The translations under genes were made by a program, and so were the position numbers. This document shows, in pieces, positions 1 through 64,000 of a stretch of 64,000 bases of DNA. This DNA comes from Neotamlana nanhaiensis (GTDB taxonomy: Bacteria; Bacteroidota; Bacteroidia; Flavobacteriales; Flavobacteriaceae), in the NCBI RefSeq assembly GCF_000943555.1, contig NZ_JTDV01000001.1, forward strand, positions 496,001-560,000, read 5' to 3'. Position 1 is the first letter of the stretch; each line of letters opens with the position of its first letter. Below the pieces are notes generated by a model that saw only the letters and a program-made list of their open reading frames with translations, searched no databases and had not been told where the DNA came from.

Positions 1-449
1 GTTTCTGGCTCCATATTTTTTGAAGTGCGCCCAGGAACATTATATAAAATGATATCGATTGGGCAAGCCTCGGCAATGGCTTTAAAATGCTGATACACGC
101 CTTCTTGCGTTGGCTTACTATAATATGGTGACACCGACAAAATGGCATCTATACTGCTTAAATCGGTTGTTTTTATTTCTTCAATAACCTGCATGGTATT
201 ATTACCCCCAATACCTAAAACCATTGGCACGCGACCATTATTTGCTTTAGCAACTGTGGCAACAACGGCCTTTTTTTCTTCTTTAGTAATGGTAACGCTT
301 TCGCCTGTGGTACCACAAATTACTAAATACTCTACCCCATTTTCAATATTGTAATTTACAATATTTGCTAAGGCATCATGGTTAATTGATAAATCGGAAT
401 TAAACGGTGTAACCAACGCTACGCCTGTTCCAAGAAACTTATTATTCAT
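1..449 (-). CDS. dapA: 4-hydroxy-tetrahydrodipicolinate synthase, C-terminus cut by window edge
   Basis: The first 149 residues of DapA are present. The enzyme condenses pyruvate with aspartate semialdehyde in the diaminopimelate/lysine pathway in the cytoplasm. The start MNNKFLGTG, the CGTTGES motif near residue 45, [11 protein letters not shown] and the catalytic tyrosine context LYNVPGRT are visible. The Schiff-base lysine lies beyond the window edge. The start codon at 449 is 2 nt from the stop of the upstream DUF6913-type gene, so the two are probably co-transcribed. The other DAP-pathway gene here, dapF, is 16 kb away. Confidence 0.95.
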
Positions 450-451
450 TT

Positions 452-970
452 TTAAATTTTGTTTAATATGGTAAGGTATTTTACTACCTCGTCTTTAAAA
501 AGCTTAAATTCTTTTGTTTTTGTTTTAATTATTAAATCGTTTAAACGTTCGTCGCGTTGAAAGTTTCCTATTTTAAACTTGGCTTTACTTTGCGCGGTAA
601 TTAATTTAATTTCGGTAATGTCTTTTTGGTAAAAACTTATTAATAAATCGAAATTTTTATTTAAAAACCCATCTAACTCAACGTTTTTAATGGTGCCTTT
701 CCAGCCAAAATCTTTTGGATTAAAACAAGAATCCCAAGATAAAGCTTGCTTATTTTCATTTTCTGTAAAAGTGATAATTTTCAATCGGTTAGACCTTATA
801 TTAATAGCTTCAGAAAAACTTGTAAATTGTTCAACATCATCAAACTCATCAGCATTTACAATAATCCCCAGACTTTCAACCTTGCTATCATTGGCTTCCA
901 CATTTCTTTTTGATAACAATTTGTTTAAGTACTTTTTATTAGATTTTTCTTTAAAACCTTGTAAAATCAT
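452..970 (-). CDS. DUF6913-type hypothetical protein
   Basis: This is a 172-residue soluble protein without a signal peptide. It matches what I remember of DUF6913, a Bacteroidota-only family commonly found beside dapA. It starts with a basic, lysine-rich helix and continues as an alpha/beta protein with the segment [11 protein letters not shown], but no catalytic motif is evident. It ends 2 nt before the dapA start. Two TAnnTTTG-like -7 sequences are seen on the minus strand upstream (989-996 and 998-1005), neither with a well-placed -33 element. The function is unknown, and the family name rests on memory of the sequence and context. Confidence 0.75.
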
Positions 971-1028
971 TTACCTTTATACTTTTCGCAAAGGTAGCAA
1001 AAGTACATTCAAAAAATATCGTAAAAAA

Positions 1029-1784
1029 ATGAGGATAACAATTTTATTGGTTTTGTTATATTTTTTAAGTTTTACTGGTTGTAAACAAAATCAATTACAC
1101 TTAAATAAAATTGAAGGCAAACGTATTGAAGTTAATAACAGCATTACAGAAAATGCCGAAATTGAAGCTTATATTAAACCTTTTAGAGAACACATACAAA
1201 ATGATTTAGATAGCATTATTGCGTATGCGCCGCAAACTTACACAAAATCGGATGGTGAATTTAACACCGCCATTGGCAACTTTATGGCCGATGCCGTTTA
1301 CCAAGAAGCAAACCCTATTTTTAATAAGAGAACCGGACACGATATTGATATGGTTTTACTTAATCATGGTGGTATTCGCTCAATTTTATCCAAAGGAAAT
1401 ATTTCTAAAAGAACAGCTTTTGAATTAATGCCTTTTGAAAACAGCATCGTAGTTGTTGCTTTAAAAAAAGCTCAAATTGACAGTATGTTGCTATACTTAT
1501 CGAAATCGAAAAAAGCACACCCTATTTCGCAACTTAAATTAACTTTAAACAGAAATTTTGAAATTGTTGATGCTAAAATTAAAAATGAAGCTATTACAAA
1601 CAGAACCTATTATGTAGCCACAAACGATTATTTATACAATGGTGGAGACAATATGCGATTTTTTAAAACTAACGATTCTTTATATATTTTAAATTATAAA
1701 ATTAGAAATGCTTTAATTGATAATTTTTTAAAAAACGATACCATTCAACCTAGTCAAGACGATCGATTCACCCAAATAAAATAG
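1029..1784 (+). CDS. 5'-nucleotidase C-terminal domain lipoprotein
   Basis: This 251-residue protein has a lipoprotein signal (start MRITILLVLLYF, lipobox FTGC) and then a 5'-nucleotidase C-terminal domain. Recognisable are NTAIGNFMADA, the LNHGGIRS substrate loop and YNGGDNM. In UshA-like enzymes this domain binds the nucleotide and is fused behind the metallophosphoesterase domain; here the catalytic domain is the separate downstream gene, 5 nt away. An in-frame extension upstream to 690 was rejected because it runs antisense through the preceding gene and would bury the signal peptide. It probably acts in the cell envelope together with its neighbour. Confidence 0.9.
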   Translation: MRITILLVLLYFLSFTGCKQNQLHLNKIEGKRIEVNNSITENAEIEAYIKPFREHIQNDLDSIIAYAPQTYTKSDGEFNTAIGNFMADAVYQEANPIFNKRTGHDIDMVLLNHGGIRSILSKGNISKRTAFELMPFENSIVVVALKKAQIDSMLLYLSKSKKAHPISQLKLTLNRNFEIVDAKIKNEAITNRTYYVATNDYLYNGGDNMRFFKTNDSLYILNYKIRNALIDNFLKNDTIQPSQDDRFTQIK

Positions 1785-1789
1785 ACATT

Positions 1790-2707
1790 ATGAAGCGTAG
1801 AGATTTTTTACAACATACAGCAGCAAGCACCACTTTAATAGGTTTGGGCGGATTAGGATTAACTTCGTTTACATCAGAAAAAAAAGCAACTAAAATAACT
1901 ATTTTGCATACCAACGATGTGCACAGCCATATTGATGCTTTTGGACCAGAAGATGGCAGAAACGCAAATAAAGGTGGTGTTGCAAGACGCGCTACATTAA
2001 TTGATAACTACCGCAAAGAAAACCCAAACACATTACTTTTAGATGCCGGAGATATTTTTCAAGGCACACCTTATTTTAATTATTATGGTGGTGAATTGGA
2101 ATTTAAATTAATGAGCAAACTTAAATATGACGCTTCAACTATTGGAAACCATGATTTTGATAACGGAATTGATGGTTTATACGCCCAATTACCTCATGCT
2201 AATTTCGATTTTATTTGTGCCAATTACGATTTTAAGAATACCGTAATAGATACACATGTAAAACCCTATGAAGTTTTTGTTAAGGATGGCATAAAAATAG
2301 GTGTTTTTGGCTTAGGTATAGAACTTGATGGTTTAGTAGCCCCCAACATGTTTAAAGAAACAAAATACCTCGATCCAGTTGAAATAGCCCAGGACATGAC
2401 ACGCACCTTAAAAGAAAACGAACACTGCGATCTTGTTATTTGTTTGTCGCATTTGGGCTATCATTATAAAAATAACAGCAGTAAAATAAGTGATTTAAAA
2501 TTGGCCGCAGCCACAAAAAATATTGACTTAATTATTGGCGGACACACACATACGTTTTTACCCAAACCAACAGTAGCTAAAAATATTGATGGCAAAAACG
2601 TATTGGTAAATCAAGTGGGTTGTTACGGCTTATACTTAGGTAAAATAGACTTTTATTTTGATACAGATAAAAACAAAAGTGCAAATGGCACTTCTATTTT
2701 AGTTTAA
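1790..2707 (+). CDS. 5'-nucleotidase metallophosphoesterase domain protein, Tat-type signal
   Basis: This 305-residue protein is the N-terminal, catalytic half of a UshA-type 5'-nucleotidase. The start MKRRDFLQH followed by a hydrophobic stretch resembles a twin-arginine signal. Metal-binding motifs are in the usual order: HTNDVHSH, DAGDIFQG, IGNHDFDNG, SHLGYH and GGHTHTF. The substrate-binding domain is in the preceding gene, so one enzyme is split over two cistrons. The last 9 nt overlap the convergent membrane-protein gene. Substrate preference cannot be read from the sequence. Confidence 0.92.
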   Translation: MKRRDFLQHTAASTTLIGLGGLGLTSFTSEKKATKITILHTNDVHSHIDAFGPEDGRNANKGGVARRATLIDNYRKENPNTLLLDAGDIFQGTPYFNYYGGELEFKLMSKLKYDASTIGNHDFDNGIDGLYAQLPHANFDFICANYDFKNTVIDTHVKPYEVFVKDGIKIGVFGLGIELDGLVAPNMFKETKYLDPVEIAQDMTRTLKENEHCDLVICLSHLGYHYKNNSSKISDLKLAAATKNIDLIIGGHTHTFLPKPTVAKNIDGKNVLVNQVGCYGLYLGKIDFYFDTDKNKSANGTSILV

Positions 2708-3484
2708 AATCATCGTTTCGGCAATTGCTTGTTGTTTTTCTTTAACAACTCGCTTTTGTTTAATTCTAGCTTTAACTTTCATACTCTTAACCGCTTCTAT
2801 AGTTGCGTATCTAAAAATAAAGTAAATACCTGCTATATATAACATTCTATGTATCATTAAAAAACTAAAACTACTTGTATAATAACTATTTACGTATTCT
2901 AGCATTAAAGAAAATCCAAAACAGGCAACCGCTGATAAAAAGAAAATAGATTTTTGCGTTTGGTAGTTTAAATAAACGCCCAAAGCCACAAAAGCTAATA
3001 CTATTAACACAAAGCTTTTAATAGCAAACACATTTACGCCTAAATCGTCTGGAATTATAGAAACTAAAAAACTATAAAGTGCGTACAATAGATATAAATT
3101 TATTGAAAACACCAATATTAAATAACTACCTATCACTTTATTTATGCGCTGAAATTTAAAGTCTGGTGCAATCATTAAAATTAAGTACACAAAACTTAAA
3201 AAATAAAAGGCATCTGGAATAAAACCAAAGCTAGGGTCTGTTATAAAAACACTACTAATATTTCCTAATAAGGAAAATATTAAAAACGAAACTAAAGCTA
3301 AATTTAGCTTCTTATAACGCATTAAAAATACCGTTAAAAAAACTGGAATTAACAATACAAACGACGCTTGTACTAAAACTTGATTATTGGAAAATATTCC
3401 AATTAAATTAACTAATAACGTAACGATTAAAACTGTTAATAACAGTTTGCTAAAAATAGGTAGGGCTAATTTTTTCACAATCAT
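2699..3484 (-). CDS. multi-pass membrane protein, unknown function
   Basis: This hydrophobic protein of about 261 residues has roughly eight membrane segments and a basic C-terminal tail. I do not recognise a family with certainty; the layout is reminiscent of YhhN-like proteins. An upstream ATG at 3514 was rejected because a good -7 promoter element lies at 3503-3510, inside that extension; the ATG at 3484 begins MIVKKLALP. It resembles the membrane protein at 4012-4758 on the other side of the DoxX gene. Its 3' end overlaps the 5'-nucleotidase gene tail to tail by 9 nt. Confidence 0.75.
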   Translation of the reverse strand: MIVKKLALPIFSKLLLTVLIVTLLVNLIGIFSNNQVLVQASFVLLIPVFLTVFLMRYKKLNLALVSFLIFSLLGNISSVFITDPSFGFIPDAFYFLSFVYLILMIAPDFKFQRINKVIGSYLILVFSINLYLLYALYSFLVSIIPDDLGVNVFAIKSFVLIVLAFVALGVYLNYQTQKSIFFLSAVACFGFSLMLEYVNSYYTSSFSFLMIHRMLYIAGIYFIFRYATIEAVKSMKVKARIKQKRVVKEKQQAIAETMILN

Positions 3485-3502
3485 AATATAAGTAGGTTGA
3501 TA

Positions 3503-3530
3503 CAAATGTAGCATTTTATTTTTATTTCAA
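3503..3530 (-). promoter_or_regulatory. Bacteroidota-type promoter for the membrane protein gene
   Basis: Read on the minus strand, TTG (3528-3530) is followed after 17 nt by TACATTTG (3503-3510). This fits the flavobacterial consensus TTG-N17-23-TAnnTTTG. It lies about 19 nt ahead of the ATG at 3484 and decides the start choice there. Confidence 0.5.
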
Positions 3531-3649
3531 CGTTAAAAACAAACATTTCATCGATTATTTTATTAAAACATGTATTTCAACGAGCAACTATCAACTAAAT
3601 CGTAAGTAATTACCTTAAAAGCGTCTAATTATATATTAGAATTTTAAAA

Positions 3650-4015
3650 ATGAATAAAAAACGCTTTTTAATTATACGTTTAATTGTAGCCGTAATTTTA
3701 TGGCAAACCTTACGATTTAAGTTTACCGCGCACCCAGATAGCGTTTATATTTTCGATAAAATTGGTTTAGAACCTTACGGAAGAATTGGTATTGGAATAA
3801 TTGAGTTAATTTCCGGACTTTTAATACTTATCCCAAAAACAGTAAAAATTGGAGCAATTGTTACATTTTTAGCAATGCTTGGAGCGGTCTGCACTCACTT
3901 AACTATATTAGGAATTGAAATAAAAAACGACGGAGGTATTCTTTTTGTAACAGCTGTAATAACACTTATTTTATCGCTAATCATTTTATTAATTAGCAAA
4001 CAACAGAAACATTAA
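3650..4015 (+). CDS. DoxX-like small membrane protein
   Basis: This 121-residue protein has four predicted membrane helices. The pattern RLIVAVILWQTLRFKF, then GRIGIGIIELISGLLILIP, then a third and fourth helix is typical of DoxX/SURF4-like proteins, and the length fits. Members are linked to redox and thiosulfate metabolism in some organisms, but many have no known role, and nothing next to this gene helps. It overlaps the convergent gene at 4012 by 4 nt. Confidence 0.75.
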   Translation: MNKKRFLIIRLIVAVILWQTLRFKFTAHPDSVYIFDKIGLEPYGRIGIGIIELISGLLILIPKTVKIGAIVTFLAMLGAVCTHLTILGIEIKNDGGILFVTAVITLILSLIILLISKQQKH

Positions 4016-4758
4016 GAATTAAAGACAAAATTATTTATGTTATTTTCTAGTCTGGCTTGCTGATAAAAAAAGAAAAATGCACTCAATGCCAATGCCGTAG
4101 ATAGAATATTTAAAGCATCTTTTGGAGCAACATATATTATGGCAATATCAATTACTTCAGAAAAAACTATACATAAAGCTCCTAAAAAGAGAAATAACGA
4201 CTTTTTATTATCCCGATAAAAGAAGTTTAACAAAGCTACAGACATTACTGCCAACATTAAAATATTGTAAACCATCTCGATCCAATATTCAAACTGGTAT
4301 GTTTTGTTAGATGCTACAATAAGCTGTATCACATAAATTAAATAAACATTTAAAATAAGTAACACAACACAATGAATTTTGAGTTTTTTAAACACAAAAC
4401 CAAAAGACAACGATTTGGCTATTTTTAATAATAAAAAGAAATAAGCACCAATATATAAAGCCGATAAAAAATAATAATCGGAAGCATAATATTGAATATT
4501 AGCCTCGAAATCAAGCGCATAATTGTACAAAAAATATTCAGTTATCATGCCAATTACATCGGCTGCTGAATAAAAAACTAAAAATAAAAGAAAGTATAAG
4601 TTTCTATTTTTTACAAATAAAAAATAAATTAGCGCAATGGTCGGTATAATGGAACAATTTAAGTAAAATGAAGCATCATACTCTCCAATTACTTCAAAAA
4701 AAGCAAAAAGAACAAAAAGCAGTATTACAAAACCAATAAGTACTTTCGAAATTTTCAT
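4012..4758 (-). CDS. multi-pass membrane protein, unknown function
   Basis: This protein of about 248 residues has roughly eight membrane helices. Its order of helices and short polar loops resembles the gene at 2699-3484, so the two look like diverged paralogues flanking the DoxX gene. I chose the start MKISKVLIGF because it places the first helix at the N-terminus; an ATG four codons upstream (4770) is also possible. No catalytic motif is seen. Function unknown. Confidence 0.72.
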   Translation of the reverse strand: MKISKVLIGFVILLFVLFAFFEVIGEYDASFYLNCSIIPTIALIYFLFVKNRNLYFLLFLVFYSAADVIGMITEYFLYNYALDFEANIQYYASDYYFLSALYIGAYFFLLLKIAKSLSFGFVFKKLKIHCVVLLILNVYLIYVIQLIVASNKTYQFEYWIEMVYNILMLAVMSVALLNFFYRDNKKSLFLFLGALCIVFSEVIDIAIIYVAPKDALNILSTALALSAFFFFYQQARLENNINNFVFNS

Positions 4759-4833
4759 AGTTAGAATCATCTAAACTTGACGCAAACATAAACAAAAAAC
4801 CCATATTAACCAATAAAATTTACTTTTTACCGA

Positions 4834-7684
<2,851 letters not shown>

Positions 7685-7688
<4 letters not shown>

Positions 7689-8221
7689 AAATCTTTAATC
7701 ATCCATACGCCACACGAAAAGTGACCAGTATTACCCAAAGCACCATCTAAATGCTTAAAACCAAAACTTTCATAAATATGTATCGCAGCCTTTAATTGCG
7801 ACGCCGATTCTAAATAGCATTGCTTATACCCAAGTTGTTTCGCCGCTTCAACACAAGCACCAAAAAGCTTTTTACCATAGCCTTTACCTCTAACTTTTGG
7901 GGAGAAATACATTTTTTGAATTTCGCATATCGCACCATTCGAGTCTTGTAACGGCTTTACGCCGCCACCGCCTAAAACTTCACCATTATCTTCAATAATA
8001 AAGTACACATCGTTGTCATTTTGGTAGGCTTCATACATACTTTTGGTTTCCGGATCGGTATATGCAGTGCCTTCTAATGGAATTTTAAACTCATGGAAAC
8101 ACGCACGTATAACAGCCTCAAGTTGCTCATTATCTTGTGGTTCTATTTGTCGAATAACAATACTATCTTTACTCACTTTAAAATGATATTTTTGTAGATA
8201 TTTTACGGGATGAAGATACAT
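7685..8221 (-). CDS. GNAT-family N-acetyltransferase
   Basis: This protein of up to 178 residues has a single GNAT domain: VIRQIEPQDNEQLEAVIR at the start, the acetyl-CoA loop region SPKVRGKGYGKKLF, and the C-terminal YESFGFKHLDGALG. The substrate is unknown. The ATG at 8221 makes the gene overlap the divergent ribD start by 12 nt; a GTG at 8176 (VSKDSIVIRQ) would remove the overlap and still keep the whole domain, so the start is uncertain. It leads the tightly overlapping prmC-ligA run. Confidence 0.88.
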
Positions 8222-9193
8222 GAAAAATACATAAAACGCTGTATAGAAATTGCCAAAAACGGATTAGGAACAACCAGACCAAACCCAATGGTTGGCGCCG
8301 TAATTGTTTGCGATAATAAAATTATTGGTGAAGGTTTTACCAGTGCTTATGGCGGTAATCATGCCGAAGTAAATGCTATAAACGCAGTTTCAGATAAAAA
8401 TTTATTAAAAAACGCAACGATTTACGTAACGCTTGAACCTTGTTCGCATTACGGAAAAACACCGCCTTGTAGCGATTTAATTATTCATCACAACATCCCT
8501 AACGTGGTTATTGGTTGTATTGACGATAACGAGCAAGTTGCTGGAAAAGGGATAAAAAAACTTATGGAAGCGGGTTGCAACGTTACTGTAGGTGTTTTAG
8601 AAGCTGAATGCAAGCAACATCACAAGCGCTTTTTTACTTTTCACAATAAAAAACGACCTTATGTTATATTAAAGTGGGCACAATCGGCTGATGGTTTTAT
8701 TGCGCCTAAAACAAAAAACGAGCAAAAACCAGTCTGGATTACCAATACATACTCCAGACAACTGGTTCATAAATGGCGCGCCGAAGAACAAGCTATTTTG
8801 GTTGGCTATAATACAGTTGTAGCTGACAACCCAAGTTTAACCACACGAGATTATACTGGTAAAAACCCTATTAGAATAGTTATTGATAAAAAAGCATCGT
8901 TACCAAAAGATTTAGCTGTTTTTAATAATGAAGCTGAAACTTTGGTAGTACCGAACAACAATCCATCAACTATTTGCAAAACACTTTTTGAAGCCAATAT
9001 CAATTCCGTGATTATTGAAGGCGGAAGCAAAACCTTGCAGGCTTTTATAAATGAAGGTTTATGGGATGAAGCCCGAGTATTTAAAGGACATGTTACTTTT
9101 TCTGAAGGTGTTGAAGCCCCAAAATTTTCAGGAAAATTAATTTCAACTGAAACTATTGATGGTGACAACCTAGAAATTTACGAAAACCTTTAA
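8210..9193 (+). CDS. ribD: bifunctional riboflavin deaminase/reductase
   Basis: This 327-residue protein performs two steps of riboflavin synthesis: deamination and reduction of the pyrimidine intermediate. The N-terminal deaminase domain shows the zinc motifs HAEVNAI and PCSHYGKTPPC. The C-terminal reductase domain begins near residue 145 (YVILKWAQSADGFIAP) and carries VGYNTVVADNPSL and the GGSKTLQAFI loop. The start MKIHEKYIKRCIEIAKNG fits the family. No other rib gene is adjacent. A YigZ-type gene follows after 5 nt. Confidence 0.96.
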   Translation: MKIHEKYIKRCIEIAKNGLGTTRPNPMVGAVIVCDNKIIGEGFTSAYGGNHAEVNAINAVSDKNLLKNATIYVTLEPCSHYGKTPPCSDLIIHHNIPNVVIGCIDDNEQVAGKGIKKLMEAGCNVTVGVLEAECKQHHKRFFTFHNKKRPYVILKWAQSADGFIAPKTKNEQKPVWITNTYSRQLVHKWRAEEQAILVGYNTVVADNPSLTTRDYTGKNPIRIVIDKKASLPKDLAVFNNEAETLVVPNNNPSTICKTLFEANINSVIIEGGSKTLQAFINEGLWDEARVFKGHVTFSEGVEAPKFSGKLISTETIDGDNLEIYENL

Positions 9194-9198
9194 TTTTT

Positions 9199-9807
9199 TT
9201 GATTACCGAAGACACATACCAAACCATAAAAAATGCCACAGAACCTGTTTTGTTTAAAGACAAAAACAGCAAGTTTTTTGGCTACGCTTTTCCTGTTTTA
9301 AATGAAGATGACGTAAAATTACATTTAGAGTCTGTTAAAAAAGAACACCATTCAGCGAGACATTGGTGTTACGCTTACCAAATAGGCACCGAACAAATCA
9401 CTTATCGTGCCAACGATGACGGCGAACCAAGCAATTCTGCTGGCATGCCTATTTACGGACAAATACAGTCTTTTAAAGTTACCAACATATTAATTATAGT
9501 AGTACGCTATTTTGGTGGCGTAAAACTTGGTGTTGGCGGACTAATAAATGCTTACCGTACTTCTGCGCAAATGGCTCTTGAAAGCGCATCAATTATTGAA
9601 AAGACCATAGATGTTCATTTTTTAATCACTTTCGAGTACAAAAACATGAATGTAGTGATGCGCAAAATAAAAGAACATCAAATTGATGTTATTAACCAAA
9701 AACTAGAACTCGATTGCCAAATTACCATATCTGTACGAAAATCAGAATCAGAAAAAATCTTTGAAATTTTTAATACGTTGTTCGAGGTTAAAATTGACGT
9801 TATTTAA
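9199..9807 (+). CDS. YigZ/IMPACT-family protein
   Basis: This 202-residue protein of the UPF0029/IMPACT family shows the signature HSARHWCYAYQIG, RANDDGEPSNSAGMPI and VVRYFGGVKLGVGGLINAY. A short C-terminal DUF1949-type domain follows. No ATG precedes the conserved region, so translation most likely starts at the TTG at 9199 (read as MITEDTYQ), an unusual start. Family members are structurally known but have no settled bacterial role. It follows ribD by 5 nt and its last 8 nt overlap the convergent thioesterase gene. Confidence 0.88.
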   Translation: MITEDTYQTIKNATEPVLFKDKNSKFFGYAFPVLNEDDVKLHLESVKKEHHSARHWCYAYQIGTEQITYRANDDGEPSNSAGMPIYGQIQSFKVTNILIIVVRYFGGVKLGVGGLINAYRTSAQMALESASIIEKTIDVHFLITFEYKNMNVVMRKIKEHQIDVINQKLELDCQITISVRKSESEKIFEIFNTLFEVKIDVI

Positions 9808-10207
9808 CGTCTTCATCTATTAAATTCATAACATAATCGGGTGCTTTAACAGGTCGCAAAGTTTTCATATTTACAAACACTAAGGTAGTGCTTGCCAAGG
9901 TCAATATTTCTCCCTGCTCATTAGTAATTTCGTAATCAAATTCTATCTTCGATGTTGGCCTTTTATTCAACATGGTTTTAACAGTAATTAACTCGTCGTA
10001 ACCTGCGGATTTTTTATAATTTATGTTTAACGAAACAACAGGCAGCATAATTCCGTTTTCTTCCATCGATTTGTAAGAAATACCTAGCCTTCGCAGCCAT
10101 TCAACCCGCCCCATCTCTAAGTATAATGCATAGTTTCCGTGGTACACCACCCCCATTTGGTCGGTTTCACCATACCTCACTCTTATTTGTATTTCGTCGA
10201 ATTTCAT
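9800..10207 (-). CDS. YbgC/FadM-type acyl-CoA thioesterase
   Basis: This 135-residue protein is a single hotdog (4HBT) domain. The motif YGETDQMGVVYHGNYALYLE holds the catalytic aspartate and the tyrosine-histidine region typical of YbgC-like thioesterases. Length is normal. It presumably hydrolyses a short or medium acyl-CoA, with the substrate unknown. It is divergent from dnaA across 193 bp and convergent with the YigZ-type gene (8-nt overlap). Confidence 0.9.
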   Translation of the reverse strand: MKFDEIQIRVRYGETDQMGVVYHGNYALYLEMGRVEWLRRLGISYKSMEENGIMLPVVSLNINYKKSAGYDELITVKTMLNKRPTSKIEFDYEITNEQGEILTLASTTLVFVNMKTLRPVKAPDYVMNLIDEDVK

Positions 10208-10400
10208 ACTGTGTTTTAAATATTTTTTTGTAGCTTTCCTTGCTGGCTAAACATGAGAAAAAAATTCTTAAAATTCAAGAGGTATTCATTTTTTTTTTTA
10301 GAATTTTGTTCACATATTTGCCTCACTATAAAAGGGGGAATTGAAATTTCATTTCAATCATTCTTATCTAACAAAAAACCTAAAGAAATTTTAAAAACAA

Positions 10401-11828
10401 ATGAGTAAAACTGCGAAATCGGTGTGGAATAATTGTCTACTATTCATAAAGGATAATATTCAGCCCCAAGCATACAAAACATGGTTCGAGCCCATAGTCG
10501 CAGTTAAACTCACAGACAACGCGTTGAGTATTCAAGTACCTAGTAAATTCTTTTACGAATGGCTTGAAGAGCACTATGTGAAAATTCTTAAAGTAGCACT
10601 TACTAAAGAATTAGGTGAAACTGCCAAACTAGTGTACATTATTAAAATGGAAAACACTTACGGCAATAAACAACCCTTTACCGAAAAAATACCAAGTTCG
10701 CACAGAACTGCGGTAAAATCACAAGATGTAGATATACCCTTAAATAATAAAAGTAGAGAATTAAAAAATCCTTTTATTATTCCTGGTATTAGAAATGTTA
10801 AAATTGAATCGCAACTAAATCCTAATTACAGTTTTGAAAACTTTTTAGAAGGCGACTCTAACCGATTGGCTAGAAGTGCTGGTTTAGCAGTAGCTTCAAA
10901 ACCTGGAGGCACGTCTTTTAATCCGTTATTAATTTTTGGACATGTTGGTTTAGGAAAAACGCATTTAGCTCATGCTATTGGTGTGGATATTAAAGATAAA
11001 TATCCTGAAAAAACAGTGTTATACATTTCTGCCGAAAAATTTACACAACAATACATTGAAGCTGTAAAAAAGAATAATAGAAACGATTTTATTCATTTCT
11101 ATCAGATTATAGATGTGTTAATTATTGACGATGTTCAATTTTTATCAGGAAAAAGTGGTACTCAAGATGTATTTTTCCACATTTTTAACCATTTACACCA
11201 AAACGGGAAGCAAGTTGTATTAACTAGTGATAAAGCACCTGTTGATATGCAAGATATTGAGCAACGCTTATTATCTCGTTTTAAATGGGGCTTATCGGCA
11301 GAATTACACAACCCCGATTTTGAAACTCGTGTTTCTATATTAAAAAACAAACTTTATCGCGATGGTGTAGTAATGCCTGACGATATTGTAGATTATATTG
11401 CGAAAAACATAAAGAGTAACGTTCGTGAGTTAGAAGGCGCTATTATTTCTTTAATTGCTCAGGCATCTTTCAATAAAAAAGAAGTTACTATTGATTTAGC
11501 ACGCGTAATTGTTGAAAAATTTGTAAAAAATACCAAGCGCGAAGTTTCTATAGATTACATCCAAAAAGTAGTGTCAGATTATTTCCAAATGGATATAGAA
11601 ACCTTACAATCTAAAACACGTAAACGCCATATTGTACAAGCCAGACAATTAGCTATGTTTTTTGCCAAAAAATTCACTAAAGCATCATTAGCTAGTATTG
11701 GATCTCAAATTGGAAAACGTGATCACGCAACGGTTTTACACGCATGCAAAACGGTTGACAATCTATCTTCTACCGATAAACAATTTAGAAAATACGTTGA
11801 AGATATTACCAAAAAACTATCGGTTTAA
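10401..11828 (+). CDS. dnaA: chromosomal replication initiator DnaA
   Basis: This 475-residue protein has the four DnaA domains: an N-terminal DnaB/DiaA-contact domain (about 1-85), a short linker, the AAA+ domain and a C-terminal DNA-binding domain. Walker A is GHVGLGKTH (about 180-188) and Walker B is VLIIDDVQF. The DNA-binding domain shows the signature IGKRDHATVLHACKTV. It opens the replication origin. The upstream 193 bp are AT-rich and I do not see a cluster of DnaA boxes there, so oriC cannot be placed. A phosphatase and a methyltransferase follow at 12 and 1 nt, indicating an operon. Confidence 0.98.
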   Translation: MSKTAKSVWNNCLLFIKDNIQPQAYKTWFEPIVAVKLTDNALSIQVPSKFFYEWLEEHYVKILKVALTKELGETAKLVYIIKMENTYGNKQPFTEKIPSSHRTAVKSQDVDIPLNNKSRELKNPFIIPGIRNVKIESQLNPNYSFENFLEGDSNRLARSAGLAVASKPGGTSFNPLLIFGHVGLGKTHLAHAIGVDIKDKYPEKTVLYISAEKFTQQYIEAVKKNNRNDFIHFYQIIDVLIIDDVQFLSGKSGTQDVFFHIFNHLHQNGKQVVLTSDKAPVDMQDIEQRLLSRFKWGLSAELHNPDFETRVSILKNKLYRDGVVMPDDIVDYIAKNIKSNVRELEGAIISLIAQASFNKKEVTIDLARVIVEKFVKNTKREVSIDYIQKVVSDYFQMDIETLQSKTRKRHIVQARQLAMFFAKKFTKASLASIGSQIGKRDHATVLHACKTVDNLSSTDKQFRKYVEDITKKLSV

Positions 11829-11840
11829 AATACTATTAAA

Positions 11841-12293
11841 ATGACTAAAGTTCTTATGGTTTGCTTGGGCAACATTTGTCGTTCACCGCTTGCCGAAGGT
11901 ATTTTAAGAGACAAATTGCCAGAACATTTTACAGTAGATTCTGCGGGAACATCAAACTATCATATAGGCGATGCTCCCGACAGGCGCTCTGTTGCTATTG
12001 CCAAAGTAAATGGTTTAGATATTTCAAATTTACGCGGACGCCAATTTAAAGTATCAGATTTTGATGCTTTTGATTTGATTTACGTAATGGATGATTCAAA
12101 TTTTAAAAACGTTGTTAAACTCGCACGAAACGACAGCGATATTGCTAAAGTAGCCATGATTTTAAATGAAGTTTATCCTAACGAAAATTATAACGTTCCC
12201 GATCCTTATTACGGTGGCGACGATGGTTTTAAAAACGTATACAAAATGCTTGATGAAGCATGCAGTATTATAGCCAATAAATTAACGGAATAA
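11841..12293 (+). CDS. low-molecular-weight protein tyrosine phosphatase
   Basis: This 150-residue enzyme has the N-terminal phosphate-binding loop VCLGNICRSPLAEG, with nucleophile C8 and arginine R14 (CX5R), and the general-acid loop PDPYYGG near the C-terminus. It is a cytoplasmic phosphotyrosine or phosphoarginine phosphatase; the target is unknown. It sits 12 nt after dnaA and 1 nt before a methyltransferase, so it is co-transcribed with the initiator gene. Confidence 0.93.
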   Translation: MTKVLMVCLGNICRSPLAEGILRDKLPEHFTVDSAGTSNYHIGDAPDRRSVAIAKVNGLDISNLRGRQFKVSDFDAFDLIYVMDDSNFKNVVKLARNDSDIAKVAMILNEVYPNENYNVPDPYYGGDDGFKNVYKMLDEACSIIANKLTE

Positions 12294-12294
12294 T

Positions 12295-13008
12295 ATGACG
12301 GTTACAGGGCAATTATATTTAATTCCTAATACTTTAGGTGATAACAATCCGCTAGACGTTTTACCAATCACTGTAAAAAACACTATTGAAAACATCGATT
12401 ATTTTATAGTTGAAAACAGCAAAGCTGCGCGCCGATTTATTAAAAAAATATGCCCTGAAAAATCGCAGCCTTCACTAAAATTATTTGAATTAAACAAACG
12501 CACAGAACCAGGTGAATTACCAAACTTTTTGATGCCTTGTTTAGAAGGCAAAAATGTAGGTTTATTATCTGACGCTGGTTGCCCAGGTGTTGCCGACCCT
12601 GGTGCGGATATTGTTAAAATTGCACATCAAAAAAATATAAAGGTTATTCCGCTTGTTGGACCTTCTTCCATCTTAATGGCTATGATGGGCTCTGGAATGA
12701 ACGGACAAAGTTTTGCCTTTAATGGCTATTTACCAATAGATAAAGGTGATAGAAAAAATGAGATTAAGCGTCTGGAACGCTTATCGCTCGAGCAGAACCA
12801 ATCGCAATTATTTATTGAAACACCATACCGAAACAATAAAATGCTTGAAGATTTAGCAAACTATCTCGACTCTAACACTAATGTTTGCGTTGCTTGCGAC
12901 ATTACATTACCAACCGAATTTATTAAAACACAAACGGCACATTACTGGAAAAAAAATATGGTAGACCTTCATAAAAGACCTACCATATTCATCATTCATA
13001 AAAACTAA
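12295..13008 (+). CDS. RsmI-like tetrapyrrole-methylase-fold SAM-dependent methyltransferase
   Basis: This 237-residue protein has the tetrapyrrole methylase fold. It shows LIPNTLGD at the start, the SAM-site motif GLLSDAGCPGVADPG and the VGPSSILMAMMGSG segment. It resembles RsmI, which 2'-O-methylates C1402 of 16S rRNA, but it is about 40 residues shorter and lacks the RsmI C-terminal domain. I therefore do not assign the RsmI reaction. It starts 1 nt after the phosphatase gene in the dnaA operon. Confidence 0.85.
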   Translation: MTVTGQLYLIPNTLGDNNPLDVLPITVKNTIENIDYFIVENSKAARRFIKKICPEKSQPSLKLFELNKRTEPGELPNFLMPCLEGKNVGLLSDAGCPGVADPGADIVKIAHQKNIKVIPLVGPSSILMAMMGSGMNGQSFAFNGYLPIDKGDRKNEIKRLERLSLEQNQSQLFIETPYRNNKMLEDLANYLDSNTNVCVACDITLPTEFIKTQTAHYWKKNMVDLHKRPTIFIIHKN

Positions 13009-13022
13009 TTAACCTTCTTTTA

Positions 13023-13679
13023 CTATATCGCTTTCGCTTTTTTGTTCGCCTTTACAAAAGACGTATCATAACCCGAAAAACGCTTCATATAATAATGTAC
13101 AGTAGTTCCGTAACCATCGGCAAAATTATCAAGACCATAACTTCGTAAATACTTTTTTACGCTTCCTGGACCTGCTAAATGTGCTGCCGCTAAAATTCCA
13201 GATTCGGTAACTATTATACCATTTATACGTCGTCCTACAAAATTCTTAATGTCTCGACGTAAAATCCATTTGTTACGGGCTACATTTGCTATAAACGCCT
13301 TTTCCTGTAACTTCGGATTTTTTAAAAACTCATTAGGATTATTAATTCCAATAAGTTTTAATGTTCCAGCACCAAATTGATATTTCCCCAAATATCCAAA
13401 AGTGTTAACTGAAAAATAATTTCCACCAGACTCTTTAAATGCAAGAGCTTCTTTAAAACCTACAAACGATTTACCCAAATATGGAGAAAATTCGTAGTCT
13501 TCTTGTTCGGTTGTAGCTAAAGACAATACATCGGTATTATCTTCTACAGTGTAGCTTAAGTTTAAACCCTTTGTAGAGTAATCACCCAAACTTGGCGTTT
13601 CAGTTGTTTGAAAGGCCACATTAATAAGTACACAAATTGTAAGTGCTATTGTAATGTAAATTGCAATATTTCTTACCAT
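13023..13679 (-). CDS. membrane-anchored lysozyme-like (lytic transglycosylase-type) protein
   Basis: This 218-residue protein has an N-terminal membrane anchor or signal (about 5-25), a low-complexity linker and a lysozyme-like domain from about residue 75. The likely catalytic glutamate is in ALAFKESGGNYF, followed by FGYLGKYQFG and the helical region AAHLAGPGSVKKYL. Homologues are often labelled as LysM or peptidoglycan-binding proteins, but no LysM repeat is visible here. It probably trims peptidoglycan in the periplasm. It is convergent with the dnaA operon. Confidence 0.78.
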   Translation of the reverse strand: MVRNIAIYITIALTICVLINVAFQTTETPSLGDYSTKGLNLSYTVEDNTDVLSLATTEQEDYEFSPYLGKSFVGFKEALAFKESGGNYFSVNTFGYLGKYQFGAGTLKLIGINNPNEFLKNPKLQEKAFIANVARNKWILRRDIKNFVGRRINGIIVTESGILAAAHLAGPGSVKKYLRSYGLDNFADGYGTTVHYYMKRFSGYDTSFVKANKKAKAI

Positions 13680-13794
13680 AACTTCTAAATTTTACAAAGG
13701 TGAAAAAAGCAAGTTTTACCACCTTTTTAAATTTGAGCGTGCAAAAGTAAGAGTTTTTAAAGTATCTGCAAAATTTATCGTTAAAAAACCTATT

Positions 13795-14691
13795 TTAATA
13801 GTACAATAGATGAAATACACCTCCTTTTTTATTAAATTCTAAAGTTGGAAATGGTATTTTTATCATATTAAACACATCAAAAAGTGTACTTAACCATTTT
13901 GAATTAGTGTTAATTGCGTTTAAATTTACATCGAAGCTTATAAAAAATTGTCGGTATCTATCCGTTATAAAACTTGTATTTTCAACTCCCGATAACATTC
14001 CTTCTCCCCCATAACCTAATGCCAAATTTAACCACTTTGGCAATTGACTCTCTTTAAAAAATGACTGTAAATTAAAACTTAACCAATACGTTTGCCCGTT
14101 ATAATCTTTTAAAAATTGCTCTATATACGTTTTTCCGAGTTTGTTTGGATTTTGACTAGCAAAATTTGTATGATGAAACGAATATTTTAAACTAATACGT
14201 TGCTCATCCCACAGTAATTCTTGCCCAACATATAAGCCAGTTCCTGTTGCATTGGCTAAAATATCTCCCCATGAAAAGCCCCATTCTTTCGAAAAACCAT
14301 CTAAAACCTCAACAGCCGATAAAAATGTAAACCCTAAAGTGGCTCCATAAATAAGCTGCTCGTTTTTATTAACGCCACTCCAGTTTAATAATTGTGCGCC
14401 ATGTTTCCCCATTTGGTAAGCCGTAAAGGCATGCCCAACTTTATCGAGTTGTAACCATTCGTTATTATCGTTTGTAGTATGAAATTTCGATTGCTCGTAA
14501 TCGGCATACCAAAGTTGGCTTAAGCCTACTAAAGTTAGTGTAGAAACAGCGGCTTCGGAAACCAAAACAGTATTGCGTCGTGGTTTATTTAAAGTGTCGC
14601 TTGCCTTAAAAAATGTGTTGAATTTAGATTGCGAAACCGCTAAAAATGGTAATAAAATTAAAAGTACACCATATTTTTTTGAAAAATTCAT
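13795..14691 (-). CDS. DUF2279 family envelope protein
   Basis: This 298-residue protein starts with a signal peptide (MNFSKKYGVLLILLPFLAVSQ). It carries a DUF2279 domain with LDKVGHAFTAYQMGKHG and EVLDGFSKEWGFSWGDILAN; the paired histidine, glutamate and aspartate residues resemble a VanZ-like or phosphatase-like helical core. The C-terminal third is rich in aromatic, beta-strand-like segments. Function is unknown. It follows mltG by 3 nt, at the end of the dapF-acetyltransferase-mltG run. Confidence 0.8.
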   Translation of the reverse strand: MNFSKKYGVLLILLPFLAVSQSKFNTFFKASDTLNKPRRNTVLVSEAAVSTLTLVGLSQLWYADYEQSKFHTTNDNNEWLQLDKVGHAFTAYQMGKHGAQLLNWSGVNKNEQLIYGATLGFTFLSAVEVLDGFSKEWGFSWGDILANATGTGLYVGQELLWDEQRISLKYSFHHTNFASQNPNKLGKTYIEQFLKDYNGQTYWLSFNLQSFFKESQLPKWLNLALGYGGEGMLSGVENTSFITDRYRQFFISFDVNLNAINTNSKWLSTLFDVFNMIKIPFPTLEFNKKGGVFHLLYY

Positions 14692-14694
14692 ACA

Positions 14695-15738
14695 TTATTT
14701 AAGTATGCCCTGTGAAGATAAATAACGTTGATATTCGCGTGCATTTACATTATGTTGCGTTAATGTTTTAGCAAATTTATGGAAACCTACTCGTTTTGCA
14801 TCAGCCGCGAAATAAAGATAACTGTGTTTTTCTGCATTTAAAACTGCATTGATTGCAGAAATATCGGGCATTGCGATTAAACCTGGTGGCAATCCTAAGT
14901 TTTTATAAGTATTGTAAGGTGACTCTATTTCTTTGTGCACATTCAACACACGTTTAATTACAGTATTTTTATACTTAGGCAATTGATATGCTGCAAATTT
15001 TAAAGTTGGATCCGCTTGCAAAGGCATACCAATGCGTAAACGATTTAAATAAACACCTGCAACACGAGGTTGTTCGGTAGCTTGTTTTGATTCTTCGTAA
15101 ACAATAGATGCTAAGGCAATAACTTGATTAGGATTTAAACCAATTGCATTGGCCTTTCTTATTCTAGCTTCGTTCCAAAAACGCTTGTATTCGGTTAACA
15201 TTCTTTCTCTAAACTTCTCTGCCGAAGTATTCCAGAAAAACTCATAAGTATTAGGCAAATACATTCCTAATGCCGTAGCTTTGTTAAATTTATTTTCTTT
15301 TAAAAATGTAGCATCAGTCATTGCATTTAATAACGACAAGCTATCTGCTTCAATTTGAGTGGCAATGCGTCCTGCTAATTTTTCTAAAGTTTCTTGATTG
15401 TTAAACGACAGTTTAATTGGTAAATTTCGACTTCTAATAGAATTTATAATATCGTTATTATTCATTCCTTTTTTTATTTCGAAACGTCCTGCTTTAATAT
15501 TTGAAGTGTACTTTTTTTGTTCAGCTAAAACATCAAAAGACTCAATATCTGCTAATAAAGGCTCTAACTGACTTCTAACTTCTTCATAATTAGCATGAGT
15601 TGGTACAAAAATATAAGCCGATTCGTTGTTAAAAGCGGTATTTGGCTTTATCATAGCTTTATACACAAAACTTGCAAAATAAGCGGCTGCTACAAGCCCT
15701 ATTAACGCAATAGCAATAAGTATTTTTTTAATGTACAT
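14695..15738 (-). CDS. mltG: endolytic murein transglycosylase MltG
   Basis: This 347-residue protein has one N-terminal membrane helix (about 5-28), a LysM-like subdomain and the YceG/MltG catalytic domain. The catalytic glutamate lies in ALASIVYEESKQ, and downstream VYLNRLRIGMPLQADPT and YNTYKNLGLPPG are diagnostic. It cleaves nascent glycan strands and sets their length. It abuts the upstream acetyltransferase gene with no gap. Together with dapF, the operon links DAP supply to wall growth. Confidence 0.95.
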   Translation of the reverse strand: MYIKKILIAIALIGLVAAAYFASFVYKAMIKPNTAFNNESAYIFVPTHANYEEVRSQLEPLLADIESFDVLAEQKKYTSNIKAGRFEIKKGMNNNDIINSIRSRNLPIKLSFNNQETLEKLAGRIATQIEADSLSLLNAMTDATFLKENKFNKATALGMYLPNTYEFFWNTSAEKFRERMLTEYKRFWNEARIRKANAIGLNPNQVIALASIVYEESKQATEQPRVAGVYLNRLRIGMPLQADPTLKFAAYQLPKYKNTVIKRVLNVHKEIESPYNTYKNLGLPPGLIAMPDISAINAVLNAEKHSYLYFAADAKRVGFHKFAKTLTQHNVNAREYQRYLSSQGILK

Positions 15739-16263
15739 TTAGTTTTTTATTAGCTGAAATAAGTATTCGTTTTTGTAAGAACCGTTAATTTTAGTCCAAT
15801 CTTTTTTTAGACCTACCTTTTTAAATCCTTGTTTGGTAAATAGCTTTATACTGGCTTGGTTGTCTTCAGTAATGTTACAATATAATTGATGCAATCCTAA
15901 ATGCGTGAAACAATAATTAACAAGTAATTTTAAAGCTTCGCTACCAAAACCTTTGTCTCTGTTGTTAATCTCTTTGACTAAAACGCCAACTCCGGCACGA
16001 GAATTTTTAAAATCGAAATCGAAAATATCAATCATGCCTAAAGTATCTTTGTTGTAATTTGAAATAGCTAAACGCAACTGTTTTACTTCAAAAATATCTT
16101 TGTGTGCATGGTCTAAATATTGTTTTATTAAGTATTTAGAATATGGGGTTTGTGTGTTACTAATTTCCCAAATGGTTTCATCGTTTTCAATGTCGTGAAT
16201 AAACTCTAAATCTTCAGGTTCTAGCGCACGTAAATAAATATGTTCTCCTTTTAAGGTTATCAT
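15739..16263 (-). CDS. RimJ/RimL-type GNAT acetyltransferase
   Basis: This 174-residue GNAT protein has the RimL-like start LKGEHIYLRALEPEDLEF, the acetyl-CoA loop NNRDKGFGSEALKLLVNY and the C-terminal SIKLFTKQGFKKVG. Substrate unknown. Its start overlaps the dapF stop by 4 nt and its stop touches the mltG start, so it is translationally coupled on both sides. That makes a wall-related or polyamine substrate possible, but this is inference. Confidence 0.88.
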   Translation of the reverse strand: MITLKGEHIYLRALEPEDLEFIHDIENDETIWEISNTQTPYSKYLIKQYLDHAHKDIFEVKQLRLAISNYNKDTLGMIDIFDFDFKNSRAGVGVLVKEINNRDKGFGSEALKLLVNYCFTHLGLHQLYCNITEDNQASIKLFTKQGFKKVGLKKDWTKINGSYKNEYLFQLIKN

Positions 16264-17033
16264 ATATTGCCTTTAAACACAAATTTTGCTGGCCCTATTA
16301 ACCAAACATTTTTATAAACGCCATTATCAACATCAAACGATACTTGCAGTTTTCCTCCTTCAACATTTAAATCGATTAAATTCTTCTCGGTTTCGCCAAT
16401 GTAATGCATGCCAATGGCTACTGCTGTAGCTCCTGTTCCGCAAGATAAAGTTTCATCCTCAACGCCACGTTCGTAAGTTCGTAGCCTAAAATTAGAATCG
16501 GATAGCTTCTTAACAAAATTCACATTACTACCAGCTTGATTGTACGGTGCGCCATAGCGGATTTTAGCGCCTAACGATTTAATATCAAAAGCTTCAATAG
16601 TCTCCTCGAATTGCACATGGTGCGGCGACCCTGTATTTAAAAACACGTGCGATTTATGGTTTTCAACTACATCAACATCTAGCATTTGTAGGCTAACAAT
16701 ATCATCTTTTATAGTAGCATGGTGTAAACCATCAATAGCTTCAAAAACGGCTTTATCTTTAATAACTCCAAGATGTTTTGCAAACGCCACCAAACAACGC
16801 CCGCCATTACCACACATGGTGCTTTCGTTACCATCGGCATTGTAATACACCATTTTAAAATCTAAATCGGGATGATTTTCAAGTAAAATTAGTCCGTCGG
16901 CTCCAATGCCAAAACGTCGGTCGCACAAAAAAGCAACCTGTTTGGTATTATTTTTGTCGAATGTTTGTGAACGATTATCAATCATCACAAAATCGTTTCC
17001 TGTACCTTGATATTTGTAAAAAGTTTGCGTCAT
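16260..17033 (-). CDS. dapF: diaminopimelate epimerase
   Basis: This 257-residue enzyme converts LL-DAP to meso-DAP for lysine and peptidoglycan. Both catalytic cysteines are visible: C74 in STMCGNGGRC and C198 in TLSCGTGATA. The start MTQTFYKYQGTGNDF is the family norm; an ATG four codons upstream (17045) was rejected. It overlaps the acetyltransferase gene by 4 nt and heads a run through mltG and the DUF2279 gene. An AT-rich -7-like TATATTTG (minus strand, 17043-17050) lies unusually close to the start. Confidence 0.96.
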   Translation of the reverse strand: MTQTFYKYQGTGNDFVMIDNRSQTFDKNNTKQVAFLCDRRFGIGADGLILLENHPDLDFKMVYYNADGNESTMCGNGGRCLVAFAKHLGVIKDKAVFEAIDGLHHATIKDDIVSLQMLDVDVVENHKSHVFLNTGSPHHVQFEETIEAFDIKSLGAKIRYGAPYNQAGSNVNFVKKLSDSNFRLRTYERGVEDETLSCGTGATAVAIGMHYIGETEKNLIDLNVEGGKLQVSFDVDNGVYKNVWLIGPAKFVFKGNI

Positions 17034-17235
17034 AACGAAACACAAATATATAAATATAAAACCATTTTTATTGTTGTTAAAAGGCGTTAAAAACGACGTT
17101 AAAAATAGTTAAAAGGTAAAATGAAATTCAATAAATAATTAATTTTAATCGTTCTTAACAAAAAACATAAAGCATTCACAATTTTAAGTGATTGTTTTTA
17201 ATAATAAATAACTTTAAGTAAAATACATTTAAATT

Positions 17236-18645
17236 ATGAAAAAGGTTTTAACACTTGTTTTAGTATCTGCTCTGGGAGGTATTTTTACCTTAAGTGCTTA
17301 CAAATTATTTTTAGAGAAAGATGATGCCGTAGTGGTTAGTACAACCGATAGTACCCCGTCTTTTTTACCCACCACAAACCTAAACGCATTGTACAGTGCA
17401 GAAGATAAAGTAGATTTTACCGTAGCTGCCGAAAACACCGTAAATGCTGTGGTTCACGTAAAAAACATTACCATAAGCACCGGGCAAATGAGTTTTCAAG
17501 ATTTATTTTTAGGAAGAAGTCCACAACGGGCTCAAGAAGGAACAGGTTCTGGTGTTATTATTAATGCCGATGGTTACATTATTACAAACAACCATGTTAT
17601 TAATAATTCTGACAAACTTACCGTTACCTTAAATAACAATAAAACTTACGAAGCCGAAATTGTGGGTACAGACCCCAAAACCGATATTGCGCTTTTAAAA
17701 ATTGAATCTGACGAAGATTTACCTTATGTAACTTTTGCAGATTCCGACACTGCTAAAATTGGTGAATGGGTTTTGGCTGTTGGAAATCCGTTTAATTTAA
17801 CATCGACCGTAACAGCTGGAATAATTAGTGCCAAAGCAAGAAATTTAGACCAAACAGGAACGTTTTTACAATCGTTTATTCAAACCGATGCCGCAGTAAA
17901 CCCTGGAAACTCTGGTGGTGCACTTGTAAACACCAATGGCGAATTAGTAGGTATTAATACCGCTATATCATCGCAAACAGGGTCTTACGTAGGTTACTCG
18001 TTTGCAGTGCCTAGTAATATTGCACGTCGTGTTATTGAAGATATTATGGAATACGGAAACGTGCAAAATGGTATTTTAGGTATTAGTGGAGGTGCTTTAA
18101 ACAGTAAATTTTCTGAAGAATTAGGCATAAATGACACCGAAGGTATTTACATCGCTAACGTTATTGAAGATTCTGGAGCGGATAAAGCTGGTCTTAAAGA
18201 AGGTGACATTATTAAAGAAATCGATAATATTAAAGTATCGAAATTCGCCGACTTAACTGGCCATATTGGAGCCAAACGTGCTGGTGATGTTGTTAACCTT
18301 ACTGTTTATAAAAATGGATCACTAAAAACAATACCTGTTACACTCACTAGAAATGAAACGTTTACAATGCCATTAGTTGGTATGGTTAAAAATGCCAAAA
18401 AAGAAGATTTAAAACGATTAAACGCTAAAAACGGTGTAAAAATTACTGACTTAGATGGTCAATATGAAACCTACTGGAAAAAGAACGGTGTTAAAGAAGG
18501 TTGCATAATTACCGCCATAAACGATATTGAAATAAATAACATTGACGACGTTAAAAACGCGCTAAAAAATAAATCGCAATACGAACCATTACGTATTGAA
18601 CTTATAAATAGTAGCGGCGAAAAAGAACGTTATAATTTTAGATAA
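17236..18645 (+). CDS. HtrA/DegP-family periplasmic serine protease
   Basis: This 469-residue protease has an N-terminal signal or anchor, a trypsin-like domain with triad H120 (ITNNHV), D150 (KTDIAL) and S226 (PGNSGG), and two PDZ domains (about 265-350 and 375-465). It handles misfolded envelope proteins as protease and chaperone. It is monocistronic, with a strong terminator 28 nt after the stop. The preceding 190 bp hold its promoter region, but I see no clear promoter match. Confidence 0.95.
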   Translation: MKKVLTLVLVSALGGIFTLSAYKLFLEKDDAVVVSTTDSTPSFLPTTNLNALYSAEDKVDFTVAAENTVNAVVHVKNITISTGQMSFQDLFLGRSPQRAQEGTGSGVIINADGYIITNNHVINNSDKLTVTLNNNKTYEAEIVGTDPKTDIALLKIESDEDLPYVTFADSDTAKIGEWVLAVGNPFNLTSTVTAGIISAKARNLDQTGTFLQSFIQTDAAVNPGNSGGALVNTNGELVGINTAISSQTGSYVGYSFAVPSNIARRVIEDIMEYGNVQNGILGISGGALNSKFSEELGINDTEGIYIANVIEDSGADKAGLKEGDIIKEIDNIKVSKFADLTGHIGAKRAGDVVNLTVYKNGSLKTIPVTLTRNETFTMPLVGMVKNAKKEDLKRLNAKNGVKITDLDGQYETYWKKNGVKEGCIITAINDIEINNIDDVKNALKNKSQYEPLRIELINSSGEKERYNFR

Positions 18646-18673
18646 TTTGTAAAAGAAAATTCTTTTCTACCCC

Positions 18674-18721
18674 AATAACCCTTCAAAATGAAATAATCAT
18701 TTTTGGAGGGTTATTTTTTTC
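18674..18721 (+). terminator. rho-independent terminator after the HtrA gene
   Basis: Arms AATAACCCTTCAAAA (18674-18688) and TTTTGGAGGGTTATT (18701-18715) pair with one mismatch around a 12-nt loop. A run of T follows. Confidence 0.88.
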
Positions 18722-18797
18722 GACAAATCGCTTACGAAAACGTTTGAAATGTAGTATTTTTACCTATATCAAACATTAAACTAAACCAAATAAGATT

Positions 18798-20246
18798 ATG
18801 AGTTTTAACAAAGCTTATGAAAAAGAATTAGCCTTTCAAGCCGACCGAAGAAAAGCCACCGTAGAATTTATTAGAATTGTAAACGACCTTTGGTACGACA
18901 AAGCAATTGAACTGGTTATTTTTAGAAATCAATTAATTGATAGAAATGTTAGTCAGATTTTAAATCTACACGATTATGCTGGCAAATTTGTACAAAAACC
19001 TGTTTCTATTTTCGATTCGGTTGAAATTGCTCAGGCAATAAAAACCTTAAATCTACCACCTGCAAAACTCGACATTGGCAAACTTACTTACGAGTATCAT
19101 TTAGAAGAAAACACTCATAATAATGCCACGGCTTTTGTAGCATCAAAGTTAAAAGATGCCAGCAAAAATGGTGATATTACACCAAAAGATGTAGTTTTAT
19201 ATGGTTTTGGACGCATTGGTCGCTTAGTAGCTCGCGAACTTATGGTGCGTACAGGTAAAGGCAACCAATTACGATTACGTGCTATTGTAACACGAGGTGA
19301 GATAAATGAACAAATTCTTGAAAAACGTGCTTCATTACTCCGTAACGATTCTGTACATGGTGATTTTTTTGGTACAGTTAGCATCGATTTAAAAAACCAA
19401 GCCTTAATAATTAATGGTACTACGGTTAAAATTATTTCGGCAAACACACCAGAAAGTATCGATTATACCAAATTTAAAATTAATAATGCTTTAGTAATCG
19501 ATAATACAGGTGCTTTTAGAGATGAAGCCGCCTTAAGCAAACACCTAAAAGCAAAAGGTGTAGATAAAGTTATATTAACAGCACCAGGAAAAGGTATTCC
19601 TAATATTGTTTATGGCGTAAACCACAAAACTTACAACCCCGATAAATTAAATATTTTTTCGGCAGCATCATGTACCACAAATGCTATTACTCCAGTTCTA
19701 AAAGCTGTTGAAGATTCTTTTGGCGTAAAAAGTGGTCATTTAGAAACCATTCACGCCTATACCAACGATCAAAATTTAGTCGATAATTTTCATAAAAAAT
19801 ACCGCCGTGGTAGAGCCGCAGGTTTAAATATGGTTATTACCGAAACTGGAGCAGGAAGTGCCGTGGCCAAGGCGTTACCGAGTTTAGAAGGTAAATTAAC
19901 ATCGAATGCTATTAGAGTTCCTGTTCCTAATGGATCTTTAGCTATTTTAAATTTAGAATTAAAAAATAAAACCTCGCTTGATGGCGTAAATACTATTTTA
20001 AAAAAATATGCTTTAGAAGGTGATTTGGTTGAACAAATTAAATACGAATTAAGTGACGAGCTAGTTTCATCTGATATTATAGGAAGCTCTGCCCCATCAA
20101 TTTACGATAGTAAAGCCACCATTGTTCGCAAAGACGGAAAAAATGTTGTGCTTTATATTTGGTACGATAATGAATATGGTTATAGCCATCAAGTTATTCG
20201 TTTAGCAAAATATGTAGCTAAAGTTAGGCGTTATACTTATTATTAA
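18798..20246 (+). CDS. glyceraldehyde-3-phosphate dehydrogenase, long form
   Basis: This 482-residue GAPDH has an N-terminal extension of about 130 residues before the NAD-binding motif GFGRIG (136-141). The catalytic cysteine is C292 in ASCTTN, and the C-terminal YDNEYGYSHQ is typical. The long form occurs in Bacteroidota and some proteobacteria, beside a normal-length GAPDH elsewhere in the genome. Whether this one runs glycolysis or gluconeogenesis cannot be told from sequence. It is monocistronic with its own terminator. Confidence 0.95.
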   Translation: MSFNKAYEKELAFQADRRKATVEFIRIVNDLWYDKAIELVIFRNQLIDRNVSQILNLHDYAGKFVQKPVSIFDSVEIAQAIKTLNLPPAKLDIGKLTYEYHLEENTHNNATAFVASKLKDASKNGDITPKDVVLYGFGRIGRLVARELMVRTGKGNQLRLRAIVTRGEINEQILEKRASLLRNDSVHGDFFGTVSIDLKNQALIINGTTVKIISANTPESIDYTKFKINNALVIDNTGAFRDEAALSKHLKAKGVDKVILTAPGKGIPNIVYGVNHKTYNPDKLNIFSAASCTTNAITPVLKAVEDSFGVKSGHLETIHAYTNDQNLVDNFHKKYRRGRAAGLNMVITETGAGSAVAKALPSLEGKLTSNAIRVPVPNGSLAILNLELKNKTSLDGVNTILKKYALEGDLVEQIKYELSDELVSSDIIGSSAPSIYDSKATIVRKDGKNVVLYIWYDNEYGYSHQVIRLAKYVAKVRRYTYY

Positions 20247-20283
20247 TAGCATCTAAAATTAGATTTTTATCGTATATAAGATA

Positions 20284-20306
20284 GCCTCATTAATTTGAGG
20301 CTTTTT
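20284..20306 (+). terminator. rho-independent terminator after GAPDH gene
   Basis: GCCTCA (20284-20289) pairs with TGAGGC (20296-20301) around a 6-nt loop, followed by TTTTT. It lies 37 nt after the GAPDH stop. Confidence 0.85.
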
Positions 20307-20364
20307 ATTTAAACTTAATTTTATAAATTAGTAACCTAACATAACTACATATATTTCATATTAA

Positions 20365-20988
20365 ATGAAGACTACTAAAACCATCTTTTGCTTACTATTA
20401 ATTTGCCTTTTTTCAACAACTACTTTTGCCCAAAATAGTGACGACGAAGAAACGCAATCTATAAATACAGGTACTATTAACGACCAATTTGAATACCTTT
20501 TAAGGAAATCTGGAAACTTTAAAGGTACTAATGGGCAACCTTATGAAGCTGTAAAGTTGAGTATGATAAACGCTTTACGCGCGCATACTATTGATTCGTT
20601 AAAAACGGTACATAAAAACCTAACCGATACAAAAGCCATTGTAGCTTCTCAAGCTAAAGAAATTGCTTCTTTAAAATCGAATTTAAGCAACACACAAAGT
20701 AACTTAGATGCTACAAATGCCGAAAAAGACAGCATGTCGCTTTTTGGAATATCGATGAGTAAAACAGGCTACAACAGTTTAATGTGGATAATTATCGCCG
20801 CTTTATTAGCCCTATTGTTACTATTTATCTATAAATTTAAAAATAGTAATGCCATTACAAAAAGCGCAAAAATAGCATTGGCCGAAACCGAAGAAGAATT
20901 TGAGCAACACCGAAAAGTAGCTTTAGAACGCGAACAAAAAGTTCGTCGACAACTACAAGACGAAATAAACAAGCAAAAAAATGCTTAA
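20365..20988 (+). CDS. signal-peptide, coiled-coil, single-pass membrane protein
   Basis: This 207-residue protein has a signal peptide (MKTTKTIFCLLLICLF, cleavage after TTTFAQ) and a periplasmic part with a coiled coil (about 70-120). A membrane helix (about 138-156) and a charged cytoplasmic helical tail follow. Homologues in Flavobacteriaceae are, as I recall, often mislabelled tRNA (guanine-N1)-methyltransferase because they lie near trmD; no methyltransferase motif exists here. Function unknown. Repeat R1 follows 6 nt after the stop. Confidence 0.78.
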   Translation: MKTTKTIFCLLLICLFSTTTFAQNSDDEETQSINTGTINDQFEYLLRKSGNFKGTNGQPYEAVKLSMINALRAHTIDSLKTVHKNLTDTKAIVASQAKEIASLKSNLSNTQSNLDATNAEKDSMSLFGISMSKTGYNSLMWIIIAALLALLLLFIYKFKNSNAITKSAKIALAETEEEFEQHRKVALEREQKVRRQLQDEINKQKNA

Positions 20989-20994
20989 CCTATA

Positions 20995-21120
20995 AGAGGC
21001 TATCTAAAAAGCCACATTTTTGTCAATCTGAACTTGTTTCAGATTCTAATGTATTTTGAAAATCAATTATTTAAGATTCTGAAACAAGTTCAGATTGACA
21101 GATTTCATGCTTTTTAGACG
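20995..21120. repeat. dispersed palindromic repeat R1 (MITE-like)
   Basis: The outer ends are AGAGGCTATCTAAAAAG (from 20995) and CTTTTTAGACGG (to about 21121). Inside, the 27-nt arms 21021-21047 and 21074-21100 are reverse complements with a single mismatch. It shares end sequences and arm sequence with R2 (39051-39181) and R3 (50227-50327). It has no coding capacity and would fold into a long hairpin. Confidence 0.85.
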
Positions 21121-21162
21121 GTGGTTTTTTATGTTTAAAAATAGCTTTAATAAACTTAAACT

Positions 21163-22140
21163 ATGAAACTCCCTCTACATCTTCTCGCAATCTTAATTAT
21201 TATTTCAGCTACAGCGTGTGCCCAAAACAAAGGTGGTTTTGGCGAAAAATATCCTTTAAAACTTGGCCAAACAACACCTTACGCCAAAGCTAGCGTAGGC
21301 AACTTTGAGGGTTATTTTTTGGTAGACTTCGGCACAACAAATAGTACTATTGATACCAATAATTTTATAAACGGTAAACCGTTTGCTACACAAAATACAA
21401 GCAACCAATATGCAAATTTTAATTTTTTAGGGCCATGGGGAACGGTGAGTTTATACCATCAAAACCATGCGAATATTAATGGCTTGAACAATTTTAAACA
21501 AGCTGGAATAATTGGAACTGATTTTTTAACCACGAATATTTACACTTTAGATTTTCAAAACAAAGCCATTTATAAATCTAACTCCACTCAATTTTACACC
21601 AACAAAACATTAGATAGCTTAGGTTTTAAAGCTGCATCAACCATTGGTTACTACGCTAATGATTATAGTAAATTAAACAACGATTGTACCGCAAACATCC
21701 CTACAATTCCTGTTAAAATTGGAAAAATTAGTGCCACGGCTCAAATAGATTCTGGCTACGATGATGCGAAATACCAACATTCCATTAACATCAATCAAGC
21801 TTTTTTTAATGCTTTAATTGATGCTGATATTTATTTAGTTGAAAACCCTTCAGCAAATATTACATTAAGTACTTGCGTAAGTTATTACAGTGAAGCAGTA
21901 AAAGCTTATACATTACCTGAAGGTGTACAATTTTCAATAACTTCAATTGATGGTTCTCCTATATTTTTAACCTCCGATGTTAATATATTTTTAAAACAAA
22001 CACCACCCGAAGCACAAACTTGTGGAGGTATTGGTACTTGGAAAATTCCTGCAGCACAACTAGGCGCATCCTTTTTAATGGATAGCAAAAAAGTTATTTT
22101 CGATCCTTTTCAATCGAAAGTTTGGTTTTATACCAAGTAA
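21163..22140 (+). CDS. lipoprotein with bilobed aspartic-protease-like fold
   Basis: This 325-residue protein has a lipoprotein signal (SATACAQ, probable lipidated C19). It then shows two half-domains that each look like an aspartic protease lobe. In lobe 1, FLVDFGTT (D55) is followed by the flap-end motif GIIGTDFL. In lobe 2, AQIDSGYD (D196) is followed by QLGASFL near residue 305. Lobe 2 has the classic DSG; lobe 1 has D-F-G instead of D-T/S-G, so activity is uncertain. Several cysteines in the C-terminal half could form disulfides. I do not recognise a named family. Confidence 0.7.
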   Translation: MKLPLHLLAILIIISATACAQNKGGFGEKYPLKLGQTTPYAKASVGNFEGYFLVDFGTTNSTIDTNNFINGKPFATQNTSNQYANFNFLGPWGTVSLYHQNHANINGLNNFKQAGIIGTDFLTTNIYTLDFQNKAIYKSNSTQFYTNKTLDSLGFKAASTIGYYANDYSKLNNDCTANIPTIPVKIGKISATAQIDSGYDDAKYQHSININQAFFNALIDADIYLVENPSANITLSTCVSYYSEAVKAYTLPEGVQFSITSIDGSPIFLTSDVNIFLKQTPPEAQTCGGIGTWKIPAAQLGASFLMDSKKVIFDPFQSKVWFYTK

Positions 22141-22141
22141 T

Positions 22142-22747
22142 TTAATGCTTGTCAAAGGCCTTTACACCAGCTTCAATTTTAGTTCGTAAATAATTTACTC
22201 GTGGCACTATAGGGCAAGAATATTTATCGTTGTAGGCACAATAAGGGTTATACGCCTTGTTAAAATCAATAGTTACAGAATCTCCTGCAGGAATACGAAG
22301 ATCGATATAGCGACCGCCACCATAACTTGTATCGCCATTAGTTTCATCTAGAAACGGCAGAAAAAGGTAATCTTCATAACCTTCTTCTTGCATTAAATCT
22401 TTACCTTGATAAACATTAAGCTGAAATGCTTTTCCTTTTAATTCAAAATGTAAAACTCCAAACACACGCTCTTTAGACAAGCGACTTGTGGTGGTTTTCA
22501 TATTAAACCATTTACTATCAGGTGTACGATCTAATTTTGCATTTACCACAAACGATGAATCTAATTTAAAAAAATCAAGACCTTCAAAAGCTTTTCTATC
22601 TGCCTTTTTTAAAGGAGATGTACTTGCATCTTTATATTCGGCGTTTATTTCCTTTTGAAATTCGGTTTCTCCTTTTATAAAGCGCTTTTTTTGTGCGCAG
22701 CTCGTTAAACAAAATAGCACAGCAAGGAATAGTATTATTGTTCGCAT
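22142..22747 (-). CDS. DUF1684 lipoprotein
   Basis: This protein of about 201 residues has a lipoprotein signal (start MRTIILFLAVLFCL, lipobox LTSC). Its DUF1684 domain ends with the signature NPYCAYNDKYSCPIVPRVNYL. I rejected the ATG at 22837, which adds 30 residues before the signal; a -7-like TATTTTTG (minus strand, 22765-22772) also lies in that extension. Family function is unknown. Its stop is 1 nt from that of the convergent gene before it. Confidence 0.87.
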   Translation of the reverse strand: MRTIILFLAVLFCLTSCAQKKRFIKGETEFQKEINAEYKDASTSPLKKADRKAFEGLDFFKLDSSFVVNAKLDRTPDSKWFNMKTTTSRLSKERVFGVLHFELKGKAFQLNVYQGKDLMQEEGYEDYLFLPFLDETNGDTSYGGGRYIDLRIPAGDSVTIDFNKAYNPYCAYNDKYSCPIVPRVNYLRTKIEAGVKAFDKH

Positions 22748-22933
22748 GGTAAATTTTTTCAATTCAAAAATACAACTTAAAACTTTTTTACCTAGTTTTG
22801 AAGTAACAAACAGAAACAAAATGCGCGTAAACATCACAATTTGTAAAAAGCAACTAACCTATTCTTCGATGAAGAACAGTTGGACTTGTTTTGTATTGCG
22901 GTGATTTAACTAAGTAATAATACAATATTTCAT

Positions 22934-22963
22934 AAAAGTCCGACATCACTGTCGGACTTTTTT
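22934..22963 (+). terminator. free-standing rho-independent terminator
   Basis: AAAAGTCCGACA (22934-22945) and TGTCGGACTTTT (22950-22961) form a perfect 12-bp stem with a 4-nt loop, followed by T residues. No plus-strand gene ends nearby; it lies 54 nt before the MFS gene. It may end a short transcript from 22750-22930 or act as a leader attenuator. Confidence 0.8.
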
Positions 22964-23016
22964 ATTTTAATACCTAACCAATAAATATTCTATAAAAGAT
23001 AGAATTTACAGAAGCT

Positions 23017-24252
23017 ATGGCAACTCTATTTAAAAACTACATTAACACATTTAGAGGTTTATCTACCGAAATTTGGTGGTTGGCTTTAATTACTTTAATT
23101 AACCGTGCAGGCACGATGGTTATTCCATTTTTATCACTTTACCTAAAAGAAGATTTGCAATTTACGGTAAGCCATATTGCATGGGTAATGAGCGCATTTG
23201 GTTTAGGCTCTGTGGTAGGCTCTTGGTTAGGCGGTAAATTAACCGACTCTTTTGGGTACTATAAAGTGATGGTTAATAGCTTGTGGGCAACTGGTGTTTT
23301 GTTTATCGGACTTCAGTTTTTAAACACGTTTGCAACCATTTGCTTGGGTATTTTTGTAGTAATGCTAGTTGCCGATACCTTTAGACCAGCGATGTTTGTA
23401 GCGCTTAATGCCTACAGCAAACCCGAAAATAAAATACGCTCGCTTACGCTCATTCGGTTAGCTATAAATTTAGGATTTTCGGCTGGTCCTGCACTTGGGG
23501 GTTTAATCATTACAGGTTTAGGTTATGGCGGACTATTTTGGGTTGATGGTATTACCTGTATTATTGCTACTTTGGTTATGATAAAAGTTTTACACCCAAA
23601 GAAAGCTAAAGTTTTAGATGAAGTAAAAGTGGAAAACCCTGTATCGGCTTACAGCGACGGTATTTTCTTGGTATTCCTGGTAGCCATGGCTCTTTTTGGT
23701 ATTGTATTTTTACAATATTTTTCAACCATAACCATTTACTACAAAGATGTGCATGTTTTAACAGAATTTGAAATTGGTATTCTTTTAGGACTTAACGGAT
23801 TTCTTATTTTTGTATTCGAAATGCCTTTAATTAAATGGCTAGAAAACACAAGCTTTACTAAACTTGGCCTCATGTTTTTTGGGATTGTTTTAACAGGTTT
23901 AAGTTTATTTATTTTAAACCTAACCTCTTGGTCTGGAATTTTAATTATTGGCATGTTGCTTATGACATTTGGGGAAATGATTACCTTCCCGTTTTCTAAC
24001 GCATTCGCTGTAGAACGTGCAAAAAAAGGAAACCAAGGCGAGTACATGGCGTTGTATTCCATTTCATTTTCAATCGCTCATATTTTTGGTCATAACGCTG
24101 GTTTACAACTAACAGCAAACGTTGGTTTTAACAACACGTGGTACATTATTACTGGTATTGCTGTTATTTGTGCCATTATTTTATTCGTTTTAAAAGAAAA
24201 TTTAAAAACAAACAAAACAAAAACATCTTGGAAAACAAAAAAGATATCATAA
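23017..24252 (+). CDS. major facilitator superfamily transporter
   Basis: This 411-residue protein has twelve predicted membrane helices in two six-helix halves. The MFS loop motif between helices 2 and 3 reads GSWLGGKLTDSFGY. It is an efflux-type or small-solute transporter of unknown substrate. Its 3' end overlaps the ypdA start by about 25 nt, so the two genes are co-expressed. Confidence 0.9.
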   Translation: MATLFKNYINTFRGLSTEIWWLALITLINRAGTMVIPFLSLYLKEDLQFTVSHIAWVMSAFGLGSVVGSWLGGKLTDSFGYYKVMVNSLWATGVLFIGLQFLNTFATICLGIFVVMLVADTFRPAMFVALNAYSKPENKIRSLTLIRLAINLGFSAGPALGGLIITGLGYGGLFWVDGITCIIATLVMIKVLHPKKAKVLDEVKVENPVSAYSDGIFLVFLVAMALFGIVFLQYFSTITIYYKDVHVLTEFEIGILLGLNGFLIFVFEMPLIKWLENTSFTKLGLMFFGIVLTGLSLFILNLTSWSGILIIGMLLMTFGEMITFPFSNAFAVERAKKGNQGEYMALYSISFSIAHIFGHNAGLQLTANVGFNNTWYIITGIAVICAIILFVLKENLKTNKTKTSWKTKKIS

Positions 24253-25196
24253 TAATTGGTGGTGGCCCTATTGGCATTGCCTGCGCACTAGAATGTAAAA
24301 AAAGAGGCTGGAGCTATATTGTTATTGAAAAAGGCGCATTAACCAATTCGCTATTCAATTACCCAAAAAACATGACGTTTTTTTCAACTTCAGAAAAGTT
24401 AGAAATTGATGGTATTCCGTTTATTAGTAACAAGCCAAAACCGAATAGAGATGAGGCTTTGGAGTATTATCGTCGCGTGGTAACTTCTAATAAATTAGAT
24501 ATCAATCTCTACGAAACAGTTACTAAAATTGATAAAAATGAAAATGATTTCACCGTTTTAACCACAAAAGGCAATTATTCAGGCAAACATGTTATTATTT
24601 CAACGGGCTTTTATGATATTCCGAAACTATTACATGTTCCTGGTGAAGATTTACCTAAAGTGACTCATTATTATAAAGAAGCCCACAATTACGCCCTGCA
24701 AAATGTTGTAGTGGTTGGTGCGAGTAATTCGGCAGTCGATGCCGCTTTAGAAATTTACAGAAAAGGTGGCCATGTTACCATGGTAGTTCGTGGAGAATCC
24801 ATTGGAGAACGTGTTAAATATTGGGTGCGCCCCGATATCGTAAATCGTATAGAAGAAGGTAGTATTTCGGCTTATTTTAATAGTGAGATTACAGCTATTA
24901 AACCAGAAACCGTGGTTATCAAAACCCCTGAAAACACCGTAAACCTGCCCAACGATTACGTTGTCGCTCTAACTGGGTATTTACCCAATTTTAAAATGCT
25001 AGAAGCCAATGGTATTGCGCTATCAAAAGATAAACGCATACCTATTTACAACCCAGAAACGATGGAAACCAATGTAAAAGGTTTGTATTTAGCTGGCGTA
25101 ATTTGTGGTGGCGAAGAAACACACAAATGGTTTATTGAAAACTCGAGAATTCATGCAAAACTCATTGCTGAACATATTGAAAAACAATTAAAATAA
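24228..25196 (+). CDS. ypdA: YpdA-type bacillithiol disulfide reductase
   Basis: This protein of about 322 residues is a flavin-dependent reductase with the FAD motif IIIIGGGPIGIACAL at the N-terminus and an NADPH motif VVVVGASNSAVDAAL in the middle. It lacks a CXXC active site, which separates it from thioredoxin reductase and fits YpdA/Bdr. The only start that suits the family is TTG at 24228 (LENKKDIIIIGGG), within the end of the MFS gene; an ATG at 24138 would add 30 unrelated residues. It points to bacillithiol as the low-molecular-weight thiol. Confidence 0.88.
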   Translation: MENKKDIIIIGGGPIGIACALECKKRGWSYIVIEKGALTNSLFNYPKNMTFFSTSEKLEIDGIPFISNKPKPNRDEALEYYRRVVTSNKLDINLYETVTKIDKNENDFTVLTTKGNYSGKHVIISTGFYDIPKLLHVPGEDLPKVTHYYKEAHNYALQNVVVVGASNSAVDAALEIYRKGGHVTMVVRGESIGERVKYWVRPDIVNRIEEGSISAYFNSEITAIKPETVVIKTPENTVNLPNDYVVALTGYLPNFKMLEANGIALSKDKRIPIYNPETMETNVKGLYLAGVICGGEETHKWFIENSRIHAKLIAEHIEKQLK

Positions 25197-25218
25197 TCGT
25201 TTTTAAAATTTTGAAGCC

Positions 25219-25695
25219 ATGATATTTGAAAAATGGGAAAAATTGCCAATTTTTAAAAAGGCATTAGAAATACAAGATATTGTACTACACATTACTGAAA
25301 CAGTTGAAAACACTGATATAGATTTCAAATCAGAGGTTGAATCTGAAATGGTTAAACGAAATATTGAGTATTTAAAAGAGAATGCACTAATTATTCCTGC
25401 TAAAATAGCTGGTGCTGCCGATGAGGATATGCTCTATGATATAAAAATGGAAAACGCCGCCATTATTAGAAAAGCTGCTCGAGAGCTAATAACAGATATT
25501 AGAGGTATACAAATGTTTGGATTTAAAGACACCGAATATTTAGATATTTTAAGACATGAAGTTGAGGAATTTAGAGTACTTTTTGCCGAATGGGTAAAGA
25601 CCTTTGATTGCTGGAATTACATTATTGATAGATGGGGACTTTTTAATCCACCTGGTGTAAACTACGATGATGTAGACCCTGAGGACCTGCTTTAA
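25219..25695 (+). CDS. four-helix-bundle protein (S23/IVP-like), unknown function
   Basis: This 158-residue all-helical protein has no signal peptide. The opening LPIFKKALEIQDIVLHI and the middle ALIIPAKIAGAAD follow the pattern of the 23S-rRNA intervening-sequence four-helix-bundle proteins, though diverged. A tail with tryptophans and an acidic end (DDVDPEDLL) is extra. It aligns by eye with the gene at 26271-26666. It lies 22 nt after ypdA and may be in the same transcript. Function unknown. Confidence 0.72.
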   Translation: MIFEKWEKLPIFKKALEIQDIVLHITETVENTDIDFKSEVESEMVKRNIEYLKENALIIPAKIAGAADEDMLYDIKMENAAIIRKAARELITDIRGIQMFGFKDTEYLDILRHEVEEFRVLFAEWVKTFDCWNYIIDRWGLFNPPGVNYDDVDPEDLL

Positions 25696-25703
25696 TTCAC
25701 CAA

Positions 25704-26147
25704 TTATTTTAACGGAATAACCTCCTTTTGTTTAATTACACGCGATAATACAATCTGGGTTTTCGATTCGCCATAGGTTATTAATTGGTCTATAAAACTC
25801 TCTAGATGTTTGTTATTTTTTAAAACAACCTCCATAACAATATTTTCATCACCTGTAATGCGGTAACAGTTTATTACCTCCTCATAGGTTTTAACTTTTT
25901 CTAAAAAAGGCTTCAGTTTACCCATAAAAGCACGAAGTGTAATTATAGCTTTTAACTGATAACCTATTTCATAAGGCGATACAATGGCTTTATAACCTTC
26001 AATTATACCTAAATCTTCCATTTTTTTTATACGCTCTGAAACTGCAGGTGAACTTATACCAACGCGTCTACCAATTTCGGCATTCGAAAGGCGAGCATTT
26101 TCCTGTAAACACTTCAAAATCTTACCATTAAGCGTATCTAACTTCAT
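25704..26147 (-). CDS. Lrp/AsnC-family transcriptional regulator
   Basis: This 147-residue regulator has an N-terminal helix-turn-helix (LSNAEIGRRVGISSPAVSER) and a C-terminal ligand-sensing domain of the Lrp/AsnC type (ITGDENIVMEVVL). It probably responds to an amino acid or a related small molecule. It is flanked by two related four-helix-bundle genes on the opposite strand. The AT-rich 120 bp upstream would hold any autoregulatory site. Confidence 0.92.
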   Translation of the reverse strand: MKLDTLNGKILKCLQENARLSNAEIGRRVGISSPAVSERIKKMEDLGIIEGYKAIVSPYEIGYQLKAIITLRAFMGKLKPFLEKVKTYEEVINCYRITGDENIVMEVVLKNNKHLESFIDQLITYGESKTQIVLSRVIKQKEVIPLK

Positions 26148-26270
26148 TTAAAAGAAATATTAATTCAAAAAATTAAAATTTAAATCAAATATACGATTTT
26201 ACTTTAAATTCTAAAGAAGATTACAGCTAGATGTCTGTAATTTTGATGTAATTGCTAAGAAAACAAACAA

Positions 26271-26666
26271 ATGTCTGCTAATACCCCACTAAATCTATCG
26301 GAATTACCGATTTATATTAAAGCGCAAGAAATTTTTACACTTTCGCAAAGTATATCATTATACTTAAACGATGACTTATCTGCTCTTAATTCAGATGGTA
26401 CCGAAGATAACAACATTTACTTTTCTGGAGATATTGTTCAACAATCTAATTCACTAGCACCTGAAATTGCTAATGCGCAATCTGAACGTTGTTCTTACAA
26501 AAAACGTAAACATCTAGCTTCTTTAAAAAGATTAACGAACAGACTTTACAAAAACTCATACCGATTAGAAAAATCAAACAGTAACGGGAAAGACTTTTTA
26601 CCCATATTGCGAAGTGAATTGCGTAAATTTAAAAAATTACAACGTAGTTGGGTGATGACATTGTAA
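26271..26666 (+). CDS. four-helix-bundle protein, relative of the gene at 25219
   Basis: This 131-residue helical protein begins LSELPIYIKAQEIFTLSQSI. It shares the LPI-x-KA-EI pattern and the final helix pattern (ILRSELRKFKKLQRSWV against ILRHEVEEFRVLFAEWV) with the protein at 25219-25695. The two look like diverged paralogues on either side of the divergent Lrp gene. The C-terminal half here is strongly basic while the other is acidic. Function unknown. Confidence 0.68.
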   Translation: MSANTPLNLSELPIYIKAQEIFTLSQSISLYLNDDLSALNSDGTEDNNIYFSGDIVQQSNSLAPEIANAQSERCSYKKRKHLASLKRLTNRLYKNSYRLEKSNSNGKDFLPILRSELRKFKKLQRSWVMTL

Positions 26667-26676
26667 AGTTTAAAAA

Positions 26677-27132
26677 TTAAACCAAGCGCGCATCTAATTC
26701 TAAATTACCCGTTTTCACAATTTTTATTAATTTGAAAGATTCATGTTTAGGGTTTAATAAATAATTAAATCCGTTTGGCAACACTGCCGATGGCACTTTT
26801 AACACCATATTTTTCTGATTATTTATCCAATTTGAGCCATAATCTTGTGTAAATGACAAAGGCGGATTTTCGCGCCAGTTTTCTTTTAATATTGACGGTT
26901 TTAATGTTGAAATAGTTAGCGAATCTGGCACATCTAATTCAATAAACCCAAAATCTTCATTTACGAACTTATAATCAATATGAACTAATAATTCTAAAAC
27001 TGAAAGCGCCAACGATTCGGAGGTGTATAATATGTTAGTGCCTGGTTTATTCCATCGGCCACCAAAAAGTCGCGCTCCTTCGCCACTTAAATCCTTTAAA
27101 TGCTTCTTTTTAGCAATTCTAAAAACCCGCAT
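26677..27132 (-). CDS. RES-domain toxin (MbcT-like)
   Basis: This 151-residue protein begins MRVFRIAKKKHLKDL and carries the RES signature: the arginine in GARLFGGRWNKPG, then YTSESLALSVLELLVH. RES toxins act on NAD or as ADP-ribosyltransferases and arrest growth. Length is normal. The start at 27132 lies 7 nt after the stop of the antitoxin gene; an in-frame ATG at 27171 would overlap it and add a non-conserved stretch. It forms a type II toxin-antitoxin operon with the upstream Xre gene. Confidence 0.9.
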   Translation of the reverse strand: MRVFRIAKKKHLKDLSGEGARLFGGRWNKPGTNILYTSESLALSVLELLVHIDYKFVNEDFGFIELDVPDSLTISTLKPSILKENWRENPPLSFTQDYGSNWINNQKNMVLKVPSAVLPNGFNYLLNPKHESFKLIKIVKTGNLELDARLV

Positions 27133-27139
27133 AATAAAA

Positions 27140-27643
27140 TTATGAATAAACACCGTACTCGATGCGACCAAGGGTATCTTTAATTAAATTAGTACCAAAA
27201 CTAGTATCGAGGTAATGAATAGGTTTTTTATAATTAAGATGGCGTACCTCGGTATGCAACCAAGCCGTAAATGTTTCGAGCGAACCCAACACCTCAATTC
27301 CTCTTGAAATAACGTCGGCAATTTCTAGGATTTGCTCGGTAGAATATACATTGAGTAAATCGGTATCGTTTTTACGTTGAATTGTACGGTGCGATACATG
27401 CAACAATTGGCTCATTTGTTCCATAGAAATAGATAAAATTGAACTTAAGGTTTGTAACACCGATTTTGGTAAACCTTTACGGGTTATTTCGATTAAGTCA
27501 AGATCATTATTTATAGATTGCCCAACAGCAACACTACCGCCCAATACGCTTACAATACGATCGTATTTATTATTTAAACCATAAAATACTTTAGGCTCTT
27601 GAGCTAAATTTTTAATTTCTGAAGATGTTGTATACGATTTCAT
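27140..27643 (-). CDS. Xre/MbcA/ParS-type antitoxin
   Basis: This 167-residue protein has a central helix-turn-helix (SMEQMSQLLHVSHRTIQRK) and a C-terminal DUF2384-type toxin-binding domain (EVLGSLETFTAWLHTEV). It is the partner of RES toxins, neutralising the toxin and repressing the operon. It is the first gene, 7 nt before the toxin gene. The promoter at 27660-27690 is flanked by a perfect inverted repeat. Confidence 0.9.
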   Translation of the reverse strand: MKSYTTSSEIKNLAQEPKVFYGLNNKYDRIVSVLGGSVAVGQSINNDLDLIEITRKGLPKSVLQTLSSILSISMEQMSQLLHVSHRTIQRKNDTDLLNVYSTEQILEIADVISRGIEVLGSLETFTAWLHTEVRHLNYKKPIHYLDTSFGTNLIKDTLGRIEYGVYS

Positions 27644-27644
27644 G

Positions 27645-27690
27645 ACACGACAATTTACACAAATTTACGTATTTTTGTCGTGTTGTCAAA
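27645..27690 (-). promoter_or_regulatory. promoter and inverted-repeat operator of the RES/Xre operon
   Basis: On the minus strand TTTG (27687-27690) is followed after 19 nt by TAAATTTG (27660-27667), a full match to the Bacteroidota promoter. A perfect 9-bp inverted repeat, ACACGACAA at 27645-27653 and TTGTCGTGT at 27675-27683, brackets the -7 element and covers the spacer. This is the placement expected for repression by the Xre antitoxin. The antitoxin ATG at 27643 leaves a leader of roughly 10 nt. Confidence 0.75.
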
Positions 27691-27731
27691 ATTTCCCTCT
27701 CATTTTTTCTTTTTATTCGAGCAAAAACTTT

Positions 27732-30700
27732 TTACATATTTCGCCTATATTGACCGCCAACTTTAAATAACGCCGAAGTAATTTGTCCTAAGCTGCACAC
27801 TTTACAAACTTCCATTAAAGCTTCGAACATATTTTCGTTGTTTATAGCCTTCTGCTGAAGATTTTTTAATAAGTCTTCCGTTTCATTTCCTTTATGTAAA
27901 TTTTCTAAAGTTTTAATTTGATTTTGCTTTTCTTCGTCGGTTGCTCTAATCACTTCCATTGGTAAAACCGTTGGAGAACCTTTACTACTTAAAAAAGTAT
28001 TTACCCCAATTATTGGGAAGTCTCCGTTATGTTTCAACGTTTCATAATACAAACTTTCTTCTTGTATTTTACTTCGCTGGTACATGGTTTCCATAGCCCC
28101 CAAAACACCGCCACGATCTGTTATTCTATCAAATTCAACTAATACTGCTTCTTCTACTAAATCGGTTAATTCTTCTATAATAAACGCGCCTTGTAACGGA
28201 TTTTCATTTTTTGCTAATCCTAATTCATTATTTATTATTAATTGAATTGCCATTGCACGACGCACAGACTCTTCGGTTGGTGTTGTAATCGCTTCGTCAT
28301 ACGCATTAGTATGTAATGAATTGCAATTGTCGTAAATCGCATATAATGCTTGTAATGTGGTACGAATATCGTTAAAATCTATCTCTTGCGCATGTAAACT
28401 ACGTCCAGAAGTTTGAATATGATACTTTAACATTTGTGCTCTAGCATTGGCTCCATATTTATGCTTTAAAGCTTTTGCCCAAATACGTCTTGCTACACGA
28501 CCAATTACAGCATATTCTGGATCGATTCCGTTAGAAAAAAAGAATGATAAGTTTGGTCCAAACTTATTAATATCCATACCACGACTTAAATAATATTCCA
28601 CGTAAGTAAAACCATTAGATAAAGTTAATGCCAATTGGGTAATTGGGTTTGCACCAGCTTCGGCAATATGATAACCAGAAATAGATACCGAATAAAAATT
28701 CCGTACATTATTCTCTATAAAATATTCTTGCACATCTCCCATTAAACGCAAGGCAAACTCTGTCGAAAATATACAGGTATTCTGCGCTTGGTCTTCTTTT
28801 AAAATATCTGCCTGAACGGTTCCTCTTACTTGAGCTATTGTTCTTTTTTTTATATCGTTATAAACCGCTTTTGGCAACACTTGATCACCAGTAACACCTA
28901 ATAACATTAACCCTAAACCATCATTACCTTCTGGTAAATCTCCGTGGTATTGTGGTCGCTCTATACCTTTATCTTTATAAAGTTTAGTAATTTTAGTTTC
29001 CACTTCTTTTTCAAGACCATTTTCTTTAATGTAAATTTCGCATTGTTGGTCTATAGCTGCATTCATAAAAAATCCCAACAGCATTGGAGCAGGACCATTA
29101 ATAGTCATACTTACCGATGTTTTTACATCTGCTAAATTAAACCCTGAATATAATTTTTTTGCATCGTCTAAACAGCAAATACTAACACCTGCATTACCTA
29201 TTTTACCGTAAATATCTGGACGTAAATCGGGGTCGTTACCGTAAAGCGTAACACTATCAAACGCTGTAGATAAACGCTTTGCTGGCAAACCTTGGCTTAC
29301 ATAATGAAAACGTTTATTGGTACGTTCTGGCCCGCCTTCACCAGCAAACATACGTGCTGGGTCTTCCCCTTTTCGTTTAAATGGATACAATCCTGAGGTG
29401 TACGGAAATTCTCCGGGTACATTTTCTTGTAACGTCCATTTTAAAATATCTCCCCAAGCTTGGTATTTTGGCAAAGCAACTTTTGGGATTTGTAAATGCG
29501 AAAGTGACTCGGTATGTGTTTCTATTTTTATTTCTTTATCACGAACTTTAAAACTGTAAATTGGAGCTTTGTATTGGTTTACTTTGTCTTTCCAACCTGT
29601 GATTACTTCCCAATTGTAAGGATCTAAATTTAGTTTAACACGGTCAAATTCTGTGATGAGCATTTTGATGAAATCCTTTTTGTCATCCTGAACTCCTGTA
29701 CTGAGCGTAGTCGAAGTATGTTTCAAAATTTCATCTTGATCTAAACCTTGTTTTCCTAAAAAAGACATCTCGACTGCGCTCGATGTGACATCACCAACTG
29801 AGCATATCGTCTTATAAATTCCATATAATTTTTGAGCGACTTCAACTTGAACTTCAACAGTGCTATCGTAATCACGATTACTTTCGGCAATTTCAGACAA
29901 ATAACGCGTACGATTTGGTGGAATAACAAATACCTTCTCACTCATTTGTTCTGTAATTTCAAACGTTGAATTTAAATCGGCTTCAGTATTTTCAACTAAT
30001 TTATCCATTACTGTTTTGTATAGCGTATTCATTCCTGGATCGTTAAACTGTGATGCAATGGTACCAAAAACAGGTAGCTTATCTTGCGGTAGATCCCAAA
30101 GATTATTGTTACGCATGTATTGTTTACGCACATCTCTTAAAGCATCTAAAGCGCCCCGTTTATCAAATTTATTGATGGCTACCAAATCGGCAAAATCTAA
30201 CATATCAATCTTTTCCAGCTGTGTTGCAGCACCAAATTCCGGCGTCATCACGTAAAGTGAAACGTTAGAATGTTCTATAATTTCTGTATCAGATTGACCA
30301 ATACCAGACGTTTCTAAAATGATTAAATCGTATTCTGCAGCTTTTAAAACCTCAACCGCTTCATTAACATATTTTGATAATGCCAAATTACTTTGACGCG
30401 TTGCTAAACTTCGCATATACACACGAGGTGAGTTAATAGCATTCATACGAATGCGATCACCTAATAATGCGCCTCCAGTTTTTCGTTTTGATGGATCTAC
30501 CGAAATTATTCCAATAGTTTTTTCTGGAAAATCGATTAAAAAACGTCTCACTAGCTCGTCTACCAAACTAGATTTTCCTGCGCCACCAGTCCCTGTTATA
30601 CCTAAAACAACCCCTCCTAACCTCCCCGAAGGAGAGGAATTCATACTCAGACGTGAAGATAAAATCTCAAAATCATCATGATTATTTTCTGCCAGAGAGA

Positions 30701-31265
30701 TTAACCTAGCTATAACATTAACACTTTTATGTTTTAATTCTTTCTGCAAGTCTTCAGTACTTAAGCTCAATAATGCTGACGCGTCCTGATTAGATACTTT
30801 TGGCTCTTCCCCTTTGGGGAAGCTGGAAGGGGCATCTGCTTTTTCAACTAAATCATTAATCATGCCTTGTAAACCCAATTCTCTTCCATCATCTGGTGAA
30901 TAAATTCTGGTGATACCGTAATCCATCAATTCCTTAATTTCTGAAGGAAGAATTACACCGCCGCCACCGCCAAAAATTTTGATGTGTCCTGCGCCTTTTT
31001 CATGTAAAAGGTCGTACATGAATTTAAAATACTCGTTATGCCCACCTTGGTACGAGGTTAAAGCTATAGCGTTAACATCTTCTTGTATTGCGGTATTTAC
31101 AACCTCTTCTACACTACGATCATGACCTAAATGAATAACTTCTACGCCTGTTGCTTGTATAATGCGGCGCATAATATTTATAGAAGCATCATGCCCATCA
31201 AAAAGCGATGCTGCGGTTACAATACGTACTTTATGATTTGGTTTGTATGGTAATTGGTGTTTCAT
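27732..31265 (-). CDS. icmF: fused isobutyryl-CoA/methylmalonyl-CoA mutase (IcmF-type)
   Basis: This 1177-residue protein has the IcmF order of domains. First is a B12-binding domain with DGHDAS (H25 as lower cobalt ligand), [10 protein letters not shown] and GGGGG. Next is a MeaB/ArgK-like G-protein domain with Walker [10 protein letters not shown], and last the large mutase domain with [27 protein letters not shown] and the long barrel. It rearranges acyl-CoA carbon skeletons with adenosylcobalamin while the GTPase domain guards the cofactor. Three dispersed repeats are read in frame within its linkers (about residues 145-155, 210-219 and 492-529), which is unusual. Confidence 0.95.
29681..29790. 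repeat. dispersed repeat embedded in icmF (copy A)
   Basis: About 110 bp are bounded by TGTCATCC on the left and GATGTGACA on the right. Inside are CTGAGCGTAGTCGAAG and CTCGACTGCGCTCGATG, which are typical flavobacterial intergenic repeat motifs. The frame stays open, giving about 37 codons (residues about 492-529, including [10 protein letters not shown] and [13 protein letters not shown]) between the G-protein and mutase domains. Confidence 0.7.
30611..30637. repeat. short dispersed repeat in icmF (copy B)
   Basis: This 27-bp C-rich stretch has the self-complementary core CTCCCCGAAGGAGAG. It is read in frame as SPSGRLGGV just before the Walker A motif. It stands out from the AT-rich surroundings and belongs to the same type as copy C. 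Confidence 0.6.
30804..30833. repeat. short dispersed repeat in icmF (copy C)
   Basis: Thirty base pairs contain the palindrome TTCCCCTTTGGGGAA and end in GGAAGGGGC. They are read as [10 protein letters not shown] in the linker between the B12-binding and G-protein domains. The pattern of a CCCC/GGGG core plus a GGAAGGGG tail matches copy B. Confidence 0.6.
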
Positions 31266-31406
31266 TGTTAATAAATAATCAGTTTTAGCTTATTGGTTTG
31301 TAAAAAATTCAATAAAACAGAACTTTTACGTAAAATTATTCAAAAAATAAATTTAAACATAGTTTCAAGCGATTTTAATTTAATTTTACCTTTTTAAGCA
31401 AAAAAA

Positions 31407-32261
31407 ATGAACAAAATTACCATCCTTATTCACTGTAACGATCAACCAAATATTATTGCTTCGGTAACAAATTTTATTGTTAAAAATGAAGGCAATATTG
31501 TTTATATTGATCAGTATGTAGATAGAGAGCAAAACATATTTTTTATGCGCTTAGAAAGCGAATTTGCTAGAGAAGATTTTACAACTGATGATTTTAAGGC
31601 TGATTTTAAAGCTTCATTAGCCGATAAGTTTATTATGAAATGGCGCATATACTCATCGGAAGCAAAACCCAAAATGGCAATTTTTGTTTCAAAATACGAC
31701 CATTGTTTATACGATTTATTAGCACGATATAATTCGGACGAATTAAATTTAGAAATTCCGTTTATTATAAGTAATCACAAGGATTTAAAGCATATTGCCG
31801 ATAATTTTAAAATTCCGTTTTATCATATTCCAGTTACTAAAAACACAAAGGCTGAAGCTGAAGCAAAACAACTAGAACTTTTAAAAGCACATAACATCGA
31901 TTTTATAGTATTGGCGCGTTATATGCAAATTGTTTCAAGTAAATTAATTGATGTTTATAAAAACAAGATAATTAACATTCATCATTCGTTTTTACCTGCA
32001 TTTGTAGGCGCGAAACCCTATCATTCTGCATATAAACGTGGTGTAAAAATTATTGGTGCTACAAGCCATTATGTAACCGAAGAGCTCGATGCTGGTCCAA
32101 TTATAGAACAAGATGTAACACGAGTTACCCATGCCCATGCCATAAAAGATTTAATAGCAAAAGGGCGCGATTTAGAAAAAATAGTATTGGCAAACGCAGT
32201 AAAACTACATGCTAACAGAAAAGTAATGGTATTTAACAATAAAACCATAATATTTACTTAA
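31407..32261 (+). CDS. purU: formyltetrahydrofolate deformylase
   Basis: This 284-residue enzyme has an N-terminal ACT domain (about 1-80, start MNKITILIHCNDQPNI) and a C-terminal formyltransferase-fold domain. The catalytic region reads NIHHSFLPAF, with the aspartate in TEELDAGPII. It hydrolyses 10-formyl-THF to formate and THF, balancing one-carbon pools and feeding PurT-type purine synthesis. It is divergent from icmF and apparently monocistronic. Confidence 0.93.
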   Translation: MNKITILIHCNDQPNIIASVTNFIVKNEGNIVYIDQYVDREQNIFFMRLESEFAREDFTTDDFKADFKASLADKFIMKWRIYSSEAKPKMAIFVSKYDHCLYDLLARYNSDELNLEIPFIISNHKDLKHIADNFKIPFYHIPVTKNTKAEAEAKQLELLKAHNIDFIVLARYMQIVSSKLIDVYKNKIINIHHSFLPAFVGAKPYHSAYKRGVKIIGATSHYVTEELDAGPIIEQDVTRVTHAHAIKDLIAKGRDLEKIVLANAVKLHANRKVMVFNNKTIIFT

Positions 32262-32404
32262 TCAACATCTTAACTTACATTAAGTTAAAGTCTTCTTAAC
32301 AAACTTTGAGCTGTCATTTTATAAATTTAGTGACTAATTAATTTTTTATGTGTCTAAACAGACGAAGATTAATAAAAAATTATCCATTAACTAAATTAAA
32401 AAAA

Positions 32405-33499
32405 ATGAAAAAAAATCTATCATTTGGTCTAATGTTATTATTAGGCATTGGCTTTGTTAACGCACAAAGTTTACCTGCGAACCCCGAACCTGGAAAGTGT
32501 TATGTTAAATGTATTACCAAGGATGAATTTAAGGATGTTGAAGAAACTATTGAGGTGTATCCTGCTTACACAAAACTAACGGTAGTTCCAGCAACCTACA
32601 AAACCGTTGAAGAGCGTGTTTTAGTAAAAGAAGCATCAAAAAAGTTTGTTTATGTTCCTGCAACTTATGAAACTGTTGATGTTTCTTATGTAAAAAAAGA
32701 AGGCCGAACAAACTTAGAGGTAATTCCAGCCAGTTTTGGATCAGATTCAAAAACTTTTGAAGTGTATCCAGCTACGTCGGGTTGGGAATATAAAGAAACA
32801 GCTTGCGACTCGCCGAATAAAGAAGATTGTGTTGTTGCTTGTTTTGTAGAATACCCATCGCAATCTAAAGATGTTAGCTTTACAACCTTAGCGAGCGATG
32901 CGAGTACTAAAAATATACCCGTTTCCGAAACGAGTGCCTCATACAAAAAGCGTGTTATAAAAACACCTGCTAGAATGGATGAAATTGAAATTCCTGCCGA
33001 ATACGCTACTATTAAAAAACAAGTATTAGATAAACCTGCAAGTACCACAAGCGTAACAGTTCCTGCAAAAACGCAAACTGTAACCAAAACGGTTTTAGCT
33101 AAAAAAGGAGGTATAACAACCTGGGAAGAAGTAGATTGTGGTTTATTAAGCGCCAATGTTTTACCCATTTTTTATGAGTTAGGAAGCGCTAGAATTACGC
33201 CAGCATCGAAAAAAATTATAGATGAAACTTTATTACCATTATTAAATAGCAAACCTGTAAATATCGAATTAATGTCTCACACAGATTCTAGAGGAAACGA
33301 CGATTTTAACATGTCATTATCACAACAACGTGCCAACTCTGTTGTTAACTACTTAGTATCAAAGGGAATTTCTAGAAATCGTTTAACAGCTAAAGGTTAT
33401 GGCGAAACGCGTTTAGTAAACCGTTGCTCAAATGGTGTAGATTGCTCTGAAGCTGATCATCAAAAAAACAGAAGAACCGAGTTTAGAGTTTTAAACTAG
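32405..33499 (+). CDS. OmpA-family outer membrane protein with repeated VxPA-Y strands
   Basis: This 364-residue protein has a signal peptide (MKKNLSFGLMLLLGIGFVNAQ) and a C-terminal OmpA peptidoglycan-binding domain (about 255-364; HTDSRGNDDFNMSLSQQRA, NRRTEFRVL). The N-terminal 230 residues hold a repeated short motif, such as VYPAYTKLTVVPATYKTVEE, VYVPATYETV and VIPASF, about every 20-25 residues. I do not recognise that part as an eight-strand OmpA barrel. I rejected the ATG at 32348 because it sits 19 codons before the signal peptide. Confidence 0.88.
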   Translation: MKKNLSFGLMLLLGIGFVNAQSLPANPEPGKCYVKCITKDEFKDVEETIEVYPAYTKLTVVPATYKTVEERVLVKEASKKFVYVPATYETVDVSYVKKEGRTNLEVIPASFGSDSKTFEVYPATSGWEYKETACDSPNKEDCVVACFVEYPSQSKDVSFTTLASDASTKNIPVSETSASYKKRVIKTPARMDEIEIPAEYATIKKQVLDKPASTTSVTVPAKTQTVTKTVLAKKGGITTWEEVDCGLLSANVLPIFYELGSARITPASKKIIDETLLPLLNSKPVNIELMSHTDSRGNDDFNMSLSQQRANSVVNYLVSKGISRNRLTAKGYGETRLVNRCSNGVDCSEADHQKNRRTEFRVLN

Positions 33500-33523
33500 G
33501 AACTAATATTAGCAATTAATTAT

Positions 33524-33553
33524 AAAAAGCACCTTAATTAGGGTGCTTTTTTT
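33524..33553. terminator. bidirectional terminator between the OmpA and thioredoxin-fold genes
   Basis: AAAAAGCACC (33524-33533) pairs with GGTGCTTTTT (33542-33551) and has T runs on both strands. The stop codon of the minus-strand gene lies in the loop. Confidence 0.85.
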
Positions 33554-34665
33554 GTTATCTTATAGACTGGATAACTGCCTTTTTTCTTTAAAATTTTTAC
33601 ACCATAATCTTCAAAGTTACTCACCATAAACTCGAAATACTTATAATGAATTTGCCAATCGTGCAGTGAAGCATCTACATAATTTTGACTTAAAATAACA
33701 GGAATATCAATAAGATTCGAAATTTTATACAGCAATTCGTTAAAACTCACATTATCGGCTTGTAATTCGGAGTCTCCAATTAGGAATTTTTGATTATTTC
33801 CTTCCCAATTTATTTGATTATTATCCCAGAAATTAGTTTGATTTAATGAAACACTTAAAATCTCACCACTATCGTCATTAATAGTTTCGCTTAAATTTAA
33901 AGCGTCAAAAATGGTATGCTTCATATTTATAAAGGCATGACTATATTTATTAAAGCGCATAAGGTAATTTATATTATCCAAATTATTAACTACAATTTGT
34001 TTAGTATTAACTTTTAAAACATACCCTAAAATTTGTTGTAAACTGCCGCTTAATGCAATAAAATCATCGTTTTCAAGAATTTGAACAGCAGAAAACGGGG
34101 TAAAGTTTTCTAAAATAGAATAATCGAAATCTTTTGTGTTATTTTCATTTTGATTATTTGAAGTTTCAACATAAGCTTCTATTTTAAAAAAAGAACTTTT
34201 TGAGGCTAACTTTGTATGCTTTTTTAAAAAGGATTCTAGGTGTTGCTTTTTAAAATTTGCAGGATGACCTTCCCAAAGTTTTTCTCCGTTAGCATTAAAT
34301 AAAATACCATGTGGTAAGCTGTAAATGTTATGCTTTTTAAAAGTTTCCCCATCATAATCTATTGCAATTGCCAAATTTATGTCATGTTTAAGTAAAAACT
34401 TAGTTACTACCTCTGGAGTTTCTTGAGTTAAGGATAAAACATAAAAATTTTCGGGAAACTGCTTTTGTAAAGTTTCTAAATATTTCGATACATGAATACA
34501 AGGGTTACACCATGTTGCCCAAAAATCAACAAAAAACAAAGCATTATTATTGCTTTTTGAAAGTTTAGAATCTTGAATATGATGTGATAATTTAATTTGA
34601 CTAAATGCCGATATAGATAAGCAAAAGAAAATGAAGGCTATATATTTGGGAGCAAAGTGATTCAT
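33538..34665 (-). CDS. TlpA-like thioredoxin-fold protein with extra C-terminal domain
   Basis: This protein of about 375 residues begins MNHFAPKYIAFIFF with a signal peptide (cleavage near ISAFS). The thioredoxin-like domain (about 25-150) has the active site WCNPC (C53, C56). The C-terminal 220 residues are a domain I do not recognise. TlpA-like proteins move reducing power to envelope thiols or shape haem maturation. I rejected the ATG at 34695, ten codons before the signal. It is convergent with the OmpA gene through a shared terminator. Confidence 0.85.
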   Translation of the reverse strand: MNHFAPKYIAFIFFCLSISAFSQIKLSHHIQDSKLSKSNNNALFFVDFWATWCNPCIHVSKYLETLQKQFPENFYVLSLTQETPEVVTKFLLKHDINLAIAIDYDGETFKKHNIYSLPHGILFNANGEKLWEGHPANFKKQHLESFLKKHTKLASKSSFFKIEAYVETSNNQNENNTKDFDYSILENFTPFSAVQILENDDFIALSGSLQQILGYVLKVNTKQIVVNNLDNINYLMRFNKYSHAFINMKHTIFDALNLSETINDDSGEILSVSLNQTNFWDNNQINWEGNNQKFLIGDSELQADNVSFNELLYKISNLIDIPVILSQNYVDASLHDWQIHYKYFEFMVSNFEDYGVKILKKKGSYPVYKITKKAP

Positions 34666-34755
34666 TTTATTAATATTTAACTTTATTAATAACAAATACT
34701 GTGCTAAAATAGTATTTAAATATTAAATTTGCCCTTGAAAATAAAACCCAAATCT

Positions 34756-35463
34756 ATGTTACGCAAAATATTATTAGCCGTTTTTGTTTTAAACTTAACT
34801 GCCTGTGCCGAACTACAACAAGTAGTAAACCAACTTCCGCAAGAAAATACAAGTATTGGTAACGAACAAATAGCATCGGGCTTAATTCAAGCATTAAATT
34901 TGGGTATTGATAAACAAGTTACCAAACTAACACAAACCGACGGTTTTTTTAAAAACGAATTGGTTAAAATAACCTTACCAGAAGAATTACAAAAGGTTGA
35001 TAAAGCCTTAAGAGATATTGGATTAAGTAATTTGGCAGATGAAGGCTTAAAAGTATTAAATCGTGCTGCTGAAGACGCCGTAAAAGAAGCTACACCTATT
35101 TTTGTTGATGCTGTAAAAGGTATTACCTTTGCCGATGCAAAAAACATTTTGTTAGGTAACGACGATGCGGCCACGCAATACTTAACTACAAAAACGCAAA
35201 CTTCGCTTTATAACAAATTTCAACCCGTTATTAATAATTCGTTTGCTAAAGTTGGTGCCGATAAAATTTGGACCAACCTAATTACTAAATACAACAACAT
35301 ACCATTTACAAAAAATGTGAACCCAGATTTAACCGATTATGTAACTGGTGAAGCATTAAGTGGTGTTTATAAAATGATTGCCGTTGAAGAAAAAGAAATA
35401 CGCAATAATGTATCGTCTAGAACTACCGATTTATTAAAGCGTGTTTTTGCTTTGCAAGACTAA
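34756..35463 (+). CDS. DUF4197 lipoprotein
   Basis: This protein of about 235 residues has a lipoprotein signal (MLRKILLAVFVLNLTAC) and a helical DUF4197 domain. Landmarks are IASGLIQALNLGIDKQV, the ITFADAKNILLGNDDAATQYL segment and a C-terminal VTGEALSGVYKMIAVEE. Function is unknown; members are exported helical proteins. The upstream TTG at 34729 was rejected because it precedes the signal peptide. Confidence 0.88.
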   Translation: MLRKILLAVFVLNLTACAELQQVVNQLPQENTSIGNEQIASGLIQALNLGIDKQVTKLTQTDGFFKNELVKITLPEELQKVDKALRDIGLSNLADEGLKVLNRAAEDAVKEATPIFVDAVKGITFADAKNILLGNDDAATQYLTTKTQTSLYNKFQPVINNSFAKVGADKIWTNLITKYNNIPFTKNVNPDLTDYVTGEALSGVYKMIAVEEKEIRNNVSSRTTDLLKRVFALQD

Positions 35464-35552
35464 ATAATTAATTTATTGACAGTTGGTTTAAATCACATTT
35501 TTATATTAATAAAAAATAATGTATCTTTAAGTTCTTCTAAACCAACGAACTA

Positions 35553-35756
35553 ATGAATAGAATTGAACTCATCCAGTTGCAGCTAAAAAAACTTAGCCGC
35601 AGACACAAACAGCTATTAGAGCGGGCTTACAACTACAAACAAACCGACTCTGCACTAAGTGATTTTTTTGAATTTAGAGCCATTAAACTCCTAAATAAAA
35701 TGAATCGCCTAAAATATCTTTCCAGAGATTTACACCAAGAACAACCTATGGCATAA
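35553..35756 (+). CDS. small basic helical protein
   Basis: This 67-residue, lysine- and leucine-rich helical protein (start MNRIELIQLQLKKLSRR) has no signal peptide. It resembles small conserved flavobacterial proteins such as the Lacal_2735 type, but I cannot confirm this. It may share a transcript with the 48-residue frame after it, because the next terminator is at 35981. Function unknown. Confidence 0.6.
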   Translation: MNRIELIQLQLKKLSRRHKQLLERAYNYKQTDSALSDFFEFRAIKLLNKMNRLKYLSRDLHQEQPMA

Positions 35757-35833
35757 TTTTTTTGCAATTTTTTAACCATTCGATGACGTCTAATTTAAGG
35801 TTTAACACGTACTTTATTAAAAAGAACGTAATT

Positions 35834-35980
35834 ATGAACACACATTTTTGTAAAGTTGGCAAAATTAAGCCCAACCTAAATAAGTTTTTAAGCTTAAAAG
35901 AACTTGAAACTAAAATTGAAAATTTTGTTGAAGATGTAAGTAAACTTGACTTAAAACAAGCAATCACTAAATTATCTTAA
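35834..35980 (+). CDS. possible 48-residue small protein
   Basis: The frame begins MNTHFCKVGKIKPNLNKF and ends in a helical segment, TKIENFVEDVSKLDLKQAI. A terminator follows directly after the stop codon, which favours a real transcription unit ending here. No homologue comes to mind. A longer in-frame start at 35762 is less likely, since it adds a non-helical stretch. Low certainty. Confidence 0.4.
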   Translation: MNTHFCKVGKIKPNLNKFLSLKELETKIENFVEDVSKLDLKQAITKLS

Positions 35981-36017
35981 CCTGAAAACAGAACAACAAA
36001 CTGTTTTTCAGGTTTTT
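35981..36017 (+). terminator. rho-independent terminator
   Basis: CCTGAAAACAG (35981-35991) pairs with CTGTTTTTCAGG (36001-36012), with one bulged T, followed by TTTTT. It starts immediately after the stop codon of the small frame at 35834. Confidence 0.82.
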
Positions 36018-36080
36018 ATGATTTTGCTTTTTTACATAACAAGACCGCGTACATCATTAACAAAATATAATCTCCTTTCC

Positions 36081-36115
36081 TTATTTCGATATTAACCTAC
36101 CTTTTATCGAAATAA
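36081..36115. repeat. perfect 11-bp inverted repeat, unassigned
   Basis: TTATTTCGATA (36081-36091) and TATCGAAATAA (36105-36115) are exact reverse complements around a 13-nt loop. No T run follows on either strand. It lies about 140 nt before the sensor-kinase-like gene and could be an operator or an RNA hairpin. Confidence 0.5.
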
Positions 36116-36256
36116 AATGTTATGCACGATCAGTTTTTACGATTTTTCTTCACTTAATTAAAATTTAGTCGTAAATTTAATTGATTTCATTTCTCCCTTA
36201 AATCTATATATTGACTTTATTATAAATTAAATTTAAACAAGATTTATAACTATATC

Positions 36257-37816
36257 ATGTACCTAACAACAACTAAACATTTTAGGCATAAAACATTTTT
36301 CGCTTATAAGTTTACAATTTTTGTAACAATAGTTTTAGCGGTATTAAATTTATATTCTTGGTTTACAAACCATATAAATAACTTTTTTACAGGTTATATT
36401 ATTAATGCCAACGCAACAATGAAGCCTGTAACAAGCGTTAGCTTTTTAATATTAACAGTACCTTTTTTTTTAAAAAAAACTCCAACCAAAGTTTTTTTAA
36501 TATTGGGATTTATTATTCAAATCTTGCAATTAATAGGAATAGGCTTAAAAATTGAATTAACTGGTATTTATAGTTTTTCATCTGTGGCAACTATTTTTAT
36601 GTTTTGTTTGGCCTACCTTTCTGCGTTTTTTATTAATATTTCTGCCATTAAAAATTATTTTATTACAACAACTTCTTTACTTTATTTAATTTCTTCATTT
36701 GCCATATTTTTTTACCTATTAAATAAAAATTCGGTATCCTCGTTTTTTGGTTTTGAAAGTTTAAGCTGGAATACTTCAATATTATTTTTTATAAACTCAA
36801 TTGCACTTTTTGAAGTTGTTTTAATGGAAAATGTTCAACAATATAATTTCAAAATTACGCCTTATAAAAAAACCCATCCATATCAATATTTCCCTTATTT
36901 CTTTTTACTTCCTATTCTTGTAATAATGGCTATTTCAACCATAATTTATTACAATGTTATTAGTAAGACTTTAGGTGTTTATATTATTTTCCTGTTTTTA
37001 AATGTTTTAATTTTATTTAGTATTTTCCTTTACACTTTTAGATTTATAGATTTTTTTAAAGTTATTTCTCAAAAATCCAAGGAATTATATAATGCCAATA
37101 AAACCTTAAATAAGGTTAACAACGAAATTCAAGAAAAAAACTTATACCTAGAGGACTTTGCTACTATTACCTCGCATAATTTAAGAGAACCCATAATTGC
37201 CCTAAAAGAATTGCAAAATTATTATAAGGAATCGTTTAAAAATGGAAAATTAAATTTAAGAGAAGTGGAGCAAATGTACCAAAGTAACGTTACTAATTTA
37301 AACTACGGATTAAACTTATTAATTAATTATCACGACTTTATTAAAAACTTAAATAATAAAACTTTAGACAACATTTCGTTTTCTAAAAGCTTAAAAAAAA
37401 CACTAAAATCTCTTGAATACTTAAAACCAACAAATACAACTTTAAACTTTAAACTAAATGCCGATATAAAATTACCAGAAGCACATATAAACAACATATT
37501 TAATAACTTATTAACCAGTTCATATATGTACAATGTTGAGGAAAATGAATTAAAAATTGATATTACAACATATTTAACTCGAAAATATTTTAACATAATT
37601 TATCGCGATAATAGTACCAAATTAAATCAACAAACTACTAATTTAATTATTGACAATACTTCGGAAAAATTAAAGAATTATAATAACGACAGATCCAATA
37701 ATAGTTACGGCTTATATTTTTTAAAACTTTACATTAAGAAGTTAAATGGAAAAATAGATTTGTTTAATAATTCAAATAAAGGGAACCTAATTAGAATAAA
37801 ACTAAACCATGAATAA
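36257..37816 (+). CDS. membrane histidine-kinase-like protein with degenerate ATPase domain
   Basis: This 519-residue protein has about seven to eight membrane helices (about 15-270), a coiled coil (about 275-300) and a HisKA-like segment. The phospho-acceptor motif ITSHNLREPI contains H307. The C-terminal domain sits where a HATPase belongs. Its N-box is weakened (NNLLTSSYMYN), the G1 DxGxG is replaced by YRDNSTK, and the G2 glycines are reduced to SNNSYGLYF. It keeps the histidine but probably binds ATP poorly or not at all. It overlaps the following response-regulator gene by 8 nt, so they form a pair. Confidence 0.85.
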   Translation: MYLTTTKHFRHKTFFAYKFTIFVTIVLAVLNLYSWFTNHINNFFTGYIINANATMKPVTSVSFLILTVPFFLKKTPTKVFLILGFIIQILQLIGIGLKIELTGIYSFSSVATIFMFCLAYLSAFFINISAIKNYFITTTSLLYLISSFAIFFYLLNKNSVSSFFGFESLSWNTSILFFINSIALFEVVLMENVQQYNFKITPYKKTHPYQYFPYFFLLPILVIMAISTIIYYNVISKTLGVYIIFLFLNVLILFSIFLYTFRFIDFFKVISQKSKELYNANKTLNKVNNEIQEKNLYLEDFATITSHNLREPIIALKELQNYYKESFKNGKLNLREVEQMYQSNVTNLNYGLNLLINYHDFIKNLNNKTLDNISFSKSLKKTLKSLEYLKPTNTTLNFKLNADIKLPEAHINNIFNNLLTSSYMYNVEENELKIDITTYLTRKYFNIIYRDNSTKLNQQTTNLIIDNTSEKLKNYNNDRSNNSYGLYFLKLYIKKLNGKIDLFNNSNKGNLIRIKLNHE

Positions 37817-38213
37817 AGTTGCTGTAATTGATGATAATTTACTTTTTAGAAAAATTACCAAACAACTTTTAGTAAATATTGGTTTTAAAGAGTCTAACAT
37901 TATTTTGCTTGAAAACGGAAGAATTGCTATTAACTACATTATCGAAAATATTGAAGATAAGAGCCTTTTGCCAAACATTATTTTATTAGACCTTAACATG
38001 CCTAAAGTTAATGGTTGGGAGTTTATAAATTTACTTCAAAATTTATCAAAAAAATTTAATTATTTGCCTAAGATTTATATCATCACCTCTTCGGTTGATA
38101 CAAAAGATATAGAACGAGCAAAAATTATTAAAGAGGTTAAGTCGTATATTATTAAACCCATAACCTCAAAAGATTTAATTAAGGCATTAAAATTAAAAAC
38201 TCAAGAAAAATAA
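37809..38213 (+). CDS. single-domain (CheY-like) response regulator
   Basis: This 134-residue receiver domain has no output domain. The acidic pair D8-D9 (VIDDN), phosphorylation site D61 (LLDLNMPKVNGWEF), T93 (IITSS) and K116 (IIKPI) are all present, so it should be phosphorylatable. It overlaps the preceding kinase-like gene by 8 nt. With no DNA-binding domain, it must pass on its signal by protein contact. Confidence 0.93.
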   Translation: MNKVAVIDDNLLFRKITKQLLVNIGFKESNIILLENGRIAINYIIENIEDKSLLPNIILLDLNMPKVNGWEFINLLQNLSKKFNYLPKIYIITSSVDTKDIERAKIIKEVKSYIIKPITSKDLIKALKLKTQEK

Positions 38214-38219
38214 ACCCTT

Positions 38220-39029
38220 TTATAGAAGAGCCGCCATATCAATTTGCATTTCTTTAGCTTTTAATGCTGCAGCTTGGGCAAAATCGCTATTTTTTGAAGC
38301 ATAAATAATACCTCTAGACGAGTTAATTAATAAGCCCACGTTTTTAGCCATACCATATTTACAAACGTCTTGTAAATTACCTCCTTGCGCTCCTACCCCT
38401 GGCACTAACAAGAAACTTTCTGGAATAATATCTCTTATTTCGGCCAAATATTCGGCTTTAGTTGCACCAACCACATACATTAAATTTTCGGCATTTTTAT
38501 AGGTTTTCGATACCTTTAAAACTTCTTTATATAATTCGTTTTCATCAATTTTTTTGGTTTGAAAATCGAATGCGCCTTGATTGGATGTTAATGCTAAAAG
38601 AATAGTGTGTTTATCTTTAAAAGCTAAAAAAGGTTCTACCGAGTCTTTTCCCATATAAGGCGCTATGGTAACCGAATCGAAAGCCATATCCTCAAAAAAC
38701 GCTTTCGCATACATAGTACTCGTATTTCCTATATCGCCTCGTTTAGCATCTGCAATTGTAAAAATTTCAGGATAATTTTCATTCAAATAAGCTATGGTTT
38801 TTTGTAACGCTTGCCATCCTCTAATACCATAAGCTTCGTAAAATGCCGTATTTGGTTTATAAGCCACACATAAATGGTGTGTTGCGTCAATAATAGCTTT
38901 ATTAAATGCAAAAATAGGATCGTCCTCTTGTAATAAATGCTCTGGAATTTTATTTAAATCGACATCCAATCCTATACATAAAAAAGACTTCTTTTTTCTA
39001 ATTTCTGAAACGAGTTGTTCTGTTGTCAC
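38220..39029 (-). CDS. pyrF: orotidine 5'-phosphate decarboxylase (type 2 subfamily)
   Basis: This 269-residue enzyme catalyses the last step of UMP synthesis. It shows [14 protein letters not shown] at the N-terminus, the catalytic motif [12 protein letters not shown] and the phosphate-binding PGVGAQGG. Length fits the longer type 2 subfamily rather than the E. coli form. It lies downstream of prfA on the same strand, but repeat R2 separates the two. Its stop is 6 nt from that of the convergent response-regulator gene. Confidence 0.95.
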
Positions 39030-39050
39030 TTGTACTATATTTCTAAAAAA

Positions 39051-39181
39051 AGAGGCTGTCTAAAAAGTGTAAAATCTGTCATTCTGAATTCATTTCAGAA
39101 TCTTAACAAATTATTTTCAAAACACATTAGAATCTGAAATAAGTCCAGATTGACAAAAATGTGACTTTTTAGAGAGCCTCT
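39051..39181. repeat. dispersed palindromic repeat R2 (MITE-like)
   Basis: The ends are AGAGGCTGTCTAAAAAG (39051-) and CTTTTTAGAGAGCCTCT (to 39181), near-perfect terminal inverted repeats. The inner arms 39077-39103 and 39129-39155 are imperfect reverse complements of the same family as R1. It sits between prfA and pyrF. Confidence 0.85.
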
Positions 39182-39188
39182 ATTAAAT

Positions 39189-40265
39189 TTATATTGTTTC
39201 GTCGCTAGCTTTTAACTTTTCGGTGTTTTCGGCAAGCATTAATTCGTCAATTATTTTTTGAACATCACCATTTACAATATTTTGCAAATCGTACAGCGTT
39301 AAACCTATTCTATGATCGGTTACACGCCCTTGTGGGTAATTATACGTTCTAATTTTTGCACTTCTATCACCCGAGGTTACCATGCTGCCACGTTTAGCCG
39401 CATCTTCTTCCATTTTTTTAGCCAATTCTAAATCGTAAAGTCTAGAACGTAATACCTTAAAGGCTTTTTCTTTGTTTTTATGCTGCGATTTTTGGTCTTG
39501 ACATTGTGCTACTAAACCTGTTGGTATATGCGTAAGTCGTACAGCAGAATAAGTTGTGTTTACCGATTGCCCACCAGGACCAGACGAACAGAAATAATCA
39601 ATTCTCACATCTTTTGGGTCAATTTCTACATCAAATTCTTCTGCTTCTGGAAATACCATACAAGTTGCTGCACTGGTGTGAACACGACCTTGAGTTTCGG
39701 TTTGTGGCACACGCTGTACACGATGTACACCAGCTTCAAACTTTAAAGTACCGTAAACATCTTCGCCAGAAACTTCAAATTGAATTTCTTTAAATCCGCC
39801 GTTAGTACCTTCACTAAAATCTACCACATCAACGCGCCAGCCTTTGCTTTCGCAATACTTACTGTACATTCTATATAAATCCCCTGCAAAAATACTGGCT
39901 TCATCACCTCCTGTACCAGCACGTAATTCTACCACTGCATTTTTAGCATCTTCAGGATCTTTCGGTATTAAAAGTACGCGAATTTCTTCTTCTAATTTTG
40001 GAATACCTTCTTTGGCTTCATCATATTGCATTTTAGCCATTTCAACCATTTCGGCATCACTACCATCTGCAATAATTTCTTCAGCTTCGGCTAAATTATT
40101 GGTTAACTCAATATATTGCTCGCGCTTGTCCATAAGTACGCGCAAATCTTTATATTCTCGGTTTAACTCAACATATCTTTTTTGGTCGGAAATAATATCG
40201 GGTTGAATAATTAAATCGCTAACCTCATCAAATCGTTGTTTTACTATCTGTAACTTCTCTAACAT
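39189..40265 (-). CDS. prfA: peptide chain release factor 1
   Basis: This 358-residue factor terminates translation at UAA and UAG. The GGQ motif is at 231-233 ([11 protein letters not shown]) and the codon-reading P-x-T motif is PQT (187-189), as in RF1 and not RF2. Length is normal. A -7-like TACTTTTG is visible on the minus strand at 40288-40295, without a clear -33. PrmC, which would methylate the GGQ glutamine, is encoded at 6831-7688. Confidence 0.97.
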
Positions 40266-40358
40266 CTCTCTTCAAAAAATTGGAAACCAAAAGTACAACT
40301 TTTTACGGATTTATTAAGAATGCAAAATAATTTTAATAGCGTAAACGTTAAATGAAGT

Positions 40359-40649
40359 ATGTTAAAACAAATAACCTCCATACTTAACTATTACAAACCA
40401 TTAGCATTATGGTCGTTTTTAATAACCATTGTTATTACCATTATTAACCCTATGGTAATATTAGCCTTATGTACTAAGTTATTTTTAACACTTTTACTTT
40501 GGATTATGCTAAGTGATAGAAACTTAAGAAAGCGTTTAAATTTTTATAAAATAAGTGGTATTTCGAATTTTAAATTCTTCTCCTTTATATTTTTAATTGA
40601 TAGCTTTATTACTTGCGCTTTTATAGCCTTAATAAAAGGATTTATTTAG
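40359..40649 (+). CDS. small membrane protein, unknown function
   Basis: This 96-residue protein has three predicted membrane helices with a short basic loop (SDRNLRKRLNFYK) between the second and third. It has no recognised family. It is isolated between the divergent prfA gene and the convergent DUF3078 gene. Codon use looks like its neighbours. Confidence 0.6.
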   Translation: MLKQITSILNYYKPLALWSFLITIVITIINPMVILALCTKLFLTLLLWIMLSDRNLRKRLNFYKISGISNFKFFSFIFLIDSFITCAFIALIKGFI

Positions 40650-40676
40650 ATTTTTTTTAAAAAGAAGAGGTTATCA

Positions 40677-41645
40677 TTAAAAGTCTACAGCTACACCAAT
40701 TCCTAAAAATTGTTTCCACTGTACTTTAGCGCCAGCTTCATCGAATTCGCCTTCTACTTCGGTTGATGGCACTTTGGTTTTAACATCATCGTCGTATCGA
40801 ATATGAGATCCTAAAGTCGCTTTAATATAATTATTTACTTTAAAATCGAAGTCAACACTCCAATCAATATCAACATTTCCAAAATTATTTACATAATCGG
40901 AATATAAACTCACCTGATTTTTTAAATTAATATTTGTAACCACCTCGGTTTCATAAGTATTAGTAACCAAAACACCCAATTCTTTTCTTACACGCTCTCC
41001 TGGTGTTAACAAATTACCGCTATCGTCGTAAACCGCAGGTTCTACGCCAAACGCTCCCGAATTCGATAAATCTTCATCTAAAACAAAGGTTGCCTTTAAT
41101 GTTAACGGAGAAAAGTAAAACGATAATTTATCAATATGTTTACCGTATTCCATTCCACCACCAAAAAACAAATAACCTGGGGCTAATAAACGCGAAATAG
41201 GCTCATCGGTATTTGGATACTTATAACCATTAAACATCTGGCTCTTAAAATTCATTCGAGCCGAATAAAACCAGTTTGAAGTTACATCGGGCTGATACCC
41301 TAAATTTGAGTTTATCTCAACTAAATCGTCTGATTTTTGTAAGTCTTTAGACTGTTGCTTGTTGATACCCAATCGCACTAAAGCGTTATTGTTCCAACTA
41401 AAGTATTTATCGCTATAATTGGCTTTTGTTTCGAAAGCAAACAACCCAGAAATAGAATTAGTACCACCAGCATTCCAGTTTACAAAAGAAACTTGACTTA
41501 AATAAACCGATGCTTTATTAGTTTGATCCCATTGCGGTCCTGCATATTTTTCTTCTTTATCCTTATCTTTTTTAAATAAAAAACTAGGTTGCGCATACGA
41601 TACACTTGCAATGAAAAAAGCTGGTACAAAAATTAAATATTTCAT
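40677..41645 (-). CDS. DUF3078 outer-membrane-type protein
   Basis: This 322-residue protein has a signal peptide (start MKYLIFVPAFFIASVSYA) and a DUF3078 domain opening with the aromatic pattern SQVSFVNWNAGGTNS. The body is rich in alternating strands (YFSWNNNALVRLG, DIDWSVDFDFKVNNYIK) and ends in a hydrophobic strand, as in a beta barrel. Function is unknown; the family is restricted to Bacteroidota. Confidence 0.88.
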   Translation of the reverse strand: MKYLIFVPAFFIASVSYAQPSFLFKKDKDKEEKYAGPQWDQTNKASVYLSQVSFVNWNAGGTNSISGLFAFETKANYSDKYFSWNNNALVRLGINKQQSKDLQKSDDLVEINSNLGYQPDVTSNWFYSARMNFKSQMFNGYKYPNTDEPISRLLAPGYLFFGGGMEYGKHIDKLSFYFSPLTLKATFVLDEDLSNSGAFGVEPAVYDDSGNLLTPGERVRKELGVLVTNTYETEVVTNINLKNQVSLYSDYVNNFGNVDIDWSVDFDFKVNNYIKATLGSHIRYDDDVKTKVPSTEVEGEFDEAGAKVQWKQFLGIGVAVDF

Positions 41646-41720
41646 CTGGTTGTATTTAGTTAATGTTTAAGTTACAAAACTTATCAACAATCGTTCCAAA
41701 AAATTAGGATTGAATAAACT

Positions 41721-42899
41721 TTAGTAGTTAAACTCCCCAAACTCACTTTTTATTGTAAGCTTTTTTTCTTTTGAAGCTTCTACGCGTCCAATAATTTGAG
41801 CGTTAACATTAAAAGATTTAGAAATTGAAATAATATCTTCAGCCACTTCTGGAGAAACATAAAGTTCCATACGGTGACCGCAATTAAAAACTTGATACAT
41901 TTCTTTCCAATTGGTTTTACTTTGTTCTTGTATTAATTTGAATAACGGCGGAATTGGAAACAAGTTATCCTTAATCACATGATTTTCTTCAATAAAATGA
42001 AGAACCTTAGTTTGCGCACCACCTGAACAATGTACCATACCGTGAATAGTTTCGCTGTTATATTTGGCTAAAATGGCTTTTATAATTGGCGCATACGTTC
42101 GAGTTGGCGAAAGCACTAATTTACCAGCATCAATTGGTGAATTTTCAACAGCATCGGTTAATTTTACATTACCAGAATACACTAAATCTTCTGGCACCGA
42201 AGCATCAAAACTTTCTGGATATTTTTCAGCTAAATACTTATTAAATACATCGTGTCGCGCCGAAGTTAATCCGTTACTACCCATTCCGCCATTATACTCG
42301 GTTTCGTAAGTGGCTTGCCCGAAGCTTTCTAAACCAACAATTACATCACCTGGTGTAATGTTTGCATTATCAACAACTTCGCTACGTTTCATACGTGCTG
42401 TAACTGTAGAATCTACAATAATAGTGCGCACCAAATCGCCAACATCGGCTGTTTCACCTCCTGTTGAGTGAATGGTGACACCAAATTTTTTCAATTCATC
42501 AATCAATTCTTCTGTACCATTAATAATGGCCGAAATAACTTCTCCTGGAATTAAATTTTTATTTCTACCAATGGTTGAAGACAACATAATATTATCGGTA
42601 GCACCAACACATAATAAATCGTCAATATTCATAATTAACGCATCTTGCGCAATACCTTTCCAAACCGATACATCGCCTGTTTCTTTCCAATACATATAAG
42701 CTAAAGAGGATTTTGTACCTGCGCCATCGGCATGCATGATTAAGCAATAATCGCTATCGTTTGTTAAATAATCTGGAACTATTTTACAAAATGCTTTAGG
42801 AAACAAACCTTTATCGATGTTTTTTATAGCATTGTGAACATCTTCTTTTGATGCTGAAACGCCTCGCTGTGCGTATCGTTTAGAAACTTCTTGACTCAT
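41721..42899 (-). CDS. purM: phosphoribosylformylglycinamidine cyclo-ligase (AIR synthase)
   Basis: This protein of about 392 residues begins MSQEVSKRYAQRGVSAS and follows the Bacteroidota PurM pattern, with MHADGAGTKSSLAYMYW and STGGETADVGDLVRT. It closes the imidazole ring in purine synthesis. An extension to 43013 was rejected because it would run back over the glnN terminator and coding end. A -7-like TAAATTTG (minus strand, 42917-42924) lies 18 nt before the start. Confidence 0.9.
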   Translation of the reverse strand: MSQEVSKRYAQRGVSASKEDVHNAIKNIDKGLFPKAFCKIVPDYLTNDSDYCLIMHADGAGTKSSLAYMYWKETGDVSVWKGIAQDALIMNIDDLLCVGATDNIMLSSTIGRNKNLIPGEVISAIINGTEELIDELKKFGVTIHSTGGETADVGDLVRTIIVDSTVTARMKRSEVVDNANITPGDVIVGLESFGQATYETEYNGGMGSNGLTSARHDVFNKYLAEKYPESFDASVPEDLVYSGNVKLTDAVENSPIDAGKLVLSPTRTYAPIIKAILAKYNSETIHGMVHCSGGAQTKVLHFIEENHVIKDNLFPIPPLFKLIQEQSKTNWKEMYQVFNCGHRMELYVSPEVAEDIISISKSFNVNAQIIGRVEASKEKKLTIKSEFGEFNY

Positions 42900-42935
42900 A
42901 ATGTTGTATTGTGCTGCAAATTTACTTTTTTGCAT

Positions 42936-42965
42936 TAAAAAATCCCGCTTTTTATTACGGGATTT
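42936..42965 (-). terminator. rho-independent terminator after glnN
   Basis: On the minus strand AAATCCCG (42965-42958) pairs with CGGGATTT (42947-42940), followed by a T run. It begins 6 nt after the glnN stop and separates glnN from purM. Confidence 0.85.
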
Positions 42966-42970
42966 AATTT

Positions 42971-45157
42971 TTATCGTGTAAATAATAATTCGCTGTATTT
43001 CGCTAATGGCCAAATTTCGTTATCAACCAAGAGTTCTAAACTATCGCAATGCGAACGAATTTTATCGAAAAACGGTTTAACCTCAAAGCAGTATACCAAG
43101 GCCTTTTGTTGAGCTAGCTGATTGGTATTAGCCTTTTCTCTTGCCTTTATCATTTTAGTTACGTTGTTATTAATACCTTCTATATGTTTCGATATTTCTT
43201 CTATTAACTTAATTTGTTCTTTTGCTAATTTATCGAAATCTTTTTCAAAAATAGATTTTAAACCTTGCACATTTTCAATTAATGTATTTTGATATTTTAC
43301 CGCAGTAGGTACAATTTGATTTCTAGCCATATCGCCCAAAACAATACTTTCTATTTGAATATGGGTTACGTAAGCTTCCATTTCTATTTCGTAACGTGCT
43401 TCGGTTTCCACCTTACTCATTACGCCCATTTCTTCAAAAAGTGCAATATTTTTATCTGTAATTTTAGCTTTTAAAGCTTCTGGTGTGGTACGATTATTAC
43501 TTAATCCTCTTTTCTCTGCTTCGTCTTCCCATGCTTTACCGTAACCATTTCCTTCAAATAAAACGCCTTTAGTTTCTTTTATGTATTCGCGAAGCACATT
43601 AAAAATAGCTTCGTCCTTTTTTAAATCTTTTTTATCAATTAACTTATCGACTTCAACTTTAAAATCTTTTAATTGCTTTGCAACAATAGTGTTTAAAACC
43701 GTCATGGGGTTTCCACAATTGGCCAGCGAACCTACCGCTCTAAACTCAAATTTATTTCCTGTAAATGCGAATGGTGAGGTTCGGTTTCTATCGGTATTAT
43801 CTAATAAAACATCAGGTATTTTACCAACAACATTTAGTTTTAATTCGGTTTTTTCTTCAGGTGATAATTTACCTTTTGTAACCCCTTCTAATTCAGCTAA
43901 AACTTTCGACAATTGTTCGCCTATAAACACCGACATAATTGCTGGTGGTGCCTCGTTAGCTCCCAAACGATGATCGTTACTAGCCGATGCTATTGATGCT
44001 CTTAATAAGGCCTCATAATCTTTAACAGCCTTTATTGTATTTATAAAAAAGGTTAAAAATTGTAGGTTACTCATTGGTGTTTTTCCAGGAGACAATAAAT
44101 TAATTCCAGTATCTGTCGATAACGACCAGTTGTTATGTTTCCCCGAACCGTTTATACCTGCAAATGGCTTTTCGTGCAATAACACTTTAAAGTTATGGCG
44201 TTTAGCCACACGCCCCATAATGTCCATAACCAGTGCATTATGATCGACGGCTAAATTGGCTTCTTCAAAAATGGGAGCCAGTTCAAATTGATTTGGCGCC
44301 ACTTCATTATGCCTTGTTTTCACAGGAATACCTAACAATATACATTCGTGCTCAAGATCTTTCATAAAATTAAAAGCACGTGTTGGTATGGCTCCAAAAT
44401 AATGATCGTCCAACTGCTGCCCTTTTGCCGAAGAATGCCCAAGCAAGGTACGCCCCGTTAAAAGAATATCTGGTCTACTTGCAATTAGCTCTTTATCTAC
44501 TAAAAAATATTCTTGCTCCCAACCTAATGACGAAGTTACCTTTTTAACATTCTTATCGAAATATTTACAAACATCGGTCGCAGCTTCATCAACAGCATGT
44601 AGTGCTTTTAACAGCGGCGTTTTATAGTCGAGCGCTTCACCTGTGTAAGCCACAAAAATAGTAGGTATACAAAGCGTTGTACCATAAATAAATGCAGGAG
44701 AAGTAGGATCCCAAGCGGTATAACCACGGGCTTCAAACGTATTACGAATACCGCCACTAGGGAAACTTGACGCATCAGGTTCTTGTTGTACTAATGAACT
44801 TCCATCAAACTTTTCAATACCCAAACCATTTTCGGTTAATTCAAAAAAAGCATCGTGTTTTTCGGCCGTACTTCCTGTTAAAGGTTGAAACCAATGCGAA
44901 TAATGTGTAACACCTTTTGATAAAGCCCAATCGCGCATTGAAGCTGCTACTTGGTCGGCTACACCGCGTTCTATTTTTTTACCACGCTTAATAGCATTTA
45001 ATACACCTTGAAGCGCATCTTGAGTGAGATACTTTTGCATAGTATTTTCGTTAAATACGTTTTTTGCAAACAGTTCGGAGCGTGGCGAGTTATCTTCAAA
45101 CAAAACGGGTTTGTTTGCTAAAGTCTTTTTTAAAGCATGAAAACGAAGTGTAGACAT
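42971..45157 (-). CDS. glnN: glutamine synthetase type III
   Basis: This 728-residue GSIII makes glutamine from glutamate and ammonia. Landmarks are WFQPLTGSTAEKHDAF near the N-terminus, GWEQEYFLVD, NEVAPNQFELAPIF, GINGSGKHNNWSL and the long helical C-terminus special to GSIII. It is transcribed away from a type II enzyme gene across 253 bp, so two unrelated GS classes share one intergenic control region. A -7-like TATTTTTG is at 45175-45182 on the minus strand. Confidence 0.96.
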   Translation of the reverse strand: MSTLRFHALKKTLANKPVLFEDNSPRSELFAKNVFNENTMQKYLTQDALQGVLNAIKRGKKIERGVADQVAASMRDWALSKGVTHYSHWFQPLTGSTAEKHDAFFELTENGLGIEKFDGSSLVQQEPDASSFPSGGIRNTFEARGYTAWDPTSPAFIYGTTLCIPTIFVAYTGEALDYKTPLLKALHAVDEAATDVCKYFDKNVKKVTSSLGWEQEYFLVDKELIASRPDILLTGRTLLGHSSAKGQQLDDHYFGAIPTRAFNFMKDLEHECILLGIPVKTRHNEVAPNQFELAPIFEEANLAVDHNALVMDIMGRVAKRHNFKVLLHEKPFAGINGSGKHNNWSLSTDTGINLLSPGKTPMSNLQFLTFFINTIKAVKDYEALLRASIASASNDHRLGANEAPPAIMSVFIGEQLSKVLAELEGVTKGKLSPEEKTELKLNVVGKIPDVLLDNTDRNRTSPFAFTGNKFEFRAVGSLANCGNPMTVLNTIVAKQLKDFKVEVDKLIDKKDLKKDEAIFNVLREYIKETKGVLFEGNGYGKAWEDEAEKRGLSNNRTTPEALKAKITDKNIALFEEMGVMSKVETEARYEIEMEAYVTHIQIESIVLGDMARNQIVPTAVKYQNTLIENVQGLKSIFEKDFDKLAKEQIKLIEEISKHIEGINNNVTKMIKAREKANTNQLAQQKALVYCFEVKPFFDKIRSHCDSLELLVDNEIWPLAKYSELLFTR

Positions 45158-45361
45158 TGTATGATATTTTTTGGCAAAAATACATACGAAAAACTAAAGT
45201 TGATTTAAAAAACAAAAAATTATTATTATCACTTTTTCAGTTTTCATAAAAATAAATTGAATTATTTCAATATATCCCTCAAAAAAATAGGGTTTAAATA
45301 AAAATATATTACTACCTCGTTAAAACACCCCTATTAAACATAGAGTAAGCACATAAAAAAT

Positions 45362-45369
45362 TATATTTG
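45362..45369 (+). promoter_or_regulatory. -7 promoter element of the type II GS gene
   Basis: TATATTTG matches TAnnTTTG and lies 41 nt before the start codon. No TTG/TTTG is seen at the proper distance upstream, which leaves room for activator dependence in this nitrogen-control region. Confidence 0.45.
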
Positions 45370-45410
45370 TTGAGATATAACTAACTTGATTTAATAATTA
45401 AACATACATT

Positions 45411-46433
45411 ATGGCAAAAATTAAATTGGAATACCTTTGGTTAGATGGGTATTTCCCAACTCAAAACTTGAGAAGTAAGACAAAAGTAGAAGAACATGAG
45501 GATTTTAAAGGTACTTTAGAAGAATTAGGAAATTGGTCTTTTGATGGATCTTCAACAAGACAAGCTGAAGGTGGTTCGTCTGACTGTTTATTAGTTCCTG
45601 TTGCTATTTACCCAGATCCAGACAGAAAAGATGGGTATTTAGTAATGACTGAAGTTATGAATGCTGACGGTACACCACACGTTTCTAACGGTAGAGCTAC
45701 TATTGATGATGAAGATGATGATTTCTGGTTTGGTTTCGAGCAAGAATACTTTATTATGGATACTGAAACTCAATTACCATTAGGTTTCCCTGTTGGTGGT
45801 TATCCTGCGCCTCAAGGTATGTATTACTGTTCTGTTGGTGGAAAAAACACTCACGGAAGACACTTAGTTGAGGAGCATGCGGACCAATGTATTGCTGCTG
45901 GATTAAACTTTGAAGGTATTAACCAAGAGGTTGCTTGTGGACAGTGGGAATTCCAATTATTCGCAAAAGGCGCTAAAAAAGCTGGTGACGAAATATGGGT
46001 TTCTAGATACTTATTACAACGTTTAACTGAAAAATACGGTTACTACATTGAGTATCACCCAAAACCACTAGGTAAAGATATGGACTGGAATGGTTCTGGT
46101 ATGCACGCAAACTTCTCTAACACAACTTTAAGAACTTGTGGTTCTAAAGAAACTTACGAGAAAATTTGTGAAGCATTTAGACCTGTTGTTGACGAGCATA
46201 TTGCTGTTTACGGTGAATTTAACGACCAACGTTTAACTGGTGATCATGAAACTGCGGCTATTACCGATTTCTCTTATGGCGTGTCTGATAGAGGTGCATC
46301 GATTCGTATTCCTTTAATCACTGTTGAAAAAGGATACAAAGGGTGGTTAGAAGATAGACGTCCTGCATCAAACGGTGATCCGTACAAAATCGCAGCTAGA
46401 ATTATTAAAACTGTAAAGTCTGCTGACGTTTAA
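45411..46433 (+). CDS. glutamine synthetase type II (eukaryote-like)
   Basis: This 340-residue GS has the short, eukaryote-like GSII layout. The N-terminal beta-grasp has LEYLWLDGY and NWSFDGSSTRQA, and the catalytic domain shows FGFEQEYFIMD, NGSGMHANFS and GDHETAAITDFSYGVSDRG. Its codon use is visibly biased toward a restricted set, which suggests high expression. It is divergent from glnN and ends at a strong terminator. Confidence 0.95.
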   Translation: MAKIKLEYLWLDGYFPTQNLRSKTKVEEHEDFKGTLEELGNWSFDGSSTRQAEGGSSDCLLVPVAIYPDPDRKDGYLVMTEVMNADGTPHVSNGRATIDDEDDDFWFGFEQEYFIMDTETQLPLGFPVGGYPAPQGMYYCSVGGKNTHGRHLVEEHADQCIAAGLNFEGINQEVACGQWEFQLFAKGAKKAGDEIWVSRYLLQRLTEKYGYYIEYHPKPLGKDMDWNGSGMHANFSNTTLRTCGSKETYEKICEAFRPVVDEHIAVYGEFNDQRLTGDHETAAITDFSYGVSDRGASIRIPLITVEKGYKGWLEDRRPASNGDPYKIAARIIKTVKSADV

Positions 46434-46460
46434 GATTTAAAAATCTGTTTTATTCATAAA

Positions 46461-46499
46461 AAAAAAGCACTTATCTATTTTTACGATAAGTGCTTTTTT
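46461..46499. terminator. bidirectional terminator after the type II GS gene
   Basis: AAAAAAGCACTTATC (46461-46475) and GATAAGTGCTTTTTT (46485-46499) form a perfect 15-bp stem with a 9-nt loop. It can serve this gene and the convergent META-domain gene. Confidence 0.9.
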
Positions 46500-46543
46500 A
46501 TTTTTATTGACCGCTCCGTTTTTATAATAAAACAAAAGAACTT

Positions 46544-46969
46544 TTAGTTTTCTACTTTTTTAAATCGCATCATGGCAACATCGTCTAACAAAAGGTTTAG
46601 CTTTCCGTTATCGTTAAAACTAAATGTATTTATCTGTTTTATAATTTTTAAAAATTGCTGTTCGCCACTTCCGCAAAACATCATAGTCGTTGGTCCAGGT
46701 GCGCCAAATGAAATATTATTGTTCTCCAGGGTATAATCTGCAGAATATCCGTTACAACTATTATTTCCAGTTACTTTTCCTGTAGTTTTATCGAACTTAA
46801 TTTTTGGCTTTTTGTCTGGATAAAGTCCGTTGAATGCAATACGGGAGCCAGAAATATATTCTAATTCCCAAGTTGTATTATAGAGTTTTTCACTATCTGT
46901 ATGCTTATTAGAGCCGCAAGACACTAATGTAATTGCAATAATTAGTAAGTATAAATGTAATAATTTCAT
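46544..46969 (-). CDS. META-domain (HslJ-like) lipoprotein
   Basis: This 141-residue lipoprotein (lipobox LVSC) has one META domain: TTWELEYISG, IKFDKTTGKVTGNNSCNGYSADY and PGPTTMMFCG. META proteins include HslJ, linked to heat and novobiocin response. No operon partner is seen. Confidence 0.88.
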   Translation of the reverse strand: MKLLHLYLLIIAITLVSCGSNKHTDSEKLYNTTWELEYISGSRIAFNGLYPDKKPKIKFDKTTGKVTGNNSCNGYSADYTLENNNISFGAPGPTTMMFCGSGEQQFLKIIKQINTFSFNDNGKLNLLLDDVAMMRFKKVEN

Positions 46970-47067
46970 AGCTTTAGAAAATTTTTATTTTAACTGTTTT
47001 CTTCTAAAGATATAAAAAACGGTAAGCTAACTTATTTTATCCCTTATTTTTAATAATTGTTTAACTC

Positions 47068-48018
47068 TTAAAACTTTCCTTTGGTAAATACCAAAAACAT
47101 AAAAATACCATAGGCTAAAACTAGCAAAAAACCCTTTATACGACTTATTTGAAGTCTTTTAGGAATAAACACTAAAGGAATTAAAATTGCAGCAAACCCG
47201 AGCATCCAGAAAAAATCACTGCTTAAAATTTGTGGTTCGGTAACAGGAATTGGTTTTACAATAGCTGTTAACCCTAATACCGAAGCAATATTAAAAATAT
47301 TAGAGCCTATTAAATTACCTAACGAAATGGCCTTTTCTTGTTTTGCCGCAGCAATTACCGATGCCGCCAATTCTGGCACACTGGTGCCAATGGCAATTAA
47401 ACTAACACCAATAACGGCTTCGCTAACACCAATAGAACGTGCTATGGTTTTAGAGCCATTAACCAACCATTCACTTCCAAAATAAAGTGCTGCAGCACCA
47501 ATTAATAACCAAATAACTATTTTAAAGTTTGATGTATTTGCAAGTTTATCGTCTACTTCTTCTGGTATGCCATCTTGTTTCGCATTTCTTATTAAAATGA
47601 ATAAAAATACTATTAAACCTAAAAACAGTATCGCACCTTCTGTGGCTGATAACGAATTATCATTCTTCAAAAAATAATACAAAGCAATTGAAAACACCAT
47701 CATTGCTGGCCAATTAAGTTTGTAAAACGAAGCATCGACAGCAATAGCTCCAACCATGGCGGTAACACCTAATACCAAACCAATATTAGCTATATTGGAT
47801 CCCACTACATTATTTATGGCAATGGCCGGAGAACCAGAAAGTGCTGCTTGCAAACTAACCAATAATTCGGGTGCGGAGGTTGCAAAACTAACCACCGTCA
47901 TACCTATTACCATTTTAGAAATATTGAATTTAAATGATAATGCCACCGACGATCGTACCAAAAACTCACCTCCTATTACCAAAAGCATAAAGCCTAATAT
48001 TACCCAAAGTAAACTCAT
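47068..48018 (-). CDS. CaCA-family calcium/sodium antiporter
   Basis: This 316-residue protein has ten predicted membrane helices in two inverted halves. Each half carries the ion-binding alpha repeat: GMTVVSFATSAPELLVS in the first and GVSLIAIGTSVPELAAS in the second. It exchanges Ca2+ (or K+) for Na+ or H+ at the inner membrane. Length is typical of YrbG-like members. Confidence 0.93.
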   Translation of the reverse strand: MSLLWVILGFMLLVIGGEFLVRSSVALSFKFNISKMVIGMTVVSFATSAPELLVSLQAALSGSPAIAINNVVGSNIANIGLVLGVTAMVGAIAVDASFYKLNWPAMMVFSIALYYFLKNDNSLSATEGAILFLGLIVFLFILIRNAKQDGIPEEVDDKLANTSNFKIVIWLLIGAAALYFGSEWLVNGSKTIARSIGVSEAVIGVSLIAIGTSVPELAASVIAAAKQEKAISLGNLIGSNIFNIASVLGLTAIVKPIPVTEPQILSSDFFWMLGFAAILIPLVFIPKRLQISRIKGFLLVLAYGIFMFLVFTKGKF

Positions 48019-48110
48019 AAAAACCTTAATTTTTTGCGAAGATAAATCAAAGTGAAAACTGTGTTGTAAAAAGGAACAAGTTTTTTTGAAAACTTAATTT
48101 TTAGTTAAAT

Positions 48111-48155
48111 AACTATAAAAACAGTTTTAAAACTATAAAAATAGTTATATATTTG
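48111..48155 (+). promoter_or_regulatory. paired BlaI-type operators and -7 element
   Basis: Two related inverted repeats, AACTATAAAAACAGTT (48111-48126) and AACTATAAAAATAGTT (48131-48146), start exactly 20 nt apart. They end 2 nt before TATATTTG (48148-48155), a TAnnTTTG -7 element. The arms AACTAT/ATAGTT are perfect in the second site and have one mismatch in the first. The layout fits two BlaI dimers on the same face of the DNA blocking the promoter. Confidence 0.7.
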
Positions 48156-48158
48156 AAT

Positions 48159-48224
48159 GCGTTAGGGATTGAAGTATTGTTGGAGCTCCTCGCAGAGAGC
48201 GACTACTGAAAGCCGCCCGAACGC
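48159..48224 (+). promoter_or_regulatory. structured 5' leader of the BlaI/M56 operon
   Basis: GCGTT-A-GGG (48159-48167) pairs with CCC-G-AACGC (48216-48224), closing a 66-nt element. Inside, AGTA/TACT and GCTC/GAGC can form further nested stems. It begins within a few nt of the expected transcription start and ends 15 nt before the blaI ATG. It is GC-rich against its surroundings. I recall similar GCGTTAGGGATT sequences scattered in flavobacterial genomes but cannot check this. Confidence 0.5.
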
Positions 48225-48239
48225 CCAAAAAGTATAAAC

Positions 48240-48599
48240 ATGGAAAAACTTACAAATAAAGAAGAGGAAATAATGCAGATTTTATGGAAGCTTGAAAAAG
48301 CTTTTGTTAAAGATGTTATGGCCGAAATAACCCAAGACAAACCGCATTACAACACCTTATCGACTATTATAAGAAAATTAGAAGATAAAGGTTTTGTGGC
48401 CTACAACGCCTACGGAAAAACGCACCAATATTACCCAATTGTATCCAAGGAAGCGTATCGTAAAAAGTTTATGAACACTGCGATAAACAATTATTTTAAC
48501 AACTCGTACAAGAATGTGGTTTCGTTTTTTGCTAAAGAAGAAAAGATTAGTGTAGATGAGCTTAAAGAAATTATTGCCTTAATAGAAAAACAGGATTAA
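48240..48599 (+). CDS. BlaI/MecI-family repressor
   Basis: This 119-residue winged-helix repressor begins MEKLTNKEEEIMQILWKLEK and shows the recognition helix YNTLSTIIRKLEDKGFV. The C-terminal half is helical and dimerising. It is inactivated by the M56 peptidase encoded 1 nt downstream. No beta-lactamase gene is adjacent, so a role in envelope or peptidoglycan stress is more likely than antibiotic resistance. Confidence 0.94.
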   Translation: MEKLTNKEEEIMQILWKLEKAFVKDVMAEITQDKPHYNTLSTIIRKLEDKGFVAYNAYGKTHQYYPIVSKEAYRKKFMNTAINNYFNNSYKNVVSFFAKEEKISVDELKEIIALIEKQD

Positions 48600-48600
48600 T

Positions 48601-50208
48601 ATGGAATATTTAGTAAAAGTGAGTGCTGTTATTGCTATTTTTTATCTGTGTTATTTACTGTTTTTACAACGGGATACCTTTTTTAAACAAAACCGATGGT
48701 ATTTACTTTTGGGTTTAATGGCGTCGTTTTTAGTGCCTATGTACGTTGTAAAAGATTATGTAACAGTTACCGCCTTACAAATTACAGGTTTTAAATCTTC
48801 CCAAACTGTTAATGAGACGATGCAAAATGGTTTAGACACTACCAACCTTATATTTTACTTATACCTTATAGGTGTCGTGTTTTTTTTGGTTAGATTTATT
48901 TTTCAAATTTCTACATTATTTAAACTTATTTTCCAAAGTAAAAGGCAAAAATTGGCCAAATATACGTTTGTAGAAACTAACAGCCACATCGCACCTTTCT
49001 CCTTTTTTAATTGGATTGTTTACAACCCAAAACAATTTAATGATGCCGAGTTAAAACAAATTATTAACCACGAAAAAATTCATGCGAAGCAATACCATAG
49101 TATTGATGTACTTTTAACTCAAATAGCATGTATAGTGCTTTGGTTTAACCCAGTTATATGGCTATACAACAAACAATTGAAGCAAAATTTAGAGTTTTTA
49201 GCAGATTACAATGCAATTAAAGCATCGCACTGCAAAAAACATTACCAATACACATTACTTAAAACAAGTTTGCCAAATCATCAATTGGCTTTAAGTAATG
49301 CATTTTATAATTCATTAATCAAAAAACGAATCGTTATGTTACACAAATCAAAATCAAAAAACATCAATTTAATTAAGTTTACTTTTGTACTGCCTTTATT
49401 GGCTCTATTTTTAATGAGCTTTAATACCGAAACTGTTTACATTGAACAAGACAACTTAAATTTAGCTGAAATTAACGTAAAGAATACAATTACGGTAATT
49501 ATCTCGAAATCGAACACAGAAGCAGAATTACAAAATATTAAAAGCAAACTCCAAAATATGGGGCTTAACTTAAAGTTTAAAACTATTAAACGAAATAGCT
49601 CTGGTGATATTACTACCATAAAAATTGAAGCTAATTCTAAAAACTCTAAGGCCAATTACAATATAAAAAAAGATACCGGCATAACCCCAATACAAATTAC
49701 CTTTAATAAAGATGAAGATACCATAAACATTGGTGCTGCAACAGCTCAAGAAAAGGTTGTTAAAATAGTATATAACACTCCAGATTCTACATCTACTAAA
49801 AAAATTAGCACATATAGTTATACCGTTTCAGATAAAGACAAAGACAACGAATTAATTATAAATAATAACAATCAGGAAATTAGAGTAGTACAAATTGGAA
49901 ATGGTGAGGTAGTTAAAGTAACTCCTGAATCTAAAATAATTACCTCTGACGAAATTAAGATAATAAACAAAGATGAAATTAAGATAATTAACACCGATGA
50001 TCCTCAAAAAAAAGAAATGCTTTTTATTAACACTAACAACGAAAACCCTATTTACGTGGTAGACGGAGAAATAATTAGTAAAACGGATATGTCTCAGTTA
50101 TTACCAGAAAACATACAAGAAATTAAAGTGTTAAAAGGAGATAAAGCCATCGAGACCTATGGCGCTAAGGGTAAAAATGGTGTTATTATTATAGAAACCA
50201 AAAAGTAA
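48601..50208 (+). CDS. BlaR1-like M56 metallopeptidase with C-terminal TonB-plug-like domain
   Basis: This 535-residue protein has membrane helices at about 1-20, 30-50, 80-100 and 265-280, and the zinc motif HEKIH (INHEKIHAKQYH) with a downstream glutamate in NLEFLADYNA. The periplasmic C-terminus is not a penicillin-binding domain as in BlaR1. Instead it ends with IYVVDGEIISK, ENIQEIKVLKGDKA and KNGVIIIETKK, the plug motif of TonB-dependent receptors. It should cleave or release the BlaI repressor on an envelope signal. It follows blaI by 1 nt. Confidence 0.92.
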   Translation: MEYLVKVSAVIAIFYLCYLLFLQRDTFFKQNRWYLLLGLMASFLVPMYVVKDYVTVTALQITGFKSSQTVNETMQNGLDTTNLIFYLYLIGVVFFLVRFIFQISTLFKLIFQSKRQKLAKYTFVETNSHIAPFSFFNWIVYNPKQFNDAELKQIINHEKIHAKQYHSIDVLLTQIACIVLWFNPVIWLYNKQLKQNLEFLADYNAIKASHCKKHYQYTLLKTSLPNHQLALSNAFYNSLIKKRIVMLHKSKSKNINLIKFTFVLPLLALFLMSFNTETVYIEQDNLNLAEINVKNTITVIISKSNTEAELQNIKSKLQNMGLNLKFKTIKRNSSGDITTIKIEANSKNSKANYNIKKDTGITPIQITFNKDEDTINIGAATAQEKVVKIVYNTPDSTSTKKISTYSYTVSDKDKDNELIINNNNQEIRVVQIGNGEVVKVTPESKIITSDEIKIINKDEIKIINTDDPQKKEMLFINTNNENPIYVVDGEIISKTDMSQLLPENIQEIKVLKGDKAIETYGAKGKNGVIIIETKK

Positions 50209-50226
50209 AAGAATAACGCTTTACAT

Positions 50227-50327
50227 AGAGGCTGTCTAAAAAGTCATATTTTTTGTCAATCTGAACTTGTTTCAGATTCTGAAATGAATTCAGAACGACA
50301 GATTTTACACTTTTTTAAACGGCCTCT
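50227..50327. repeat. dispersed palindromic repeat R3 (MITE-like)
   Basis: It starts AGAGGCTGTCTAAAAAG and ends with GGCCTCT. The left inner arm matches the R1 arm (TGTCAATCTGAACTTGTTTC). The right arm is the reverse complement of the R2-type arm (CTGAAATGAATTCAGAA), so it is a mosaic. It lies between the M56 gene and the Crp/Fnr regulator. Confidence 0.82.
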
Positions 50328-50347
50328 TCTGTTTAAACTAAAAATTA

Positions 50348-50392
50348 TGTAACCCTTGTTACACTTGTTAATTATTTAAAGTCTTAATTTTA
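50348..50392 (+). promoter_or_regulatory. Crp/Fnr-type operator and promoter, site 1 (regulator gene)
   Basis: TGTAAC-CCTT-GTTACA (50348-50363) is a perfect palindrome. Twenty-one nt later TAATTTTA (50385-50392) stands where a -7 TAnnTTTG belongs. The regulator ATG is at 50411, so the site suggests autoregulation. There is no good -33 element, as expected for a promoter needing an activator. Confidence 0.75.
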
Positions 50393-50410
50393 TAGTCACA
50401 ATTAAGCGTT

Positions 50411-51040
50411 ATGATTCAAGAATTAAAAAATAATTACGGCCATTTATTTGAAAACGATTTACTAACCGAAATAAACCAAGTAGGCACCTTTAAAGAAGTG
50501 CCAGAAGGTTTTAAAATGATAAACATTGGTGAATATGTAAAATCTATGCCGCTTTTAATTTCAGGCGCCATTAAAATTTTACGTGAAGACAATGATGGCG
50601 ACGAACTCCTACTCTATTTTCTTGAAAAAGGCGACACTTGTGCCATGACGCTTACCTGCTGCTTAGGGCAAACCAAAAGTGAAATAAAAGCTATAGTAGA
50701 AACCGATGCTAAACTCATAATGATTCCTATTCAGAAAATGGAAGAATGGTCGGCGAAATATAAAAGCTGGCGTAATTTTGTTTTTGAAAGCTACCATAAC
50801 CGACTTAATGAAATGCTCGATACTATTGATAGTATTGCCTTTTTAAAAATGGACGAACGTTTGCTTAAATATTTAAATGAAAAAGCGCGAGTTTCAGAAG
50901 ATGGTATCATAAAAAATACTCACCAAGAAATAGCCTACGAATTACATACCTCTCGCGTAGTGATTTCCCGACTTTTAAAAAAGCTTGAAAACTTAGGAGA
51001 AATTAAATTGCATCGAAATTATATCACGCTGGTAAAATAA
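50411..51040 (+). CDS. Crp/Fnr-family transcriptional regulator
   Basis: This 209-residue regulator has an N-terminal cyclic-nucleotide-binding-type beta roll (about 20-120) and a C-terminal helix-turn-helix (THQEIAYELHTSRVVISRLLK). The roll lacks typical cAMP-contact residues. It has three close cysteines, C77, C83 and C84 (GDTCAMTLTCCLG), that could sense a reactive sulfur or redox signal. Its gene and three sulfur-related units downstream share the same palindrome, so it is their likely regulator. It is probably an activator, because the palindromes sit about 43 nt before the inferred transcription starts. Confidence 0.93.
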   Translation: MIQELKNNYGHLFENDLLTEINQVGTFKEVPEGFKMINIGEYVKSMPLLISGAIKILREDNDGDELLLYFLEKGDTCAMTLTCCLGQTKSEIKAIVETDAKLIMIPIQKMEEWSAKYKSWRNFVFESYHNRLNEMLDTIDSIAFLKMDERLLKYLNEKARVSEDGIIKNTHQEIAYELHTSRVVISRLLKKLENLGEIKLHRNYITLVK

Positions 51041-51045
51041 AACGG

Positions 51046-51170
51046 CATCGCGAAGCACGAAGCGATCTGTTTATTACCAATCTTGCGCTCGCTAAGGCAC
51101 AAAGACACAAAGGCAATTTCTTGGAAGTGAAAGTTATTTAGTTCCGTCATCGCGAGATACGAAGCAATCT
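51046..51170. repeat. remnant dispersed repeats between the regulator and TauE genes
   Basis: Two copies of a 23-nt motif of the form CATCGCGA-nnn-ACGAAGC-R-ATCT are at 51046-51068 and 51148-51170. Between them is TTGCGCTCGCTAAGGCACAAAGACACAAAGG-type sequence (about 51082-51114). These are familiar intergenic repeat motifs in flavobacteria and do not encode protein. Confidence 0.65.
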
Positions 51171-51257
51171 TTATTAATAAAAAAATAATTATAATTCTCC
51201 CGACTCCGCACTTCAATTTTCCAACTCTCAACAAAAAATTAAAAACTTCCATTGCTA

Positions 51258-51302
51258 TGTAACCAATGTTACTGCACAGGTATAAAACCACGTATACTTT
51301 TG
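51258..51302 (+). promoter_or_regulatory. Crp/Fnr-type operator and promoter, site 2 (TauE/SafE gene)
   Basis: TGTAAC-CAAT-GTTACT (51258-51273) is followed after exactly 21 nt by TACTTTTG (51295-51302), a full TAnnTTTG match. The ATG is at 51317. No TTG lies at the -33 distance. Confidence 0.78.
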
Positions 51303-51316
51303 CTAAAAAGATAAAC

Positions 51317-52126
51317 ATGGATGTTTTAAATATATTTGGCTACGTTGGTGCTTTTATAATAGGTATTTCCCTTGGATTAATTGGTGGTGGCGGTTCTATT
51401 TTAGCCGTACCGGTATTAGCTTACCTGTTCGCAATAAACGAAAAAGTTGCCACGGCATATTCGCTTTTTATTGTTGGTGCAAGCGCTTTAATTGGTGGCA
51501 TAAAACAACATTTTAAAGGTTATGTCGACTGGCGAACGGCTTTAGTCTTCGGGCTACCAGCTATTGTTGGCGTAACCATTGTTAGACATTATGTGGTTCC
51601 TGCTTTACCCGATGTAATTTTTAGTATTGGTAATTTTAATTTTACACGCCGTATGGCTATGTTCGGGCTTTTTGCAGCATTAATGATTCCGGCAGCGTTT
51701 TCAATGCTAAAAAATAAAGAAACCATAGTTGTTACTGGGCAAGTAACTTACAATTATCCCTTAATTTTATTAGAAGGCCTAATTGTTGGTAGTATTACAG
51801 GACTCATTGGTGCTGGCGGCGGTTTTTTAATAATTCCTGCATTGGTTATTTTAGCTAACGTAGAAATGAAAGTTGCCGTAGCAACCTCTTTAATTATCAT
51901 CGCTTTTAAATCGCTCATGGGATTCTTTTTAGGAGACGCTTTAACCATGGCTATTAATTGGAACTTTTTAATGCTTTTTACCTTACTGTCGTTTATTGGT
52001 ATCTTTTTTGGAAGCTTTTTAAGCAATTTTATAGATGGTAATAAACTAAAAAAAGGCTTCGGCTATTTTATTTTTGTAATGGCATTCTTTATTTTTTACA
52101 TGGAGTTTTTTACGCCAAAAATTTAA
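51317..52126 (+). CDS. TauE/SafE-family anion exporter
   Basis: This 269-residue membrane protein has about eight helices and the two TauE/SafE repeat motifs: ISLGLIGGGGSILAVP in the first half and SITGLIGAGGGFLIIPA in the second. The family exports sulfite, sulfoacetate or related sulfur anions. The start MDVLNIFGYVGAF at 51317 is preferred because an ATG at 51266 would overlap the operator. It is the first transporter of the sulfur regulon. Confidence 0.93.
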   Translation: MDVLNIFGYVGAFIIGISLGLIGGGGSILAVPVLAYLFAINEKVATAYSLFIVGASALIGGIKQHFKGYVDWRTALVFGLPAIVGVTIVRHYVVPALPDVIFSIGNFNFTRRMAMFGLFAALMIPAAFSMLKNKETIVVTGQVTYNYPLILLEGLIVGSITGLIGAGGGFLIIPALVILANVEMKVAVATSLIIIAFKSLMGFFLGDALTMAINWNFLMLFTLLSFIGIFFGSFLSNFIDGNKLKKGFGYFIFVMAFFIFYMEFFTPKI

Positions 52127-52136
52127 AACCCCAATA

Positions 52137-52181
52137 AGTAACCTTTGTTACCATAAAAACAAAACACTATTAGTAATTTTA
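52137..52181 (+). promoter_or_regulatory. Crp/Fnr-type operator and promoter, site 3 (persulfide dioxygenase gene)
   Basis: AGTAAC-CTTT-GTTACC (52137-52152) is followed after exactly 21 nt by TAATTTTA (52174-52181), the same -7 sequence as in site 1. The ATG is at 52205. Confidence 0.75.
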
Positions 52182-52204
52182 CACCCTATTAAAAAATTAA
52201 TACT

Positions 52205-53614
52205 ATGAAAATAGAACAAATATACACCGGATGTTTAGCTCAAGGCGCTTATTATATTGAAAGTAATGGCGAAGTTGCTATAATAGACCCATTACGCGAG
52301 GTACAACCGTATATTGAGAAAGCAAAGAAAAACAATGCCACCATTAAGTATATTTTTGAAACGCATTTTCATGCTGATTTTGTTAGCGGCCACGTTACCT
52401 TATCAAAAGAAACTGGTGCACCAATCATTTATGGGCCTTTAGCTACTCCAAGTTTTGAAGCAATTATAGCCAAAGACAACGAAGAATTTAGATTAGGAAA
52501 CATTACTATAAAAGTATTACACACACCAGGACACACTATGGAAAGTTCCGTGTTTCTTCTTAAAGATGAAAACGGAAAAGATCATGCTATTTTTAGCGGT
52601 GACACCCTATTTTTAGGCGATGTTGGTCGACCCGATTTAGCCCAAAAAGCAGGCGAAATTACCGAAGAAGATTTGGCAGGTTATTTATTTGATAGCTTAC
52701 GAAATAAAATTATGCCTTTGGCAGATGATGTTATTGTTTATCCCGCTCATGGTGCTGGTTCGGCATGTGGTAAAAATTTAAGTAAAGACACAGTTGATAC
52801 ATTAGGCAATCAGAAAAAAACAAATTACGCTTTACGCGAAGATATGCTGAAAGCTGAATTTATTAAGGAAGTAACTCATGGTTTATTGCCTCCACCGCAA
52901 TATTTTCCTTTAAACGTAAAAATGAACAAGGAAGGATACGATGATTTTAACGAAGTGTTAAAACGTAGTGCACAGGCCTTATCTCCTAATGCTTTTGAAG
53001 CTGCTGCTAACGATACGGATGCGGTTATTTTAGATGTTCGACATCAAAATGACTTTGCTCAAGGCCATATACCACGCTCAATTTTTATTGGATTAGATGG
53101 CGGATTTGCACCATGGGTTGGCGCCTTAATTGCCGATGTAAAACAACCTATTTTATTGGTAACTCCCGATGGACGAGAAGAAGAAACCATTACCCGCTTA
53201 TCGCGTGTTGGGTTCGATCAAGTTATTGGATTTTTAGATGGTGGTTTCGAAAATTGGAAAAATGCTTCAAAAGAATATGATACTGTAAGTTCGGTAGAAG
53301 CTTCAGTTTTTAAAAATGCTTTAAATGATGGTGAAGTGCCTGTTTTTGATGTTAGAAAAGATGGCGAGTACAAATCTGAACATGTTTTAGATGCCAACCA
53401 TACACCTCTCGATTATTTAAACGAACATCTCTCAGAATTTCCAGATAAAGACACTTTTTATGTACACTGCGCAGGCGGATATCGTAGTATGATTGCTGCT
53501 TCTATTTTAAAAAGCAGAGGTATTCATAACTTAATTGATGTAAAAGGCGGATTTAAAGCCATAAAAGAAGCTGGTGTAGACGTTACAGATTATGTTTGTC
53601 CGTCAACTTTATAA
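52205..53614 (+). CDS. persulfide dioxygenase (ETHE1-like) fused to two rhodanese domains
   Basis: This 469-residue protein has an N-terminal metallo-beta-lactamase domain (about 1-240) with ETHFHADFVSGH, HTPGHTMES and SGDTLFLGDVGRPD, matching ETHE1-type persulfide dioxygenases. Two rhodanese domains follow. The first (about 265-360) lacks a catalytic cysteine (LLVTPDGREEE), while the second has C422 in HCAGGYRS. The protein would oxidise glutathione- or bacillithiol-type persulfides to sulfite and move sulfane sulfur. The next gene is another rhodanese, 9 nt away. The sulfite formed could leave through the TauE protein. Confidence 0.92.
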   Translation: MKIEQIYTGCLAQGAYYIESNGEVAIIDPLREVQPYIEKAKKNNATIKYIFETHFHADFVSGHVTLSKETGAPIIYGPLATPSFEAIIAKDNEEFRLGNITIKVLHTPGHTMESSVFLLKDENGKDHAIFSGDTLFLGDVGRPDLAQKAGEITEEDLAGYLFDSLRNKIMPLADDVIVYPAHGAGSACGKNLSKDTVDTLGNQKKTNYALREDMLKAEFIKEVTHGLLPPPQYFPLNVKMNKEGYDDFNEVLKRSAQALSPNAFEAAANDTDAVILDVRHQNDFAQGHIPRSIFIGLDGGFAPWVGALIADVKQPILLVTPDGREEETITRLSRVGFDQVIGFLDGGFENWKNASKEYDTVSSVEASVFKNALNDGEVPVFDVRKDGEYKSEHVLDANHTPLDYLNEHLSEFPDKDTFYVHCAGGYRSMIAASILKSRGIHNLIDVKGGFKAIKEAGVDVTDYVCPSTL

Positions 53615-53623
53615 TTAAAAACC

Positions 53624-53992
53624 ATGAAACATTTTATTGTAATTATGTCTATATTTTCATTTCTTTTTGGATGCTCACAACAGCCAAAATCTGTAACAGT
53701 ACTTGATAAATCGGAATTTAAATCAGCTATGTCATCAAATAATGTTCAACTTGTAGATGTGCGCACCGCTGTTGAATATAAATCGGGACATATAAACAAC
53801 GCCATTAATATTGATGTTTTTAATCATTCTAAGTTTATTGAAGCATTTAATAAATTAGACAAAAATAAAGCCGTTTTCGTTTATTGTCGTTCGGGAAAAC
53901 GCAGTAATAAGGCCGCCAAAAAATTGGATAGTTTGGGGTTTAAAACCATTTACGATTTAAAAGGAGGCTATTTAAATTGGATTAAAAACTAA
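53624..53992 (+). CDS. rhodanese-domain lipoprotein
   Basis: This 122-residue protein has a lipoprotein signal (MKHFIVIMSIFSFLF, lipidated C17) and one rhodanese domain with catalytic C88 in VYCRSGKRS. It handles sulfane sulfur on the periplasmic side. It follows the persulfide dioxygenase gene by 9 nt and is followed by a terminator, so the two form the operon driven from site 3. Confidence 0.92.
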   Translation: MKHFIVIMSIFSFLFGCSQQPKSVTVLDKSEFKSAMSSNNVQLVDVRTAVEYKSGHINNAINIDVFNHSKFIEAFNKLDKNKAVFVYCRSGKRSNKAAKKLDSLGFKTIYDLKGGYLNWIKN

Positions 53993-54020
53993 TTACAGAT
54001 TTTACAATATTGAAAGCTAA

Positions 54021-54059
54021 AAAACAGTCAAAAAAACATAGGATTTTGGCTGTTTTTTT
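54021..54059 (+). terminator. rho-independent terminator after the rhodanese operon
   Basis: AAAACAGTCAAAA (54021-54033) pairs with TTTTGGCTGTTTT (54044-54056), with one G-U pair, followed by T residues. It separates the rhodanese operon from cydAB. Confidence 0.82.
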
Positions 54060-54082
54060 ATGCCAAAAAATGAAGCAATACG

Positions 54083-54090
54083 TATCTTTG
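54083..54090 (+). promoter_or_regulatory. -7 promoter element of cydAB
   Basis: TATCTTTG matches TAnnTTTG and lies 25 nt before the cydA start. There is no GTAAC palindrome and no clear -33, so cydAB seems separately controlled from the surrounding sulfur genes. Confidence 0.5.
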
Positions 54091-54115
54091 TAAAACACCT
54101 AAAAAACACAATAAT

Positions 54116-55417
54116 ATGGATAATTTAGATGCAGCAAGACTGCAAATGGCGTTTACCTTAATTTTTCATATTGTTTTTGCTTGCGTAGGTATGGTTATGC
54201 CTTTTTTTATGATTGTTGCGCATAAAAAATGGCTCAATACAAGAAATCCTGTTTATTTAACTTTAACCAAATCTTGGCAGCGAGGTGTCGCTATTTTTTT
54301 TGTTACTGGCGCAGTTTCTGGCACAGCTTTATCTTTTGAACTAGGCTTACTCTGGCCTGAATTTATGAAATATGCAGGCCCCATAATAGGTATGCCGTTT
54401 TCGCTTGAAGGCGCAGCCTTTTTTATTGAAGCCATCGCACTTGGATTTTACCTGTACGGTTGGAATAAATTACCTGAAAAATTCCATTGGTTCACAGGCG
54501 TTATTATTGGAATTTCGGGAGTGGCTTCAGGAATTTTAGTGGTTGCAGCAAACGGTTGGATGAATGCGCCTTCGGGTTTCGATTATATTGATGGTAAGTT
54601 TTTAAATATCGATCCAATAAAAGCCTTTTTAAACGACGCATGGTTTACCCAAGCCTTACATATGGTTTTAGCAGCATTTACGGCTACTGGATTTGCAGTT
54701 GCTGGCATTCACGCGTTTCAAATTTATAAAAAGAGACAGGTTGAATTACATAAAAAAGCTTTTAAAATTGCGATTACATTTGCTGCTGTAGCAGCTATTT
54801 TACAACCTATAAGTGGTGATTTATCGGCTAAAGATATTGCTAAACGCCAACCAGTTAAACTCGCCGCTATGGAAGCCCATTTTGAAACAGAAAAAGGCGC
54901 ACCTCTTTTTATTGGTGGTATTGTAGATGAAGAAAACCAAGAAGTATCTTATAAAATTGAAATCCCTAAAGCTTTATCTTTTCTAGCTTTTGGAGATTTT
55001 GATGCCGAAGTTAAAGGCTTAAACGAGTTCCCAAAAGAAAATCACCCCAATGTTGCTATGGTACATTACGCCTTTCAAATTATGGTTGGTATTGGTACGT
55101 TGCTCATGTTTGCAGGTATCATTTTCTTTGTGAGCTTAAAAAAGAAAGCTTGGTGGCAAAAAAACGCGTTTTGGCTGGCTTTTGTATTATTGGCTCCTTT
55201 AGGATTTATTGCCTTAGAAGCTGGTTGGATTGTTACCGAAGTGGGACGACAACCTTGGATAATTCACAACATTATGCGCACCAAAGACGCTGTTACGCCA
55301 ATGCCTGGAATGATTTATAGTTTTTACACCTATGTAGTGCTATATACCATACTTACCATTGCTGTTACTTGGTTAATGCGTCGTCAAATTCAATTTTTAA
55401 ACGCCACAAAATTATAA
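54116..55417 (+). CDS. cydA: cytochrome bd-type quinol oxidase subunit I
   Basis: This 433-residue subunit I has about nine membrane helices and haem-ligand histidines such as H18 (LIFHIVFACVG). The QxW-type motif is EVGRQPWIIH and the quinol loop is short, so it resembles the CIO/short-Q-loop subfamily rather than the longer E. coli form. It reduces oxygen with quinol, and bd oxidases tolerate sulfide better than haem-copper oxidases. cydB begins 2 nt after the stop. Confidence 0.95.
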   Translation: MDNLDAARLQMAFTLIFHIVFACVGMVMPFFMIVAHKKWLNTRNPVYLTLTKSWQRGVAIFFVTGAVSGTALSFELGLLWPEFMKYAGPIIGMPFSLEGAAFFIEAIALGFYLYGWNKLPEKFHWFTGVIIGISGVASGILVVAANGWMNAPSGFDYIDGKFLNIDPIKAFLNDAWFTQALHMVLAAFTATGFAVAGIHAFQIYKKRQVELHKKAFKIAITFAAVAAILQPISGDLSAKDIAKRQPVKLAAMEAHFETEKGAPLFIGGIVDEENQEVSYKIEIPKALSFLAFGDFDAEVKGLNEFPKENHPNVAMVHYAFQIMVGIGTLLMFAGIIFFVSLKKKAWWQKNAFWLAFVLLAPLGFIALEAGWIVTEVGRQPWIIHNIMRTKDAVTPMPGMIYSFYTYVVLYTILTIAVTWLMRRQIQFLNATKL

Positions 55418-55419
55418 TT

Positions 55420-56439
55420 ATGCTTTACGTTGTTTTATTTTTTCTTTTCTTTTCATTATTACTCTATGTTATTTTAGCGGGAGCCGATTTTGGAGCGGGT
55501 ATTGTAGAGTTGTTTTCATCGAAAGAAAGTAGAATTATTACCAAAGGTACAGTATACCGCGTTATGGGTCCCATTTGGGAAGCTAATCATATTTGGATTA
55601 TTATAGTCATTGTTATTTTATGGATTGCATTTCCAGATTTTTACAATGTACTAACCGTGTATTTACACATACCTCTGACCCTTATTTTAATGGGAATAAC
55701 ACTTCGGGGTGTCGCTTTTGTATTTAGACATTATGATGCTTACAAAGGCCGATTGCACAAATTATATGACTGGATGTTTCGAATTTCCAGTTTGGTTACA
55801 CCCATTTTTATTGGTTTAACTTTTGGTGCCATGGTTTCTGGTAAATTAATTATTACTACCAATTATGCTTCCTATAGTTTTTATGATGTGTTTATCTCCC
55901 CTTGGTGTAATACATTTTCCTTACTAATAGGATTATTTTTTATGGCTTTATGTGCATTTCTTTCGGCAATACTTTTAATTGGTGAAGCTAAAAAAGAAGA
56001 TATTAATATGTACCTTAAAAAATCGATTGTAGCAACCATTTTAGTGGTTTTGTCTGGATTCTTCACATTAACTTATGGTTATTTAAATGATTTTGCTTTT
56101 GTAACCGATTTTATCGAAAACAGCTACTCAAACTACCTCATTTTATTATCTGGTATTTTAATTATTCCATTATTAATTAGCATAAAAAAAGGACACAAAA
56201 TAATGAGTCGTGGTTTAGCTGGCGCTCAAGTTATTTTAATTTTAACCGCGGCGTTAATAGCCCATTTTCCGCATATTATAATTACCTCAACTTCCGAGAT
56301 TGGTTTATTAGATAGTATCGCGCCAAACAGGGTAATTAATAGTTTAGGCATCGCGTTAATAATTGGTGGAACATTAATTTTACCTGGCTTGTTTCATTTA
56401 TTTAAATCTTTTAAAATAATTAAGGTTTTAGACCTTTAA
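55420..56439 (+). CDS. cydB: cytochrome bd-type quinol oxidase subunit II
   Basis: This 339-residue subunit II has about eight membrane helices, beginning MLYVVLFFLFFSLLLYVILAG. It has the family motifs LAGADFGAGIVELF and GPIWEANHIWIIIV. The start at 55420 is 2 nt after cydA; an ATG at 55369 inside cydA was rejected. No CydX-like small gene is visible behind it; instead operator site 4 follows. Confidence 0.94.
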   Translation: MLYVVLFFLFFSLLLYVILAGADFGAGIVELFSSKESRIITKGTVYRVMGPIWEANHIWIIIVIVILWIAFPDFYNVLTVYLHIPLTLILMGITLRGVAFVFRHYDAYKGRLHKLYDWMFRISSLVTPIFIGLTFGAMVSGKLIITTNYASYSFYDVFISPWCNTFSLLIGLFFMALCAFLSAILLIGEAKKEDINMYLKKSIVATILVVLSGFFTLTYGYLNDFAFVTDFIENSYSNYLILLSGILIIPLLISIKKGHKIMSRGLAGAQVILILTAALIAHFPHIIITSTSEIGLLDSIAPNRVINSLGIALIIGGTLILPGLFHLFKSFKIIKVLDL

Positions 56440-56448
56440 TTTGGGGCC

Positions 56449-56493
56449 TGTAACAATTGTTACTAACTAGTTTCAAAAATTCCCTTTAATTTG
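56449..56493 (+). promoter_or_regulatory. Crp/Fnr-type operator and promoter, site 4 (YeeE/YedE genes)
   Basis: TGTAAC-AATT-GTTACT (56449-56464) is followed after exactly 21 nt by TTAATTTG (56486-56493), one mismatch from TAnnTTTG. The ATG is at 56513. Confidence 0.75.
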
Positions 56494-56512
56494 CTAAAAA
56501 ATTATAGTTAAT

Positions 56513-57070
56513 ATGAATTTTATTCTCGAACCTTGGCCATGGTATGTTTCTGGCCCATTAATAGCCATTTGTATGTTTTTACTGTTATTGGCAGGTAAAA
56601 CCTTTGGAATGTCGAGCAACCTTAGAACGATGTGTTCTATTTTAGGCGCAGGCAAAAAAGTAGTTTTTTTTAATTTCGATTGGAAAGCTCAAAAATGGAA
56701 TTTAACTGTAGTTTTAGGCACTATTATTGGTGGTTTTATAGCCGCTCACTTACTTTCTAACAACTTAAATGTTGCCATATCTGAACAAACCATAACCGAT
56801 TTAAACCAACTCGGTTTTAATAGTGCAGGACAAGCCTATTTACCAACCGAATTATTCGACTTGTCTCAATTAACTAATTTCAAATCACTGTTAATTCTGG
56901 CTCTTGGTGGCTTGTTAGTTGGTTTTGGCACACGTTACGCTGGTGGGTGTACTTCGGGACACGCCATTACAGGATTAAGTAATTTGCAATTACCTTCATT
57001 AATTGCCGTTATTGGCTTTTTTGTTGGTGGTTTAGTTATGATTCACCTTTTGTTTCCTTTTATTTTTTAA
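56513..57070 (+). CDS. YeeE/YedE-family transporter half (first subunit)
   Basis: This 185-residue protein has about five membrane helices with the YeeE/YedE signature [11 protein letters not shown] (C146). The family includes TsuA, which imports thiosulfate through a series of conserved cysteines. Here the transporter is encoded as two short genes, with the partner 4 nt downstream. It is driven from operator site 4. Confidence 0.9.
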
Positions 57071-57074
57071 ACAG

Positions 57075-57491
57075 ATGAAAAAGTATATTACATTTTTAGC
57101 CATTGGTATATTATTAGGAATTACACTGTTTAAATCGGAAGCAGCGTCGTGGTTTCGTATTTACGAAATGTTTAAATTTCAATCGTTCCACATGTATGGT
57201 ATTATTGGTTCTGCTTTGGTTTTAGGCATTATTTTTGTTCAAATTATTAAGAGAAAAAACCTGAAATCGTTTTACAAAGAAGCCATAGTAATACCTGCAA
57301 AAAACAAAAGCTTTTACCGTTATTTTATCGGCGGAACCATTTTCGGCTTAGGTTGGGCACTTGCTGGAGCTTGTCCTGGACCAATGTATGTGCTTTTTGG
57401 CGCAGGATTTTTTAATATTTTAGTCGTTATCGTTTTTGCGCTTTTAGGCACCTATTTGTATGGCGTTTTTAAGGATAAGCTACCGCATTGA
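57075..57491 (+). CDS. YeeE/YedE-family transporter half (second subunit, DUF6691-type)
   Basis: This 138-residue protein has about four membrane helices and the motif GWALAGACPGPMY (C100), the second half of a YeeE/YedE transporter. It starts 4 nt after the first half. Together they would form one sulfur-compound channel with opposing cysteine motifs. It is the last gene of the sulfur block; 148 bp of AT-rich sequence follow. Confidence 0.88.
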   Translation: MKKYITFLAIGILLGITLFKSEAASWFRIYEMFKFQSFHMYGIIGSALVLGIIFVQIIKRKNLKSFYKEAIVIPAKNKSFYRYFIGGTIFGLGWALAGACPGPMYVLFGAGFFNILVVIVFALLGTYLYGVFKDKLPH

Positions 57492-57639
57492 TAAATGTTT
57501 AACGCTTATATTATTTCTAAATAAACCAAATAGTTTAAACCTAAACTTAATATTTAAACTAAACTTTAAAGTCCAAAACACATTTTAGGCCATTACATTT
57601 AGCCTACTTTATAAACTAAACCAACTTTTATTATAATAT

Positions 57640-58788
57640 TTAAGCAATATTTGTAATTCTAAGTATTTCTCTTGGAATAAACCTATAAACATACTTCGAT
57701 TTTAATAATTTAATTTCACCTTCTGTTAAAGGAATCGTTTTTATAGGATAAAAAAGAATACGAACATATGGTAACTTTTTTATTAAAAAGTAAACACCAC
57801 AACAAATTATTATATTTAATATAAATAAAGAGGTATGTAATAAAGGGTTATAAGTTTGCATTTTAAAGAATGAATTATAAACATCAATAATAAAAATATG
57901 ATACGCTAAAATGAAAAAACTAGCCCTTGAACAATACACTAAAAATGAATTTAATAATGGTATTTTTTCAAAAAAACGACAAACATAAAGCACTGAAAAC
58001 ACCCCTAAAATAGATAACAACAATAAGTAATGATAATTAAACTTATGATCGTATAGATTTAATTGGACTTTAACTTGTAAAGTTTCTAACAAAAACCAAG
58101 AGACAAAAAATAAAATCGGAAATAAAATCATTTTATTACTATAAAAAAACAAAGTGCCTTTTAAATAGCGTTGACTTATTTTTTTAAAACTGTAACCTAA
58201 TAATAAATAGGTAAAAAATACAGGAATCTTCTCTAGGTAATAAAAACTAAAACTAATGTTACTAATTACTATTAAAACAATTAACAAAAATAGTAATAGC
58301 AGATAATTATATGGTTTATTTACATTAATCATTTCCAAGGCTCCTTTAAAAACTAGTTGCCCCCAAAATAAAGCACCAACAAACCACAGCGTATTATTAA
58401 TTGGACCAAAAGTGCCTTGAGGAAAAATACTCGCCAACACATTAATATACTTCATTACACCTGGAAAGGTAACTACCTCAGCAGTTAAAACATATAATAA
58501 AATTTTTAGTACTGTTAAAGTTATAGCAAAACCAAATATAGGTTTTATTAACCCATCTATCTTATGACAAATAAATTCTTTAATACGCAGCCTGTCACTT
58601 AACAAATAGCCAGATATAAAAATAAACATTGGCATGGAAAATACCATTTTAAACTCATTAAAAAACATAAAATTAGGATATACTAGTGAGTCAATTTTAA
58701 CAAAAGGATAATGAGACAGTGTCATTAAAATAATACTAAGGCCTTTCGCTATATCAAAAATTTCAATACGATTTTTAGCTTTTTCCAT
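57640..58788 (-). CDS. acyltransferase-3 family membrane protein
   Basis: This 382-residue protein has about ten membrane helices. The N-terminus IEIFDIAKGLSIILMTLSHYPF has the helix-1 pattern of acyltransferase-3 (OafA/NodX) proteins, with the conserved histidine near residue 26. It would O-acetylate or otherwise acylate a surface polysaccharide. It starts a minus-strand polysaccharide locus, with another member of the family 127 nt upstream. Confidence 0.88.
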   Translation of the reverse strand: MEKAKNRIEIFDIAKGLSIILMTLSHYPFVKIDSLVYPNFMFFNEFKMVFSMPMFIFISGYLLSDRLRIKEFICHKIDGLIKPIFGFAITLTVLKILLYVLTAEVVTFPGVMKYINVLASIFPQGTFGPINNTLWFVGALFWGQLVFKGALEMINVNKPYNYLLLLFLLIVLIVISNISFSFYYLEKIPVFFTYLLLGYSFKKISQRYLKGTLFFYSNKMILFPILFFVSWFLLETLQVKVQLNLYDHKFNYHYLLLLSILGVFSVLYVCRFFEKIPLLNSFLVYCSRASFFILAYHIFIIDVYNSFFKMQTYNPLLHTSLFILNIIICCGVYFLIKKLPYVRILFYPIKTIPLTEGEIKLLKSKYVYRFIPREILRITNIA

Positions 58789-58914
58789 TGACTTGATTAA
58801 AAATTATTATTTAGATTTTTTAGTAAAATTTAAAGTCTAAATATCAAATTTTCAAAACCATATAATAGTTAACTAATTTTATTACCTAAATTAAATTATT
58901 CCGTAAGAACAGTA

Positions 58915-59958
58915 TTACTTAATTAAGTACTCTTTGATTTTGCTTCTAAAACTTCCAATATTTTTACTAATTTCTATTTTAGAAAATGAAAGTTTCGACA
59001 AAAAGTAAGTTAAAAATAGAACCGCCAAAACAATCATAGCCTTTAAAATCACATTCTGCGCACTACCAAAAGGTATAATAAACCAGCCTAAAATTATAGT
59101 ATGGATCAAATAAGTGGAATAAGAAATATCGCCTAGAACTACGCCTAAAGAACTTTTATTTAATTTTTTCCTAAACAATTCTTCATTCAAAAGAAAACTA
59201 AAAACTATCAAAACCGCACAAATCATTTTTGTTATTAAATAACCTAACTTATAGATTAAAAGGGACGTAAAAATAATTGTTAACACTAAAACACTAACAG
59301 AATAAAAGGACTTACTTAAAACCAAAAAAAAATTCGTCACCTTAATTCGAATAAATAAATAGGCCAAAGCTATTCCAGATACAAACTCCAATAACAGTAA
59401 ATTGGAGGATCCAAAAATATTGTTTTTTCCAAATAACAATAGAATTAGTAAAAACAAGGAAGATATAATTAAGGCCCCTTTTTGATAAATCATAAGGGCA
59501 AATGACAGAGTGATATAAAATACCATTTCGTAAACTAAAGTCCATCCAACTGCCAAAAATGGAAAAAAGCCAAAACCACTAGGATTCGCATGAGGAATTA
59601 AAAACAACGACTTAATTAAGCTTTCAAATGTAAACGATGTACCATAAGCATTTGCTGGAAGTATAATCTTAGATATTAATAACAATGCCGTCATAACCCA
59701 ATATACTGGAAATATTCTAAAACATCTATCAATTAAAAACACGATACCTCCCTGACTATTATTTTTAACCGAGTAATACATAATAAAACCGCTGAGAACA
59801 AAGAATATATCAACACCAAAATTACCAAAGTTAAAAATTGATAACAATTGAAACGGTGGATTATAATTATAATATACTTGATTTATATGATGCAACACTA
59901 CTAACCAAGCAGCCATACCTCTTAAAATTTGTAAACCAATTAACTTTTCTTTTTTCAT
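58915..59958 (-). CDS. acyltransferase-3 family membrane protein
   Basis: This protein of about 347 residues begins MKKEKLIGLQILRGMAAW and has the classic R-x10-H motif (RGMAAWLVVLHH) of acyltransferase-3 proteins and about ten membrane helices. It is probably an O-acetyltransferase for the polysaccharide made by this locus. It is different in sequence from the neighbour at 57640. An ATG five codons upstream (59973) is possible. Confidence 0.9.
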   Translation of the reverse strand: MKKEKLIGLQILRGMAAWLVVLHHINQVYYNYNPPFQLLSIFNFGNFGVDIFFVLSGFIMYYSVKNNSQGGIVFLIDRCFRIFPVYWVMTALLLISKIILPANAYGTSFTFESLIKSLFLIPHANPSGFGFFPFLAVGWTLVYEMVFYITLSFALMIYQKGALIISSLFLLILLLFGKNNIFGSSNLLLLEFVSGIALAYLFIRIKVTNFFLVLSKSFYSVSVLVLTIIFTSLLIYKLGYLITKMICAVLIVFSFLLNEELFRKKLNKSSLGVVLGDISYSTYLIHTIILGWFIIPFGSAQNVILKAMIVLAVLFLTYFLSKLSFSKIEISKNIGSFRSKIKEYLIK

Positions 59959-60278
59959 ATATAAATATTTCAAATAATTTCAAGATGGAACCAATTATAA
60001 AGAAAAAGTAAATTTGACTAAAATCTAAAATAAAATTGCTTATAAGTAAATAAATGCGTTATCACGTAATTATCGTTATATAGAGCAACTTATTTTCAAT
60101 TAATTAGAATGAAATACTTTTAATAAGTACTTAATCTACTATTATTTGAATAACATAAATTATTTCTAAAAAAAGACACCATAAAATGAATGTTTTTGAA
60201 AAAAAATTTAATTAAATAAAAATTTTTTAAATTTATTATATTAAACTAAACTGTTCTCAACTGTACTTTTAAATTTAG
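59959..60278. other. 320-bp AT-rich intergenic region
   Basis: The stretch is extremely AT-rich, with many A and T runs. I see no open frame, no stable hairpin, no repeat of the R1-R3 type and no full promoter match. It presumably holds the promoter of the acyltransferase gene at 59958. Confidence 0.6.
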
Positions 60279-61499
60279 CTAATTGGTTTTGATAAAAACA
60301 GATTTAATTTTTCGAAACCAAAAGATTAATTTGTAAACATATGGTATCATATATTTTTGAGCCTTACTTATTTCTATTTGTGCATGATCTGATAAAAATA
60401 CTTTTCCTGTAAAGGCTTTTACCGAAGTCCAATCTTCACCCTTATCAAGCCAAAAAGAATGATTACGAGGTAAACCTAACGGTAAAAATATGGTGGTACA
60501 GTGGTATGGACTTCCAGAAGACACATAATTTTCGGCCATTTGTTGCTGATTCCCATTAAACCCAATGGTTAAAAACCCTTTTTTATCAAAATTATTTCGG
60601 TTATGCATATGTTGTTTCAAAACGGCATTTAAAGCACCACGCACTTGGCCATTCACAAGACCTTCCGGCAACAATTGCAGTAAAGCGCCCTGTGCCAAAG
60701 CGTGAAACGTACCAAATCGGCAAATCATGGTTCTACCAAATACTGGATAAGTACCTTCTGGTGAAATTAACCGTTCTTGAATTTCTAAATAACGTTTGAA
60801 TCTATTCAAATGTTTTTCTTGAAGTTTAATGGCTTTGGTTAAATTATGCTTAACCATTACGGCAAGAATATCCGTAAGCATAGGCTGAATAACGAAGCTA
60901 TTATAATGATCCATCGCAAATTCTCTACCATCACCATAAAATCCATCACCTATATAGCAAGTATTTACAAAATATTCCACACCAAAATAAAGACGCTTTT
61001 TTATAAAATAATTATCGTATTCCAACAAAAATGCTTCAATAATGGCCGCAAATAACACCCAATTATTTTTAGGCGGTTTAAAGCCTCGTGTTTTTTTTAT
61101 TTCAAAAAGGAGTTGCGTTTTAATTTGAGGATTTAATGCAGCCCATATTTTAGGAGCTCGTAAAAAACCCTGTGCTAAGTAAGCGGTATCTACCAAGGCT
61201 TGTGGCGCATTCCCGAAGTCAACATAATCTTTAGCTTCAGGGTCTACCAAATTGGCAATACTTTTAAAAAATAACTGCCTATAATACTCTTTTTGCTCTT
61301 GATTATCTGCAATAGCTATTTCATCTGAATTAAGCCATGGTGCCATACCACAAAACAACCTCCCAATGGCTTCAAGATATTGTACATCTTCTCGCTCTTC
61401 ATTAAAAACAGGCATTTCTACTTTCAAACTATCATTAGAAGCAGCATGTAATACTGGATGTGCTATTTTTAGTAAATAATTTACCCAATTTTCGCGCAT
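60279..61499 (-). CDS. DUF2264 protein
   Basis: This 406-residue soluble protein has the DUF2264 N-terminal pattern NYLLKIAHPVLHAASND, then YLEAIGRLFCGMAPWLN and GFYGDGREFAMDHYNSF. The domain is a predicted alpha/alpha toroid like those of polysaccharide lyases and hydrolases. Its placement among polysaccharide genes suggests a glycan-processing role, but no activity is established for it. It lies 9 nt after the beta-helix acyltransferase gene. Confidence 0.87.
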   Translation of the reverse strand: MRENWVNYLLKIAHPVLHAASNDSLKVEMPVFNEEREDVQYLEAIGRLFCGMAPWLNSDEIAIADNQEQKEYYRQLFFKSIANLVDPEAKDYVDFGNAPQALVDTAYLAQGFLRAPKIWAALNPQIKTQLLFEIKKTRGFKPPKNNWVLFAAIIEAFLLEYDNYFIKKRLYFGVEYFVNTCYIGDGFYGDGREFAMDHYNSFVIQPMLTDILAVMVKHNLTKAIKLQEKHLNRFKRYLEIQERLISPEGTYPVFGRTMICRFGTFHALAQGALLQLLPEGLVNGQVRGALNAVLKQHMHNRNNFDKKGFLTIGFNGNQQQMAENYVSSGSPYHCTTIFLPLGLPRNHSFWLDKGEDWTSVKAFTGKVFLSDHAQIEISKAQKYMIPYVYKLIFWFRKIKSVFIKTN

Positions 61500-61508
61500 A
61501 CCGAAGCT

Positions 61509-62321
61509 TTAAATTTGATTATCTATAATTTTTAAACTCGATTGATTGAAAACGGTTTTATTTTCTTCAATAGTAATATTACTTAACAAGGTGCCATAAG
61601 CAACTACGCATTTATTAGAAACATTGGTACCTTTTAAAACTGAAACGCCTCTACCAATCCAACAGTCGTCACCAATATTTATGGGAGCTGTTTTCGGTTT
61701 TTCATATTCCAACCCAAAACTGGGGTATTGTTCGTCTGTAATGTCTCGTCGTTTTTCGGCCTTATACAAATTATGTGTATTGGTATCCCAAAAAACACAA
61801 TCGTATGAAATTTGATTATAACTCCCTATATTTATAGCCTCATCGCTTCTAATTTCGGTACGCTCATTGATGGCATTCCTATCTCCTATTTTAACCTTAC
61901 CCATAAAACGTGTTTTAACCGTACACCTTAAACGATTGTAATGTCCTAAAGAAAATTCTCCGAAAATTTCTAGAGTAGGTTTCTTAGCTTCATCGGCTTT
62001 ATCAAGAATATTATAACTTCCAATATCTATACACCCTTTAGTTACATTAATATCATAATCACTTATAGAACAATTATCACCAATTTTAACATCATTAAAT
62101 CCCCAAGGCACCATCAGTGTTAATCCTACATTTCGAAGATTAATATTATTACCTAAAATGAGACGATCTCCTTTTTTTACATAAATATTACAATTTTTTA
62201 TTTTAGTTTTTTTGCCAACTTTAAAAACCGCTCCTTTCTCTACAGTAACATTAGACCCTGTTAGTAAATAGCGCCAACGTTTTTCGAAGACAATTTTATT
62301 GAGTAACTTTTTAAACTTCAT
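61509..62321 (-). CDS. left-handed beta-helix (hexapeptide) acyltransferase
   Basis: This protein of about 270 residues begins MKFKKLLNKIVFEKRWRY. It has a long run of hexapeptide-type repeats (for example INIGDDCWIGRGVSVLKG, CVVAYGTLLSNITI). The loop WDTNTHNLY holds a likely catalytic histidine, as in CapG/WcaF-type acetyltransferases. It modifies a sugar of the surface polysaccharide. An ATG four codons upstream (62333) is possible. Confidence 0.88.
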   Translation of the reverse strand: MKFKKLLNKIVFEKRWRYLLTGSNVTVEKGAVFKVGKKTKIKNCNIYVKKGDRLILGNNINLRNVGLTLMVPWGFNDVKIGDNCSISDYDINVTKGCIDIGSYNILDKADEAKKPTLEIFGEFSLGHYNRLRCTVKTRFMGKVKIGDRNAINERTEIRSDEAINIGSYNQISYDCVFWDTNTHNLYKAEKRRDITDEQYPSFGLEYEKPKTAPINIGDDCWIGRGVSVLKGTNVSNKCVVAYGTLLSNITIEENKTVFNQSSLKIIDNQI

Positions 62322-62381
62322 AAATAAAATCAAATCATAAAACTTAATATCTAAAAATTTTCATAAAAAAAGTACCAATCA

Positions 62382-63293
62382 TTACCAAAACTTACTTTGA
62401 ATTAACAACCAAAAAAGTAGTGTTTTAAAATTAAATCTATATTTTATGGCCTTATTTATTGAATACTTTGCTAATTTTAAATCACTTTTCCTAGATAAAC
62501 GGGCAGTAGACAACCAAGCTTCAGATGTTTTCGTTAGCATGGTGTTTTTATCGATTTCACCCCAGTCCCACCCTAAAACTTCTTCTCGTATTTTAGCAGT
62601 AGTAAGAATTATAGGAATACTTTTTGTAGACAATCCATTAGGGTTTTGCCTATAATATGATGTACTATTTCCTGTATAAATAAATTTATATCCTCTAATC
62701 AAAATTCGAAAATAAAAGTTTAAATCTTCAACACAGCGAAAACTCTCATCAAAACCTCCGATGCTCTCAAATAATTCAGAAGAAAACATAGTAGCAGAAG
62801 GCTGAACCATATAGCCCTTAAAAATTGCTGTGGCAATATTCTTTGATAAATAGGGAGGATTCTTTAACTTCTTCTCTATTTCAGTATCTAAGAGATTTTT
62901 ATCAATATTATCATAAAATTTTATGTTTGTACTGTATATAAAGTGATGTTCAGGGTTTTCGTTGACAGTAGTAATTAAAGTTTCTAAATGGTGCTTATGC
63001 CATAAATCATCACTATCTAATAGAGCAAACCAACTTCCTTTAGCCAATGTTGAAGCCACATTCCGGGTTGCTGGCAACCCTAAATTAACTTCATTTTTGA
63101 AATAAACTACATTTTGAGACACGGTTGCCTTAAAAGTGTCAACAATATCTTTGGTCCCATCATCTGTTCCATCTTCAACTATAATAGCCTCCCAATTGGT
63201 GTAAGACTGAATTTTTATAGAATATAGAGTTTCTTCTATAAAAGAAACGGCATTATAGGCAGGAATAAGAATACTTACTAATGGTTTATTCAT
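62382..63293 (-). CDS. family 2 glycosyltransferase
   Basis: This 303-residue GT-A enzyme has the GT2 start VSILIPAYNAVSFIEETLYS, the nucleotide-binding VEDGTDDGT and the metal-binding LLDSDDLWHKHH. A further acidic segment, FDESFRCVEDLNFYFRI, fits the family. No membrane helix is seen, so it works on the cytoplasmic face. It adds a sugar in polysaccharide assembly; donor and acceptor are unknown. It is downstream of the pyruvyl transferase. Confidence 0.93.
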   Translation of the reverse strand: MNKPLVSILIPAYNAVSFIEETLYSIKIQSYTNWEAIIVEDGTDDGTKDIVDTFKATVSQNVVYFKNEVNLGLPATRNVASTLAKGSWFALLDSDDLWHKHHLETLITTVNENPEHHFIYSTNIKFYDNIDKNLLDTEIEKKLKNPPYLSKNIATAIFKGYMVQPSATMFSSELFESIGGFDESFRCVEDLNFYFRILIRGYKFIYTGNSTSYYRQNPNGLSTKSIPIILTTAKIREEVLGWDWGEIDKNTMLTKTSEAWLSTARLSRKSDLKLAKYSINKAIKYRFNFKTLLFWLLIQSKFW

Positions 63294-63326
63294 AAAAAAT
63301 TTATTAAAAAAACAACAAAACTTCTT

Positions 63327-64000
63327 CTAATTACTTATCATTTCAATTGAGTCTAAATTATATAACCAACTTTTGTAATAATTACTATTTTTACCGTATG
63401 AATTATCTAAAAATGTAATTTTTTTATCCAATAATATAGATAGTATTGCTGCATGTAACCTTGTCGAATAAATGTGCTCATAAGTACTTATAAATTCAAT
63501 TCCTAATTTTAATATTTTTGGAAAAAACACATTTAGTATATACAAATCCATTATTTTACAAATAATTTTATTCATAAATTCAATATTTGAAACTTTATTT
63601 TTTAAATTCAATAAACGTAAAAAATTTCTATATTCCTTTAATTCAACTTCATAAGTTGGCCAATCTTGAGCATCATGACTCTCTGACAATTTAAAATAAT
63701 TACTGAACTCTATATCTCTAAACTCCTTATCAGAACGCTTAAAATACAAATATTTTTTTGTTTCTGTTAACTTGTATTTTTCAATGAAGGATAAGTCTAT
63801 ACAAAAAGCCATATCTGGCAATAAGAGGTGTTTGTTTTGCTCAAAATTATCTCTAAGTATATTAAGGGACCTATGGTCTCTGGCACAAATAGTTAAATTT
63901 TTGTGATTAGCAAGTGTTTGGCTATGGCTCTCCAACTTACTTTTATCTTTGTAATATATTGTTTGCGGTAAAATTATTATAGGATTATTTGGAAACTCTT
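63327..64000 (-). CDS. polysaccharide pyruvyl transferase, N-terminus cut by window edge
   Basis: About 224 C-terminal residues are present and the frame stays open to the window edge. NPIIILPQTIYYKDKS and LTICARDHRSLNIL in the first part, then YSTRLHAAILSILL and DNSYGKNSNYY at the end, are typical of PS_pyruv_trans (CsaB/WcaK-like) proteins. It transfers pyruvate from PEP to a sugar hydroxyl of the glycan. A TTG at 63935 should not be taken as the start, because homology continues upstream of it. Confidence 0.88.
   Translation of the reverse strand, partial: EFPNNPIIILPQTIYYKDKSKLESHSQTLANHKNLTICARDHRSLNILRDNFEQNKHLLLPDMAFCIDLSFIEKYKLTETKKYLYFKRSDKEFRDIEFSNYFKLSESHDAQDWPTYEVELKEYRNFLRLLNLKNKVSNIEFMNKIICKIMDLYILNVFFPKILKLGIEFISTYEHIYSTRLHAAILSILLDKKITFLDNSYGKNSNYYKSWLYNLDSIEMISN

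Follow-up and report, generated by a model that had tools for sequence, protein, structure and literature searches.

Four palindromes, each placed at one fixed distance from a promoter box, were analyzed in a 64,000-nt stretch of Neotamlana nanhaiensis DNA (contig NZ_JTDV01000001.1, forward-strand positions 496,001 to 560,000; hereafter the window). This four-site arrangement recurs in many related bacteria and so very probably represents a genuine switch responding to sulfide. The sites, their fixed spacing, the gene set and the co-occurrence with the regulator were established by computation on genome sequences. The regulator encoded at 50411-51040 most likely binds these sites as dedicated class II activator of a sulfur regulon that would defend against sulfide and sulfane sulfur. 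A regulator dimer would bind TGTAAC-N4-GTTAC centred at −41.5, the class II position known for CRP and FNR, and touch RNA polymerase, the sigma factor of which would read a TAnnTTTG −7 box together with a weak or absent −33 element. Genes activated in this way would be the regulator's own, that of a TauE exporter, those of a persulfide dioxygenase-rhodanese operon and the two of a YeeE/YedE pair; in relatives, genes for sulfide:quinone reductase (SQR), SulP, a SorA-like sulfite dehydrogenase, peroxiredoxin and DUF983-like proteins would be added.

Sites, promoter geometry and genes in the window

The four GTAAC-N4-GTTAC palindromes of the original prediction are all present in the window, and the claimed gap of 21 nt to a TAnnTTTG-like box was found to be exactly 21 nt at 4/4 sites. 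One of the four boxes is a full TAnnTTTG, and the three others have 5/6 fixed letters. Palindrome copies in the window number 5; rearranging the half-site letters into their 59 alternative orders gave 0.017 copies on average. Transcription starts were predicted from box placement, borrowed from the start-site map of Flavobacterium psychrophilum, which in the passages used here puts the box at −12 to −5 (PMC9723704). With this placement, the palindrome centre lies at a predicted −41.5 at 4/4 window sites, in agreement with the proposed class II activator position; the proposed value of about −43 had to be corrected.

All features given below are located on the forward strand, and the operators are predictions from sequence. 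Palindrome 1 (TGTAACCCTTGTTACA, 50348-50363) is the predicted operator of the regulator gene and has an equivalent position in 3/3 Tamlana loci (L080-L082); its −7 box (TAATTTTA, 50385-50392) predicts a start at 50397 and a leader of 14 nt. The gene itself (50411-51040) codes for a Crp/Fnr-family protein of 209 aa with cNMP_binding and HTH_Crp_2 domains, Cys77, Cys83 and Cys84, and the recognition helix TSRVVISR. Autoregulation had also been proposed. The predicted site before the regulator gene agrees with it here, but relatives vary, with an exact site upstream of the regulator in 32/79 testable loci, a site with one mismatch in 7 more and none found in the other 40.

Palindrome 2 (TGTAACCAATGTTACT, 51258-51273), the predicted tauE operator, is followed by the −7 box TACTTTTG (51295-51302; predicted start 51307, leader 10 nt) and the gene of a TauE/SafE-family exporter (51317-52126; PF01925). 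Palindrome 3 (AGTAACCTTTGTTACC, 52137-52152) is the predicted operator of the persulfide dioxygenase-rhodanese operon, with a second TAATTTTA box at 52174-52181, a predicted start at 52186 and a leader of 19 nt. The first product of this operon (52205-53614) combines a metallo-beta-lactamase fold with two rhodanese stretches, and from this domain architecture we take it to be a persulfide dioxygenase-rhodanese fusion; against the NCBIfam model of bifunctional ST/SDO Blh it reached 50.5 of 625 bits, far under the cut-off. A single-domain rhodanese (53624-53992; profile match, lipoprotein-like signal by eye) follows. Palindrome 4 (TGTAACAATTGTTACT, 56449-56464) is the predicted operator of the YeeE/YedE pair (half 1, 56513-57070, Sulf_transp PF04143; half 2, 57075-57491, DUF6691/Sulf_transp), with the −7 box TTAATTTG at 56486-56493, a predicted start at 56498 and a leader of 15 nt. 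Between these operons, domain matches identify cydA (54116-55417) and cydB (55420-56439), coding for subunits I and II of cytochrome bd oxidase. For cydAB in the window, no palindrome of its own was found, a TATCTTTG box being located at 54083, and cydAB was rejected as an additional target in the window for lack of a site.

Recurrence of the site-plus-box arrangement

The genome-wide and related-genome scans proposed along with the original prediction both bore it out. In the 4.02-Mb genome of N. nanhaiensis, exact GTAACN4GTTAC occurs at 6 places, 4 of which are the window sites. The two remaining copies have no box at the 21-nt spacing: one (window 32115) lies within an open frame, the other (C7:1685) follows a gene, 33 nt after its stop, and does not appear in the palindrome-plus-box list (≤3 mismatches). 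Elsewhere in this genome, a one-mismatch site precedes a DUF983 gene, which extends the predicted regulon past the four window sites.

Across the loci of 80 relatives, the palindrome was found 241 times, and the 59 permuted versions averaged 1.4 (maximum 7); requiring at least 5 of the 6 box letters left 215 palindromes and an average of 0.10 for the permuted versions (maximum 5). A poor box was seen at 10/241 sites. In these loci, 112 full TAnnTTTG boxes stand 22 nt from GTTAC (a gap of 21 nt counted from the end of the 16-mer) and 4 stand at 23 nt; no other distance from 5 to 60 nt has more than 2. In the sequence logo of the relatives' sites, the information sits at palindrome and box, and the flanks are nearly uninformative. 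A proper −33 had been described as missing. This largely holds in the window, where TG at −34/−33 is present at only 1/4 sites, but not family-wide, since TG follows the palindrome in 128/231 relatives' sites. Judged by sequence, the −33 element is weak or absent, resembling an activator-dependent promoter.

These features also bear on whether the regulator might instead repress, blocking the promoter until persulfidation releases it, in the manner of CstR and BigR. The site adjoins the −33 region, and repression is the described mode of CstR, SqrR and BigR (FisR, by contrast, activates); such a mode is nevertheless very unlikely here because of the rigid spacing to the −7 box, the predicted centre at the class II position and the weak or absent −33 element.

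Among 199 family genomes, the exact site-plus-box was present in 126, compared to 2/199 for a reversed-pattern control; these genomes and the 80 relatives' loci overlap and share members, so that the counts are not independent samples. All 126 belong to the 173 genomes with a regulator match, while 0/26 genomes without a match have the arrangement (Fisher p 1.6e-13). With regulator matches at E<=1e-75, an exact site was found in 102/111 genomes; with weaker matches, 38/62 had no exact site. Some of 20 distant loci have drifted sites at unchanged spacing, and in others none was found. In a class-level survey, the pattern was present in 33/198 genomes (reversed control, 2).

A random genome-wide occurrence of the motif is contradicted by letter-permutation, spacer-length, spacing and reversed-pattern controls, which ruled out a chance origin. 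That the four palindromes are due to chance or a repeat is hardly conceivable: a local repeat could give four copies at one locus, but not the fixed spacing, the uninformative flanks, the placement before different genes and the presence in most of the family genomes.

The genes behind the 241 relatives' sites code for persulfide dioxygenase (63), TauE (40), YeeE (23), DUF983-like proteins (17), SQR (16), SulP (10), the regulator (10), rhodanese (9), SorA-like proteins (5) and others (31), with no labelled gene behind 17. The whole-genome and cross-genome tests support one sulfur-gene regulon with class II activator geometry, as originally proposed. The best SQR candidate in the N. nanhaiensis genome was another flavoprotein that matched only in part (31% over 104 residues); SQR is therefore a target in relatives, not established in N. 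nanhaiensis.

The regulator and its putative signal

The regulator belongs to the Crp/Fnr superfamily according to PF00027 (31.4 bits, cut-off 27.5) and PF13545 (31.2 bits, cut-off 27). A fold search confirmed the Crp fold, with Thermus CAP, FNR, CRP and NtcA as top PDB matches. Confidence in the structure model is modest (pLDDT 77) and drops to its minimum at residues 71-87, the cysteine segment. Only one of the five PF13545-detected Crp/Fnr proteins of the genome, the local regulator, has an R-V recognition helix. Among 107 regulator sequences, Val183 is present in 104 and Pro in none. Glu replaces Val183 in L088 and L195, both adjoining exact GTAAC sites; a simple code between residue 183 and a base was rejected, as these two of the three sequences without Val183 retain exact sites.

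It is very unlikely that another Crp/Fnr protein reads the sites, for example the paralogue at C1:594668 (L163), which has an R-P helix and is HcpR2-like in that respect, with the local regulator as bystander. The motif GTAACnnnnGTTAC equals the published HcpR2 motif (PMC1274295, as far as its relevant passages go), the L163 helix reads SRPTLNT, and the class-level genome G272 has an exact site-plus-box before hcp and an SRPSLAR protein. However, the paralogue (E<=1e-30) is no predictor, with sites in 30/55 genomes with it and 96/144 without it, while the local regulator does predict sites. Also, two genomes with the paralogue and no regulator match (G088, G144) are without sites, and the N. 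nanhaiensis genome has no PF03063 match and thus no hcp. Genome co-occurrence therefore does not support the L163 paralogue as site reader.

For the local regulator, sulfane sulfur is rather likely the signal; its sensor would be Cys77, which lies in what was once the cAMP pocket, together with Cys83/Cys84. Cys77 is conserved in 107/107 sequences, Cys83 in 104/107 and Cys84 in 103/107. Cys83 and/or Cys84 are missing in 4/26 distant regulators beside sulfur genes (L168, L169, L178, L195), and L168 has two exact sites. It is possible, if somewhat doubtful, that regulon and regulator are as described and the signal is a different one, namely low oxygen, nitric oxide, thiosulfate or sulfite, or the general thiol redox state. 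The cluster includes cydAB, a site precedes cydA in two relatives, and in class-level genomes thioredoxin, pyridine nucleotide-disulfide reductase and DsbD-like genes stand behind sites; on the other side, persulfide dioxygenase, TauE, YeeE and SQR are the commonest targets, and comparable gene sets elsewhere are under the control of CstR, FisR or BigR, regulators described as responding to sulfide or persulfide.

Comparison with known systems

The regulator shares the Crp fold with E. coli CRP and FNR, the motifs of which differ from GTAAC-N4-GTTAC. CRP positions E72, R82 and S83 are cAMP-contacting; the regulator lacks the conserved residues at E72 and R82 (Met79, Lys89) and keeps S83 as Ser90. 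The motif is thus unlike the CRP and FNR consensus, as originally stated, yet it is not new: Rodionov et al. published GTAACnnnnGTTAC in 2005 as HcpR2 motif (PMC1274295).

According to passages of the available sources, HcpR2 resembles the regulator in this identical motif, in Bacteroidota hosts (PMC1274295; PMC13370916, which treats B. thetaiotaomicron HcpR), in the arginine at the CRP R180 position and in having no FNR-type cysteine motif (in the regulator, no cysteine precedes Cys77, by eye). HcpR2 differs in that most genomes encode Pro at position 181, where the regulator has Val, and in adjoining hcp instead of sulfur genes; its predicted regulon in most Bacteroides is hcp only (PMC1274295). 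HcpR2 membership was rejected because of Val for Pro at the recognition residue and the genome without hcp.

NtcA has the R-V recognition helix and a GTA...TAC palindrome centred near −41.5 in common with the regulator, its site being given as GTAN8TAC at about −41.5 (PMC3898017). It differs as a cyanobacterial nitrogen activator described as being under 2-oxoglutarate control, and the regulator scored 35.9 bits against NCBIfam NtcA, under the 244.95 cut-off. RedB (PMC9603854) was weighed as possible redox relative and set aside; a search of its main text for the word cysteine gave no hit. In the mostly open-access literature, the titles, abstract beginnings and passages among the matches listed contained no Crp/Fnr sulfide or persulfide regulon in Bacteroidota.

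Similar genes (PDO, SQR, TauE, YeeE/YedE) are described as controlled by FisR, CstR, BigR and SqrR. FisR is described as a sigma-54 activator and CstR as a CsoR-like repressor, neither being Crp/Fnr; BigR and SqrR belong to the ArsR family, not to Crp/Fnr. We tentatively propose a new Crp/Fnr subfamily, in which the cAMP phosphate-binding cassette may have become a sulfane-sulfur sensor built on Cys77, Cys83 and Cys84, and which would act throughout the class Bacteroidia as the master class II activator for oxidizing and exporting sulfide. The persulfide dioxygenase and SQR genes of many Flavobacteriaceae stand behind such a promoter, and its single code (TGTAAC-N4-GTTAC, 21 nt, TAnnTTTG) would make the regulon readable from genome sequence, add a type that depends on an activator to the Bacteroidota −7/−33 promoter and open the Crp-fold cysteine sensor to direct testing. 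If the proposal is true, this sensor would be a further structural solution to persulfide sensing beside CsoR (CstR), ArsR (BigR/SqrR) and sigma-54 (FisR) proteins.

Palindromes and boxes in the genome and in related loci

Four palindromes of 16 bases, located at 50348, 51258, 52137 and 56449 upstream of the regulator gene (Crp/Fnr family, 50411..51040, + strand), tauE, the pdo (persulfide dioxygenase)-rhodanese operon and the YeeE/YedE pair, each lie exactly 21 nt from a TAnnTTTG-like box, as stated in the original prediction. The genome-wide scan that had been suggested as a check detected exact GTAACN4GTTAC at six places in 4,020,819 bases, four of them, all within 6.1 kb, with a box at the right spacing. 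The other two, at window position 32115 within an open frame and at C7:1685, 33 nt beyond a gene's stop, had no correctly spaced box. Allowing one mismatch over palindrome and box revealed one further promoter, GTAACTTTTATTAC - 22 nt - TAACTTTG (22 nt counted from GTTAC), upstream of a DUF983 gene. This promoter appears twice in the scan because contig C2 looks doubled: several matches on C2 (377,790 bases) repeat at an offset of exactly 188,895 bases, and since 2 × 188,895 = 377,790, the contig apparently consists of two identical copies joined head to tail, probably an artefact of assembly. By eye, a CGCGAAGCACGAAGCGATCT-like stretch between the regulator gene and the second site (51041-51257) resembles a dispersed repeat.

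From a scan of genome contigs, the best 80 of at least 589 loci (1.51 Mb in all) were used; their regulators are 71-95% identical to that of the window, the closest named ones among the matches listed being from Tamlana. These loci contain 241 copies of the palindrome, while 59 other orders of the half-site letters gave a mean of 1.4 and a maximum of 7, and spacers of 0-14 except 4 gave 0-4 copies each. The full TAnnTTTG occurs 112 times at 22 nt from GTTAC, four times at 23 nt and no more than twice at any of the remaining distances between 5 and 60 nt. Using the better orientation of each site, at least five of six box letters were present at 214 of the 241 sites vs. about 6 expected from other distances. 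A logo of 230 sites carries most of its information in the palindrome and the box and at W(-3), T(-1) and T14-G15; the N4 spacer and an A-rich stretch behind the box contribute minor signals. Distant relatives (L170, L178, L180-L182) carry drifted sites at the same spacing, such as GTAACN4ATTAC ahead of yeeE and GTGACN4GTCAC ahead of pdo.

Predicted promoter geometry and genes behind the sites

According to passages of a study on mapped starts in Flavobacterium psychrophilum (PMC9723704), TAnnTTTG is located at -12 to -5. With this placement, transcription is predicted to start at 50397, 51307, 52186 and 56498 (leaders of 10-19 nt), and the palindrome centre would be at -41.5 at all four sites. 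This predicted centre is the class II position, likewise described for the NtcA site (PMC3898017); the class II assignment of the original prediction would thereby be kept, and its distance of about 43 nt corrected. The -33 element, described there as missing, is weak, not wholly absent, in the family: TG at -34/-33, adjoining the palindrome, is found at 128/231 relatives' sites and at one of four sites in the window.

The gene behind the 241 sites was pdo (63), TauE (40), YeeE (23), the regulator (10), rhodanese (9) or CydA (2), labelled by BLAST to one reference each or by clusters, so that paralogues may be counted in; this agrees with the predicted sulfur regulon. Behind 17 sites there was no gene and behind 77 an unlabelled one, which clustered as DUF983-like (17), sulfide:quinone reductase (SQR; 16), SulP (10), AhpC-type peroxiredoxin (8), SorA-like sulfite dehydrogenase (5), fatty-acid-hydroxylase family (5), cytochrome c/Tll0287-like (5), TolC-like (4) and singletons (7); names were taken from representatives, and the SQR and SorA matches are under the NCBIfam cut-offs. 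The DUF983-like genes, found behind exact sites in 17 of these best 80 loci, are typically just upstream of the regulator; the DUF983 product of N. nanhaiensis is 36% identical to the one at locus L097, for which no Pfam match of its own was found. Outside the family, 20 sites hand-picked from 41 class-level hits preceded pdo (4), TauE (3), rhodanese-like genes (2, plus 2 more past a small ORF), and once each YeeE, DUF983-like, TolC-like, thioredoxin, pyridine nucleotide-disulfide reductase, DsbD-like, DUF2492, secreted protein and hcp genes. In terms of pathway roles, SQR, PDO and SorA add up, along with export and thiol repair, to a sulfide-oxidation and sulfane-sulfur defence programme.

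The genes cydAB (54116-56439), with a TATCTTTG box at 54083, are located between two predicted target operons; no palindrome was found ahead of them in the window. Two relatives' loci (L103 and L124) have a site ahead of cydA.

Regulator and sites

Among 199 family genomes, a set sharing members with the 80 loci, 173 had a regulator match (E ≤ 0.001). The proposed scan of related genomes identified at least one exact site with box in 126 of the 199, and the reversed-pattern control in 2. In the 26 genomes without regulator match (20 listed, 6 identified by elimination), no exact site with box was found (Fisher p 1.6e-13); many of these are small, yet several of 2.6-5.1 Mb likewise lack the site. 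Sites were present in 102/111 genomes at regulator E ≤ 1e-75 and in 24/62 at weaker matches. At class level, 33/198 genomes had the site, 31/192 outside the family (control 2). The paralogue with an R-P helix (C1:594668) was rejected as a predictor of sites, these being present in 30/55 genomes with it vs. 96/144 without.

Autoregulation, as originally predicted, would fit the site ahead of the regulator here and at 3/3 Tamlana loci (with the exact YeeE site absent from one, L082) and does not extend to all relatives. Of 79 testable loci among the best 80 of at least 589, 32 have a site no more than 700 nt ahead of the regulator, which the script's rule counts as direct in 15 and which is separated from the gene by an ORF in 17; 7 further loci have a site with one mismatch, and in 40 none was found.

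The recognition helix TSRVVISR aligns with STRVTVTR of NtcA and CSRETVGR of CRP. R182 is conserved in 107/107 sequences and V183 in 104/107; two regulators with Glu183 are still accompanied by GTAAC sites, thus Val183 is not required. In the alignment, a TCAMTLTCC segment replaces the phosphate-binding cassette of CRP, with Cys77, Met79, Cys83, Cys84 and Lys89 at I70, E72, F76, E77 and R82 in CRP numbering. Cys77 (107/107), Cys83 (104/107) and Cys84 (103/107) might act as sensors of sulfane sulfur. We offer this only as a hypothesis because the AlphaFold model, which has the Crp fold, gives pLDDT <50 at residues 71-87, and because a relative's regulator without Cys83/84 (L168) retains two exact sites.

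Comparison with known systems

The regulators named for such sulfur genes in a 2022 review (PMC9774590) and an A. baumannii study (PMC7315123) are CstR, SqrR, FisR and BigR, none of which, unlike the window regulator, is a Crp/Fnr protein; Crp of A. baumannii is reported as persulfidated in the latter. In the titles, abstract starts and passages searched, no description of a Crp/Fnr sulfide regulon in Bacteroidota was found. The motif of the window regulator equals that of HcpR2, GTAACnnnnGTTAC, as given in Rodionov et al. 2005 (PMC1274295), where the target of HcpR2 is hcp and its residue 181 is Pro. In contrast, the window regulator has neither this Pro nor an hcp target, and hcp was not found in its genome. 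In a genome from another family of the class (G272, locus L189), hcp has the palindrome and box of the window sites ahead of it at the same spacing, and an SRPSLAR Crp/Fnr protein is also encoded. From this genome, one promoter code seems to be common to two regulator subfamilies.
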